A stretch of 64,000 bases of DNA from contig JAJIRX010000730.1 in NCBI GenBank assembly GCA_023853785.1, positions 285,476-349,475 of the forward strand, read 5' to 3'. Both the position numbers and the translations under genes were made by a program. Origin of the DNA: Psilocybe azurescens. Its lineage: Eukaryota; Basidiomycota; Agaricomycetes; Agaricales; Agrocybaceae. Numbering within the stretch: position 1 is the stretch's first letter; each line of letters opens with the position of its first letter. The notes under the pieces were generated by a model. It saw nothing but the letters and a program-made list of their open reading frames with translations. It made no database searches and was not told where the DNA came from. This document shows positions 1 through 64,000 of this stretch, piece after piece.

Positions 1-1225
1 CTTTTTGGAGCGCTATGCGTTCAAGTCTGTGAGTATAGAGAACAGAAGAATAACGCTCGTCTCATATACAATTTGACTAGATCTTTATCATCTTGCGTTC
101 CCAAGGGATCCCTTGAGAAATAAAGTTCTCGTATACACTGTTTTTGCTCTCGAGTTCACTCAGACCATGATGATAACGAATTCGGCCTTCACTGTCTTTG
201 GAAAGGGTTATGGACAGTTTGCCGACTTCAACAAAGTTGACCTCGCCTGGTTCGAAGTACCAATTATTACCGGAATTGGTGAGTATTATTTCCTTTTCGG
301 TACTTCTGGATTAACCGAGTCCTTCATCTCAGTTGCTTTTATTGCCGAGGCCTTCTATGCCTATCGCATCAGCGTGTTAGCTCAGTCTTACTGGGTGGCG
401 GGTGTTATTCTTTTCGTAAGTCTTATACTATTGTCATTCTATTTCGATCTGTAACTAATCATAATCCAACTTGAAGCTTGCTACCTTGCAATTAGCTGGT
501 GCCTTGGCCGCTGGGATCATTCTCAAGAGGGCCGTTCTCTTTAGTCGTCTTCTTGGTCGCTCGTACTCTATATCCGCTGGAGTAAGTCCGTCTGAATAGA
601 GTATTCGACCGTAAACTGATGTTGGCTTAGATCTGGAATGGTGGAAGTGCTGCATGCGACGTGATTATTGCTGTTGTCATGACATACTATGTAGGTTCCA
701 AAAATATCTACTATAATTATTAGGCTGACGAATTTCTGAACGAACACAGCTGTCGAGGCGCGGGTCTGGAACAATGAAAGAGACCCACATGCTACTCAAA
801 CGAGTGATTACCTTGGTTATCGAGACAGGTTCTATTACAGGTTTGTTAGGCTTACCCGTTTGCATCCGTTCGTGTCACATCTAACAATCGACCCAGCTGC
901 GGTCGCCATTCTTGATCTTATTCTCGTCGTTCTGCCTAGCCAACCGTCATATTACCTGACCCCCTCGGAAACATTGGCCAAATTCTACTCCAACTCAATG
1001 ATGGTTGTGCTGAACAGTCGTATGCGAATTGGCGTAGAGCCTGGCCTCGAGGGAGGGAACAACTCAACCACTGCACGCATAAGAACGGGAGGCACTACAG
1101 CCGCGACCCGCACCGTGGATACCGACGCATATGAGCTCGGCGATGGTGTTGTTGTCACTCGCGAGCAAGTAGTCTTCCCAAACGGTAAAGAGATGTCCAA
1201 TGGTCAAAAGGGATACTTGGTTTGA
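1..1225 (+). CDS. DUF6534 multi-pass membrane protein, 5' end outside window
   Basis: Unnamed Agaricomycete membrane-protein family; function unknown. My exons are <1..28, 81..278, 333..415, 477..581, 631..690, 750..840 and 897..1225, all with GT-AG borders and open phase. Family hallmarks are seen in order: FPRDPLRNKVLVY, then KVDLAWFEVPIITG, hydrophobic segments (AFIAEAFYAYRISVLAQSYW; LATLQLAGALAAGIIL), and near the C-terminus the conserved KFYSNSMMVVLNSR box. The hydrophilic tail ends at 1225. The first membrane segments and the start codon lie upstream of position 1. Confidence is high for the family, moderate for exact splice sites. Confidence 0.85.
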
Positions 1226-2913
1226 GGGTAACGGACTCAACTGTCAGACGTTACTGATTAACTAGCTTAGTAGTCTACAGACGAGTTCCGTATGTATAAC
1301 CTTTATCACGCCTTAAGCGCATTATATTTAAGCACCGCCATGTCGCGCCAGACGCTACTTACTTCTATTACGCGAGTCATGCCGGCCACCACTATGGACA
1401 AATATTATGTACTACTTCGAATGCATGGGAATACAATCGTGATTTTTAGAATATAATTCGGCTAACTTTCTTAGCTACACAGGAATCGAGAATTCTCCCA
1501 TGCCATGCCATTTTGATGCGGCTCATATGAATATGGGCGGTAAATTGGTTCAATATTCAAGATACCATCTAAGGAGTCCTTAGTCATGAGTACGAATGAT
1601 GTAGAAGCAATTCCAATGCTTCCCTTTTGTAATAACACGTCATCAACCTTAGGGTACCAAGTACGCGGTTTAAGTCGAAGATCACACCTGAACTTGAGCC
1701 AGTAGAATGTCTAGATGCCTTGTTCGGCTTAATAAAAATTTCTCTTCCTGGTGGCGTAATGGACAGTCCGTTTATTTTTGTACCGCAGCAGCACCTTAAG
1801 TGTACTAGAGGTATTTTAAAACAGCCGTCCAGGAAATTTCGCAGAAAATCTATGGCGACTGTATGGCACAGGAAAGTCCTGCCAACCTCTTTGCTTGACA
1901 TTTAATATAAAAATCGAGCAGCATATCACGGGCACACTATGCTCTGCCGACTGGGGCCAGCTCTTTCTGTGGGTCAGCCATTCTGTGACACGGCAGACGC
2001 GCTCCATCTAAACGCTTAGGGAGTGCTGCGCAGAGCTGTCTCGAAATGTCATTCTATTAAATCTATCGACAATTGGTGCACTATGATAGAGAAATGACTA
2101 CATGCGTTGAGGCTGATACAGCATTTCTCAATGAAATGGGTAAAGCTAGATGCAGAAATTATGCAATTTCCTCATGATTGGGCCAGATTAAAGGCTAGCC
2201 GCTAAAGTAGTAAATAAGCTCGGACAACTATTTTTCGAGTTTCTCGATATTTATTTTCCCATGGACATAGTGCCAGAGGTGGGTGGATGAAGCACAGCTG
2301 CCAAAGAATCTGCCGGGATGCAGGATCTATGAAAACTGCGCTCAAGCATTCTACAGAACCACATGACGATCACATTATTCTTGGTCCGCTCCCTGCTCCC
2401 AGACAGTCATTACTTATGGAGTACATCTATGACAAACACTGGCAGTTTGAGATATCAGCAGGGTAAGTAAGACCACTAAGACTCCGACTGCAAGAGTTGA
2501 GTACTTTCTGATAAGAGCTAGATCTTCGAGTCATTCAACTACATTTAAGCACTGTCGAGTTCATTTTATCTAGAGAGTGCCTTGGAGTATAATTCTTACC
2601 TATGAATGCTCAGAGAGTTACTTCAAATTTGCTCTTGGTACATCTTCACAGAGGAAAGTGCTAGTGGACAATGTCACTATTTTTAATTAATTCTATTTTT
2701 AGTTTCAGCGCTGCCAAACACGCCCATCGAGAACGTTGGACGAGCCATATTTATTATTAAATTCCCCAGCTACATATTATTGTATACTGTACCCCTTATA
2801 TCAAATTGACCAAATAATAATTCAAATTCGAGAAAATGCATAAAAGGCTCACATCGTCCCCTTCAAAAATTGCATTGATCCAAAGACACTCCCAGCAAAC
2901 TTTCGACAATATC
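1226..2913. other. Intergenic, no gene recognised
   Basis: About 1.7 kb, fairly AT-rich, with only short unsupported open frames on both strands. No repeat or RNA gene was recognised. A TATA-like ATAAAAGG at about 2839-2846 lies roughly 70 bp before the start codon of the next gene. Confidence 0.5.
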
Positions 2914-3215
2914 ATGCATATCTTCCGCACCCTCTCGCTTTTAGCGTTTGTAGTCGCATTCACCAGCGCGGCAGTCCTTCCAGAAACCGAGCTCGAACGT
3001 CGCTGCCTACCAGCCGGCTCAACCTGCTTCCTGACCAACCCGGGGGTATGCTGCACCCAGACCTGCACCTGTGGCATTGCGTGCTCTATTTCCCAACAAA
3101 CAGGTCGGACTCCAGCTGTAAGTGACTCAGAATTTATGCTGTGACTCCATCTGAAGCACTTATTCCGTATTCTGGATAGTTCTGTGCTACAACCTTTGAG
3201 GGGAACACTCCCTGA
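2914..3215 (+). CDS. Small secreted cysteine-rich protein (79 aa)
   Basis: Two exons are proposed, 2914..3117 and 3180..3215, joined by a 62-bp intron (GTAAGT...GATAG). Residues 1-20 form a hydrophobic signal peptide ending around TSAA. An acidic stretch ending in ERR follows and may be a Kex2-type propeptide site. The mature part is short and cysteine-rich, with spacing C-x6-C-x7-CC-x3-C-x-C-x3-C, and exon 2 supplies an eighth cysteine (AFC). Without splicing the count is seven, so the even number favours the intron. The early spacing resembles inhibitor-cystine-knot peptides, but this is only a pattern match. Secreted effector or defence roles are inference. Confidence 0.65.
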
Positions 3216-3951
3216 ATGTCACCAGAAGCCCGTGCAACAAGGATAAAGACGATCTCCATGTGGCAAAGGGAGAATAAAGGGTTCCAATTCAGTTACACAG
3301 ATGATAGCTTGTACTATTCTATCTCTCAGCGAACCATGAAAAATATTTTGCCGTAAGCCAAGACCTGAGACGAGACATAGGAAGCGGGAAAAGAGCCCAG
3401 TCCCTGTCACCCTGAATCGTTAGTACCTCATCGACTGTATCTTCCAGAATGGAATGCAAGATTTTTATCCAAGTGATACCACAAACGATCGGATAACATG
3501 CCTAGCATTGAACAAGTTCGTAGAAAAGTTCAAGTCGAAGTGCATATATGGCGATAGATTTGAGCGAATCATGAGAAACAATTTGCCATTTAAGCGGCGA
3601 TCTGAGGGTGAGACATATTCCAGAAGTAACAGATAGAAAGGCGGAGTAGATGCTGTCTCTCCAGAATAAGTTTTTACAGCAAGAACGTGATCTCCAGGGC
3701 AGTTGAGCCAATATCCGGACAACATGAAGAGCAAGCCAGGCGGCGTTTCGATTACAAATCACAGGAGACACATGGATCAGATTTTCGGTTTAGAAGAATG
3801 ATAGTAGGAAAATCAATCTTCCTAACCGAAAGAGGCTAGAGAAAGGATGTACGAGAGAGGTTGTCAATACAAAGTTGCAATTTACATGATATAATAAAAA
3901 TACAAAGCTATAGCAGAAGATTAGATGGGTGACCTAGGTGGCACTACAGCA
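3216..3951. other. Intergenic, no gene recognised
   Basis: About 0.7 kb between the secreted protein and the 3' end of the Atg14-like gene. Overlapping short open frames on both strands (3454-3771) have no family features and no splice support. Confidence 0.5.
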
Positions 3952-5547
3952 TCACACGTCATCATCGACAAGGTCCCACCCATCCTCCTCATCCTCCTTT
4001 GGAGTGTCCAAGACCCTGTCTTTGGATTTCCCACCGCCCACCCCGTTTCGGTTTCCAGGGTGTCTCGCACGCGGTCTCGATGATGGATTAGCCGTTGTGG
4101 CCTGAAGGAGCTGTGCAAAGTCAAGTGGGAATGAAGGCGGTGTCGGAGGTGGAAGTGTAGGATACGATTCGTGCGATTTCCTACGGAAAATTTTCAGTAA
4201 AATATTCGAAAATTTACCGAAGATACGATGGATAGTGCGTACCTTCCAAGCTCGGCACTGCAACAAACCATCCAGAGATTGCTGAGCACATCCCCGGCTT
4301 GGCTAAGCGGGACGTCGACGTTCTGGGTGAATGCCAAATACGAGACATCATAGAGCAGCATGGATAGCGCGGTCATGAATGATGACTGAGAGGATGATTC
4401 CGGCGGATCGGAAGCCAGCAATGACGCAGCGAGGGCCGAGGAGGACTGAGGTGCAGAGTGAATCCGCGATACTTGTTTGGGGTTTACTGAAGCAGGAGGT
4501 GTAGTTGGAGTTGGGGAAGAGGATAGGTGCAATGGATGCTTTGTGTACCATCTGTATAATGGTCGTTAGATGCACAAAGCGAAAGATTGGAATAATCATA
4601 CCTGGCCCAACCGCCAGATTCACCACCTTTCGCAGCTCCTATCCAAGGCTGGCCGACACCTAGCTTACCACCTGTCCATATCACCTCAAACGGAAGCTTG
4701 ATACCCAGATAGAAGGTAAGAAGTGACAGAAAGTGTATTGTATGTGTTAGAACCGCGTTGATGTGATCTGGGGGATAACCTGGTAGGCAGAAGTGAGCAA
4801 CAACAGCAACAACAGGCGGCAAGTGAGCATAATGCTGCGTACGGCGTATATCCCCTGGAACGGGAAGGATCAGGTCCCCGATCGTCCATTCGCCTTTCGT
4901 CCCTGCCTTGCCCCCGATGGGCGGCCTACCACCTACTTCGACAACGTTGAATACCTCGACGAGCTCCTGAACCAGGCCCGCACGAGCTCGGGCGATGGTT
5001 GCTGAGATGTTGAATATGGCCTCAGCCTCTCTAGTCGGGGGAAACGGCTGTGGCAGTGAGACCGTGGAATGGATATTAGAGGATCTCGACGATGTCTGAA
5101 GTTTCGCAGCAGAAATAGTTCGACGCCGAGATGCCAAAGTTTCCCGCAATATCCGTAGACGATCCCGTTCTGACACGATTTTCAGATCAATGGGTCCCGT
5201 TCCTTTCGATGAACGAAGACAAGGACTCACTCTTCTCGTTCTCTTTCCTCAGTTTAGCCAGACCCGTTTGGAGTTCTTCTACTTGTCTCTGACGAGAAGC
5301 GAGGGTTGCTCTGGTCAGCCGTGCTGGCGCCATAACCTCAGCAAGTGCCTTTGTCGCCTTTGAGACGTGTTCATCACGATCAAGGGCATAGTGCTTTGTT
5401 TGTTGTTGAAAATCATGCACGCTGCCCGCGAATTGGCGGATGAGACAGGGTCAAATTGATAGTAAGAGGGCGAAGACATTACTGTATTTTCAAGCAGTTT
5501 TCGCAGTAGAATTGGCGCTGTTTGAGTTCACATATCTTGCAGTCCAT
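3952..5547 (-). CDS. Atg14/Vps38-UVRAG-type subunit of the class III PI3-kinase complex
   Basis: Exons 5547..5483, 5421..5231, 5169..4843, 4779..4602, 4551..4243 and 4180..3952 join in phase to give 432 aa. The N-terminus carries two CxxC pairs (CKIC...CENC), as expected for Atg14's zinc-binding motif. A coiled-coil region follows (VEELQTGLAKLRKENEK and the next exon). The central conserved block includes WTIGDLILPVPGDIRR, then HINAVLTHTIHFLSLLTFYL and KLPFEVIWTGGKLGVGQPWI. The C-terminus is Pro/Ser-rich and ends DEEDGWDLVDDDV. The family tethers Vps34-Vps15-Vps30/Atg6 to the phagophore (Atg14) or endosome (Vps38). The sequence alone does not separate these two, though the N-terminal cysteines favour Atg14. 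Confidence 0.85.
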
Positions 5548-5689
5548 AGAGTCTGACCTGGTTGTTCTTGGTCAAACTTCAAGCTTCAAGACTCGAACTT
5601 GGAAATGCGTGTGAGGCTGTGACAGCGGGTCTCCGTACAGCACGTGTGTCCAGTTTCAAGTCACAAGACACACTACGCGTCCCTATTAA

Positions 5690-6780
5690 GCACCACTATT
5701 GGCGCCGTAATGGAAGATATTATAGCTTGTTCTGCAATGAATGGAAGGCAAGCGGGGCCCATAGCGATCTTAATACCATGTTTTGGGGTGGTGAGCTAGA
5801 CATGGACCAATCCTATGTCGAACCTTTTGAAAGAGGCGTGGCAAAATCCATTTTTGTAGAGCTTGGGCGCCAATTGTGTGCCGGTGCCACCACGACATAC
5901 AGAGCGCGGGGATAGAGATCTTATTTTACGTGAGGAATAAACTTCCATGAATAGAGCAAGTATGAGTGGCCAATCGGCAGGCATCAAGGGCAGCCCGTGT
6001 GTCAGAGTTAAATAAAGAGAATGTATACATACCGAAGACATTGGGTGTACGCATGTTTGCTACCGGGTCTGGTGCAACGCCGGTGTTTTGTCAATATAGT
6101 CACTTCGTATACACGATGAAGCAAAGTAGAACATTGAGTCATTGTGATTAGTGAAGGCCCTACTTTCATTCACAAGCTGTCACAGAGCCTTAATTCCCTC
6201 CTCGTACCAACCGTGATGAAGATAGGTATTGAAACTTCGGCACACTTTCAAGTTCAAATTGTACCTGCTTAAGAAATGGTCAATCCAGTTAGCTTTTGAT
6301 TCCATGATAGCTTTTAACCTTTAGGATTAAGCTACTGCCCGGAGTCAGATTGATATATATCATGATGATGATAGAAGTCATCCCGAGCTCCATTGCAAGG
6401 TTCTCGAGAGCTGAAAATGTATTCCAAAGCTCCAAAGCGCTCTAACTCCACAACTGATGACTGAAAATATGGCATCTGACTCAGTCAGGTTTCAAGGGTT
6501 GAAACATAGAGAGATAATTATTCCAAACGTGAGTAAGCTATTCAGTATAATTATAGCGTGGTGCAAAATATCATGATTAGAAGACAGCCTATAGGTTCGC
6601 CCCCATGTCAGGATGGCGAATTTGAGGGTAGTAAGACATATATGGAAGAGTCACAGGTTGTATGTTTGTAGTTTTAATATACATACTACTACCGACTCCA
6701 GACTTCTTGACGTTTCTATCCAATAGCAATCGTATAGCCGTATTTGCTCTTTTGTCTCATTCTTCTAACCTAGTCTGATA
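5690..6780. repeat. ~1.1 kb diverged direct repeat, copy 1
   Basis: This stretch matches 13490..14560 in the same orientation with many substitutions and small indels. Anchors shared in order include GTGTGCCGGTGCCACCACGA (near 5877 and 13670), GGCCAATCGGC or AGCCAATCGGC, TGTACGCATGTTT, ACCGGGTCTGG, TTTGAGGGTAGTAAGAC and CCGACTCCAGACTT. No intact coding frame is conserved between the copies. Short open frames in each copy differ, so I treat it as a non-coding repeat or remnants of an old element or gene. The two copies flank the GlcNAc gene pair. Confidence 0.75.
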
Positions 6781-8412
6781 AAGAGGAATGTTTATTCTTA
6801 ATTCAGAGTGAAGATTATCGGGATAAGGTCCTTCCACCCTGCTTTGCAATCTCTTCGGTTCATGCCCGAACATATGATATATGGCTTTGTTTTGTTAGTG
6901 CTGATCACTTTAGGTGTTCAGAACGTTCCTGGGAAATCAAAAATAAATTTGGCTTCTAATCCCTGACAACTTAAAGGTTTCTTGATGCGAGATATAGTAG
7001 AAAGGATACAGATCAGCATTTGAGAACGCATAGAGCACAGACCCTGGGTATAGCCTAGGCAAATGACCCAGCACGACCTTGGAAGTGGTAGAATGGCATT
7101 CGTCAGTTAAGACGACTTGATGGCATAACCAAGACGAACTTTCGGATCCAGGCTCTTCGTTGTCCGTTGACAATCGTTGAATGCTCAGATGTTGAATTCT
7201 AAATCCCGGCCACCCATAATCTCCACTACTTAGTCGCAAGGCTGGCGATATTCCACGTTCCCTGAACGCAAGCATTTTAGCTAAACTGTCATCAAAAAAT
7301 GACCATCTGCACCCAGTTGGAGATTATCGTATAGTTAGATGATGGCATGCAATCGTTAAAACTTAAGAGACGGAAAACTCACCCAACGAAGTCGTGAGGA
7401 CACAGAAGCCCTCCAAGCATAGAGCCTCCAAATCATTCAAGCTCCGACCGGAGCAAAATTTTATCCTATCCTATCAGGATGTGTCAGCGTTGGTAGAACG
7501 TGAACCGAACGGCAGAATTAATCCGAGTTTTCTCTCGCATGTCACCGCAGTCTTCAGTGTCCGCTTCTACCACAACTTTGAGCCACAACGACATGACACG
7601 GTACACCGACAACTACAAAAATTCATGCATCAGTGATAGTTACAGAAGGGGGAGACTTTGATTCAAAGATGAGGTAGCAATGGTAAGACCAATATGCGCA
7701 TATAGTTGTTATTGTCAGGGGCGTAATGTGATTATGGTCATGCTTTGTATGTATTCATTATCGCTCACTCAAGTACTCAGTACTCATGCATCATGGTCTT
7801 AACTGTATGACGCAATTATATCCTACCGCCTCTCACGGTATTACTCAGGCTTTCTCAGCATCGCCACAGTAGACCCCACCTCCTACTCCTCTCCGCCCGT
7901 CGACCGCCCGCGCGAGAGCAAGGAACTGACCAAGTACCCAGAACTTTCGTGCCTCGTCCCACCTTTGTTCAATCTCTTCAGCCGTTCGCGCAACCGCAAA
8001 CAGTTAACACAGCATAGCATTCAACGCTGCTGCGCCTTCTCAACAGATTGTTGATAAGATGGGTATCCAGTCCTGATAGACGTTCTTCATCAGTCTGTTT
8101 TGACTATATACGGCAATGTGATGTGCTGGATATGATCGCTTGGACGGGGTTTAATTGATCCAAGAAGGCAGCCTAACGGGTAAATGAGCTGCTGCTAGCG
8201 GTGAACACACGCCTGTCGCGGAGTCTGGGGAGCTTCCATAGGGCATGTTGACGTGTCTGTTCCGTCTTAGGCTCCTGAGCGCCTATTTGTATAGATGGCA
8301 ACATTTTCAAGCAATGCAACGTCGGAAATGGTAAGTTTCGGAAGTAATTTATTGCGGGTACAAATAAGTTGACTTTCTCACTGTCAGATTCTATGTAACT
8401 CCAGTCGCTAAT
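6781..8412. other. Intergenic; weak open frame 7275..6937(-)
   Basis: About 1.6 kb without a recognised gene. The minus-strand frame 7275..6937 (112 aa) and plus-strand frame 7394..7636 read somewhat protein-like, but I recognise no family in them and find no flanking exons. Confidence 0.4.
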
Positions 8413-10553
8413 ATGCGGTGCCATTATTGTTATCAAGAAACTATTACCTTATCCAAAAATTATGGAAGTGATAATTCGAGTGCTTGTGCCTTGGTATCAT
8501 ATGACTTAAAAAGCCAATTCAGCTGCTACGGCGCCCCCTTTCGACGGATTAATAGCAATGACTTCCCCGATACCCTCATTTGCTTTACCAACTGTTTGCT
8601 ACCGCAGGAGGATGGGAGTTTGGTTGAAAGGGACTTGTGGATCGATGAAGCAAGTGGAATCATCTTGGATGATCAGGTATGTACCGCTCACCACGGTCTA
8701 TGTGTTGGACAACTCATATTGGCATTCAGAAAACATTCTACACGCGCAGAGAACGGCCTAACAGGATAGTTGACATTGGGGGTAATATCCTCAGGTAAGA
8801 GTTGTGTCTCAAATACTTTGATCTTTTCTACCGGCCAAGTACTACAACCCGGATAAATGCATGCTTACCACGTCATCTGCTCCTTAGTCCTGGTTTTCTG
8901 GATATTCAAATCAACGGAGCCTACGACTTCGACTTTTCCGTTTATAATAACGATGACGAATCATATCGTCAAGGCTTACAGATGATTGCCGAAAGAATAG
9001 TCGAAACCGGCGTCACTTCGTATGTACATCTTATAAAGCCATTCTAGACCAAATTGCTCAATATCGAGGCTCGTAGACTTTTACCAACTATTATTGTATG
9101 CTCCTCATCCCCCGCTATTGGACGTTCAGATAAGCTCACTCGCATATATTTAATAGACGCAGAAAAATCAATTTACCCAAAGCTTTTGAGTCTACTTAAA
9201 CCATTTTCCACCCCAACCTCTGCTACTCTTCTGGGCTGGCACGCAGAGGGTCCGTTTATCGATCTCACGAAACGAGGGGCTCACGTATCTGCGTATATTC
9301 TTCCGGCAGTAGATGGATTCAAGTCTTTCGAAAACGTGTACGGTCCAGAAAACCTTGTGGACAGTAACGCCTGGACCGTGTCGGACCATGTCGGACCTGC
9401 TGTTCGACTGATTACGGCTGCACCTGAGGTTCTTGGCGTAATGACAGCATTAGACGAATTAACTAAGAGGGGTATTGTATTCTCTATGGGACATAGGTTA
9501 GTTTCCTGCCATGATACAGGTCCAATACTTAAAACTTCCTGGTCTAGTATAGCAACAACGGAAGTTGCAACAGCGGCCGTGCAACATGGAGCACGGTTAA
9601 TTACACATCTCTTCAATGCGATGCCTCCACTACACCATCGAGACCCCTCAATTATCGGCTTGTTAGGAGCATCTCCCTATCTGTCTCCACCAAATCCCCT
9701 AACTCTTCAGCTTACCGAGACATTGCCTACGTCGGAACTTCCTGGGACGCGTGCCATCGACAGTCCTGTGGAACAAGGAGAATTTCCATCTCAAGCATCG
9801 CCCAAATCTTTTCAGGATTCTGGGATAGTATCTCCAGAAAGGAAGAATACCGTCCTGAACGGTGTGCACCCACCGTTTAATCATCCCACCAAGAAACAAA
9901 GCAGGTATAGCTTGCACCATGAGAAGGGTCAAATTGCAGACATGGCCTTTGAACGTCCATACTACGGGCTTATTTTGGATGGGATTCATTGTCATCCTAA
10001 TGCCGTCCGAGTACGTATCAGGATCCACTGATTGTGTCTGAAATTTACTGAGTTTGTGCTTCAGCTAGCCTATTCTTCGCATCCTGAAGGATGCATCCTA
10101 GTAACAGACGCCATGAAGATTCTCGATCCAAATATCAAAGATGGTGTATACGAGTGGCGAGATGGACAGAAACTCGTTAAAGAGGGTGAAAAGTTGTACA
10201 TAGAGGGTACAACTACTCTCGCTGGAAGGTGAGTCACCCCGAATTCTTGACAAAATTTCAATACTTGGACCCTAACACATCATTCTTTCTTCAGTGTTGT
10301 TACTTTGGATCACTGCGTCAGGAATCTATCTCGTTTCACTGGGTGTTCTCTGGGAGAAGCTATAAAATGTGCCACATACAACCCAGCCAAGTTCGCATCA
10401 CAATTTTTGTAGAAATTTCGCGTGCTGATACAACTTTACAGGTGTTTAGGTATCGAAAATAAGAAAGGAACTTTACGCCCGGGAGCCCACGCTGATCTTG
10501 TCGTTATAGATAGGCAAGGTGTTATTCTTAGCACCTGGGTCAGGGGGGACTAA
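8413..10553 (+). CDS. N-acetylglucosamine-6-phosphate deacetylase
   Basis: Removes acetate from GlcNAc-6-phosphate to give glucosamine-6-phosphate, the second step of GlcNAc catabolism in the cytosol. Exons: 8413 or later..8676, 8730..8794, 8888..9019, 9077..9496, 9548..10010, 10065..10228, 10295..10390, 10442..10553. Amidohydrolase landmarks in order: SPGFLDIQINGAYDFD, LLGWHAEGPFI, IVFSMGH, ARLITHLFNAMPPLHHRDPS, LILDGIHCHP, ILVTDAM, GTLRPGAHADLVVID. The start is unclear. The only in-frame ATG (8413) adds about 55 unrelated residues, while a better-placed ATG at 8558 is out of frame. Positions 9106-9168 in exon 4 look like intron-derived sequence that stays open but does not splice cleanly in phase. 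It is convergent with the kinase gene downstream. Confidence 0.85.
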
Positions 10554-11306
10554 AGTATGGAGCAAAGAGATTTGAGTTGGTGCATACCAGAATATGTTTA
10601 ACCCACGCTTGACTCGATTTCGTTGAACAAATGACATTCCTTACTGAGAGCTTCATTCGTAACTCGCACGCCCTGTCTCGCCGTGTCTCCCAGTTTAGTA
10701 GAGATGTTCGAAATCTATTCCAGTAGTATCAAAGACGAAGGAACACTTATTATTACTCTCAAAGCTGATACTTCAAACTTTATCATCAGAAAGTGCTCAA
10801 ATATAGACTAAGCATCGTCATCATTTATATTTCACTCGAACATTACACTTTCGTACATCCGATACTCCCATGCACGAGTACCTTTATTCTGTAATCTGAT
10901 CTGAGTTTTTCGCAGGGGCCGAGATGTATGGGTCAAATATCTTGCGAGCCGTGCGGGTGCCACTCGAGGAGCCAGAGAGGTGGTTCCGATGCTGTGATTG
11001 CGATATTTTGTCACGAGGCGACTGATTTAGGGAAGCGGCCATCTTTTAGGATCATCATCGCACTGTCTAATATGTCTAGGCTTGAAGATCCATCAACTAT
11101 TCGCAGAGCAGTTTGGGAAATCATTCACGGTACGAAGGCTCGGAGGCCTGGAGGTTCGAAACAAGAATAATATATATGTTCTCTGCTAATCAACTCGCAA
11201 CACTGGGGCATAAAGGCTTGATATCTGAGGGGCTATTGATAAATTTGGTACGATGTGCAGTTTACATGATCAGTTGTACAAGTATTCAATCCAGATTCTC
11301 TTCGGT
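10554..11306. other. Convergent intergenic region
   Basis: About 0.75 kb between the 3' ends of the deacetylase (+) and the hexokinase-family gene (-). It contains only short frames without family features. No deaminase gene (the third GlcNAc step) is present here. Confidence 0.5.
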
Positions 11307-13195
11307 TCATCCTCTTTGTGTCGCCTCATAAACTCCTAGGGCGGCTTGAATTTAAATGCGTTAAATAATCAAATATTACAAAGAATCTGTGTAATGCTTT
11401 ACCTCCAATTGGCTCTGGGTCGTCCGCATTGAGGAACACAATGCGCCTTTCTACATTCTGCCCAAGGATGCCCCGGAGACCATTTCGAAGAACATCCTCG
11501 AATTGTGGATAGAACACTACCATCCTGCAGATAGGTGTAGTACATTAATCATACAAGCTCTCCAACAAAAAATGGTCCATTGACTTACTCCCCGGTGAAA
11601 GAAACTACAATTGGATCCGTGCGGTCTCGTGCGTAGCCCGCTTGTGTGACCAGGGCGGCAATGGCGCAGGCACACAGTCTGATAGCTCGATTGGAGACCA
11701 ATTGCGACACAGAACGAACAATCTCAGCGTCCTCATCTCTGATGATATTCAGGGCAATGCCGTGATCAGCGAGGACCTTTCGAATCTCGCCTGGAGAATT
11801 CGCCGCATCGAGCAGGGGAAGGCATCTGCTATTGAAGCTTCCAGCGTTCTGGATACCGCTGGTGGTGCCGATTGAAAGAGCAGAGGGTGACTTCTGCTCG
11901 ATGGAAACCAGGATTCGGCGGACGAGTTCGCCTAGGAAAATCCAGGATATGAGTTTCTCGTACAATTCGATGCCTGGTTCGCGACTATCTTCGTCCATGC
12001 TGTAATCGATGTCGGTGAGTGGCAAGATATTCCTCTGAGAAAGAAAGAATAAAGCCATGTCAGATGCGATGAGTAGGTCTACTAATAGGAAGCATGTGAC
12101 ATTACATTGCTATATCCACCTAGTTCAGTGTTGACGATCATCCGAGCGCTGGTCTGCCTGCCTAATTTGGTTATCTTCGCGGTATCCTCGACGTATGCGA
12201 CGTTAGTCCCAACACCAAAGATTGCCGCTGTATTGATATTGGCGTCAAAGAGGTCTACCTGATAAAAGAAAAGGACGTACACATGTAGCAGTTTTGAGCA
12301 GGGTGACCGTATGATTCGGAGAGTAAGACTGTGACGGTCTATAAAGTGAATATATTTTAGTCCTTAAGTTCGCCAGTCAAGAACATAAAAATACTGACGT
12401 CGTTGACGATTGCTCCGCATTTAAGGTCCAATCCCCTGCGAACAAAAGCAGCTTCTAGCAGCTCGTTTACCTCGAGACCAGGGCCGTCTCGAAGATTGAG
12501 TCCTTTCCCCCAGGTGACGAGTGTTGCCCTGTTAATGTTCGTTCTCTGGACGGTGAAAGGGAAAGAAAAGCCAATTGGTGTTTGGGGTGCGGGTCGTATC
12601 CCGTGTTCATTGAGAAATGAGTCGACCGATATGGCGACCTGATCTGTTATTATGTTCATATTAGTACTTGAACCGTGAAACCAGATGCAAACGTTGACCA
12701 AAATATCCAGCGGATGTTCCGGAGAAGGCTTCGTTGGGGATCTGGAAAACCGTCTCTCGCCGAGAGGATTTGTTGTTACCGTAAAGGGTGATTTCGGAAA
12801 TTCGTCTGCGTCAAATGGTTGAGCAATTGCAAGCAGCAGCGATTGTGAAACTTACAAGCTCCTCCATATAATATCGATGCTTAGAAATGTCCTAGACAGA
12901 GGTCATCAGCAGAGGTCAGCAGATATAAAGGACAACCTTACCCGGCCTCGCTACCATCGGGGACGTGGGTGACATAGGTAGGTCTGGGTTTAACTATGTG
13001 GGCAACGGAACACAGGCTTAACGGATAGTGAGATGACTCTTACACCATTGCCACTGGGCGATTGAACTCCCTCAGACCAGCATTGAACTCTTCTACGAAG
13101 GAGTTAGTGATTTCGACCAACTTAGTGTCAGAGAGTTGAAATGGAGCTGTGATGTCGTCTAGAGCAGCACGAGCAGCAGTTGATATTCCGGACAT
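11307..13195 (-). CDS. Hexokinase-family protein, probably GlcNAc kinase type, altered phosphate motif
   Basis: Ten exons, all in phase (13195..13044, 12983..12942, 12891..12856, 12805..12699, 12643..12399, 12338..12281, 12227..12106, 12034..11589, 11524..11403, 11344..11307), give 455 aa. Family landmarks: MVPTYVTHVPDGSEAGTFL, IGFSFPFTVQRTNINRATL, VTWGKGLN, catalytic Asp in AIVNDT, IFGVGTNVAYVE, NTELGG, LGELVRRIL, FTGEMVVFYPQFE and the C-terminal PIGAAL. The glycine motif expected as DxGGTNLR reads DIIWRSLR instead, so the Gly-Gly that contacts ATP phosphate is missing. Codons GGA GGA are still visible one frame over, as if two indels cancel. The partner gene is the adjacent deacetylase. The product may be catalytically dead or regulatory; family assignment is firm. 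Confidence 0.85.
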
Positions 13196-13489
13196 GGTTT
13201 GCACACACAAGAAAAGTTGTCGGGGCGATTCTTATATAAATTTTCTCTGCTACCCGTAATACAGGTATTTTCTGTCATAGGCTCAGAGTAGAGGGGTCTG
13301 GTAATAAATTTTACAGCCATTCTCACACCAAGGGGTTTGGACAAAATGAGAAGAAATACTACTATTGCCTACCAATCATGATATTCTACGATAGAAGCAA
13401 ATTCAAATGAATTAAATTGGAACTTACTTCCCACAGATTCGGTACTCCATCCACCTGCCGAGGACAACATAAGGATGAAACATGGAAAG

Positions 13490-14560
13490 TCTATGATTTA
13501 GGCGCCAATTGTAATGAATGAAAGGCACAACGGTCATCCGTCTGTCAAAGGTCATGTTTTTGGGGTGATAATCCAGATATGGAAAGGTCATAGGGCGAAC
13601 GTTTAGCAGAGGCGCGGCCCTAACATTCTCTTAGGTGTAAATTCTATTTTTGTACGCTTGGGCGTCAATTGTGTGCCGGTGCCACCACGACGTACAGACT
13701 GCGGGAATACAGCTCCTGTTCTATATGGAAGATAAGGAACTATGAATAGTCCGAATATGAGTAGCCAATCGGCGGGTACAGAGGCTCTGTGTTTCTCATA
13801 TTTAATTAAAGAGGGCGTGTACAGAAGACAACAAGTGTACGCATGTTTACAACCGGGTCTGGCGCAGCCCCGGTTTCGTCTACAGTTTCCTCGGATGTAC
13901 TATGAAGAAAAAAATAACTATAAGCCGTTGATTTGAACGTCCCCACGCTCATGGAATGCTGCTACAGAGTCTGAGTTTAGCCATCGTACTGCCAGTGAGA
14001 ATGGATAATGGTATTTCAACACAACGCTAACTGCTAAGTCTACTTGTTTAATCAATACCAGATTTAACAGACTTTCAATGACAAGCTAGCATTTAGCTTT
14101 AGAAATTTCCTGATGAAGGCGTGGGATAGAATACACTAAATGTTTATCTTCATGACAGAAGCCACCCAAGAAGTACATGAGAGCTGGAGTATATTCCGAG
14201 GCGCTCTTCTTCCACGACTCTTGAATGGAAGTATGCCATCTGTCAAATTTCGAGGGGTAGAAATGAATGAAATAATTGTTCCAATTGAGTAGACTATTGG
14301 TATAAGATGAGCACATGAGCGCCCAAATCACGAGAAGATAGTCTATTGGTTCATCTGCATGTCAAATGTCAAATTTGAGGGTAGTAAGACTTGAGTAAGT
14401 CGTATATGGACCAGTCACAAGGTGTTAGTCTGATATACATACTACCACCGACTCCAGACTTTCTTTCCAATACTAATCACATCGTGGTCTTCTCTATTTT
14501 TGAATGCCCTTCTAGATTGAAACTGACGGGAAGGGAGGCCCGCATATTCGATCTTTATTC
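13490..14560. repeat. ~1.1 kb diverged direct repeat, copy 2
   Basis: Second copy of the repeat at 5690..6780, same orientation, about 7.8 kb away. The matching anchors are GTGTGCCGGTGCCACCACGA at about 13672, AGCCAATCGGC at about 13764, TGTACGCATGTTTAC at about 13837, TTTGAGGGTAGTAAGACTT at about 14372 and CCGACTCCAGACTTT at about 14447. Frames such as 14331..14086(-) are not conserved in the other copy. Confidence 0.75.
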
Positions 14561-15039
14561 AGATTGGGGTACTGCATTAGTTATTATGGAAATTAATTTT
14601 GCAAAAAAAGCAAAAAAAAAAAGAAACGGAAACCTATGTCCTCTTTCTCAAAATTCTGTCACAATTTCTTTCCATCTCAGGCTAAATTTAGGCGCCAACT
14701 CTTGCTTTAAGTATCCAAAAATCGGCCCGAAACCGGAAAACGCGGGAAAATCTAAAACTTTTATACCTAAATTACTGATGTGATGTTATGTGGTGTATTT
14801 TGTAAAGCCGAAGTTGGAAATGGAGTTTTGGTGGATGTGAACTTGCCTAAATGTGAGAACGCACCTGCTGTACTAAATGCATAAAAGAGGGACACCGTCT
14901 GTGGAGGCGACTTCCCGACACCGATCTACTTCTCTCAGTATTTTGCCACACTAAGTACCAGTTAGTATAGGTTTGTGTGATCCTTGACATCCTATTCATT
15001 TGCCATAATAACTGACTATCCGTCTCTACTCTCAGGAGA
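14561..15039. other. Upstream region of next gene
   Basis: Contains an A-rich tract (14600-14630) and a TATA-like ATAAAAG at 14881-14887, about 150 bp before the start codon at 15040. No gene was seen. Confidence 0.45.
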
Positions 15040-15684
15040 ATGCACTACAGCACGGCTCTCTTTAACAGCCTGCCCTCTCTCCAGACCGCCGAGGAGCAGT
15101 TCAGCTCCAAAGATGCCAAGCAGCACCTCGAAGGGTCCATCCGCAAGATCTTCCTCGACTTCGACGTGCAGACCAAGTACGGGTTGGCCCTCCTACACAA
15201 CCATTTCCCACTCAAGGAGGGCCAGCGGCTCGTCGACTACCACAGTACAGCGACCGCATGGGAAGTCGACGATGACGTCTCTGTAGTTTCCCGCAAGTAC
15301 AATGGCCAGGTCGTCCCACGGGCGTATATGTTCGAAAAGGACGACATCATTCCGTACGAGTTCACCTTTGTGTCGGGTTCCGTCGAGGAAGATCCTGTTT
15401 CCGGCGACGTGCCATTCTTCAATGCACTCAATCAGACGCTGACCTCCCTTGGGTTGGAGAAACTGTTCGGCGTTCGGGATTTACAAGACTACGATAGCGA
15501 AAAGACCGTCGAGATCACAGAGGGGGAGGCGAACATCATGCTTCCACGCAGCACCGAGACCTTCACCGACGCCACTCTCCTCGAAGCACTCTGGGTCTTT
15601 GGCCCAAAGACGACGCCTTGCTACTGCGCCTGCTACTGCTTCAGACCGTACTGCGGCTGCGGGCACCATGTCAACCATTACTAA
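15040..15684 (+). CDS. Conserved fungal protein of unknown function, 214 aa
   Basis: Single uninterrupted exon. I recognise the style of a widespread uncharacterised fungal family (TKYGLALLHNHFPLKEGQR; VVPRAYMFEKDDIIPYEF; EALWVF). No signal peptide or membrane segment was seen. The C-terminus after LWVFGPKTT is unusual: about 20 residues rich in Cys, His and Tyr (PCYCACYCFRPYCGCGHH), a plausible metal-binding tail. GC-rich codon use contrasts with the AT-rich flanks. Function is not assigned. Confidence 0.75.
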   Translation: MHYSTALFNSLPSLQTAEEQFSSKDAKQHLEGSIRKIFLDFDVQTKYGLALLHNHFPLKEGQRLVDYHSTATAWEVDDDVSVVSRKYNGQVVPRAYMFEKDDIIPYEFTFVSGSVEEDPVSGDVPFFNALNQTLTSLGLEKLFGVRDLQDYDSEKTVEITEGEANIMLPRSTETFTDATLLEALWVFGPKTTPCYCACYCFRPYCGCGHHVNHY

Positions 15685-16381
15685 GGAACATCGGTCATAT
15701 ACGTGAGGTATAAGGCAAGTTTAAATGTTCTTCAGTAATTTGGACTAGATGCATTGGCTAACTGAAGATCAACAAGAAGCATTCAAGAGTCAACTGATTC
15801 CATACGCTCCCAATTCAAACCCACTTAAGTAGTCCTTGGCGGATCATTATGTACCGAGTTTTGTATGAACAGGTCAAAGTTTTTCTATGCATTGCTTCCA
15901 AATGAAATTGTTAGGCTCGCTATTAGTGTTGACATCGACCGATCCATCGTTAGGTCACCAAATGACTCAGATAACAATCACAGCTCAACGCTCAAACTGG
16001 TTCGTTCAGATACCCTCCAATTTACATATAAAATCCGCCGCTCGGTGGATGGTTATCCAAATTGGAATGTTGCTCCAATGAAGATGCAGAGAATCCCTTT
16101 CCTGTGCTTAAACACCCAATGTAAGGCGAGTTTGTCCACTTTCTGTTGCAATCCCTATGAGACTTGACTTAGCATAAGTCCTAAATCTCGTGCTTAGTCC
16201 GTTATAGACCCGATTTACATAGCTGTTAAGGCTTTAAAGATGGAAGTCCAAAATGACCTAGACTTCCATCGAGATTGTTGACAAAAATTAACTGTCGGAA
16301 CTCGAGGTTGTGCAAGACCTAATCAAGGCCGATTCCGAGCTTGTGTGTTAAATTGGGTTGGTCTTATTATCCAATGTGAAC
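15685..16381. other. Intergenic, nothing recognised
   Basis: About 0.7 kb with only short frames (15865..16167 and overlaps) that lack family features. Confidence 0.45.
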
Positions 16382-16386
16382 AAAAA
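16382..16386 (-). terminator. RNA polymerase III terminator of tRNA-Ser
   Basis: Run of five A on the plus strand, read as TTTTT on the transcribed strand, 14 bases past the 3' end of the tRNA. Confidence 0.7.
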
Positions 16387-16399
16387 GTATTCAACAATA

Positions 16400-16481
16400 C
16401 GACGCCAGCAGGATTCGAACCTGCGCCCTCAAAGAGGAACAGATTTCTAATCTGTCGCTGTAACCACTTAGCTATGGCGCC
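16400..16481 (-). tRNA. tRNA-Ser (anticodon AGA)
   Basis: An 82-nt cloverleaf without an intron. The acceptor stem GGCGCCA pairs with TGGCGTC (one G-U pair) and the discriminator is G. The A box lies around TAGCTAAGTGGT and the B box is GGTTCGAATCC. The anticodon stem ACAGA/TCTGT closes the loop TTAGAAA, placing AGA at positions 34-36. A long variable arm with hairpin CCTC-TTT-GAGG is diagnostic of class II serine tRNA. Confidence 0.95.
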
Positions 16482-16883
16482 ATATGATTGTGGCTCGATC
16501 ACTGCCACCACATCATGTAACCTAGCCTTCCAAGCTCGAACAAGGACACATAGGGACATATCAAGGTCAGAGATGCACAGTAATCATATTTCATGAGATA
16601 CAGCGGAAATCGATCGAAAGAGACAAGACATGCGAAGCTATAAGGTACGCAAAGTTGTGGATATGGGAGTAAATTCCTTTTAGGAAAGGCCATGGATCAT
16701 CGATCAACTTCGGATCATGTCATTGCTTTGTCATTGCTTGAGAGTGGAAATTTGAATACAATTACAAAAGGATAAAGTCCGACATCCTATTTTCAGTTTT
16801 TTTCCACCTATGGCTTCACCCAGGGCGCCAAACCACTGTCTGAACATTACATGCACACTTCCCTGAATCCTGGTCCCATATCC

Positions 16884-19485
16884 TCACACTTTAACCCTCC
16901 TAACCTCCCATCTAACCTTACTCTCCCTCTCCTTCACTCCTTCTCCGTCTCCTGCGGTGTTCCCATCCCTTACAAGAACCACAACCTTCCTATCCCCACC
17001 CGCCCCAGCACCCGGAGCAGTCTCCCAATGATCCACCCTTCGCAGCTTCCGGCACTTCCACGCCAGCAGACTCGCAATCTCATCGTTCTTGCGCAAGCGA
17101 CTGCGCTCCATCATAGATATGTTGGGGCTGATGTGCGGCAGCGGCGGGATTGAGACTGGTGTTATCGGGTTACCGTGTGTGGAGGGGGAATTGGATATGG
17201 AGTCGGCGGTATCGTGGATGTGGTACACATGTGCATGCGCGGCTTGTCCACCTCCACCTCCACCTGTTCCCATGTTGCCACCAGCACCGGTGTTGCTCGT
17301 AGTCATCCCTGAACCAGAAACACCACCCGCGCCGGGGCCCGAACCAGCAACAGACGACACCTCATAGAAGAACCTAACACCATGCATGCTAACCAGGTCC
17401 GGCAGCGTGGCCATCAGATCCGTCCACTCCAACATATTCCGCTCTACAACACCACCACTCCCGCCGTTTCGCTCGCCGCTCGCCCCAATCCTCCGCCCGA
17501 CGTCGAGATACTGCACGCCGGGGAGACACCCCACCAGGCGCTTAACTTCGTCGATATCGTGCCATCCGAGAAGCTCTACACGGCGAATGCCGGCGCCTGC
17601 GCCTGTTTGTTTGAGGTTGTGTATAAACGCTGCGTCTGGCCCCATAGACAATGAGTTTGAATTGGACAGAGCGGGAATGTGTCCGGAAAGCTTGAAGCCC
17701 TTGATAATTTCCAACGGTCTCGGCCGAGCGTCGCCAGACAGAGGTGGGCATTGCAAAATGGCGTTGATCACGTCCCTCGAGGCCTTGATTTCTCGCAGAC
17801 GAGGCAGAGACCCTGCAGGGAGCTTAAGAGGGCTCGATCCGTTCCCATTCCCGTTCGCAATGCCATTTCCATTTCCTCCAGACTGTATGACAACATCCAG
17901 ATGAAGCACCTCCAGCATCGCATGGGCTGCTAAGAAAGCAGACGGCGCCGCAGGAGATATACATCGGAGGTTTGTGAGCGAAAGATGCGTGAGGAGGGCA
18001 AACCGCGGGAGAGTGTCGACTAGAGAGTTTGCGAGGAAGTCATCTGCGAGAGGCCGGGCGCGTTGGGCTACTGTCGCGTTGGGCATGACCATATGAGCCT
18101 GTGCGGTTCCTCCTGATGTGCGCGGTGTGATGTACGCAATTTCAATGTTCTATGGAAGTTGAAGGACATTAGTATTGTTCAAGATGAAGGCGCCTTACGG
18201 ATAAAATCATACCTTTAGATTTGAGCATTGATACAACATTGCGGAAATACGAGTGAGCTCGGGTAACTTGGACGCTCCATAACTGTGAGGTGTCGAGCGA
18301 AATACCACACTTTCCATTGCCAACAACTAAAGGGACAGCATGAGAAGTGCACATCGACGTAGATAAGGGGAAAGAGTGTGTCACACGACGTACACCATTC
18401 GTAGAAACCCTGGTTCTTATCAGTCCCTTATTCGCGTTTCTCCTCGAGTCATGCTCTACCTCAGATCCGCTGCTTTCTTCCTCACTCTCCTCATCCACGC
18501 CGGCCCAGAGCCCACTTCTCGGCCCAAATACCAGGTTATCACATATCTCAATCGACCTCAAATGCTCAGCGCGCATCATAAGCGCTGGCCAGACGCGCGC
18601 GATTGAAATTGGAGAATGGTTGCAGGACCACTTAAACTCTTTTAAACCTGTCATACGAAGAAGAGCTGAAGCGAGGTAGCGCTCCTGTTTAGTGTGCATG
18701 CGGAGCTCGTCGTCCGTAGATTCCAGATCTGTGCCTCCCCCTAAAGTGGCTGAGGAGGAAGATTGCATGATTGTGCGTGGGATCAGCATCGTTGAAGGAC
18801 GATGGGGACCGTTGTGCACAGCATTGGACGAGGCTGGAGTGCGCTCATCGATGATTTCGAGCTTGCGTACGTTACGGGCGAGCGAGCGGTGCGTGGTGAG
18901 ATGGTTCCAAACGCCGATAGAGGACACCTTGCAGCGAATGACACGATACTCGAAGTGTCTTGGGAACACGATGTCGTACAATCGCTTGCAACCTAACCCG
19001 AAGTTAACCAAATCCTTTCTCGAATCGACATGCGAGAGGATGGCGTCTATAATCTCGGTAGGCTGTTGGATGAGGCCGAGACCGAGGCCGGGAGAGGATA
19101 TGACTGCCGAGTTATCGGTAAGAATCACGTTGGGCGATAACACACGCACGCCATGATAAACAAATGGGTCGAGGACGCTGACAAGATGTATCGAGAGCGC
19201 GTGTTCAGCTGGCGTCAGCTTAAACTGGCAACCACCAATTCGTGTGGGGAGCGATGTCAGGAGCTTCAGGAGCACTGTGAGTGCATTTACAGGGTCCGTA
19301 CGAGGATGGTCGCTCAGTGATGTGCTTATCGATTGATATGAACCATTCAGTTGGGGCTTGCGTGCGCGGGCGGTACGAGTGGTAGCTGGAGATGTGGGCT
19401 TGAGCTCAGGCTTTGGAGGAACGACTTTGGCCTTGGGACGTGTTTTGACGCTAGACAGCGGGGCGGGACGGGAAGGGGGAGGCAT
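16884..19485 (-). CDS. Large F-box protein, ~850 aa
   Basis: Exons 19485..18199 and 18149..16884 are joined by a 49-bp intron (GTAAGG...CCATAG), phase 0. The F-box is in exon 1: QQPTEIIDAILSHVDSRKDL followed by VNFGLGCKRLYDIVFPRHFE. A leucine-rich C-terminal region follows (LPRFALLTHLSLTNLRCI; AMLEVLHLDVV), together with a Gly/Asn-rich low-complexity insert and a Gly-rich stretch. The N-terminus is Pro/Lys-rich. The frame stays open to 19695 without an ATG, so I start at the first in-frame ATG (19485); an upstream exon is possible. Expected role: substrate adaptor of an SCF ubiquitin ligase; the substrate is unknown. Confidence 0.8.
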
Positions 19486-20263
19486 TTCCCGCTGGAAGGG
19501 AAAACAAAGTGTGTCCAAGCCATATATGCCTGACTTGATAGCCTGGGAGCCTCTGGGAGCTGTACATAACCTGCGCAGTTTGTCCGCATGGTTCCTGATG
19601 CGGTGTGAAACTATGTCAGGGTCATCATTTGTGACGACGGAATAGGCAAGTAACGTGTCAGGTGATATGACATGACGCGCTCGGAGTTCTTGCAACGCGC
19701 GTCGCGTCGCTTCTCTCTCTTAACCAATTCAAGCATAGATGGAAGGCTTGGATACTACCGCTACTAAAGACTTACTACACATACAAATGCCAATCTACGT
19801 CTCTGACTTTTCTATCTTTATCATCTGCATCATGGATTTGTCAGAAAACTGTGTGGCACAATCATCCATGGACTACGTGGACCACTGCATCGAACAACCA
19901 TGGGTACTTGTTATAGCTATTTTTTAGATTTTGTGAGTAGAACTTGACATACCCCTAAAATTTATCTTCTTCCTGGCACTAAATTTCAAGAATTACCAAA
20001 GGCCTTGAAGCCTCAAGCTTCAAGTCCCGTCGTTCATTGTGGCACCGTGGCACCGTCACTATTTCAGCCGAGTGACGTGAAAGTATCTCCCATTATCATT
20101 ACTGTAACAATGGTTTGGCCCTCCCAAGCGTGATTTATGGCCCGTTCTTTATCAATGGCCCCCTCTTTCACATATAAGTACGCCTGTTGTTTTCCAAATC
20201 AGATATTCCCCACTTTTCGTCGTCTCCTTGCCTTTCCATCCCGTCTCTCTAAATTTCCGGATT
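19486..20263. other. Intergenic between divergent genes
   Basis: Probably holds promoters of the F-box gene (-) and the next gene (+). A short direct repeat GTGGCACC(GTGGCACC) sits near 20039-20057. No gene was recognised. Confidence 0.4.
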
Positions 20264-21701
20264 ATGCCATCTGCAAACCATTTAAGCACTGTCACCACTT
20301 TCTCCGACTGGAGCCATGCAGATCGTGTAGCTATTGATGAGTCTGAAGCGTCTGCAGCCTGGGCCGCTATTCAAAACACTCACCTCGAAGATCAAGACCT
20401 CCATGGTGCTCAGCAACGAAACTCAGTGGCATCCATATCCACTCAGCCTCGTGGCTGGTATGGACCCCACGTCTCTCGATATCCACCACCTCCCCCGCGG
20501 CCGCCCATTCCTGTTCCAAGACCCACCACCATACTTTCCACCCAGGAGGTGCTCCCTTCCCAATTGTCTAGCTCAAGCTATGTTACACCTTACGTCGAAC
20601 CTTCCTCTAGCTACAACGACAATCACTACATCCGCAGGAGATCAGTCGGCGATGATGCATCGGAAGAGTTCCCTCCACGTAACGATCCACTCACTCCTCG
20701 AAAGATGGGTGGAGACGTACCGTATCCGTATAACAGCACAGGCTCCTTCTCCGCGGCTGGGTTCCAGTTGAAGAGGGATTCCCTCTCTCCTTATCCACCC
20801 TCAGGGTCTTCGACCAGCTCAGGCGATCAACCCCTCAAGATGCCTCGTAGAAGTGGCCTTGTACTGTCAGCAGCAAGCACCCCTCTCATTGAATATAAGG
20901 AGGAGCAGTTCCCGGAATATAAGTACCAGGTGACTATTCTCGATTGTATTCTGAATTCCATATTTTTGGCATCTGACGATTTTCTCATTCAGGCCAACGA
21001 CCTCGTCGAAGTCTTCATAGTGATTACCAAGATCAACGGAAGAGATATTCCCAGGTGGATAATGGGAACCGTCAACAGCTCTGACATTCTTCCTGGATGG
21101 ACCGCCGTGAGTTTACGACACATCTCTAAAGCTTCTGTTATTCATATCTTCATGGGACTGGCAGACAGGTGATAGAACCTACGATATACGATATCGCATC
21201 AAATATTACCACCCACAAAACCCATCGACGGAAATATGGGGGATTTTTAGTAATGTTGAGATTCGCCGGCTCGTTCCTCGTTTGAGTAACACGCCTTGGC
21301 CGGTAGAGGGTGTAAGTTCCAGCTTTTCTATGTATAATTTGCGTCTCCTTACAAGCTGATTGTTGTCTTGCTGTATAGACTCTGCTCTTCGTTAGAACAA
21401 AGATTTTCGACGCCTCTGAAGGCAAACCGAGGAGCACATGGTTTCCGTGCGTATGTTACGTGAGTTACGTCCTGCAAATCAATCCTTCAGAACAAATACC
21501 CACAGTCATCTCTAGGACTACGGTGTCATCGCAATCGTAGGCGATTACACGAACGCCGTTGTGCCCTCCGATAGTCGCTTCAGATCGTGCACTGAGAAGG
21601 CACTCAATGAGATGCGGAGAGATGGGTCGAGGCTTCTTTTTCCTTGGTCCGATTTTGACGAGTTTCTTGGATCTATCGAGCGACCTGTGTTTAGGCGCTA
21701 A
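20264..21701 (+). CDS. Hypothetical protein, 397 aa, disordered N-terminus
   Basis: Exons 20264..20929, 20993..21106, 21165..21311, 21379..21459 and 21516..21701 are all phase 0. Residues 1-220 are rich in Pro, Ser and Tyr with a poly-Pro run (YPPPPPRPP), so probably disordered. The C-terminal ~170 residues look folded: ANDLVEVFIVITKINGRDIP, PRWIMGTVNSSDILPGWTA, RTYDIRYRIKYYHPQ, WGIFSNVEIRRLVPRLS and DYGVIAIVGDYTNAVVP. I do not recognise the domain. The alternation of basic and aromatic strands recalls chromatin-reader-like beta barrels, but that is speculation. Confidence 0.75.
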
Positions 21702-22071
21702 GCTACCACTTCGGAAATATCTATGCAAGCCTCGACCTTCTATGATTGATTATGATATCTATTCTAGACCCTATATGTTATTGAATTCCGGGATATTCTT
21801 ATACAATTTATGCTGTTCGGCGTGTTATATACTACATTATGATTTATATTCAATACGTTGTCAGTTAGAAATTATGGAGAACCGCATGAAGCCCCATAAA
21901 ATGCTTCGATCTCGGGTTTAATGGTCACGTTCACTGAGAACTTTACTATTTCTATTGGGAATGGACTGGCCTTACGGATATGTATATCTAATTTTCTTAT
22001 TTTCACTGTCTTCGTAACTCTGTTCGTCTAATCCTATCCCTAGGTGTTTGACCGGATGCTACCCAAGTTGC

Positions 22072-22445
22072 TCATTTGCAGTCAATGGCGGTGCCGATTG
22101 TAGCTCCAGGGAGTGTCTGAATACAGGTAATTGATGTTAGCGCTGCTAGAAAGCAAGGATGGTGGGATCACACACAAGGTGGGAACAGCAAGCAGTAACT
22201 TGTCGGACGCCACAATCAGCATCGGTGAGGACACAGTTTACTTTTGCAGTCAGACTGTCAGTTTCCAACTCAATATTCTGGACTTGAGACTACTCACTGC
22301 CAGCTTTTCCTTCGGGTGTGACGCTTGGGACGATGATATCGCAGCAGTAGGACTTGCAGGCAGCGGTGTCAGTAGCAACCGCCGAGGCCATGAATGGCAA
22401 AGTGGCCTGGAGGAGGACGAGAGCAATGGCAGAGGTGAATTTCAT
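22072..22445 (-). CDS. Small secreted protein with hydrophobin-like cysteine order (85 aa)
   Basis: Exons 22445..22298, 22240..22176 and 22116..22072. A signal peptide spans residues 1-22 (MKFTSAIALVLLQATLPFMA). The mature part has eight cysteines in the order C-CC-C-C-CC-C, the hydrophobin signature, with spacings of about 3, 16, 6, 7 and 15 residues. The loops are shorter than in classical class I hydrophobins, so this is a hydrophobin-like or degenerate member. A TATA box lies 56-64 bp upstream. Expected location: cell wall or surface. Confidence 0.65.
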
Positions 22446-22500
22446 TTCGAGTGTGCTAAAGGGCCGTCGAATGGGTAACTTTCTGATGTGCCACGTCTGC

Positions 22501-22509
22501 CTTTTTATA
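22501..22509 (-). promoter_or_regulatory. TATA box of hydrophobin-like gene
   Basis: TATAAAAAG on the minus strand, about 56 bp before the ATG at 22445. Confidence 0.55.
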
Positions 22510-24298
22510 CATCGAATGGGCCTCTTTAGGGCATAGATATTCCATTTTTGGACTGCGAGGCGAGATAATTAAACCACTCTCCCGTGTCATGTTCACTGGT
22601 TAAACAATTCTCACGCCGTGTGATTTATTGATTCTATATGATCGGGGTGACTCAATTGGCCTATGGAAGAGTCTCATCAATGGCCATGACATGGGTTTGA
22701 ATGCTAGTTGGAAAGTCATTAAATAACGAACAAGGCAAATATCGGATGGATGTTAGGTCCGATTCCAAACACCTTCACAGTTGATCTCTCGTTTATGTAA
22801 CAGCGAACGAAGCTTTGATGTTGCACATGAGGTTCTGTACTAACACATCTATCAATTGGGGTGCTGGGGTGTTCAGGGTGTGGTTCTTTGAGGTCATCCA
22901 CATCGCATGAATCTGATGAAATCAAAATTCTATTTCTAGAATCTGACTAGATCACTTCAAATGCAAATGCACTGAAGAAGGCGTAAATGCATCAGGCGAT
23001 TGGAACCATGGATGCACAGTGGGATGGATTATGGGGCATAATAGAACCTGTCTCAAAGACGCTGATAGATTAATGATAACTTAATGGTGCTCAGTCGAAT
23101 AAATAGGCCGCTCATCGTCGAAGAATATAGAGGATGATAGGAGTCAGTACCCTGACTCATAAGGCTGGATAAATTTCAGGGAATGTTCCGCACATCTATA
23201 TTTTCACGCAATGAGCCAAAAAGATTCACCAAAGTATATTGGAGGTGTGATCTGCATCTGAAGGAAGCCCAGAAGCGTGGGGTACCTCACGCATATACAA
23301 TCATGTCTGTTGCGTCGACCAGTAATGTCCCCGCCACGCGACTATGCAAATAAATGCTTTGTTTAATGGAAATTTTGCTGTACATAATGAAATAAATATG
23401 CTTACAACCCTCGAGACTTAAAAAAAAATGAGCTATTTTGAAGAGTCAGCAGATATTGAACATGGGAAGGGGGTCGGAAGGGTCGGAAGGGTGCAAATGA
23501 GAGGGAACGAACCTAAACCTATCCTTGTACAGATGCAAACCCTCGATATACTTTACACCCGTGCGTCTTAGCACTCTGACTGCTTCTTGCACGTTAGTAA
23601 ACTGATTCAAAAAACAAAACCTCTATACAAATTTGGCATCCTCATATATGGGATGGTCACCAGTCTAGAACGAACCGCGGTTTCTGGGTATAGCTGGATA
23701 GCCACGTGATGAAATAGGAATCAAACGTTCCTGGATCCTGTTTTGTTATCTGTTTATTATCGTGTAACAAGCAGTCAAAGTGCTAAGACGCATGGGTATA
23801 GATACACACCACTCCACGCTATTGTATCTACTAAGACTTAAATCTTCGAAAGCGGCGGACTTGTTGATGTTATTTTATTCTTATTGAGTAAGTAATATGC
23901 TCCTATACAAAAGATATAATCCCCTGACCTTCTGATACGGATACGCGAAGATATGATCCTTTTTTGAACGTTGAGTAACGATGACCCTGGACACATACAC
24001 GAAGTCAAAGTAGGAGAAACCCCGAGGCCATAATAATTTGGTGCCCCACGCCTTCTGGAGTCGCATTGGTGGGCATTGCAAATGTCGAAGCACACGTTAA
24101 ATCTCTCAGTCTCCTTTTTCTGTTCATCTCTTGCCAAAATGGAAATCAGAAAGTCTTCGCGGCTCTTCTTTTCGATTCTCCGGTACTTTTCTCAAAGAAG
24201 GCGCAGACATTTATCCCGATATATCCGTGAATCCTTTTCTAAGCCTATTCGAAGAAGAGGTCTTGCCCCTGTTGAAGCTAAACAGTGTTGTATACGCA
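22510..24298. other. AT-rich intergenic region
   Basis: About 1.8 kb with no recognised gene. Contains a short GGGTCGGAA tandem (about 23468-23492) and an A8 tract near 23420. Confidence 0.45.
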
Positions 24299-24306
24299 TA
24301 TAAAAG
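24299..24306 (+). promoter_or_regulatory. TATA box of HsbA-like gene
   Basis: TATAAAAG, 81 bp upstream of the ATG at 24387. Confidence 0.55.
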
Positions 24307-24386
24307 AGACCGTCCTTCAGAGTGTCATCTACCAAAAAATAGTTTCAGTCTTTTGCTTGCTTTGTGCACTTGCTTTCCACATAACA

Positions 24387-25169
24387 ATGCTTTTCCGCTC
24401 CGTTGCTACCTGTATTGTGGGCGTACTTTTTACCCAAGGTGCTTTGGCAGCCTTGACACCTGCCCGCCTAGTCACCAGTATTGAGGCTGTGACCGCTGCA
24501 TCCAAAGACGCCAACACCGCCCTGCTGTCAATTTCTACTTCGACTAAGGTGGCCGATGTCAAGACTTCGGGCAAAGTATTATCCCGGCTATACTCAAAAA
24601 GTGTATACTCATATCTAACGATCTCTCTATCCCTTCAAATAGAAACTTGTGGCTGCATTCACGACAATTGTACAAAGTGTCACTGCTGATGTTGCAGCAA
24701 TCAATGTGACGCCCGCTTTTGCTGACGATGCAGCTGATACTGTTGTTAATGCTTTGACCGACGTAAGGGTTTCCCTGATATCCAGGCTTTCCGACAAATC
24801 TAACGCTATTTCATAATCACAGTTCGTTTTAGTGCATCAAATCCTCTTGTCTACGGTTATCGGAAAACATTCCATTTTCGCCCAATTTGCGGTCACCGCG
24901 CCTATTGCTGCGATTCTCCGAGTTCTCGAGGCCCAAGTTGATGTAAGATATGTTTTACACGACACTCGTTCCTATTAGCACTCAAATAACTGTTGTTGCA
25001 GGCTTTGGCATTCGGATTAATAAACTTGATCCCCACCCGCAAGCCAGATGTCCAGGAGAGCAGGAAGAGTCTTGATGCTTCTCTTACAATCGCCGTTTCA
25101 ACTTATCGGGAGGTCTGTATCCCCAGCCCCTTCTATCCCAGCAAGGGCCCTACCTGCGTGTCCGTCTAG
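24387..25169 (+). CDS. Hydrophobic surface-binding protein A (HsbA) family, secreted
   Basis: Exons 24387..24575, 24643..24762, 24823..24942 and 25002..25169, all phase 0, 198 aa. The signal peptide is residues 1-21 (MLFRSVATCIVGVLFTQGAL). The body is an Ala/Val/Thr-rich helical sequence with the family's spacing: SIEAVTAASKDANTALLSIS, KLVAAFTTIVQSVTADVAAI, FAQFAVTAPIAAILRVLEAQ and a C-terminal DVQESRKSLDASLTIAVSTY. HsbA proteins coat hydrophobic surfaces and recruit hydrolases in fungi. It precedes the UstYa-like gene on the same strand, within a block of secreted proteins. Confidence 0.8.
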
Positions 25170-26046
25170 GCGGGGTTTTGTAGAAAACATGGAGTGAGGT
25201 GAAGATATCTACAGTCGTATTATATGCCTTAGTCTTCAATCTTCAATCTTCGTTGTAGCAGGATTTTTGATGTGTTGCCTCCAATTCTTGCTTTTTAGCT
25301 TTCAGTCTCTCATTTTCTTTTTCTACCAACTTCTATACTTGAAGTCGCTTAATATCTTTAATCTCTAGTTATCGATGTTAACCGCAAGTAGAATGGGTCT
25401 ATCATTTGTTGTCCCGGCGTAAAGGAATTGAGAAATAAAAGGGAGGTTGCGCACGACATCCAGGTAGTCATTACACGAGGGTAAACCACGTCATAAAAGC
25501 TGTCATGCACATTAGAATGGGTTACAACTACAACTTTAATCCTATTTAAGCGCTCAGCTCTCAGCCGGGAATTTCAACACCCACCCTTACTGCGGCTGAT
25601 AAATCATAGAGTATACTTATTGCCATCTCGAACGCGAGAACAGCTTTGTCAGTTCAAACCCCTGTCTCTGCCAAGTTGCAGGTCTGAATGTTCGATTCCT
25701 GTTTGACTCTGTATTCAAACCTGTCCCTTCGGGGAATGTCCTAGCGCACAGCATGTTTTCTTCCACATTCGCATCGACGGTTCACACTTTCGTTGCACCG
25801 CATGGGAAATAGATACCGTGACTTGCCAAGTCTATCAGCCGGTGTTCTCCGGTACAAGCGTAGGTGCTGAGGTGCTGATGGTGAGTTATTGGAAGCGAAG
25901 ACTTCCTGAATGCAGTAGAGAGGCTGGTACGGCATATTCACGATTCCATTTGATCCTCTACATGTAAGTCAACCTCATGAGCTTACGTATTCGACATTTA
26001 ATACACGATGGCGGGATTCTGGGAATGCCCTCTTTTGTTTTCGTGT
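25170..26046. other. Intergenic, nothing recognised
   Basis: Nearly 0.9 kb. An alternative upstream in-frame ATG for the next gene sits at 26008. Confidence 0.4.
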
Positions 26047-27073
26047 ATGACAGATACAAGCTATCCAGTTTACTCCCTCCTCTCAGATAAGGATGAGCTG
26101 CTATCTTCAGAGCAGTTGCTTCCGAGTAGCATGTCTCCACGCCCTAGACGGGCATGTTCCAGGAATGCTATCTTCTGGACAACCGCTTTGAATATCGTCT
26201 TTCTTACCGCTGGAGTCCTGTTTTTCCTTGAGGGCGTCCGCCTTCAACGCAACGTTGAATCAGAGTTCATTTCTCGAGTCACATCATTTTGTGAGTTTTA
26301 TTGCATTTTCTGCAACAATAATCGTACTAACAAGTCAATAATTTTAGCTCCTGCATCCGGCGTTATTAGCTACTACCCTCGACTTTTCAATCTTTCTTCA
26401 GAGGAGGCTATGCATTACCAGGGCCATCCTACTCCGGAGATCACAGCAGCCTGGGATAGAATCACGGACGATGGTATTCGTTCAATCGTTTCTTACAATA
26501 GCTATACTTACGCATCTCGTGCTCAGTGCGTCCCATGAGAATCCCAGTGGAAATGCTCCCGCTGGTAAACACTAAAGATGATGAAACTTTAATCAAATTT
26601 GCAGAAGAGGATGGCGGCGGTGTTATGGCATCCGTCGGCGTACTCCACCAACTTCATTGTGTTGTAGGTGGACGAACTACCCAATGTCTATGAAGTCTTA
26701 TAGTACCTTCAGAACCTGCTCCGGAAGGCGACCTATGGCGAATATTACAAGGACGACAGGTTCTTCACCGTGCCCGCAGAGGAGCTCAGAGGACATCTAG
26801 GTACATTTTCACCACATCCAGTACTAGAATATATCATTTAGACTGATATTTTCTCTAGACCATTGCGTCGAATTGCTGAGACAGACCATTTCTTGTGCCG
26901 GAGATGTCACTGTACTCACATATAGGTGGCATGGGGACAAGCCACACCCCAATTTTGACAAGATACACCAATGTCGTCGTTTCGACGATATTTTGGATTG
27001 GGCTCTTGAACACGCGGTGCACATCCCAGCGTCCCACATGGTCAGGAATATAACAGCAGGTGGGTCCCATTAG
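26047..27073 (+). CDS. UstYa-family (DUF3328) oxidase-like protein
   Basis: Exons 26047..26290, 26348..26473, 26527..26663, 26713..26800 and 26859..27073 give 269 aa. A short cytosolic N-terminus is followed by one membrane segment near residues 40-62 (AIFWTTALNIVFLTAGVLFF). The signature of the family, two HxxHC motifs, is complete: HQLHC at residues 164-168 and HLDHC at 197-201. Other shared features are the Trp-Asp motif AAWDRITDD and GDVTVLTYRW. UstYa-type proteins oxidise or cyclise ribosomal peptides (dikaritins) and some other metabolites in the secretory pathway. A repeat precursor with Kex2 sites lies 1.1 kb downstream on the same strand. An in-frame ATG at 26008 would add 13 residues. 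Confidence 0.85.
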
Positions 27074-28059
27074 CTCGGAATGGGCAGATAGTGCAGCTTG
27101 TGTACCGTAGCACGTCATTTTCCGGTCCCGGATCCTTAGGCACTTGCTGTACGATCTTGTATGATTTGTGCTATACATGCACAATACGGAGTAAAAATGA
27201 TTGAATTTAGACATTTGATCATTAACCCCTTGGCCAAGCACCGGTCAGTCAGGGATTCTTAGGACAGGGTTTGCCACTCCTTCGGTCCAATAGACTGCGG
27301 CGCAACATCAGCATGAGAAAAAAGTAAACTAACCATGTATCATTGTCCTACGTGATCTCCAGAAGTGTTGCCACATGAAAATCCTTAGCAAAGTGCGATG
27401 AAGATTGTCATGGTTGGGGATATTATGTTCGCTAATTAACTGGTTCAAAGGGGATAGCGATGGCGCTAATCCCCACACTGTATTCTGCTCCTTGCTCTTT
27501 TGAGTAGCGTTGGGATTGCATTAGATGTTTATGTACTGCCGTTAATAGTGATATTTCGTCATTAGATTTCTCCATACGATCTCTAGTAGGCCATTTCATA
27601 GCGAGTTCTATATCCAGACATGATTGCGTCGGGCTTCATGGATACTATTGGTCAATGGTGGCTGCATTATTTCTCTACAAGCTCTGGACGCACTTGGTAT
27701 TGGGATCGGCCAGCAGATCGTGAAACGCTTCTGATACTTCTCCGGACTAAGAAGCATCCCAGAAGATCTTCTTTGAAATTTGAAGTTTCATAAATGTCGC
27801 TAGGACAGTCGCAATCGACGACAACACTCGGGTCAATAGAATTATGTATCGGCGATATTGCACACTGCACGAAGAATGCACTACGGGTTCGAGTTTTGGC
27901 CGCCTTTCGAAAAAGAAGCAACCTTACACCACTGTTGTAATTGGGCTCTGATCGTATTCTAGAACTGTAAGGCAGACGACTTCTTCAAACATTGAGTCAG
28001 ATGCGATGTTCGAGGATAGCAAGGTGACTAAATAGTTCTTCTTGGCTATGCTATCTGCA
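27074..28059. other. Spacer between UstYa-like gene and precursor gene
   Basis: About 1 kb without a recognised gene. Probably contains the promoter of the precursor gene. Confidence 0.45.
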
Positions 28060-28067
28060 TATAAGAG
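28060..28067 (+). promoter_or_regulatory. TATA-like box of repeat-precursor gene
   Basis: TATAAGAG, 81 bp upstream of the ATG at 28141; the same spacing as at the HsbA-like gene. Confidence 0.45.
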
Positions 28068-28140
28068 CGACTACGACCATTCGTGAAAAACCAGATCCCC
28101 ACACTTGCATATTCTTGCTAGTATCTACTCTCCGTTCACT

Positions 28141-29097
28141 ATGCAATTCAAGAACCTTCTCTTTGCTCTCACCGCCATGTCGGCATTCATGGCGACGGCA
28201 AGCCCCGTTGCCAGCCAGAGTAAGTGGCATATCTGAACTACTGTTTCGATAGCGAACATACTGACTTTTATCCTTGTGAATAGATTCGGAGCAGGGAACC
28301 GCCTTCCGTAGGACTGGTGAGTGTTCTCGCACTGTTCACTTATTGAAGATAATGCCCTAACCACGTTAATGATGCAGATCTCACCACTGGTAAGCTGGTT
28401 CTGACCGTCGACAACGTCGCCCACGTATAACACCTCATCTGTTCCAGCTTCCGAGCAGGGAACCTCCTTCCGTCGTGGCACTGACGCTGAACAAGGCACC
28501 TCTTTCCGCCGTGGTTCGGACGCCGAGCAGGGTACCTCTTTCCGCCGTGGCTCGGACTCCGAGCAAGGTACCTCCTTCCGCAGGGGCTCTGACGCTGAGC
28601 AGGGAACTTCCTTCCGTCGTGGCTCGGATTCCGAGCAGGGAACTTCTTTCCGTCGCGGTTCAGACACTGAGCAAGGCACCTCTTTCCGTCGTGGATCGGA
28701 TGCCGAACAGGGAACCTCCTTCCGCAGGGGTACCGATGCCGAGCAGGGAACTTCCTTCCGCCGTGGCTCTGACACTGAACAGGGAACCTCTTTCCGCCGC
28801 GGCACCGATGCTGAACAAGGTACCTCCTTCCGCCGTGGCTCTGATGGCGAGCAAGGAACGTCCTTCCGTCGTGGCGAAGCCTCTGAGCAGGGAACCTCCT
28901 TCCGCAGAGGCTCAGATTCTGAGCAAGGAACATCTTTCCGCAGGACCGGTGAGTAGTTGTTTCTTCTTACAACTTTATTTGAATTCTAAATCCGTCTGCA
29001 ATTAACAGAGAGTAAGACTTTGCACCCACTGTTTTCAGAGTGAGTTTACTAAACTCTGTTTGATTACCTAGACTCCGAGCAGGGAACCTCTTTCTGA
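28141..29097 (+). CDS. Secreted Kex2-processed repeat precursor, RiPP candidate (216-217 aa)
   Basis: Exons 28141..28219, 28284..28316, 28378..28389, 28448..28948, possibly a 3-nt microexon 29009..29011, and 29072..29097. A signal peptide occupies residues 1-21 (ending MATASPVAS). The rest is 16 units of EQGT(S/A)F, of which the first 15 are followed by Arg-Arg, the Kex2 cleavage signal. Thirteen consecutive cores are decapeptides of the form GSDxEQGTSF, with x being A, S, T or G and a few GTDA or GEAS variants. The last unit stops right after Phe, with no Arg-Arg. Codons vary between units while the residues stay fixed, so the peptide is under selection. The gene is split by introns and lacks internal ATGs, so simple ORF scans miss it. 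With the UstYa-like gene upstream it resembles a dikaritin-type locus. No cyclised product is proven. Confidence 0.8.
28448..28948 (+). repeat. 36-bp tandem coding repeat, 14 units in one exon
   Basis: Fourteen units with a 36-bp period encode the peptide cores and Arg-Arg linkers of the precursor. Two more units lie in the small flanking exons. Long open frames on the opposite strand (28805..28125) and in another forward frame (28475..29005) arise from the repetitive composition and are not genes. Confidence 0.95.
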
Positions 29098-32711
<3,614 letters not shown>

Positions 32712-34952
32712 GAAGATCTTTCTTTATTCGCTACGTATCGTGTTTTTCTTTCATTAGGGAATGTTGATATTTTTCTTGTTGGGAAAGGCTCTTTTCAAAG
32801 GTACATCAGGAAAGCATAAGTCCCGGTGCCCGATCTGTTCTCCGCTCCACAAACGAACGTAAGTAGTTATAGGAGTCTTAGATCGATTGGTACAACTCAG
32901 ATGAGATCTGGTCAATTTGGAGAAAACTGACAACACAAGGCGTGAAGGTATATCCCCAGGCTACCTCTTGGTTACCTCTCAAACAGCTAGGTACTAACGA
33001 TACACTGGCAGTAGCCTTGGGCTACATAGCAATGCTTTTGCATTTCGTTTGTGCGACGTTGTTCTGAAGTCTGAAGACATGCGAAGTTTCCGAATACTGA
33101 TCACTCAAAAACAATCTTTAAACAAGAACCATTGTTCTCTTTAGGTCTGCTATCGCCCTTCCTCGTTCGTATATAGTATCTTTGCTGTGCCGTACAGCTC
33201 AACTGCACTTATACCATACACCAATAGTTCTTCATCTTTTGTTGGTCAGTACGTATGATGCTCGTGTTTAAGCGCCCGTCCTCCTTGCGTACTAGTTGCA
33301 GTACATAATCCATTATTCTTTTAGTAATTTCCTCTGAGAGCAAGCCACCGCTGCGTGGAGTTCGGAATTCAAGCTGTCGCCTAGTAGGGTGGTATACGAA
33401 AGTCTAACCTGTACTCCCAATAATCAAACTCACTGAACACGAACCAACGTGCCATGATCGAGTACTTGTAACCATTCATCAAGGACGGCCATGTCTGCTT
33501 TCGGCCTTATAGACCTTCTGGAAATTTTGAAGGGGCGTGCATCTATAGGCCTTGGTTTATTTTGTAAGTTGATTTACTCACATTGGGCGGATGTTGAGAA
33601 ATTTACCTCAGGCGCATACCTCTCTCGGGTCTCTTCGAGATCACCGTGAGCTTAAGTTTCACAACCCCAAGGCTTTAGCCATTATCAAACTGACCCCGAA
33701 TTTTCAAGAGGTCTTCGGAGAAATTTGGATGTGGCAGATTTATGTAAATGGTTCCCTATCTCAATGCAGTTGTAACCAATAAGATTCCAGAGATTAGCGG
33801 CCTTATACTGCCTCACTCTCCGGACAGAAGCACACAATAGGCTTTTTGGAGACCTCTGAGGCGGCTTGTCCCAAAAGAAATGACCTTCTATTATGCATTA
33901 TTTGTCTCATGTATTATTTCCGAGGAGATATAATAAACTTAAATAGACTCTATGTATGACACTTTCTGCTATCTGCTGAACATAACATACATATACATGT
34001 CAAATGTTCCCCTCCCTAAATCATAGTGAACTGTGAGGTTGGGTGAGGGTGCAAAACATGCACCATGAATAGACTGGCTTTATATGATTATGGGAGAGAA
34101 AACAATTGTATGAAGATGTATGACCTCTCATTTGCCTCACACTGCTCATGCCTGAGGAATGCGATGCACAATATAGCTGGGGAAAATTCAGACCACATGA
34201 CAGAAAATAAGGCAGAGAGTGTTCTGGTATTTCTACAGTTTTAATTTAGTTCAGATGCTGTGTTCATTCTCAGAAAATTGTGACCTAAGCGACCAATAAA
34301 CAGTCTTTTTAATGTTATGGCCACTCCGTGAGCTTTGGAAGTAATACCTCGGTGATGGCTTACGCTGCACGCAACAAATTGATGGTATCCGGGACAAACA
34401 TCCTAACATATGCAATTGCCATGATGAATAAATGGAGAATGTCTTATATTCCCTGGGTCTCCCCTCTACATGATTACTGCTCTGGCTCCTTAGATATACT
34501 AATATACCTTGCTCATTGCCCGTTGCCCGTTGTAAAATGATCGCCAAACGCGTTTCCTCTGACATTGTTATGGCTTACGTAGGTCGGTGAATTAGACTGT
34601 CTAGAGTTTATGAAGGCTCTGACTGCGTGAAGCACGAGCGATTTCACTCGCCATTCCCACAAGCCATGCCCTTCGGGTCATAAAGACGAAGTTTAAATAT
34701 CAGATACATGTCTGAATGAGAACTCTGAGCGGCGTGCCTGAACCAAATCGTGATCCTACATTATCTAGATCTGGATTGAGCTCTCGGTGATCAAGTCCGA
34801 GTTCTATTTTGTGCATTTGGTATTTAGATGAGGCACTTCGACCAACCAGGACCAACCATACTACCCACTTTACTGTCAAAGGTGTTTCCTATTGGTGAAT
34901 TTCTCTCGTTGAATTTTGTGAAGACTTCTGACTGTGGCTTCATTATTAGGGC
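32712..34952. other. Long intergenic stretch, no gene recognised
   Basis: About 2.2 kb. Short frames (33591..33782, 34251..34565 minus, 34328..34540) lack family features. No repeat was recognised. Confidence 0.45.
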
Positions 34953-35848
34953 ATGCAGAACATTGCGAGACACGTCCTTCTAGATGACGAAAATGTCAGG
35001 CAAATCCTGGACTACCACCTCGATATTCCATCATTTCCCTGGAATCGCCTCACAAAAATTGACTTTTTGGATACCAAGATATCGGCAGACACATGGCTTC
35101 GTATCCTGCATGAAGCGTCCGGCCGTCTAATCGAGGCATATGCTTGCGTTGAGCTCAAAGCTCTGGATAGAAAACATAGCCGCCTTGGGCCAATCAAAAT
35201 GCTCAGCCTCGAAAAACTACGTTTACGGATTTTGCACCCTTATTTTCATCGACGGTTCGAGACAGCCCTGTTACTACCAGCGCTCAAGTACCTCTGGATA
35301 GAAAAGAGGGTGGAGAGGCGAATGCACTATTGGGATATCGCACATTACACCGCGTTCTTGTCCTGTTGCTCTTTTTTGATCCAGGTCGTTCTTTCCGACC
35401 TTCGACAGGAAGGTCATCCCATTAATATTTCCTCGTCCTCCCGTTCCGGTCGACGTACCTCGTATACGGAGTTGGATTCTCTCTTCCGTGTCCTACCCTG
35501 CCTCCAAGACATCCGCATTCAATGTGGAATATACATCCACCTACCGACTATCGAGAAACTGGCCGATGGTCGTCTTCTACCGTGCCTACGCACTTTGGAA
35601 GTGGCCGCGGTGGATCCGCTACCCTTTTTGCTATGTTACGAATGCGAAATATACTTGACGGAACTAGCATGATTGGGTCACAGCAACGATCTCGGATCGA
35701 AGCACTTCATGTTTATATGCCTTGTCACGATCTGACGACTCGGCAAGCCATCATTGACGAAGGGAGAGAGCTAGAAAGATTTCATTCCATCCAATTGAGG
35801 CTGGATTTCTCCGCACTCTGTATGTGTCGCTACAGTTTTGGAAACTGA
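34953..35848 (+). pseudogene. LRR/F-box-type protein, F-box absent, frameshifted
   Basis: The first frame 34953..35672 reads as the leucine-rich part of an Agaricomycete F-box protein (FPWNRLTKIDFLDTKISADT, LPALKYLWIEK, LFRVLPCLQDIRIQ, LPCLRTLEV). At the T5 run 35625-35629 the homology-like continuation moves to another frame (FAMLRMRNIL...RIEALHVYMP...RELERFHSIQLRL) that ends at 35848. The frame beginning at 34953 carries no F-box. Either a decayed gene, or a gene with one homopolymer sequencing error and an unseen 5' exon. A solo LTR begins 31 bp after its end. Confidence 0.6.
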
Positions 35849-35879
35849 TGGGAAAACTGTAGCTAGATTATGAATGTTT

Positions 35880-36314
35880 TGTTGGAATATAGTAAGCAAA
35901 CGCGATAGCGCCTCGCAGCCGTTTGGCTATGCGACTGCCGGTTTCTTTAAACATTTGTACGCATATTCATTCTTACATATTAGTTCATTAACGGTGCATT
36001 ATTGCACTATTCCTTTCTCTGTAATATATACATTATATTCAGTTTGTTATCTTTCATTGCGGCACGCAATACACCTTTATTGGTTTCTATTCACTTTGTA
36101 GATACGAAATACTTTATATATGATACTTCAACACAAGCTCCCCTCAGTCGTTTGCCTCGCAAACAACTGAGGTGAGTACTATTCTTTATTACTTAGTATG
36201 TTTCATTCATTATACTAAATTACTACCTAGCTTTCGTGTTCTAGGTAAATACAAATACATTCTCAGTCGTTTGCCTCGCAAACAACTGAGCTTTCGTGTT
36301 CTAGAATTCTTACA
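35880..36314 (+). mobile_element. Solo Copia-type LTR with 5-bp TSD
   Basis: A 435-bp LTR begins TGTTGGAATAT and ends AATTCTTACA, flanked by the direct repeat TGTTT (35875-35879 and 36315-36319). Its start matches the LTR of the Copia element at 48248(-), TGTTGGAATGTC. Inside, a hairpin (36143-36171), a 59-bp GT-AG segment (36172-36230, with TACTAAAT as a plausible branch point) and the block CTTTCGTGTTCTAG (36231-36244) are followed by a second hairpin plus the same block joined directly (36262-36304). Confidence 0.85.
36172..36230 (+). other. Intron-like segment inside the solo LTR
   Basis: Starts GTGAGTACT, ends CTACCTAG, 59 bp, with a TACTAAAT branch-like site 12 bp before the end. It is absent from the second tandem copy at 36262-36304, where the flanking blocks are joined exactly. 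Confidence 0.75.
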
Positions 36315-36666
36315 TGTTTGCCAATGATGAAACTGAGCATCATATAGACTACAAGTATGTGAGCTTTGCGCCCCAAGCTGAACTGACAGACGAAATCACA
36401 TCCAGGAGATTGGTAAGATTGTAATATACGTATAGGATGTATGCCAGTCAACTGGGACATTAATCCAGAGAAATATGGATACCCCATGGTCTGTCATTAT
36501 GATATATGCAAGTACGAGATCAGGCCATTGCTGCACATAAGACTTGTGGAGGCAAAGACATTTTGGTGAATCCGAGGCTAGAGTGACAAGTCAGAGCGAG
36601 TGGCGACATTTGCATATAACATGATAAGCTGCCCTGCGGAAGAGAGTCAAATGCCAATATACAATA

Positions 36667-37061
36667 GGCAGTTTGTGTGGAGCCACAAGGAGCCACCTGT
36701 GGCAAAATTTTGATGTGCGAGTCGGCCTGGTGGCTCCCTCATGGCTTGGCTTGTGGCTTCGGGCCTTTTCACACATGGAGTTCAGTGGGATCTGGGACAT
36801 GTATGAAGTTTGTTACTACTTTCTAACCCACAATAAAATGTTAATGCTTTTTATTCGCATAATTTTGGTCATGAAGGCAGAAATCCTTGCCCATAGACTC
36901 ACCTTTCATCAATTTCTACACATAACTCTCAAAAAGTGGGATGAAAAGCATGATACTGGCCTGTTGTGGAGCCACAATCAAAGCCACGAGCAAGCCACCG
37001 GGCCATCTCACACATCAACATTTTGCCATGAGTGGCTCCTTGTGGCTCCACACAAACTGCC
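36667..37061. mobile_element. Non-autonomous TIR element (MITE-like), ~395 bp
   Basis: Inverted terminal repeats of about 100 bp begin GGCAGTTTGTGTGGAGCC on the left and, on the opposite strand, from 37061. Both carry the internal repetitive GGAGCCACAAGGAGCCAC and a later GGTGGCT motif. No coding sequence was seen and no clear target duplication was found (flanks ACAATA and GAATAC). Confidence 0.65.
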
Positions 37062-37172
37062 GAATACCAGAAATCGATGGCATCTGACTGGATGTACAAG
37101 GAAACAAAATAATGTTGGGATATCCGTTGGGATTGATAAGATGCATAAAATAGACATTTGTATAGTTACATG

Positions 37173-37948
37173 TTATCCCCTCCCCCCTATGAGAGCCCCA
37201 AAGATGACAACCACCACGGCACCTAGCGCGAAAGAAATAAATGCGATGGAGAACCGCGCAATGGGAAACTTCTTTTCGGGCAACGAATTTTGAACGAGGA
37301 AGTATCTATAAGTGGCTAGGTATAACACGGCAATCTGCGAATTAGCTCATATTTAAGGGTAGATATGTTATAAATCTAAATCAGCTCACCGATAACTAGA
37401 ACAACCAGCCCAAGAAGTATAAAGGTCACGCCCAATGGGCGTGCAAACCGCTGAATTCTGCGACTCGCGTCGGGCGTGGATGATCCCGTGGCCTTAGATG
37501 TCAAATCTGCGATCGTGAAAAGCTGAACTAGGGCCACTCCAGTGCTCGCCAAAGCTAGACTGGTACGAACGTAAGCCAGAAACGTCCTCTCCGTTGCCAA
37601 ATGATCCCGTGCAACGCTGCCAGAGTTTTCAAGTACCAAAGCAGGTTTAAATCTCTTCCACTCGAAGCGTTTACTGGAAGCGCCAAGTTTCGACTGGGAT
37701 ACCCTAGATATGGTCTTGTGTCTGATATTACGAGCTTTAGACGTTCTGGGAGATTTAGATGATGATGGAAATATGGGAATTTGGGGTGCGGTTGCAGTAC
37801 CGATGGCATGAGATAGATTTGGAGACGTTCGCACAGGCTCCTGGATATTGCTTTCATTACATTTCCTACTTTCTTCTGGTGCATTGTTTCCTTCATTCAC
37901 AGGAGAGTTTTTATCCCAGCTCTGGACCCTGGTGGCGTCGGCGAGCAT
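37173..37948 (-). CDS. DUF202 membrane protein
   Basis: Exons 37948..37390 and 37345..37173, 243 aa as modelled. The N-terminal half is Ser/Pro-rich and low complexity. The DUF202 core is clear: ARDHLATERTFLAYVRTSLA, LASTGVALVQLF, ARPLGVTFILLGLVVLVI, then RYFLVQNSLPEKKFPIARFS and a last hydrophobic helix ending IFGALIGG. Three to four membrane segments are expected. DUF202 also occurs in vacuolar polyphosphate-polymerase (VTC) subunits, but no SPX or VTC domain is seen here. Open sequence continues upstream of 37948 in an overlapping frame, so the true start may be in a further exon. Confidence 0.8.
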
Positions 37949-38924
37949 GCGCGTATATGAGACCTACTAGGACCCGAAGGTGGATCGATGGTGTCATGCA
38001 TGACATCCTGAGACGAGTAAATATGAGAATGAGAGGGTATGTTCGAAGAAATACTTGGAGGAGGTGAGCTGGTTCCAGATATACATGATGAAGGATCTGA
38101 CGGTCTCTCGCCGTCCGAGGTCTGGAACGGGTGACGATCTTCGAGTTCCTGGGTAGGCCGCAATTGAAGGACTCGCTGAAATTTATACATATAACGCTGT
38201 CTCTTCCAGTATTTCCGGCCAGATCGTCTGCACGAATCGTAGTTGGACGAGGTCGAGCTGAAGAAAGGATGAAAAAAGCATGTTGATTATCAAATGCCAA
38301 ATCAAATTCGGCTGACCACCCGCCGTTCGACCAATCGGATGCCCTGGCGCGCTTACATGCTGCAGTTCCAAAAGAGGTTTCGAGCCACACGCATCCCTAA
38401 TGATAATACGCGCTCTAAGATCTGGAGTCTTACTGACTCTGGCATGACGTCCGTTTTGACTTCGAGCGTTCTTGTAATAGTACCGGGTCTGCCAACTTCC
38501 GGGTACATGACTGCGTCGTTATGAGTCTTTCATTGCCCGCCCTGCTCTAGTGGACTAGTTTTAAACCCTAATGCGGGGTTCTCCTGCGCAATACATATCA
38601 TCCAAAGAATATAAATTACACTCGGCTTCTGGTGGCAGGGTCCTTGACCACCTTATGTCGAGATTGACAAAGGATTGACTACATGATATAGATCTTCGTT
38701 GTGCTCTGTACCTGATTCGTGAGAAATAAACACTTTGACCTGCTTTAACTCGCACTTAATCGACAGGTACGCGACAGGTACGCGAAAAGGCGCAACGACA
38801 CAGCATTATCAATCAAACGAAGTAGGTTTGCACAGCATCTACAAATGGATAGCCTTGTTCTGCGATTTTCATTTAAGAACAGAGTACTAATGTAGAAGTT
38901 AGCCAGAAGAATACCTACTACAAG
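37949..38924. other. Upstream region, possible extra 5' exon of DUF202 gene
   Basis: Overlapping minus-strand frames 38190..37897 and 38390..37911 are Ser/Pro-rich and could include a further exon. I could not find a consistent splice, so none is called. Confidence 0.3.
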
Positions 38925-40060
38925 ATGACCAGTATAATCACCAGCATTTCACAGATGTCACTTGACGTTCATCAGGAGCAAATGACCCGACCCACTCCTG
39001 GAAACGCTTTGAAGCAGTTACAGCATCCGCTATGTAAGTTACTTCTTTCATATGTTGTGCCGATCATACTGCTGATCTTCATTTCAGTTGAGAACGATCC
39101 CGAGGCCGACGTAACGTTTTGTTCGACTGATGGCGATATGTTCCATCTTCAGCGAAAGTACCTCGAAGCAAACACGGGAGCATTCCCAGGCTCTGAGTTT
39201 GACACTCGTGGGGAAATCACCCATCTCACCGAGACCTCTGTCGTGCTTCACCTTTTGTTCCAATTTGTGTATCCGAGACGAGAGCCGAGTATTGAGGACA
39301 TCGATTTTGAGACTTTATACGCTTTGGCAGAAGCCGCTGAAAAGTATGAAGCTTTCCACGCTATGACGATATGCAAGATACAGATGAGGTATTCTTTTAT
39401 ACTTATACAACGCGGTCGGGCCACGAGCTAACGTGTGTTTTACTATAGGTCCCATGTCTCTAAGCATCCACTGGAGGTCTTGTCTCACGCTGCGCGCCAT
39501 GACTATCCTGGTCTTATTCAGGATGCCGTTCCCCACCTGCTACGCAAACCAATGGTCGATGTCATTGAACAATTACCCACCAAGTTTATAGTTCCCTGGG
39601 TAGGTGCATTCACTGGGTGTTTCCGTTGAATACATTCCTGACTTATGCACCGTAACCTTAGGTTCGTTTCCGAGAATCATGGGACTCCAGTTTCGAACAG
39701 GCCATCAAAGGCGTACTGGAGTTGAGAGTCGTGCCTCCAAATACAGTCACAAAGCATGCGATCTACTTCTCGCGGTCACTTGAGCCGGAGATTTGCAGCA
39801 TATGTATGGTATCGGTACTTACAACGCTTTACAAGCTCAAGGAAATGGAGACAGTCGAAGATCTCAAAGAAGCGCTGACGAAAAAGCGGGCAAAGCAAGC
39901 GGGATGTCTATCATCAGCGTGTCAGTATGTCAATATAGTGACGAGCACTTGCGCGAACCTAAAAACAAAGTTAGACGAACTCCCAGCCTTTTCGACCTTC
40001 GTTCCGACTGCAGCTGCACCGCATAATATTACTAGTGTATCGCAGAAAAATAATACCTAA
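38925..40060 (+). CDS. BTB/POZ domain protein
   Basis: Exons 38925..39033, 39088..39388, 39449..39599 and 39662..40060 give 319 aa. The BTB fold is read from ENDPEADVTFCSTDGDMFHL, the following LEANTGAFPG and TSVVLHLLFQFVYPRREPSI. The segment LYALAEAAEKYEAFHAMTIC is typical of Agaricomycete BTB proteins, as is the C-terminal part (HPLEVLSHAARHDYPGLIQDA). A Cys-containing tail ends TKLDELPAFSTF. The family is expanded in mushrooms; some members are Cullin-3 adaptors, but the target here is unknown. Confidence 0.8.
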
Positions 40061-40542
40061 TGTAGAACTACGTTGGAATCAGCATAGAATAGCTTCTCAG
40101 TAATCTACATTCATCACATTCATTCTCGACAAAGTTCTGCACTGGATTACTGAAAGGCTGCCGTGCTTGGCAAGCCTCACTAACAGGACAGGAAAGACAG
40201 GACAAAAGTATCTTCGTTGGGACTGTCAGAGATGCAGAGCCAACGAAGGATCGGAAGAGAAAAAAGTGTTGTTGCGATTCCGTGCTATCTACAGAAAGGT
40301 GTGATGTGAGAGGCGCGGGCTTACAATTACCCTGTGTTTCATTTTCGGTTTGTTGTAACCGCCTATTAAGTAGAGTGGTATGAGATTAGCGCCCTGTGCC
40401 TCCGGCCCAAAGCCTTGATTATTCTCGTGGCTTGATAAAGGTCATTGCATCAAAACAACGATCATGATATTCAATTGTTCGTCCATTGCCCTGACACGAA
40501 ACTTATGTCATGGCATCGTGGTTTCCGAGTCCCGACAACCGG
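40061..40542. other. Intergenic
   Basis: About 0.5 kb before the palindrome, with no gene recognised. Confidence 0.4.
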
Positions 40543-41246
40543 CGGAATATAATCATGCTGTGTACAAGCGGAGATGTTCCATTACCATGGTACAGTGGCG
40601 AGCAAAAGTATTGCACGCACCTAGATAGACGTGAATCTCGACAACCACTGGGTCGATTCACAAAGTTTAAAAACCTTCTTGTAGCCTAGGATATTATGTA
40701 TCGATGTAAAAGAGTCTATAGAAAATTTTTAAAAATTGCATTCTTGGGAGAGAATCTACGAAAAAGTAGGTTTTCATCTTTGGAAGGAGCTGCTAGAAAA
40801 ATCTGAAAATATTTGGAGACATAGTACTTATTAATATAAACAACATATTTTTGGATTTTATAAATTGATAGAGTGGTTCTTGAGATAATGAGCCTCAAAG
40901 TTGGCAATTTAGTGCAAAAACTGGACTTTTGCACTAAATTGCCAACTTTGAGGCTCATTATCTCAAGAACCACTCTATCAATTTATAAAACCAAAAAATA
41001 TGTTGTTTATATTAATAAGTACTATGTCTCCAAATATTTTCAGATTTTTCTAGCAGCTCCTAAGAATGCAATTTTAAAAATTTCTATAGACTCTTTTACA
41101 TCGATACATAATATCCTAGGCTACAAGAAGGTTTTTGTGAATCGACCCAGTGGTTGTCGAGATTCACGTCTATCTAGGTGCGTGCAATACTTTGCTCGCC
41201 ACTGTACCATGGTAATGGAAATTGTACACAGCATGATTATATTCCG
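40543..41246. repeat. ~700-bp near-perfect palindrome
   Basis: The arms fold around 40921-40924, starting CGGAATATAATCATGC at 40543 and closing with its complement at 41246. Differences are few: 9 bases (GCGGAGATG) in the left outer arm replaced by TT on the right, and about 45 bases (near 40745-40795) missing from the right arm. Mirror-image open frames (40973..40716 minus and 40873 plus) encode nearly the same residues because of the symmetry and are not genes. Confidence 0.95.
40591..41206. mobile_element. Fold-back element with Tc1/mariner-like termini
   Basis: Within the palindrome, the ends read TACAGTGGCGAGCAAAAGTA inward from both sides. This is the CAGTG...CAAAAGTATT type of terminus with a flanking TA, as in Tc1/mariner elements. 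No transposase is encoded, so it would be non-autonomous. The symmetry continues about 48 bp beyond the TA on both sides, so flanking DNA was duplicated as well. Confidence 0.65.
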
Positions 41247-41298
41247 TTTTAAAATAGATAAAAGATGTATAATACATCTTTTTATCTATTTTAAAAAT
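41247..41298. repeat. 52-bp AT-rich palindrome
   Basis: TTTTAAAATAGATAAAAG followed by GATGTAT, then a 2-3 base loop and the complementary arm. It directly abuts the right end of the large palindrome. Confidence 0.85.
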
Positions 41299-41853
41299 TG
41301 CTCAGGTAAATGTCATGAGCGCTCCGAGAACTGAGCAAGCGCCGATTCAGGGTTGCCATCATTCCTTGTCATCACCATTACTATTACTAACCGTTGAGAA
41401 CACCGCTGAGTTTCAATTATTGATTTGTCACGTCTAAAATGAGCGTCTGAAATTTTTGATGACTTTGTCGACTTGCCACTTCATGTGAGCTACATACTCA
41501 AGCATATATATAAACCTTGATTCATCAGCCTTACAATTCGGTCCAAATTCTATACTCACTTTTATCTACCTTGTCCGAATTCAGACGAAGCTCCGCCAGC
41601 CCTACGGCGTCAGCACCAATAATCCCGGCCCTAAGACGTTAGCACCAATAATCGAGGCACCGACTCACGTCGCACACATGCATTTGTTTCGCCGTTCCAA
41701 GGATGAATTACCTTACTGGGAGTGGTATTCTGCGATGTTCCGCAGTCAGATACCCAAGGAACAACGGAGTCGGAATTCTGTGGCGGTTTATAAGAAGTGT
41801 TGCATCCATGCAAGAAGTGACTGACACCCGACGCAGCTTGACTCGTCGCTACA
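41299..41853. other. Upstream of P450
   Basis: Contains a TATA-like ATATATATAAACC near 41502-41514 and two copies of AGCACCAATAATC (near 41612 and 41641). No gene was called. Confidence 0.4.
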
Positions 41854-43924
41854 ATGGGTTGGTACGTTTATGTTATTGCGGCATCTCTGGCTCTTGCCCT
41901 TTTCTTTTTTCTGAATCGCGACGTGCATCGGAGACCTCTGCCCCGGGACCACAGGGAGGCTACTTTGCTGGTGTCAAGGACCAGCTTCCATCAACTGAAC
42001 CCTGGAAGACGTATGCAGCATGGAGCACGCAGTTTACCAGTGAGTATCTACCCATTACATTTGTGGATATTTATCTAAAATCCAGTATGTCCTCTACCCT
42101 ACATAAATAGGCCAAATCATCACATTTAGAATCTATAACCGGGTCGTTATTCTCCTCAACGATCATACGTCGGTTCGGGCCCTTCTTGATCAGCGAGCGC
42201 ACCTGTATTCCGACCGTCCCGTCTCCTGGATGTTCCACGAAACATGCGGGCGTCGCAAAGCAGTGTTCAACATATCCTCTTCAGATCCAAGGCATCGAAT
42301 TTACCGTCGGTTATTGCAATCTGGTCTAGGGCATCGTTCGACGATGAATATATGGCCCAGTCTGAAGGAGCAAACGCGTGTGATGCTCGAGGGGTTTGTG
42401 AATGATCCACAGAGATGGCAACAACATGTAAGGAGGTATGTATCATCTCGCTTCCTTTCAAATCGGCACCCTGTACTCATTTTGGGGGACAACTTAGACA
42501 GTCTGCCGCAGTCATAATGAAGCTCGCATTTGGCTATTCGATTGAGAGCTTAGACGACCCCTTTATCAAAGTTGCCGATGAATGTTCCAAAATCTCTGGA
42601 TGGGCTACTGCCCCTGGAAGATGGCTCGTCGATTACTATCCTCTCCGTATGTTTGCTTAATCAAGTCTAGAGCCTCATTAACGCGATGCTTTTGTTATAG
42701 TGCGTTTCATTCCGTCTTTCTTTCCATACATGCAATGGAAGATACAAGGGTCAATTTGGAGAGATGCTTTGGCCCATCTCTCAGACGTTCCTCATAACTG
42801 GGTCAAGAGCCAAATGGTAATCAGGAACTAAAACGAATGTTCTTTACCGCTGGCATTGATACCAATTTCCCGTTACAGTCCCAAGGAATTCACGAAGAAT
42901 CGTTTACTTCACGTCTATTGGCTCCTGACAACACTGAGGTGCGCGTCACAGCGGAAGAAGAAGACGTGATAAAGTGGTGTGCAGGAGGCTTGTATGCAGG
43001 AGCTTCAGATACTGTAAGCTATATTTTAAGCCTCTTCCTATCAATCACGTTCTCAGATCTTTCAGATAGTTTCAGCGATTACGTCGTTTGTGCTGCTCAT
43101 GGCGTTATATCCGGAAGTCCAGGCAAAAGCTCAGGCAGAGATCGGTGTAATACTGAAAGGGTATTCCTTCACGGACATTTCAGAAATCCCCGATCCCACG
43201 ACAATCTGCCAGCTGCCTTATCTTACCGCTATCTTGAAGGAAGTTTTGCGTTATGCCCCGGTGGGTAACTTGGGTACGTTGTATACGAACTTAACATTGT
43301 TACAATATCTATAACGGCTCATCTTTATATCTTAGCACTGCCTCATAGAGTAACGAAAGACGATGTCTATGCCGGGTACCGGATCCCGGAGGGCGCGACT
43401 ATAATGGCAAACGTTTGGTGAGCTGTTTCTCTGCATACATGTTGTGCCAGCCAACTGATAAGTTGATTTAGGGCAATAATGCACGATCCCTTACTATATC
43501 CTGATCCGTTTACATTTTCTCCAGAACGTTTCATTGACGATCCCAAAGGAGTCAAAGAGATTGAGCCTGATCCGAGATTGTTCGCGTATGGTTTTGGTAG
43601 GCGAGCATGCCCAGGTATAAGCACCTACATGAAGTATCGAATGCGATGGCTAAATGTCTGACCGTGTCACTTGACTTTAGGGTCCCATTTTGCAGAGACT
43701 TCAATGCTTCTCGTCATGTCCGCAATTTTAGCTCGCTTTAGTCTACATGCGGACGCGAGCCAGGGTGCTTCCGTCGTGCCCGAATTCACAACAGGCATAA
43801 CTAGGTTCGTCAGAGTTTATCCTGCCATTAAATAAGATCTAATCTGAACTTCTGGATTTTGCATAGCCATATCAAACCGTTTCCTATACGAATAGTACCC
43901 CGCATATGTGATAATGTAAGTTAA
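41854..43924 (+). CDS. Cytochrome P450 monooxygenase (one N-terminal frameshift)
   Basis: Exons 41854..42039, 42111..42435, 42498..42646, 42701..42815, 42879..43013, 43066..43273, 43336..43417, 43472..43614, 43681..43804 and 43867..43924. An N-terminal anchor (YVYVIAASLALALFFFL) is followed by a Pro-rich hinge. The I-helix reads CAGGLYAGASDTIVSAITSF, the ExxR motif is in LKEVLRY, then PERF, and the haem loop is FAYGFGRRACPG. All are intact. At C4 (41941-41944) the hinge changes frame between RRPLP and PGPQGG, as if one C were missing. The frame is continuous elsewhere, so a sequencing error is a real possibility. Substrate unknown. Confidence 0.85.
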
Positions 43925-44607
43925 TCAAGGACTATAATGCAGGCTAGACGCAGGGTAATGGAAAATGTAGCTATATATGTGCGTTGTACTTCCAGTTCTA
44001 GACCGTACTAGTAGCTTACTATAGCCTTAGTATAAAGTAACTTAATTCTTAATCCACCGCCGCCGTTCGTCGAGTGAACAGCATAATCTAAGAGGAACCT
44101 ACAAACATGCCTCTTTTCTGATCAACGAGGCTAGTCGAACAGACATGACTGCGATACTAACGATCATCTCGAACTATTTCCCGTGGCAGTTAAAACTGAT
44201 CTGTACGCTATTTGAATAGGTTGGGAAGCGGAATGTTTAGTCCTGGAAGTGGCTGACGCCAGTCAATGCTAGTTCGAAAGGCTCCTTCGTTGAGCGAGCA
44301 CTTAGTAAGGCTCACCGAATAACCAGGGGGAGGGACCTGACGCAACGGCAATTGGATGCGGCGGTGGGCATTTGCGGCGCATGCATGTCATTAAGGAGCT
44401 GCAAAAAACTTATCACTCATTCTAACTCGGTCACAAAAATTCTCTTGTAAGTCCTCACATATCATATCCTCAATCCCGACGATGAATTTTCAATAACGCA
44501 ATTATATCAGTATAAACCATTCACTTACTCATCCTAAGTGAGCACTCTAACATCAATTCTTCCTTCCCACCATTAACGTTGAGAGTTCACACATATCCTA
44601 CAAAGGA
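43925..44607. other. Intergenic
   Basis: About 0.7 kb with no gene recognised. Confidence 0.4.
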
Positions 44608-45056
44608 ATGAAGACATTTTCTTGCACTATCGTGTTTGCGACTCTCAGCGGAATAGTTTTGGCGTTACCTATGAGCAACATAAGGCGTCAAACTGGAGTG
44701 TCATTCCCGTTCTGGCTTTCCCAGGTTTCCCCGGGGCTTGTACCTGGTGCAAAGGTGTCCTCCGCCAACGGGGTGAATAGTGGAAAGATTTCAACGTTTA
44801 TTCCCGCATCCGGCAATACTCCTCAGATCAGCGTTACACCTCCTTCAGGAGGAATTAACGTGGGGGTCATGGAGCAAATGCGGGTCATATATCGACAAAT
44901 ATACCACCTCCAGCAAATGGCGAATCCGTGGTCTCAGTACCTCCCGGAGCAAGTATCACTGTGACTGGGGGAAACGGAGGAGTAGGCTATGGCGGGAATC
45001 AGGGAAATGGGGGACAATCACATTCACGAACGGCCATGCAAACGGAAATGAGATAG
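44608..45056 (+). CDS. Secreted Gly/Ser-rich protein, apparent frameshift
   Basis: Residues 1-20 (MKTFSCTIVFATLSGIVLAL) form a signal peptide, followed by an RR site. The first frame is natural up to GGINV (ending near 44866) and then becomes unlikely. Another frame continues with GHGANAGHISTNIPPPANGE and VVSVPPGASITVTGG, ending at the stop 45054-45056. This second half parallels the first (GVNSGKISTFIPASGNTP...ISVTPPSGGINV), so the protein would contain two similar ~35-residue units. The switch falls on a G5 run (44862-44866). Function unknown; a wall-associated protein is a guess. Confidence 0.55.
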
Positions 45057-46104
45057 TCACAACGCAGCCTGAAGATTCCTCGGTCGTCACAGAGAGCGTC
45101 TAGAGGGTGAACAGAACGGCGGGTAATGTAGCCGTGGATAAACATGACGCGTGTTTTGAAATGAAGAAAACTCACATATATATTGTATATTAAACCGAAT
45201 GGACAGTCTGCCTTCCTGAAGCATGCTGTCCAGTGTGCTTCAAATTTTGATTCCCGGGCATAATGATGTTACATCGTTGAATCATTCTGGTACCTGCAAC
45301 TGACACTATGGTCACTGACTCGTTTAACATTGAGCATAGTGTACCAACCCATAGGTTGGAGCTTATGACATTTGACGGGCATGAAGACCGCTTCTGTGGT
45401 GACCGGTGAAATCGGGATTGAGCGCAGCCTCATCCATATAGTTTCACTTCCTCTGTCATTGTGCGCTGCGCGCATCATCCAGAATCATTTAGAACAAGCC
45501 TATATCGAACTATTCTCAACTCACCCCGGGGTATTACGAGAAGAAAACTATCACCTATGTGGTGTTTAATATCTGACACACGCTCAGCAGTTTCAATCCA
45601 TCTTCATATCTGCCAATTGTCTAAATGCTTAAATATACTACATATTCGATAATCTCATGATTCATCAGTGATCTACATCGTCGCAGAGCGTCAAAGGAGT
45701 CTCGAACTTCCTCCTTCCTCATTTGTGAATCTATCTTGCTTAGAAATGCCGTCGTTGACTTTCTCTCAACCTCGAAAAATATTAGAAATTAAAACCAACG
45801 GCGGTGTATCACGTTCTAAGATTTCTGCCCTGGTCTTTATGTTTTATTATTTTGCTCACTAGTCGCGACAGCCTTGGCACCTGTGCTGCATGGCTATGTT
45901 GTCAACGTATCTCCTCTAACACTCACGTCAAGAAACATGATGTTCCCATCATGGGATCACTCCGGCTGCTCCAGCTCGTGGGATGCCTCATGATATACTT
46001 ATAGTCTTCAGGACAGCGATTTATTTTATCCAGACTGTCGTCCGTTCCCAATACCATCGGGCCTGCATCATTGGCCAGCCCGTCGTCTGTACTATACTCC
46101 AGCT
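45057..46104. other. Intergenic
   Basis: About 1 kb with short frames only and no family recognised. Confidence 0.4.
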
Positions 46105-47529
46105 ATGGTGGACTCCGTTGGAGTCGATACGGCGACACTCGCTGCCTTCTTCGTGGAGGCTGTGCTTTATGGTGCTCACTGTGGATTACGGTTCAATATC
46201 ATGGCCAATGTCTAACAAAGTATTTGTCCACAGGCCTTCTCATTGTCTTGTTCGCGGCATCTATAGCAGTAATATTTCGGAGGTCAAGAATGTTGAAGGA
46301 TCCTCTCAACAAACCCATGATCGTCGCATCAGTTCTGATGTTGATTTTGGCTACAGTTGTGAGTCTTCCTCTGTTGAAGGCCGATGATGGCTGATCGCGT
46401 CTGCATCTTACCCCGGTTTAACAGCACATTTCCGCTGATTTTAGAAGACTTCTGGATGCATTTGTTCGACACTCGTCCCATACAACGGAAGGTACAAAGG
46501 CGTATCTCAGACGAGTGAGTGCCCCGACCTACCTACTGCAAAGCACCGCCTATGGGATGCAAACGCTCGTCGGAGATGCGTTTATGGTGAGATTTCTACA
46601 TTCATCCATTACTAGTGGTAGCAGATCACCGATATTAGGTGTCCTTCACGTCAGCTATATCGAGTATACCTCGTCTGGAATGGCAATAGGTGGATTGTTC
46701 TGCCACTTTTGGTTTGCTATATTGCCAGTGCGGGTAAGCAGATTCTGCATAATTGTAGTATGTGTTGTAAACTCACAGTGAATACAGCCGCTGGACTGGG
46801 CGCTGTTCAAGGATTCGCTCGGGCTACCCTCCACGACTCCATCTTCAACGGATCCCTCATGCAATGGAGCGTTTCATTCTTCGTGCTCACGCTATTTACG
46901 AACTTCACATGTACATGTCAGTCATAAGTTCTTCCCGATGTCATGGGGTATCTCGAGCCAGAAAACTGACCCGCGGTCGTAACAGTGTTGATCGCCTCCC
47001 GCATATGGTGGATTCATCGAAGGATGAAAACAATAGTATCTGGCGAAAGTATGCTACCGGCAATGGTCATAATCATCGAGTCAGGGTCCCTGTACTCAGC
47101 CTGCCTGATAATTCTGCTAGCGACATACATCGCTAAAAGTTACCTACAGTATATTGCGCTTGCTGCGGTACGTGACTAGTGATCAGATCTTCGATCCATT
47201 TCTATATGTTGGCTGACTATGAATAAATCGGATTTTTGCTTCTAGGTTACACAATGCATCGTGAGTTCTGTAGGCGTCTTGGGACCTCAACCGTTACTCA
47301 TTGTGATTCGTCTCACTAGGGAATAGCGTTTTCCATGGTAATACTCCGTGTCGCACTAGGAATATCCAATGAATCAGGCAAGGCTCGCACCCAAAGAATC
47401 ACAACTCTAGCATTCGGTCCTGCAGCAGATGTGGAGACAACGACCACGGACGACTCGGAGCCGCGTTTCACCATCGGTCTTGAACCTTCACGAGTTTATA
47501 TGGCAGCAGCTAGGAAGATAGGAGAGTAA
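46105..47529 (+). CDS. Multi-pass (about 7-TM) membrane protein, Agaricomycete family
   Basis: Exons 46105..46171, 46234..46358, 46425..46586, 46655..46733, 46788..46916, 46986..47167, 47246..47260 (15 nt) and 47320..47529, all in phase, give 322 aa. Hydrophobic helices are seen in order: TATLAAFFVEAVLYGLLIVL, KPMIVASVLMLILATV, a central helix before VYLVWNGNRWIVLP, WSVSFFVLTLFTNFT, ACLIILLATYIAK and GIAFSMVILRVALGI. Motifs such as YRVYLVWN and ESGSLYSACLI mark a common uncharacterised mushroom membrane-protein family of receptor-like layout. Ligand and function are unknown. Confidence 0.82.
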
Positions 47530-47834
47530 GGTTTGGCATGATATGGATACTGGATTCTGTTTCTGCCAGTGAATCAAGCAAATACAGGATGGGATATCGC
47601 CTGAACAAGATGACCATGCCGCGTTTGACTTGGAAAAAGGACGGGGGAGCTATACTGGCATGGATGCCTGTATCCAAATTTGGATTCAGGCATACGTCGG
47701 TATGGTTTGATGATGGCCACCAATGTCAGTTGCAGACACAATATGTTATAACATGGCATAATATGCCACATGCGCAAAATTTCGGGCAGTGGCAACTGCG
47801 CAATGGTGAACCTTATTTAATTTTTATTATAAGA
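47530..47834. other. Spacer with a 26-bp palindrome
   Basis: GCCTGTATCCAAA and its near-complement form a palindrome at 47666-47691. No coding sequence. Confidence 0.5.
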
Positions 47835-48248
47835 AACAGATAATATAAGAAACAGATAATCGTAAGGCTCAGAGATCTGTCAGATCAACTAAATATATTG
47901 TTGTAATGTACCTATAAGAAACAGATAATCGTAAGGCTACGATACTGTGAGTATAGGTATAATGAAATGTAAGTAAATAGTAGGCTCACCTCAGAGATCT
48001 GTCAGATCAACTGAGGGAGGGAATAAAATAAACAACGGTCTGTTATACGAGATACGTCGAGTCCTGTCTGTACGCTACGCGATACCAGAATGGATATGAA
48101 AATAAAATAAGAAAGATAGATGAAATAGAGACCGTATGGTGCACGACCTATACGTCGTGCACCATGCTATACATTTCCTTGGTACTGATTCGTAATACTG
48201 CCCTTTATCCGACGGTACGCAGTCTATGCGCACCTTGACATTCCAACA
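47835..48248 (-). mobile_element. 3' LTR of the Copia element
   Basis: On the minus strand the LTR starts TGTTGGAATGTC at 48248, immediately after a purine-rich tract (AAGGGGAG, 48249-48256). It contains a perfect 12-bp inverted repeat (ATGGTGCACGAC, 48136-48165). Near its end are a hairpin-containing block (from 48013 down to 47990), a 53-bp GT-AG segment (47989-47937) and the block CCTTACGATTATCTG (47936 downward). A second copy of both blocks, joined exactly without the 53 bp, lies at 47890-47845. The exact 3' terminus near 47835-47845 is uncertain. Confidence 0.75.
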
Positions 48249-51117
48249 CTCCCCTTCAAGTTGTGCGCAATCCGAGAGCCGCCGCGAAATGTTTCGCTTT
48301 GATGCTGGGTAACGCTTTGGTGAGTGTATCAGCAGCCATGTTGTCCGTAGGGCAGTAGATCAATTTGATAGCGCCCTCGTCGATGATGTAGCGAATAAAA
48401 TGATAGCGTATATCGATGTGCTTGGTGCGGGCATGATAGTGTCCGTCGCTGGCGAGTGCGATGGCTGACTGACTGTCAGAGAAGAGAGTTGTGGGTTCGG
48501 AAAGTGGGGTGAATAACTCCCCTAGAAGTCGGCGAAGCCAGATGGCTTCTTTGGCGGCGTGCGTTTGGGCGACGTACTTGGCCTCCGTGGTTGAAAGTGT
48601 AACGAGCTCTTGTTTCTTCGAGGACCAGGAGACGGCGCCGCCGTCAATGAGAAATACATAGCCTGAAATAGCGCGTCTGTGATCTTGGGAGGAACCGTCG
48701 GCGTCGACGTAGCCTTCCAGGCCTCGATTGATGCCGCCGTATATGAGTTCGAGCTGCTGGGTCCCCTTGAGATAACGAAATATCGTTTTTACCGCTTCCC
48801 AGTGGTCCCACCCGGGGTTGTTGCAGAAACGCGCACAGGTAGAGACGGTGAATGCGATGTCGGAGCGGGTGCCAGTTGCAGCGTAATTAAGAGAGCCCAC
48901 GGCTTCTCGGTACGGTACGTGCTTCATTTTCTCGATGTCGGCAACGCGCGTTGGGCATTGAGATTCGCTGAGGATGATGTTGGGATGCATGGGGACTGCA
49001 GACGGCTTGAGGTCGTTGAAGTTGAAATGCGTAATAATACTTTTGATGTAAGCGTGTTGGGATAATGCGATAGTGCGTTCCTTTCGATTGCGAGTGACCT
49101 TGATTCCTAAGAGCCATTCAACGGGTCCTAGGTCCGTAAGCTTGTATTTCTTGTGCATGTTGGCCTTGAAAGCGGCGATGAGGGAAGGGGAAGTGCCTGT
49201 AATGAGGCAATCGTCGACATGGACAGCTAGGAAGAGGGAATCTTTCCCTGTCTTCTTTACGAAGACGCCATGATCTGCTTCTGTACGAACAAACCCGAAA
49301 TCAATAAGCGCTTTGTGAAGAGCGTCATACCAATTTTTAGCTCCCTGTTTGAGACCATACAAGGTCTTCTTGAGCTTCCAGACGTGAGTGCGACTGTTTT
49401 CTGTCGCGTAGTGGGCGGGCTGTTCTAGGTAAGTCTCTTCATGCTCCCCCCAAAGTGCTATTGAGGTAGGCTGTGTCGAAATCGAAGCTGTCGCAAGGCC
49501 AATCGTTACGCGCTGCAAGTGCGAGGAGGATTCGGAAGCTGGTGATTTTGGCAACAGGTGAGTACGTTTCGAGGTAGTCAATTCCGTAAATTTGAGTAAA
49601 ACCCTTAGCTACGAGCCGTGCTTTGTATTTATCGATTTCACCTGCAGAGTTCTTCTTGATCCGGAGAACCCATCGACACTTGATAATGTTCGTTCCTTTG
49701 GGTGGACGTTCGACGACCTGGTAGGTGTTATTTCGCTTCAGGGATTCCAATTCCCTTTGATCGCTTCATCCCATTTAGGCCAATCCGCACAGGATCGAGC
49801 TTCCTCAAACGTTGGGGTTAGCCCTTCCGCCCCAGCCATTACAGCTGACATGGCATGTTCAGCCACCTCCACCATCTCCCATTCATCCTCTTCCTCATTT
49901 GCCATTCCTCCACTTTCTTTCGCCTCCTGCACACCTTTTGGCAAAAGCGACGCTGACGGGCGTGCGCTCGTAAGGCCAACGCCTTCTCGAAGACGACGGA
50001 CGTAGTTGGATTCGGTGCGAATGCAGGAGCTGCGACGTGGTTGGAAGTCGTCGACAGGGACGTGGTCGGTAGGCTCCGCCATATCTTCGTCCTCGTCTTC
50101 CTCTTCATTAACATCTTCAACGGTGGCCTTAGTGGGCGCTTCTGTTTTAGGAGAATGTGGCGTGGCAGGATGGCTGGTGGCGGTGGGATTGGGATCGGCG
50201 TCGGTTACCGCATCAGGATATGTGGACGCGTCGACGACGACCTCTTCCTCGATGTTGAACTTAACGCTGCGTTCGACTGTAACGGAGCGCTTTTCTGGCC
50301 AGTATACTCGGTGAGCATTGGATTCTTCATCGAACCCGACCCAGAATCCTAACTTCGATCTAGGGCCCAACTTGTTGTTCTTGGCGTCGTGTACACGAAC
50401 GCGGCATCCCCATATTGGCAAGTTGGTGAGGTCGGGCTTGTTTGAGGTGAATACCTCGTACGGCGTGGCATTGTCGAGGGTACGTGTCCAGGTTCGATTC
50501 TTCAGGTATACTGCATGACGTACAGCTTCAGCCCAAAGGAAGTTCGGCAATTTGCTGTCATGCAACATTGCTCGAACCTTTGCCAGGAGAGTTCGATTGA
50601 GGCGTTCCGCAACGCCGTTGTATTCAGGCGTATCGTGTACGGTGAGTGCTCGTATGGTACCCTGTGTCTTCAGATGCGTTGAGAATTCTGTACTGAGAAA
50701 TTCTCCCCCTCGATCTGAGTGTAGCATCTTGATCAGTATGCCGAACTGGGTGAAAAGCCAAGCCTCGTATTCAAGATAGGCCTCGAAGGTTTCGTCCTTC
50801 GTGCGTAGGAAATAGACGTTAGTGAATCTGCTGTGGTCATCTGTGAAGCTGACATAGTAACGCATCCGGTTTATAGACTCAACCGGTGCTGGTCCCCACA
50901 GATCCGAATGGATTTCGTCGCCAACGGCGTCTGCTCGCTCGCTGGCTTTTTCCCTGCGTATCGCCTTTCGTTGCCCCTTTGCCCACTCACAACTTTCGCA
51001 TACAGATGGTTTGCTCGTGGGATCAAGCTCTACACCGAGCACTAGGTCGTTGTCAATGAGATATTTCGCTCGTGCATGGGAGACATGCCCAAGCACTGTG
51101 GGAAGCCAGCTCGGCAT
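48249..51117 (-). mobile_element. 5'-truncated Ty1/Copia retrotransposon, pol region, frameshifted
   Basis: Minus-strand coding covers, in order, a partial pre-integrase segment (LGHVSHARAKYL with CESCEWAKGQRK), integrase (LHSDRGGEFLSTEF, GVAERLNRTLLAKVRAML), reverse transcriptase (CRWVLRIKKNS, KARLVAKGFTQIYGIDYLET, LAVHVDDCLITG) and RNase H (LVTLSTTEAKYVAQTHAAKE, RTKHIDIRYHFIRYI). It ends at 48256, abutting the LTR. The coding frame breaks twice, at GGG (49753-49755) and at G6 (49446-49451). Gag, protease and the 5' LTR are absent; the left break is at about 51118-51130. A recent but defective copy. Confidence 0.9.
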
Positions 51118-51186
51118 TTGTTCATGTGCCTAGTTTGCCAATAAATAGTGTGCCCAGCCGCCATCAGATCATTATGTTCTGACACC

Positions 51187-51228
51187 ATTTAATGACGGTA
51201 GTTATTTATCAAAATGGCGTCATTAAAT
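51187..51228. repeat. 11-bp perfect inverted repeat
   Basis: ATTTAATGACG (51187-51197) and its complement (51218-51228), 20 bp apart. The same words recur in the minisatellite that follows. Confidence 0.75.
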
Positions 51229-51349
51229 AATGTTTTATCAGCAGCAACAAATAGTGCTCAGAGAACACTGTTAGCTGGGTTGCCGAATCACTATCAAATG
51301 GTGTCTTTGGCACAGGATAAATTACCATTAAGTCGTGCTCATAAAACAG

Positions 51350-51610
51350 CATTTAATAATGTCTGCAAACACACCATGCAGAGGTGCTCCTGCTTAGCAT
51401 TTAGCAATGTCCCAGATGCACTATTTAAAGGTGCTCCAGCCCCTTATTTAATGACGTCCCAATACACTATTTAAAGGTGCACTTGTCAGGTATTTTGCAA
51501 TGTTCCAGATCACTACTTAAAGGTGCTCTTTTCCTTTTTTTAGTGACGTCTCAGATTCACTGCGCAAAGGTGTTCCAGCTGTGCTATTAAACAATGTCTT
51601 GGATACACCA
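51350..51610. repeat. Minisatellite, ~47-bp period, about 5 units
   Basis: Diverged units of the type AATGTCCCAGATxCAC, TATTTAAAGGTGCTCCAGC then a short spacer, recurring about every 46-49 bases. It lies between the truncated Copia end and the RTC4-like gene. The overlapping frame 51214..51474 is not considered a gene. Confidence 0.7.
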
Positions 51611-51834
51611 CTAACAACCGTTACATTGCCAGATTAATATGGTTCAATTAAACAGACTAATATGAACAAAAAATACACTGTAATTTAATAATAAAACTGC
51701 GTAAAGCCTGGTGAGGTGTTCAAGTGTTCAGAAAATCAAACAAAAGATTATTTCAGTAATGTATTATAGATATTATCAGGGATGGGGTTAGGGACAGCAC
51801 GGGCGCGATGATCGACGCAGCCCAGGCCCAGCCT

Positions 51835-54800
51835 TCACTTGTTAGAACGCCATATACAACATTATAATTTGCCTAAAACTTACCTTATCGGCAGACTCTT
51901 GATGACGTTCAATTGCCTCTGAGGGTATTGCTATTTCGGGTAGTACTTCATCGTCAGGTGCAAGTCGTGTATCACTCATATCATCTGTAGGAGGTGACAC
52001 GTCATTAAGCAGTGCAGAAGGAACCTGAAAACGTTTTGATAAGTAACTAATTCGAGAAACAGTAAATAAAAACATACTTCAGAGACACAGTTGTGAGGAG
52101 TATCCTTTCGAAGAAACCGGGGAGGAACAGCCACCATGGCTATATCTTGATTGTTTGCCTGCGTACTAACAGCAGTAACTTTAACCTAAAGCAAGATAGC
52201 GATGTTAGCTATGAATCGGAGAATAAACACAAAGAAAAACCTTTTTCCCTCTGCTACTATATTGCGGAATATGTCATCGAATTTATCGCTTTCTTCTTCG
52301 GAGCTTCCCAGTCCGTTATATATATCTCCATAGTGAATACTTTCCACTCTAGTTTTATCAGCTTCGTCGTATGTGCATTCCAAATCTTGCCTAATAAGAA
52401 GATTAGTAATATGTGCAGCAAGAACAACCTCGCAAAAGGTGTCAAGGTCCAGCTCCGGTGCATTCCATTGAAGATCCCGACAAGAGTCCCAGAAATTCTT
52501 GGCACGTTTGGACAGATACTGTATATCATCTTTGTCTTGAGTATTTCCACTGGCTGGTGCTGCAGCTTCTTCCAGTGTTTGGCTACGGTATTCAGCCAGA
52601 TTGTTCAGAGTTTGATTAAGCGTCTCCTGATAGAGTGTAAAATGAATGTCAGACAGGATGACGTGTCGGATTACAGATGTGATAATATTGTGGCCAGCAG
52701 GCCCATAGCTAGCTCTCTTTTCAGTAGCGGATAGAGTAAATATATTACGAAGTACTCACTATCCTGAAGTTCCAATAGTTGATATAATACCCCACTTTTG
52801 TCGGAGCTCCATAGCGCTGAAGCGTCGGAATGATATTCTCTGGTTGATAAGGCCTTCAACAAACCTTTGCCATGGCAGTATTATGTCAAGAGCGTGAAAG
52901 TCGTTTAAGACCTCAACAATAGCAGACTCAAGCCTCTTGATACGACCACAAAGCTTGGAGTAGTCTATGTCAAGAGGCCATGAACGCTCAATGGCCATGT
53001 CTAAAATGCCTGGGTTCTTGTTTGCTTTTGCGATTTGAGCACAAAGGAGTTGGGTTGCGAGTCGGAGCCTTGTGGTCCAGTCCTTGGCATTTTTGCTGAT
53101 GAATTATGCAATCCTACTCGGGCAGAATTATACTCTCGCATGACCGACTCTAGGTCAGGGTTGAGTTGAGCAGGTACTTTATCGTTGCACATCTCAGCAG
53201 GGCATTCTTTGATTTCTAGATAGTCCTTGTCGCCTAGTACCATCTGGATAAGAAATGATTATAAACATAGCTAGCGACAATACTCGATGCATACCTTTGC
53301 TTTCTTCGAGACTGGCTGTTTATCTGGAAGATCTGTTTTTGGAGCTGGACGTTTCTAAAACCCATAAAAGATGTATATAGACCAGCCAATAAGTTGAAGT
53401 CAAGTAAACACCCACTCGAGAACCAGTGGTCGCCAAAGCATCTGTTTTTGCCTAGCAGTATTGGCTATGAATAACAACGTAACTTAGATGACATAAACAG
53501 CATACCAACCTTAGGTTTCTGAAAATGAAGCGTGGAATTTAGCATTAGAATAATGAATGAAGTATTGAAATACGTTACTTTGGGAGACACTTGTGTGCGA
53601 GCTGAGGTGACACGTGCTGGTGTAAAGAATTCTTCTGTATACATAGAGCTCAGCACTATGTTTTTGGTCAGTCACACTAAATCAAAGACGTACCATTATT
53701 AGTATTTTTTGCGGGTCTGCCACTCTTTTTCTAGAGGTAAATTTGCAGTTAATAAAAGGTCAATATCAAATTTCAACAAAGTTGTATACCGACCTTGGGT
53801 TTCTGAATGATCAAGCTCAGAATTTGTTAGACACAATGAACAGAATGTAAGAACAACGTACTTGTGGAGAGGCAGGTGCTGGCTTATTATGTGCCTCAGA
53901 TGCTGACGTGGCCAAGCCTCGCTTTTGGATACTAGTCTTGCCTGAGACTGGCATGCTATTTTCATTAACTTTACCATGCAATCTTTCTTCTTTTGCTATA
54001 CGCAGAGGATGAATGTCCTGTACAGATGGAAGCGGTGAAAATATATCTTTTCCGGTTCTATAGGCCTATTCTAAGCAAACAATAAGTACAATCAATACAC
54101 AGAACGTATTGAATAGCATTACCAAAAATGAAACATTTCCATGAAGAGGTCCTTTGCTTTTGCTGGGATTCTATACAGAAAAGAGTTTAGTTTGGCCTAT
54201 CAGAGTTGGAAATGAAACAATACTTTTTTGCGCTTTTTAAGATGAATTGTTCAACAGCATGACGCTGCACACTAGGTTCAAAGTCGTGATCTGAGCTGAT
54301 GTCGTGGTATGACCCCATAGGAGAGCTATGCACAAATGCTATTCGCTTTTGTGATTTCCCATTACGTGTGGCCAATGTTGTCGGAGTTTTGATGATTGAA
54401 CGCAGGATACCTTTTGTCGGTGATGAGACTGGAGTTTGTGTTGGATATCGAGTTCTTTTCTGAGCTTTCGTGGGTGTCTGTATCTAGACAATATATCAGA
54501 ATTGTCTATAAAAATATAATAGCACTTTGAAATCGTCTCACTGGCTGAGTAGTCTGTTCATCACCCTCAGACTCCATTTCAACGTCACTGGAGTCCTCCT
54601 GCTCCTGTTGATGTTGGCTGTCTTTTACGATATCATTGACGGTAATATTGATCAGATCATCAGAGTCATTTTCTTCGTTCCATGCCTTTTTACTTTGAGT
54701 GCGAGATCCCCTAAAATGGTCAAGCTCATTTAAATATTGCTGGATGGTCTTTCTGTTGGGAATCTCATCGTTATTCAATTCAGCTTGGAGGTCTTTTCTT

Positions 54801-55384
54801 ATAGTTAATGCTGAGTGTCCAAGATATTGCTTGAGAAATTCGTCTACAGGCCAGGAGTTTTGGAATGCAGAAAATATAGTTGCTCGACGAATGATCTGAA
54901 GTGCTTGTATTAGCACTTTTTAGAGGTATTTTTCAAATACTTGCCGCTATTTTTGCATCCACAAGCTTTTGACGTTCTTGATGACGGAATGGTTTACTCA
55001 TTTAAGGAATTTATGGGCGTATATCTTAATAATACGCTAAATGAATTTCAGTTGACGTTCTGGCTGTAAATAACAGACAGACTTACTGAAAAGACGTTTA
55101 TAATGGTCATGGTCTACACCCATTGCCCTTTCAAGATTAAAACCCCTCTGTCTTCACTGCGTCCTGCCTGACCTATGGGACGTGGAATTAATTTCTGGAA
55201 TGAATTTCTCTTGCTTTGTTCTGCTTTTAGGTTTTCTGCATAATTGTTAATATAAAACCATAGCTCTAGAGATACTAAAAGACACACCAATTGCTTTCTT
55301 CTTGTGCTCAAGCGATTGAGCCTGCTCCTCGATTAATTTGAGAAGTTCAGCCCTGGATAGTTTGGAAGGATCTTTCATTGGCAT
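51835..55384 (-). CDS. RTC4-like domain protein
   Basis: Read from 55384: MPMKDPSKLSRAELLKLIEE (coiled coil), RPIGQAGRS, FNLERAMGVDHDHYKRLF, then NSWPVDEFLKQYLGHSALTI, an acidic stretch, several short Lys/Pro-rich exons, and the RTC4-type domain. That domain has ECPAEMCNDKVPAQLNPDLE, WPLDIDYSKLCGRIKRLES, and the C-terminal half DTFCEVVLAAHITNLLIRQD. The gene ends after DKVPAQ-type and acidic exons with ...HQESADK and a stop at 51835-51837. RTC4 in yeast affects telomere capping; many Agaricomycete RTC4-like proteins are accessory and of unknown role. It has at least ten short exons and one apparent GC-AG intron (54944-54896). A frame problem near 53090 and another near 55080 leave the exact model open. 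Confidence 0.6.
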
Positions 55385-55691
55385 TGGAGTCTTGAAAATA
55401 ATGACTGTGAGAGATGATGGAGGTATTAATAGCAGTGGAAATAAAAGACCTCAGTACAGAAGGGTGTTGTGAACAGAAAGAAGACCACCGATGCTAAAAT
55501 ATTGAATACAGAAGTTCAACCAAGTGCCAAGCAAGGCTGACAAAGAACATGTTGTTCAATGCACGTGGTCTGACTTATATAAGCCCATGTGATCCAAAGG
55601 TTGAAACCGTCTGGTGAGGAATTTGTAAGTTAATATGCGATACAAGTTTATACTGTTCCAACATACTTTTCAAGACAGAAATAGCCTATAA

Positions 55692-56234
55692 ATGCCTCCA
55701 AAAGTGAGTGTCCATGCTGATGTGAATTAACCAACTGATTTTAATATAATTCTGTAGGTGCAGAAAATGTCTAAGCGCTTGAAATTCAGCGGCCTGAGAG
55801 AAAAGAACCGTACCACCTTCAGGATATCGTATCTCACAACATTACAGTCCACCATAAGCATACACTGCTGCCAGTACAGCCGCATATGGTTCAACAAGTA
55901 CAGCCAAGCATTCCTGATAAAGGCAGGAATACCCGATGTTGCGTCTGTAGAAGCCCTGTCGGACAACAACAAAAGTCAACAAAAACCAAGAAAGCCATTG
56001 CAACACCACTACACCCAAGTTCTGTACCAAGAAGTACAGCTCAGCCCTCCAGAGGAAAATAGGGATAGCCATCCGGTGTCCACGTTGTCAAATGACAAGA
56101 ATATCCAGGCAAAATCATCAAGGCCGCTTCAACGCTGTTCAGCGTTTCAGGATGTTCTCCGTTCTGAAGAATCAGGAAAACCATCAAAAGAGTCAAAATC
56201 ATTAGAGCGCACAGATACAGAGCCAATAATGTAG
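55692..56234 (+). CDS. Small basic hypothetical protein, divergent from the RTC4-like gene
   Basis: Two exons are proposed, 55692..55703 (MPPK) and 55758..56234, with a 54-bp GTGAGT...TGTAG intron. The N-terminus is basic (KVQKMSKRLKFSGLREKNRT). The C-terminal half is rich in Ser, Lys, Glu and Pro. The start codons of this gene and the RTC4-like gene are about 300 bp apart, so a shared promoter is likely. Not recognised; it could be a chance frame. Confidence 0.35.
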
Positions 56235-57800
56235 GACAGAATTGAGATCGTTGGATTGTATTTGATGTATCTGCTATATTTGTAAATGCATGTAATGCGT
56301 GTTATTGCTTACATGTACTATATGAAATGCTATACATACAGTTGCAACTGAAGGCAATGGTTGATTGAGGTATTTGTGAAAATGGTTGATATGTCGGCAT
56401 AAAGGAGGAGCCCAAAACCAATAGGATCTAAGTTGAGAGATCCATAAGAAGAAAGGATTCAACGATAGCGGCACAATGATGACAAAGACGTTTAACAATT
56501 GGGAAAGGAAAAGGATAATGGAGCATAGGTTGCAGGCAGAAGCTGTCGCCGCATTACAATCCAAACAGACCACCGATAATGGGTTTCTGATGTAAGATCC
56601 ATGCTCATCTGTCTCCACTTGGTCGAGTGCTGCTGAGCCTGGGATTGATGTCCAATGACTCAAGTTGCAGAACAGAAGTGCGTCCTGTGCATGTTGTTGT
56701 ACAGCAGCATGAGGTATTCTAGATGGTACAGCCCTGGGTAGATGAGCTGGAATGAGTTTGTGATGTAGTGCAGCACTCACAGATTGTCGGCAATTGTGTC
56801 CAACACATCTAGCTGCTCTGACAACTAAGCAGTGTTCCTAAACTTGTTGTTTTTGGTGAAGAAACTGGATGGTTGAGTCAGGGCTACGATTGGAGGACCA
56901 TCTAGAACTGAAGATGCAGCAGCTGACACCGGGGGCAAAGCATTACCGCTACAACATGCATTATGTCAGCAGCATTTATGAATGATATCAGACGTCAGGG
57001 AGACAGGGCGTGCTGAACTGTGTAACTTGTAATACGGCCTGAAAATACTATGAATGACAAATCAGTCTTTAGAAGAAAAAATCAACTGAGTCAAAAGAAA
57101 TCTAAAAACGCACACATGGCAGATCGTCTTTCCCTCATTGTCCCTCCAGAGAGCCTGAGTAGCGGTAATATGAAATTTTGTAGCATTGGGCCGCTACTGG
57201 GGGCTGAACTTGAATTTTAATAAAGTGCAGGACTGAATAAAAAACAAAGAAGACGAACCCTCATTGCCACTGGCTCAGGCTATAGAGAAAGGAGGGGGTA
57301 TTGAGTTCGATACAATTGCTCTGCTGCTGACAGCTGTTTTATTACTACTTACACCCATGTAGGGGGCATTATGCTAGCAGGTATAGCATGAGTCAGAGAC
57401 CTAGAAGAGCCTGGTGGACCTCCCCTGTGGACGTAGAAAAGATGATCCTGAAGGCCCTCCTGGCTGATTCGCAGATCATGAATTGTCAGTCGTTGTTCTG
57501 CCGGGGTCGCTGAACCAGAACTCAAAAAACCAATTATTCTGCAAGGGTCGGTTACTGATAGAAGATGGTGGTGATGAATCTGAAGATGAGGTACACTATT
57601 CTACGAATTGTGAGCATTTGAAAGATGTGGATGTCGGTCAAAAGTAGTTGAGGCCATCAGAAACAGGAAATCAAAGAATGACCAAAAACGATAGCAAGTG
57701 TCACATGATGTAAATTGATGGGAACAATTAATCAATTCTATGCCATTGATCGCCGGTTCAATAATCATTACAACTCAATACGGGAAATGACCTTATAATA
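56235..57800. other. Intergenic; open frame 56780..56274(-) unassigned
   Basis: About 1.6 kb. The 168-aa minus-strand frame has one hydrophobic stretch but no family I know and no splice context. GC content rises around 56400-57500. Confidence 0.35.
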
Positions 57801-57827
57801 ACAAGTCCTTCTAGAAAAAGGACTTGT
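57801..57827. terminator. 10-bp stem hairpin past the 3' end of the long minus-strand gene
   Basis: ACAAGTCCTT and its complement around a 7-base loop, about 80 bp after the stop codon of the minus-strand gene. It could act in 3'-end formation or mark an element edge; neither is shown. Confidence 0.35.
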
Positions 57828-57906
57828 AACTAAATACCCTTCAAGTTTGATTTTAAGTAACAAATTAAAGATGGAGCTTTCACTATCTGATAAAAAAACT
57901 AGTAGA

Positions 57907-60900
57907 CTAACTGTCTAAAGATGCTAAATAATCCTGAAATGGTTTTGTGTTCAAACGTTTGAGTTTACAAAGAGCATGTTCCACAAAAAGTATACCAAAA
58001 TCAATATTTTGCTGTTGGTGTGTTGGAATACGTAGTTGAAGATTGTCGTGTACAGTTTTGAAAGCATGTATAGTCTCATCCTTGGATTTAACTCGAAATC
58101 CAAGAATTTTGAGTCCAGTCTTGCCTCCTGCGTTGATTTTACCTAGAATAGAGCCCATGTCTTGAAATGTTGGAAGTTTAGCCTTGCCTGCAATTGCATA
58201 ATCGACCGTAAGCACATATGAGGTGAGTGTTCCAAATGCTTCAAGAGTATGGAAGAGGTTGAAAAGTTCTAAGAACTCGAAGTGGGATGGGAAGTGGGAC
58301 GGCGAATGAATTCCAGAAATTTAGGATTTTCATGGATTTTGTTCCAGTACTTTTCTGCATTGTCTACTTGGCGAGCCTTGGCTGATTGGCCGTATGCTGA
58401 AGTATTGCAAAAATATGTTGTTGGTTTCTTCTTTCTTTCAAGGAGATACTTGTGCACTTTGGTCCAGTCTTTATAGTCCACAAACAAAGTCCGGGGATAC
58501 TCCCAAAGAAATTCAGTGTTATGTGTAATGCCACGATAAATCAAAGCGCTGAAAAGCCCAGACATAGTAGAAAGATTTTCTGGTGAGAATGGTCCTCCAG
58601 GTTGAAGAATGCGTCGGCGTGACACTGCAAGATCACGGAAAGGCAGTTTCTTATCTGTAGCTTGCTGAACTGTTTTGCAATAGGAGGCACGGTAATGGGC
58701 ACGTGCTGAACTGGCTGTGGTTCCTTTTTAGTGGAACAATGATATTGGGCATAGTGGGATTGTCAACAAAGTCATAAAGTGGTTCAATCATTTGAACAAA
58801 GCGCTCAAACATTTGAGGATTGGGCATGGGGCTGATAGTTGGAAATGGTGAATGTGCGAAATGAGTAACTATAGGATTGTTCAAGCCTTCATGCTATAAA
58901 TAACTATCAGTAAGCGCCGGTAGATCAAAAATGCAAATAATACATTACCTCAACTTCAGAAGCACTAGAAATGCTCATTGCATTGTTTTCCTCCAAATCA
59001 TCTATCCTGTCAACATCTAAGCAGTGATATATATATGGTGGGGATAAGGCCGGATGCTCAGAGACAGATGAAGCTGACTGCAGAGAGAAGAAGTCAACAA
59101 TCAGTTTGTTGATAGATTGTAAAGTGTGTCGATTATCTGAATTGTTATTCCGGTGAAGAGAATATCCAGGGAGATAGGCCTTAGACCAGGCTTCAAGGTC
59201 TTCCTTGGTGACAACCTTGTTTTTACCCCTATCAAGAACATACTCATTGATATGAAGACTGGCTTCCCAAGTAGTGTTGAGAACAAGAATTTCTTCGCCT
59301 AGATGGTCTATTATTTGCCTAGTGAACCAGGCAATCTTTTGCTGATCTGGAGGAGGAAAATCAAACCAATGCTGGAGAATAACTGAGGCCAAATTAAGAA
59401 TAGAATTTTTGGTGATTGTGTTGAATTTGGAAGCCGCCTGGAGCAAAAGTGTACACCGCTTCTCCAGATTTAAAGCCAGATAGAATGGTAGCAGCATCAA
59501 TACTGACTGCTTTCTGAGCTATCAAAATATTTTCAACATGTTTGAGGAGTGTGACTAGGCCATTTGAAAAATCATGTTGATTATTATAGGCTTGAATGAG
59601 TACTGCATCCAGCCATTCCCAAATCATCATGTTGGCCAAAAAAGTTGCTTTTGCTGAAACCATAGATCAATTGTGGCTGTAACATTTTTTTCTGGTGGTA
59701 AGAATGATAGAAAGCACAGGCTTGACGAATATTGGCAGTAATCACAGACTGATCTAAGATTTCAGTCATTTTTGACAAGTCAAGAGGTGCCATGTATGAC
59801 TGCTGAGAAGTCTGAGAGGATGTAATGTGCTGCACAGCTTTAAGAGTGCTTGTCAGACGTTCAGGTAGTAATGCATCAAAAATTTGGTTCTGGCTAAGTG
59901 TAAAAATCAGTCAATACATATTGTATCTCAATCAGGTTACAGAATATTTACCAGCAGGATTGATTTTTTCTTGATAATTCTGGACATATTAGCAGTATTC
60001 TTTCTAGCAGCTAAACAACAATTCAGTTTGTAAATCAATTTATAAATGAAATTACAGACTTTTATCTTGATTGGATGCTGGTGCATTTTCTTCAGTCTCT
60101 GTATCTGGTCTTTCACTTTCCCCATCACTATTTATAGGAATAACAATAGCTTGATTGGTGGATACTAGAAGTATTTATTAATTATGACACAGGTCTGAAT
60201 ATATTATAACATACAGGCAACCCGCTGGTTAAGTGAACCCGACTTGAAACAGTTGGCTTACGAGCTTGTTTGACTGCACCTGTATATAAATTAATGGTAG
60301 CAATAAAAATCATAAAAATGCACTGACGTTTTCTAGCTCCTACCATAAGACGCCCACCTAGTATTGATTCATCCTGCGGTCCTTCTGCCACAACACAAAG
60401 AGGGATATCCTTCTTTGATTTCTTGAGATGATGGGCCCACTCTTCAGTTGCAGTTTGAAGATCTTCATTACCATAAGGTGCAGTGGATGCTGAGTCGGTA
60501 TTACACAATGTAGCAAGAGCAGTTGGTGAGAGGTCTTCAATGGATGCAGCATTCAAATTGGCCAAGATCTGAGTATAGTTGGTGCCGATTTTCACATCAT
60601 CACCAGTCCAGCCAGGACCCAAATCCCAATCATCAGCTGTAACTCTTTCATTGTCAATGACAACTGAAACTATTTTCATGGCTAAGGACTTGTCGACACG
60701 CGGTATCATGTCTGGAGGTAGCTGACGGGCAAAAAATATTATAGCCTGAAGAAGGAGCCGGCTAAACTGATTGATGTGCGCTTTTGGTGAAAGAAGAGCA
60801 CTGCCATCAGCAGCCCAAGTTGCCTGCCCACATATGCCTGTCTCTGATAGATGATGTGATCTGCAAAAATTTCAGTCATAGTTGTTACTAAATAGAAAAA

Positions 60901-62536
60901 AATTATACATAGGATTGCGCATCTCAATGCCAACTGTGAATAGTTCATGCTTAGCACCTGCTGCAAAGGCTACTGCATCATAACCATTGATGATTTGGTT
61001 GGGGGATAGCCAATTAGAGTCAACCGATAATAAAGATCGTTGGTGATAGGTGGATGACCTCCATGGAAGTGGAGGCCTGAAAAAAAGTACTGAAAACTCT
61101 TCCATCAACCATGCTATTCCACAACACAAGATATGAAAGTATTCTGGAGAAACATTGGGATTGAACTTGCTGAGGATTTGCATACAGGTTGGAATCCCTG
61201 AACTGTCTGAAGCATCAACGTGAGGCTCTCCAAATTTCCCTAAAGATGCTTGCAAATTTGTATCTACTACAAACAGATAGTTAGTATTAATGATACAAGT
61301 TCTAGGAATACAATGTACCAGACTGAGATATACCAGGAGCAATATTTAATTGCCAGGATGGCCAGGCACAGTTATCATCATCTCCAATAGGAGCCAAAGC
61401 AGACACTGCTGCTTGCTGTTTTAAACGTCTGAGCAGAGATTCAGGAGCTTTTTGAGACCCATAATACCAGCTGCTGCACCAGTCTGATCCATTTGTTAAA
61501 TAAAATTGATAAAATGTACAAAACATACATAAAAACATACCTTGACAATATTGAATCTCATTGATGAATCTGCATCTTTTGTTCTTGAGAATACTTTACT
61601 TTGAGCACCTGGAGCACTCATGGTTTTTTGGGCCTGCATTGTTGCACCAAGAGTATAACAGCGTGGACCTGATTTGATATTGACAGCTCGGTCATGTCGC
61701 TCAAATTGGATGCCGCCAATATAATTTCCATCTTCATCTTTTACTGGTTTATGCGGTGACATCAGACTTGTAGGACCTAGAATATCTTCTTGAAGCTTGC
61801 GGCATTTATCTAGATCGTCTTGATTGCGGTCCTCTCTAAAAAAAATTTTCAGAGAGTTAGTTGTGTAGTTGAATGATAGGTTCAATGAAGACTTGAATCT
61901 TACCTAGATAGGGCCCACGACTTCAGAATATCATCTTCAAACTGTCCTGAACCATATTTGTTTCTCTCCAGGTAGAAAACATTTTCAGATGGTTTTGCGT
62001 AGAAAATACCTGCAGGGAGACAATGTGAGATTAGCATTATAAAGAAATTCAAACAGAGAAATTGTACCTTGCTGTATACCATCTTCTTTACTTCTTGGTA
62101 TCTTTGTATTAGCCGAATGATGAAAGCGAGCAGCCATAGCCTCCTGCGACCAATCTGCTACTCCCAAGATAATCACGGGCACAAGGGTGATTAACCAGAG
62201 GATGTTGATCAAGTTCATACAATATAGGTAGAAGAGGGTCACGGCCAACCAGTTCAGTCATTTTTCTTGCACCAGAAGGGGGAGTGCGACTTACGTTCGA
62301 GTATCAAGACCAGGCTCAAATTGATATTGGGGTATTGGAGCAAACTGGGGCTCATCTGAGGCAGGGGTGGTTGCAAGTTTCCTAAATACAGAGCCATTTC
62401 GAGGACGTTTATGCCGAACTCGCGGTGTATAAGAAGATGATGAACTGGAAGAAACAAAGGGATGGGAGTCCGATGATGAAGATGTATCGTCCCGAGCACT
62501 GCCAGAGCCATTCCGATGCTGCAAAACCCGGTGCAT
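57907..62536 (-). CDS. Long gene with a Tet/JBP-like 2-oxoglutarate/Fe(II) oxygenase domain, frameshifted
   Basis: An intron-rich minus-strand reading from about 62536 (Ser-rich N-terminus) through EDRNQDDLDKCRKLQEDILG and SGPRCYTLGATMQAQKT to the oxygenase region near 61350-60900. There an HxD (GEPHVDASDSSG), EYFHILCCGIAWLMEEFSVL and a distal His block (SGLHFHGGHPPIT) follow in order. These match the fungal Tet/JBP-like pattern as I know it, and suggest nucleic-acid base or other oxidation. Between VLFF and SGLHF the frame shifts at a T7 run (plus 61080-61086). Later exons contain LQHWFDFPPPDQQKIAWFTR, EFLWEYPRTLFVDYKDWTKV and end KRLNTKPFQDYLASLDS; I do not recognise these. It may be two genes. 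Exact exons were not resolved. Confidence 0.5.
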
Positions 62537-62868
62537 AAAAGCGACCTGTGTCTGAGTTGTCGTGTTAACTGATGCTGAGACCTGGTCTTAGAGGGCATTG
62601 TCAAAGGTTCAACAAAAGAGATTAGAGGAAACTAGTCAAGATACGGTGTGAACATGTACAATTGTACTTGGGTTTTCAATCTCCGCCTATCTACATACCC
62701 GTGTCTCTTTGAATTTGGTCTACAAATGACGTCAAGCCGGGCCACAGCTGAGGGATTGCGTCATGTCATCCAACACAAAATACCAGGTGCAGAATTCATT
62801 AACTATACTCTTCCAACTCATCCTCGTCTGACTCATGAACCCACCCAGCATAAGCAACACTAATACTA
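62537..62868. other. Short intergenic region
   Basis: About 0.3 kb between the long minus-strand gene and the carboxylase fragment. Nothing was recognised. Confidence 0.4.
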
Positions 62869-64000
62869 TCAGGGGATTTGCTCATCCTTCACCTTGATCC
62901 CATGCTCGGCATATGGCACAGGCATATAAAATACTGACGAGTTCTTAGGATAATCCCACCACAACAAATTCCCGTTCAGATTCACGCTGGCACTGGCACC
63001 AGTCTTCGCTTGCTCAGCTGAAGCAGGCTCTGTGCCACCTGTCGACTTCACTGCCGAGTGCGAGCCCGAGTTTGAAGACGACGACACTCCATCTATAGAG
63101 AAAAAGAGATGTCATTAGTGTACATTCACTCAGCGTTGCGAAAATGTAAATTAAAACATGAAATTCAAAAAGAATGTGAGATATATCAGAACGAGAGAAA
63201 TATAAAACAATGAAGCCAGTAAACTCACTTTTGCTCTTGATCTCAGTTCCACCCAGTGCAGCCTCCGCCTCCACCTCCCGCACTACACTGACTCTCCTCT
63301 GCACCTGCACCTCTGGCGTCTGCCCTCACTTTCACGTTTATCACCCACACCACCACCGTAGAAATGACGTCTGGCATTCTTCCAGACTGCAGGTTTGGCA
63401 CAGCCTTTAGCTTCCATACGTCCAGTGCGACTGATGGTAATGGGTTACTAACTGTATACAGAATAATTACAACACAAAGCACTTACTCATGAAGGTCAGC
63501 GTATAACAGCGCTATCTGTTTGTACGTTGGTTGCAGTAAAGTCTCCCTCTCGGCCAGAGCCGCCGTCGCAGCTGCACGTTGCTCAGGAGATTTGGAGGTA
63601 TCCTTGCTGTCGCGTTTCAAAGGCGTAAGTCGAGTCGAGCCTCTCCATAAGTGCCAAGATCTTATCACAACGCATTTTGATCTCGATGATACCCTCTGGT
63701 TCAAGAACACCAGCTCTCGAGTCGACATCTGCGTACATCTCCATCTGCTCGGAGTTGATAGATGGGTCGAGCACGACCCATGCACCTCCACGAAGCTCGC
63801 CATTGGGGACTATGTAGACAAAGACCGGCTGTTTGTAGCTTGAGAGGCCGTCCACAATCTTAGAACCTTGCTTCAGGATCTCGTCGTACATGTCTTGCTG
63901 TCCACCAGAGAACCCACGCCAATTGGCGAAGATGATCAATGGCAATCCTTCTCGGTTGAAGTCGAAGATGGCTTGGGTGGTCTAAACTTGACCAGCCTCC
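62869..64000 (-). pseudogene. Broken acetyl-CoA carboxylase fragment (carboxyltransferase domain)
   Basis: From the window edge the minus strand reads the conserved end of acetyl-CoA carboxylase: FDFNREGLPLIIFANWRGFS, GGQQDMYDEILKQGSKIVDG, PVFVYIVPNGELRGGAWVV, INSEQMEMYADVDSRAGVL, IEIKMRCDKILALMERLDS, TLLQPTYKQIALLYADLH, RTGRMEAKGCAKPAVWKNAR. Lesions: an in-frame stop (63982-63984) where a short deletion removes the FxNSAxK-type segment, a frameshift near 63615-63625, and loss of homology after RRHFY. A typical intron remains (63485 region), so it is not a processed copy. The 3' part splices into an unrelated Ser/Gly-rich exon (63099..62869). The functional gene is presumably elsewhere. Confidence 0.75.

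Follow-up and report, generated by a model that had tools for sequence, protein, structure and literature searches.

A UstYa-family (DUF3328) oxidase gene and, downstream of it on the same strand, a gene for a Kex2-processed repeat protein (KEP) form a pair that is found twice in the genome of this mushroom, once in the window (the whole 64-kb stretch of DNA analysed, from contig C623) and once on contig C625. Judged from the sequences of the two copies, the pair is long-standing, functions as a unit under selection and was duplicated as a cassette, with chance adjacency very unlikely; this follows from the co-duplication, from the intactness of both copies and from the purifying selection on UstYa and on the EQGTSF core of the repeats. 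The preliminary description, which had proposed that the oxidase and the repeat precursor work together, is thereby borne out in this respect, and the C625 copy is the strongest evidence for this functional pairing. We think it fairly likely that the two genes would make up a minimal RiPP cassette of the dikaritin type, where Kex2 would release the peptides and UstYa would oxidise EQGTSF. The product of the mushroom would probably be a small, modified peptide, belonging to a class that has so far been characterised mainly in moulds.

The oxidase gene and the repeat precursor gene

A UstYa-family gene with both HxxHC motifs had been described in the window, followed 1.1 kb downstream by a protein made of EQGT(S/A)F units, the first 15 of them ending in Arg-Arg; both genes were confirmed. 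The oxidase gene (26047..27073, plus strand) was modelled with five exons (26047-26290, 26348-26473, 26527-26663, 26713-26800 and 26859-27073) and four introns, all of the GT..AG type, and encodes a protein of 269 aa. This protein matches the Pfam profile PF11807 with 179.2 bits (E 1.4e-52), over profile positions 7-220 of 220, and contains the motifs HQLHC (residues 164-168) and HLDHC (residues 197-201); H164, Q165, H167, C168, H197, H200 and C201 are invariant in an alignment of 14 sequences. The window gene thus has the feature, a UstYa/DUF3328 protein with two HXXHC motifs, that is class-defining for dikaritin clusters (PMC12048977). An N-terminal membrane helix was judged by eye. A sequence search of the PDB with the protein gave no close relative, the one match being at E 0.98.

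The KEP gene (28141..29097, plus strand) starts 1067 bases past the UstYa stop codon. Its five modelled exons (28141-28219, 28284-28316, 28378-28389, 28448-28948 and 29072-29097) give a product of 216 aa, the leader of which, beginning MQFKNLLFALTAMSAFMATA, was judged by eye to be a signal peptide; the signal-peptide-like stretch, MQFKNLLFALTAMSAFMATAS, is encoded by 28141..28203 (plus strand), and the window and C625 copies share their first 25 residues (MQFKNLLFALTAMSAFMATASPVAS) without a difference. The product has 16 units, with EQGTAF in the first and EQGTSF in the other 15; RR follows 15 of the 16 units and a stop codon follows the last. It therefore combines a signal-peptide-like leader and the dibasic-flanked repeats expected of a KEP with the repeated cores and dibasic Kex2 sites of a dikaritin precursor, and the C625 copy, with its 20 units, has the same architecture.

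The main repeat array (28453..28941, plus strand) is built of units of 36 bases, for the most part G(S/T)D(A/S/T/G)-EQGTSF-RR with a constant EQGTSF core, and was also detected by TRF (score 439 for period 36, score 537 for period 108). A candidate microexon of 3 bases (AGA, 29009..29011, plus strand) lies between exons 4 and 5; the last unit reads RRTENSEQGTSF when it is included and RRTDSEQGTSF when it is not. Over 13 window units, 11 of the 12 third codon positions are variable, as are 3 of the 12 first and 3 of the 12 second positions. This bias towards the third position points to coding constraint in the KEP frame and indicates that the array is not a product of chance; long open frames are also present on its antisense strand (286 and 208 aa), and these gain no support from the codon pattern. 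When base-shuffled sequence (3 x 132 kb) was run through a loose scanner that looks for repeated dibasic units, it gave 0 matches. The Pfam matches of the KEP, to RDM3_C (29.5 bits, below the cut-off of 35) and Collagen (27.3 bits versus 27.2), were taken as low-complexity matches.

A second copy of the pair

The assembly searched was that of the window's own genome (70 Mb, 937 contigs). C625 again has the KEP and UstYa genes together, with their relative order and orientation unchanged, among other neighbouring genes. The UstYa paralogue (C625:43368-44394, minus strand) has the exon structure of the window gene; 3' of it lies the KEP paralogue (C625:40849-42345, minus strand), with 20 units of which 19 are followed by RR. 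Four 3-base microexon candidates were modelled in the latter, and in one further unit the corresponding bases are fused to an exon. When 20 kb of C625 were compared with the 64-kb window by blastn, homology was found over approximately 25985-29098, i.e. both genes and some of the intergenic sequence, and the sole other match was at 46653-47118 (477 columns, 64%).

At the protein level the UstYa copies agree in 237 of 269 residues (88.1%), and the NG86 estimates for their genes are 0.99 for dS and 0.059 for dN. That the two copies could be alleles was considered and rejected, given a UstYa dS of about 1.0 and flanks that are single-copy at high identity: the methionyl-tRNA synthetase (MetRS) gene on the window side has one match in the assembly, and the other assembly matches of the GH31 gene on the C625 side are 68-74% alike. 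Uncollapsed alleles do occur elsewhere in the assembly, with pieces of C40 and C538 that are 99.7-99.9% identical and pieces of C148 and C664 that are 98.6% identical. The stretch between the UstYa and KEP genes is 62% identical between the copies and the introns are 58-69% identical; as the intergenic value is no higher than that of the introns, no promoter conservation is claimed. A bacterial-type promoter scan was set aside as inapplicable to a fungus.

Sequence of the repeat units

In the two KEP copies together there are 36 units, with EQGTSF in 34, EQGTAF in one and DQGTSF in one. All 36 have the Phe, and RR closes all 34 internal units. The between-copy pN/pS is 0.008 for the EQGTSF core versus 0.26 for the four spacer residues, as calculated from those 26 of the 36 units, 13 from each copy, whose spacer lies complete within an exon (the 10 exon-edge units being omitted). 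These figures are descriptive, because repeats of one gene depend on each other and recombination may homogenise them. The 'pN' of 0.11 for RR arises from paths of several steps that lead from one Arg codon to another, and every Arg is retained. The constancy of EQGTSF and the variability of G(S/T)D(A/S/T/G) suggest that EQGTSF is the retained part, and the variable part looks like a spacer or a recognition stretch. Of the GSDxEQGTSF decapeptide first proposed as the product, the EQGTSF portion (34 of 36 units) is consequently the conserved core, and the GSDx portion, which varies, is not part of it.

None of the 36 core units contains Tyr, Phe being the sole aromatic residue; in this they differ from ustiloxin, phomopsin and asperipin, in which the links use a Tyr of the core. 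After RR come GS, GT or GE in the 26 units, and TD/TE, SK/SN or AE/AD at exon edges. No unit has the XA or XP directly after the dibasic site that is expected of alpha-factor-type (Ste13) precursors, and so the window and C625 units are not direct Ste13 substrates.

Other genes at the two loci and in the genome

Pfam domains were sought in 26 window and 10 C625 ORFs, of which 10 and 5, respectively, matched anything; no domain of a P450, a methyltransferase, a tyrosinase, a peptidase or a transporter was among the matches, with the proviso that genes rich in introns can escape a search of single-frame ORFs. Next to the window pair, the matches were HsbA, F-box-like (below the cut-off), hexokinase, MetRS, DUF202, RTC4-like and a retroelement, and those near the C625 pair were GH31 and lysophospholipase. 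Each locus has one UstYa gene, and the tyrosinase, methyltransferase, transporter, peptidase and several DUF3328 genes of dikaritin clusters were not found there, although intron-rich genes may be missed; clusters described after the list of dikaritin cluster genes drawn up by Ding are without one or more of them (PMC12048977). Since there is no further tailoring gene among the ORFs tested, the cassette looks minimal. Elsewhere in the genome, C738 and C155 together carry four matches to the kexin P-domain, and a single DPPIV_N gene, of the Ste13 type, lies on C550.

Alternative readings

Three other accounts of the locus were weighed. The two genes could be chance neighbours, an ordinary UstYa paralogue having come to lie beside an unrelated repeat gene. 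With at least 28 UstYa matches on 13 contigs of the genome (33 scored candidates), adjacency alone is weak evidence for a functional link, but the same KEP is accompanied by the same close UstYa on both C623 and C625, and in tblastn no other UstYa locus exceeds about 40% identity to the window UstYa. Around the UstYa matches on 11 other contigs, moreover, no KEP-like repeat was found by a scanner that reads single open frames, and that KEPs split over many exons could escape, in 10-40 kb on C538, C500, C723, C250 and C641 and in pieces of 3.1-3.4 kb, hence with short flanks, on C434, C148, C664, C665, C438 and C40 (together about 8 kb on C438 and C40). Given the C625 copy, we regard the chance reading as close to refuted and its probability as very small. 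It is also improbable, if to a lesser degree, that the repeat protein would be a structural or surface protein, secreted uncut or partly cut, with UstYa modifying the polymer or nothing. Such a protein, for which the Rep1 peptides of Ustilago maydis provide a comparison (PMC9769878), would suit the hydrophilic and highly regular repeat, and a gene for an HsbA-type secreted protein is present about 0.9 kb upstream of the window UstYa. However, the 10 ORFs tested next to the C625 pair gave no HsbA match, and the closing of every internal unit by RR is what a Kex2 site predicts.

The account with the most to be said for it would have the KEP yield unmodified linear peptides (signal, hormone-like or defence), with UstYa acting on another substrate or kept nearby through regulatory adjacency; we judge it unlikely, while giving it appreciable weight. 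The KEP peptides of Coprinopsis, Lentinula and Pleurotus, from agaricomycete proteins that are secreted and Kex2-cut, as is predicted for that of the window, were described by Vogt et al. 2022 as linear and minimally modified, in a main text that mentions neither DUF3328 nor UstY (PMC9769878), and a DUF3328 neighbour accompanies only 6.1% of basidiomycete KEPs (PMC7329392). The same genome also encodes, on C600, a contig without UstYa match, an alpha-factor-like KEP with NPTW-KR-EAEA units, which from their sequence would be direct Ste13 substrates. The window KEP, in contrast, is without the EAEA (Ste13) signature, and the pair has been copied as a whole to a new place, with both genes intact at a UstYa dS of about 1; both points speak against this account.

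Proposed product and comparison with known systems

In dikaritin biosynthesis, secretion, Kex2 cutting, trimming and UstYa oxidation take place in this order (PMC6514808, PMC9233826, PMC10512285). In the two-gene cassette that we favour, the KEP repeat protein would likewise be secreted and cut after each RR by Kex2, and Kex1 carboxypeptidase would trim the fragments to about 16 peptides, mostly G(S/T)D(A/S/T)EQGTSF. The membrane-anchored UstYa would then oxidise the constant EQGTSF, possibly by forming a side-chain cross-link, via the C-terminal Phe as in victorin or via Thr/Ser, or alternatively by a desaturation or hydroxylation without ring; the GSDx part, as putative spacer or recognition stretch, would afterwards be trimmed or retained. 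Victorin (Cochliobolus victoriae), whose core GLKLAF is Tyr-free, resembles the window system in its multi-core precursor and offers a precedent for closure through a C-terminal Phe. In its ring, the side chain of this Phe is joined to an internal Leu (PMC9233826), and the UstYa proteins of phomopsin desaturate amino acids besides cyclising (PMC10512285); by analogy with these two cases, a Tyr-free core ending in Phe would be compatible with UstYa chemistry. Victorin differs from the window system in being from an ascomycete and in its cluster-encoded peptidases, its chlorination and its core (PMC9233826). A more specific version, in which the locus would make a basidiomycete dikaritin with the smallest possible cluster (one precursor, one oxidase), bearing a Tyr-free cross-link or a dehydroamino acid on EQGTSF (probably at Phe or Ser/Thr), from a cassette duplicated within the Psilocybe cyanescens lineage, is offered tentatively, as falling somewhat short of an even chance.

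By its single UstYa protein, the window cassette is most like that of asperipin-2a (Aspergillus flavus; aprA, aprY, aprT, aprR), which also has a multi-core precursor, a single UstYa-type oxidase and a hexapeptide core, FYYTGY (PMC6514808). Unlike the window cassette, it is from an ascomycete, it includes transporter and reductase genes, and its core has three Tyr with ether-linked side chains. The ustiloxin B system (ustA, ustYa, ustYb, ustQ) shares with the window a 16-fold repeat precursor, a dibasic Kex2 site, acid-flanked cores and the UstYa family: UstA has 16 YAIG cores between ED and KR, and Kex2 cutting is thought to precede cyclisation (PMC6514808). It differs by the Tyr of its YAIG core, by two UstY proteins, a tyrosinase, a methyltransferase and other enzymes, by KR instead of RR and by a different repeat.

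The UstYa-KEP pairing itself has precedent in basidiomycetes; the evolutionary evidence is good and it is the core that is unusual. In the survey of 1461 strains by Umemura 2020, DUF3328 genes were enriched beside KEP genes, with a mean spacing of 3.09 genes and a maximum at the adjacent position, and DUF3328 neighbours were counted for 103 of 1680 basidiomycete versus 1647 of 5372 Ascomycota KEPs (PMC7329392). The basidiomycete cases have the same gene pairing as the window, and Psilocybe is named in two types, G-5/P-1 and P-3, both marked as accompanied by DUF3328. Those types differ from the window core, G-5/P-1 having Y and P-3 having W with P. The main text of the survey contains no word beginning EQG or TSF, and the window KEP may figure in its supplementary lists. 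Tyr is present in 65.6% of the repeated sequences of DUF3328-accompanied KEPs (PMC7329392), which makes the Tyr-free ones a known minority. For basidiomycetes the survey proposed either that the motif of the cyclisation factor differs or that KEP cyclisation hardly occurs (PMC7329392), and reviews place the characterised dikaritins in ascomycetes (PMC9233826, PMC12048977, PMC10512285). Among the matches listed in a search of open-access titles and abstract openings, there was neither an EQGTSF peptide nor a chemically characterised basidiomycete dikaritin. Pleurotus ostreatus reportedly has 16 UstYa-like genes, 6 of which are developmentally expressed (PMC8893723).

A duplicated and selected two-gene unit in a mushroom offers a clean test of basidiomycete dikaritin production, and with one oxidase, one precursor and calculable peptide masses the question of basidiomycete cyclisation becomes directly testable. 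The [M+H]+ calculated for the linear peptides is 668.2886 for EQGTSF, 998.4061 for GSDAEQGTSF, 1012.4218 for GTDAEQGTSF and 1014.4011 for GSDSEQGTSF, to be shifted by -2.0157 or -4.0313 for forms at -2H or -4H and by +15.9949 for hydroxylated ones; hydroxylation of GSDAEQGTSF would give the mass of GSDSEQGTSF. If the core is modified, this would be UstYa chemistry on a core without Tyr, Trp or His, and the locus would be a compact cassette for peptide engineering.

The pair in related species

The pair is, from the sequences at hand, known from the window genome alone, at its two loci. In the protein database, the whole KEP protein had no homologue with E <= 1 within the 8000 best-sharing candidates, and residues 1-60 had none with E <= 10 within 8 candidates; the candidates were of similar length only and repeat genes with short exons may be unannotated, so that the absence of the KEP elsewhere is weakly supported. 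The pair had been expected to occur in close relatives. In the comparison, which covered UstYa, proteins labelled P. cyanescens, to which the window may itself belong, match both copies, and P. cubensis, the only clearly different species compared, has one orthologue.

The window UstYa protein is identical at 239 of 241 positions to P0001 (P. cyanescens CVT25_013893), in whose model intron 1 of the window gene is translated, and the C625 protein at 227 of 232 positions to P0002 (P. cyanescens CVT25_013887, labelled LOW QUALITY PROTEIN). The P0002 model breaks up the second HxxHC region, where this copy may be damaged or mis-modelled. The contig given for either protein has a length of 66,775 bases and is probably one and the same. 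The near identity of these proteins to those of the window and C625 places the genome in P. cyanescens or a very close relative of it, and they provide no independent test of conservation. The single P. cubensis orthologue among the matches (P0003) is identical at 158 of 195 positions and, in a small tree rooted on P0004 and P0006, it falls outside both copies (support 0.83), so that the duplication would seem to postdate the divergence from P. cubensis.

A second KEP type and UstYa clusters elsewhere in the genome

The genome from which the window derives encodes another predicted Kex2-processed repeat protein (KEP), on contig C600 (168676-169444, + strand), which by its sequence is of a second type. 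It resembles an alpha-pheromone precursor: the leader, MRVSVITLLSAFTLVLAAPI, is followed by 14 repeat units, mostly NPTW, the separators being KR or RR plus EAEA(EA)n. This layout is the same as that of the ascomycete precursor, although the host here is a basidiomycete. The protein may belong to type P-3 of the 2020 KEP survey by Umemura, which combines W with P and occurs in the genera Galerina, Psilocybe and Coprinellus (PMC7329392).

Clusters of four UstYa matches were also found on contigs C40 (12003-17018) and C538 (40585-45603). The pieces compared are 99.7-99.9% identical, so the two clusters are probably alleles that the assembly left uncollapsed. The DNA scanned around them contained no recognisable KEP-like repeat. 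A further four-match cluster, on mixed strands, lies on C438 (936029-941100), where flanking DNA was covered to about 1.5 kb on each side.

Candidate microexons and neighbours of the window pair

Both the window KEP gene and its paralogue on contig C625 contain candidate 3-base microexons between exons, read as AGA or AGG between AG and GTA: at 29009-29011 in the window and at four places in the C625 copy, one unit of which has the microexon bases fused to the exon.

On the upstream side, the window UstYa gene is adjoined by a secreted HsbA-type gene (hydrophobic surface binding protein A; 24387-25169, + strand), whose hand-spliced model barely passes the Pfam cut-off (34.4 bits versus 33.5). 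A Ty1/copia-type retroelement occupies 48256-51129 on the minus strand, with RVT_2 and SH3_retrovirus matches, those to rve and gag_pre-integrs being under cut-off. Upstream of the KEP gene, a stretch at about 27806-27840, around GTCGCAATCGACGACA, looks by eye more conserved than other intergenic DNA in the window versus C625 alignment.
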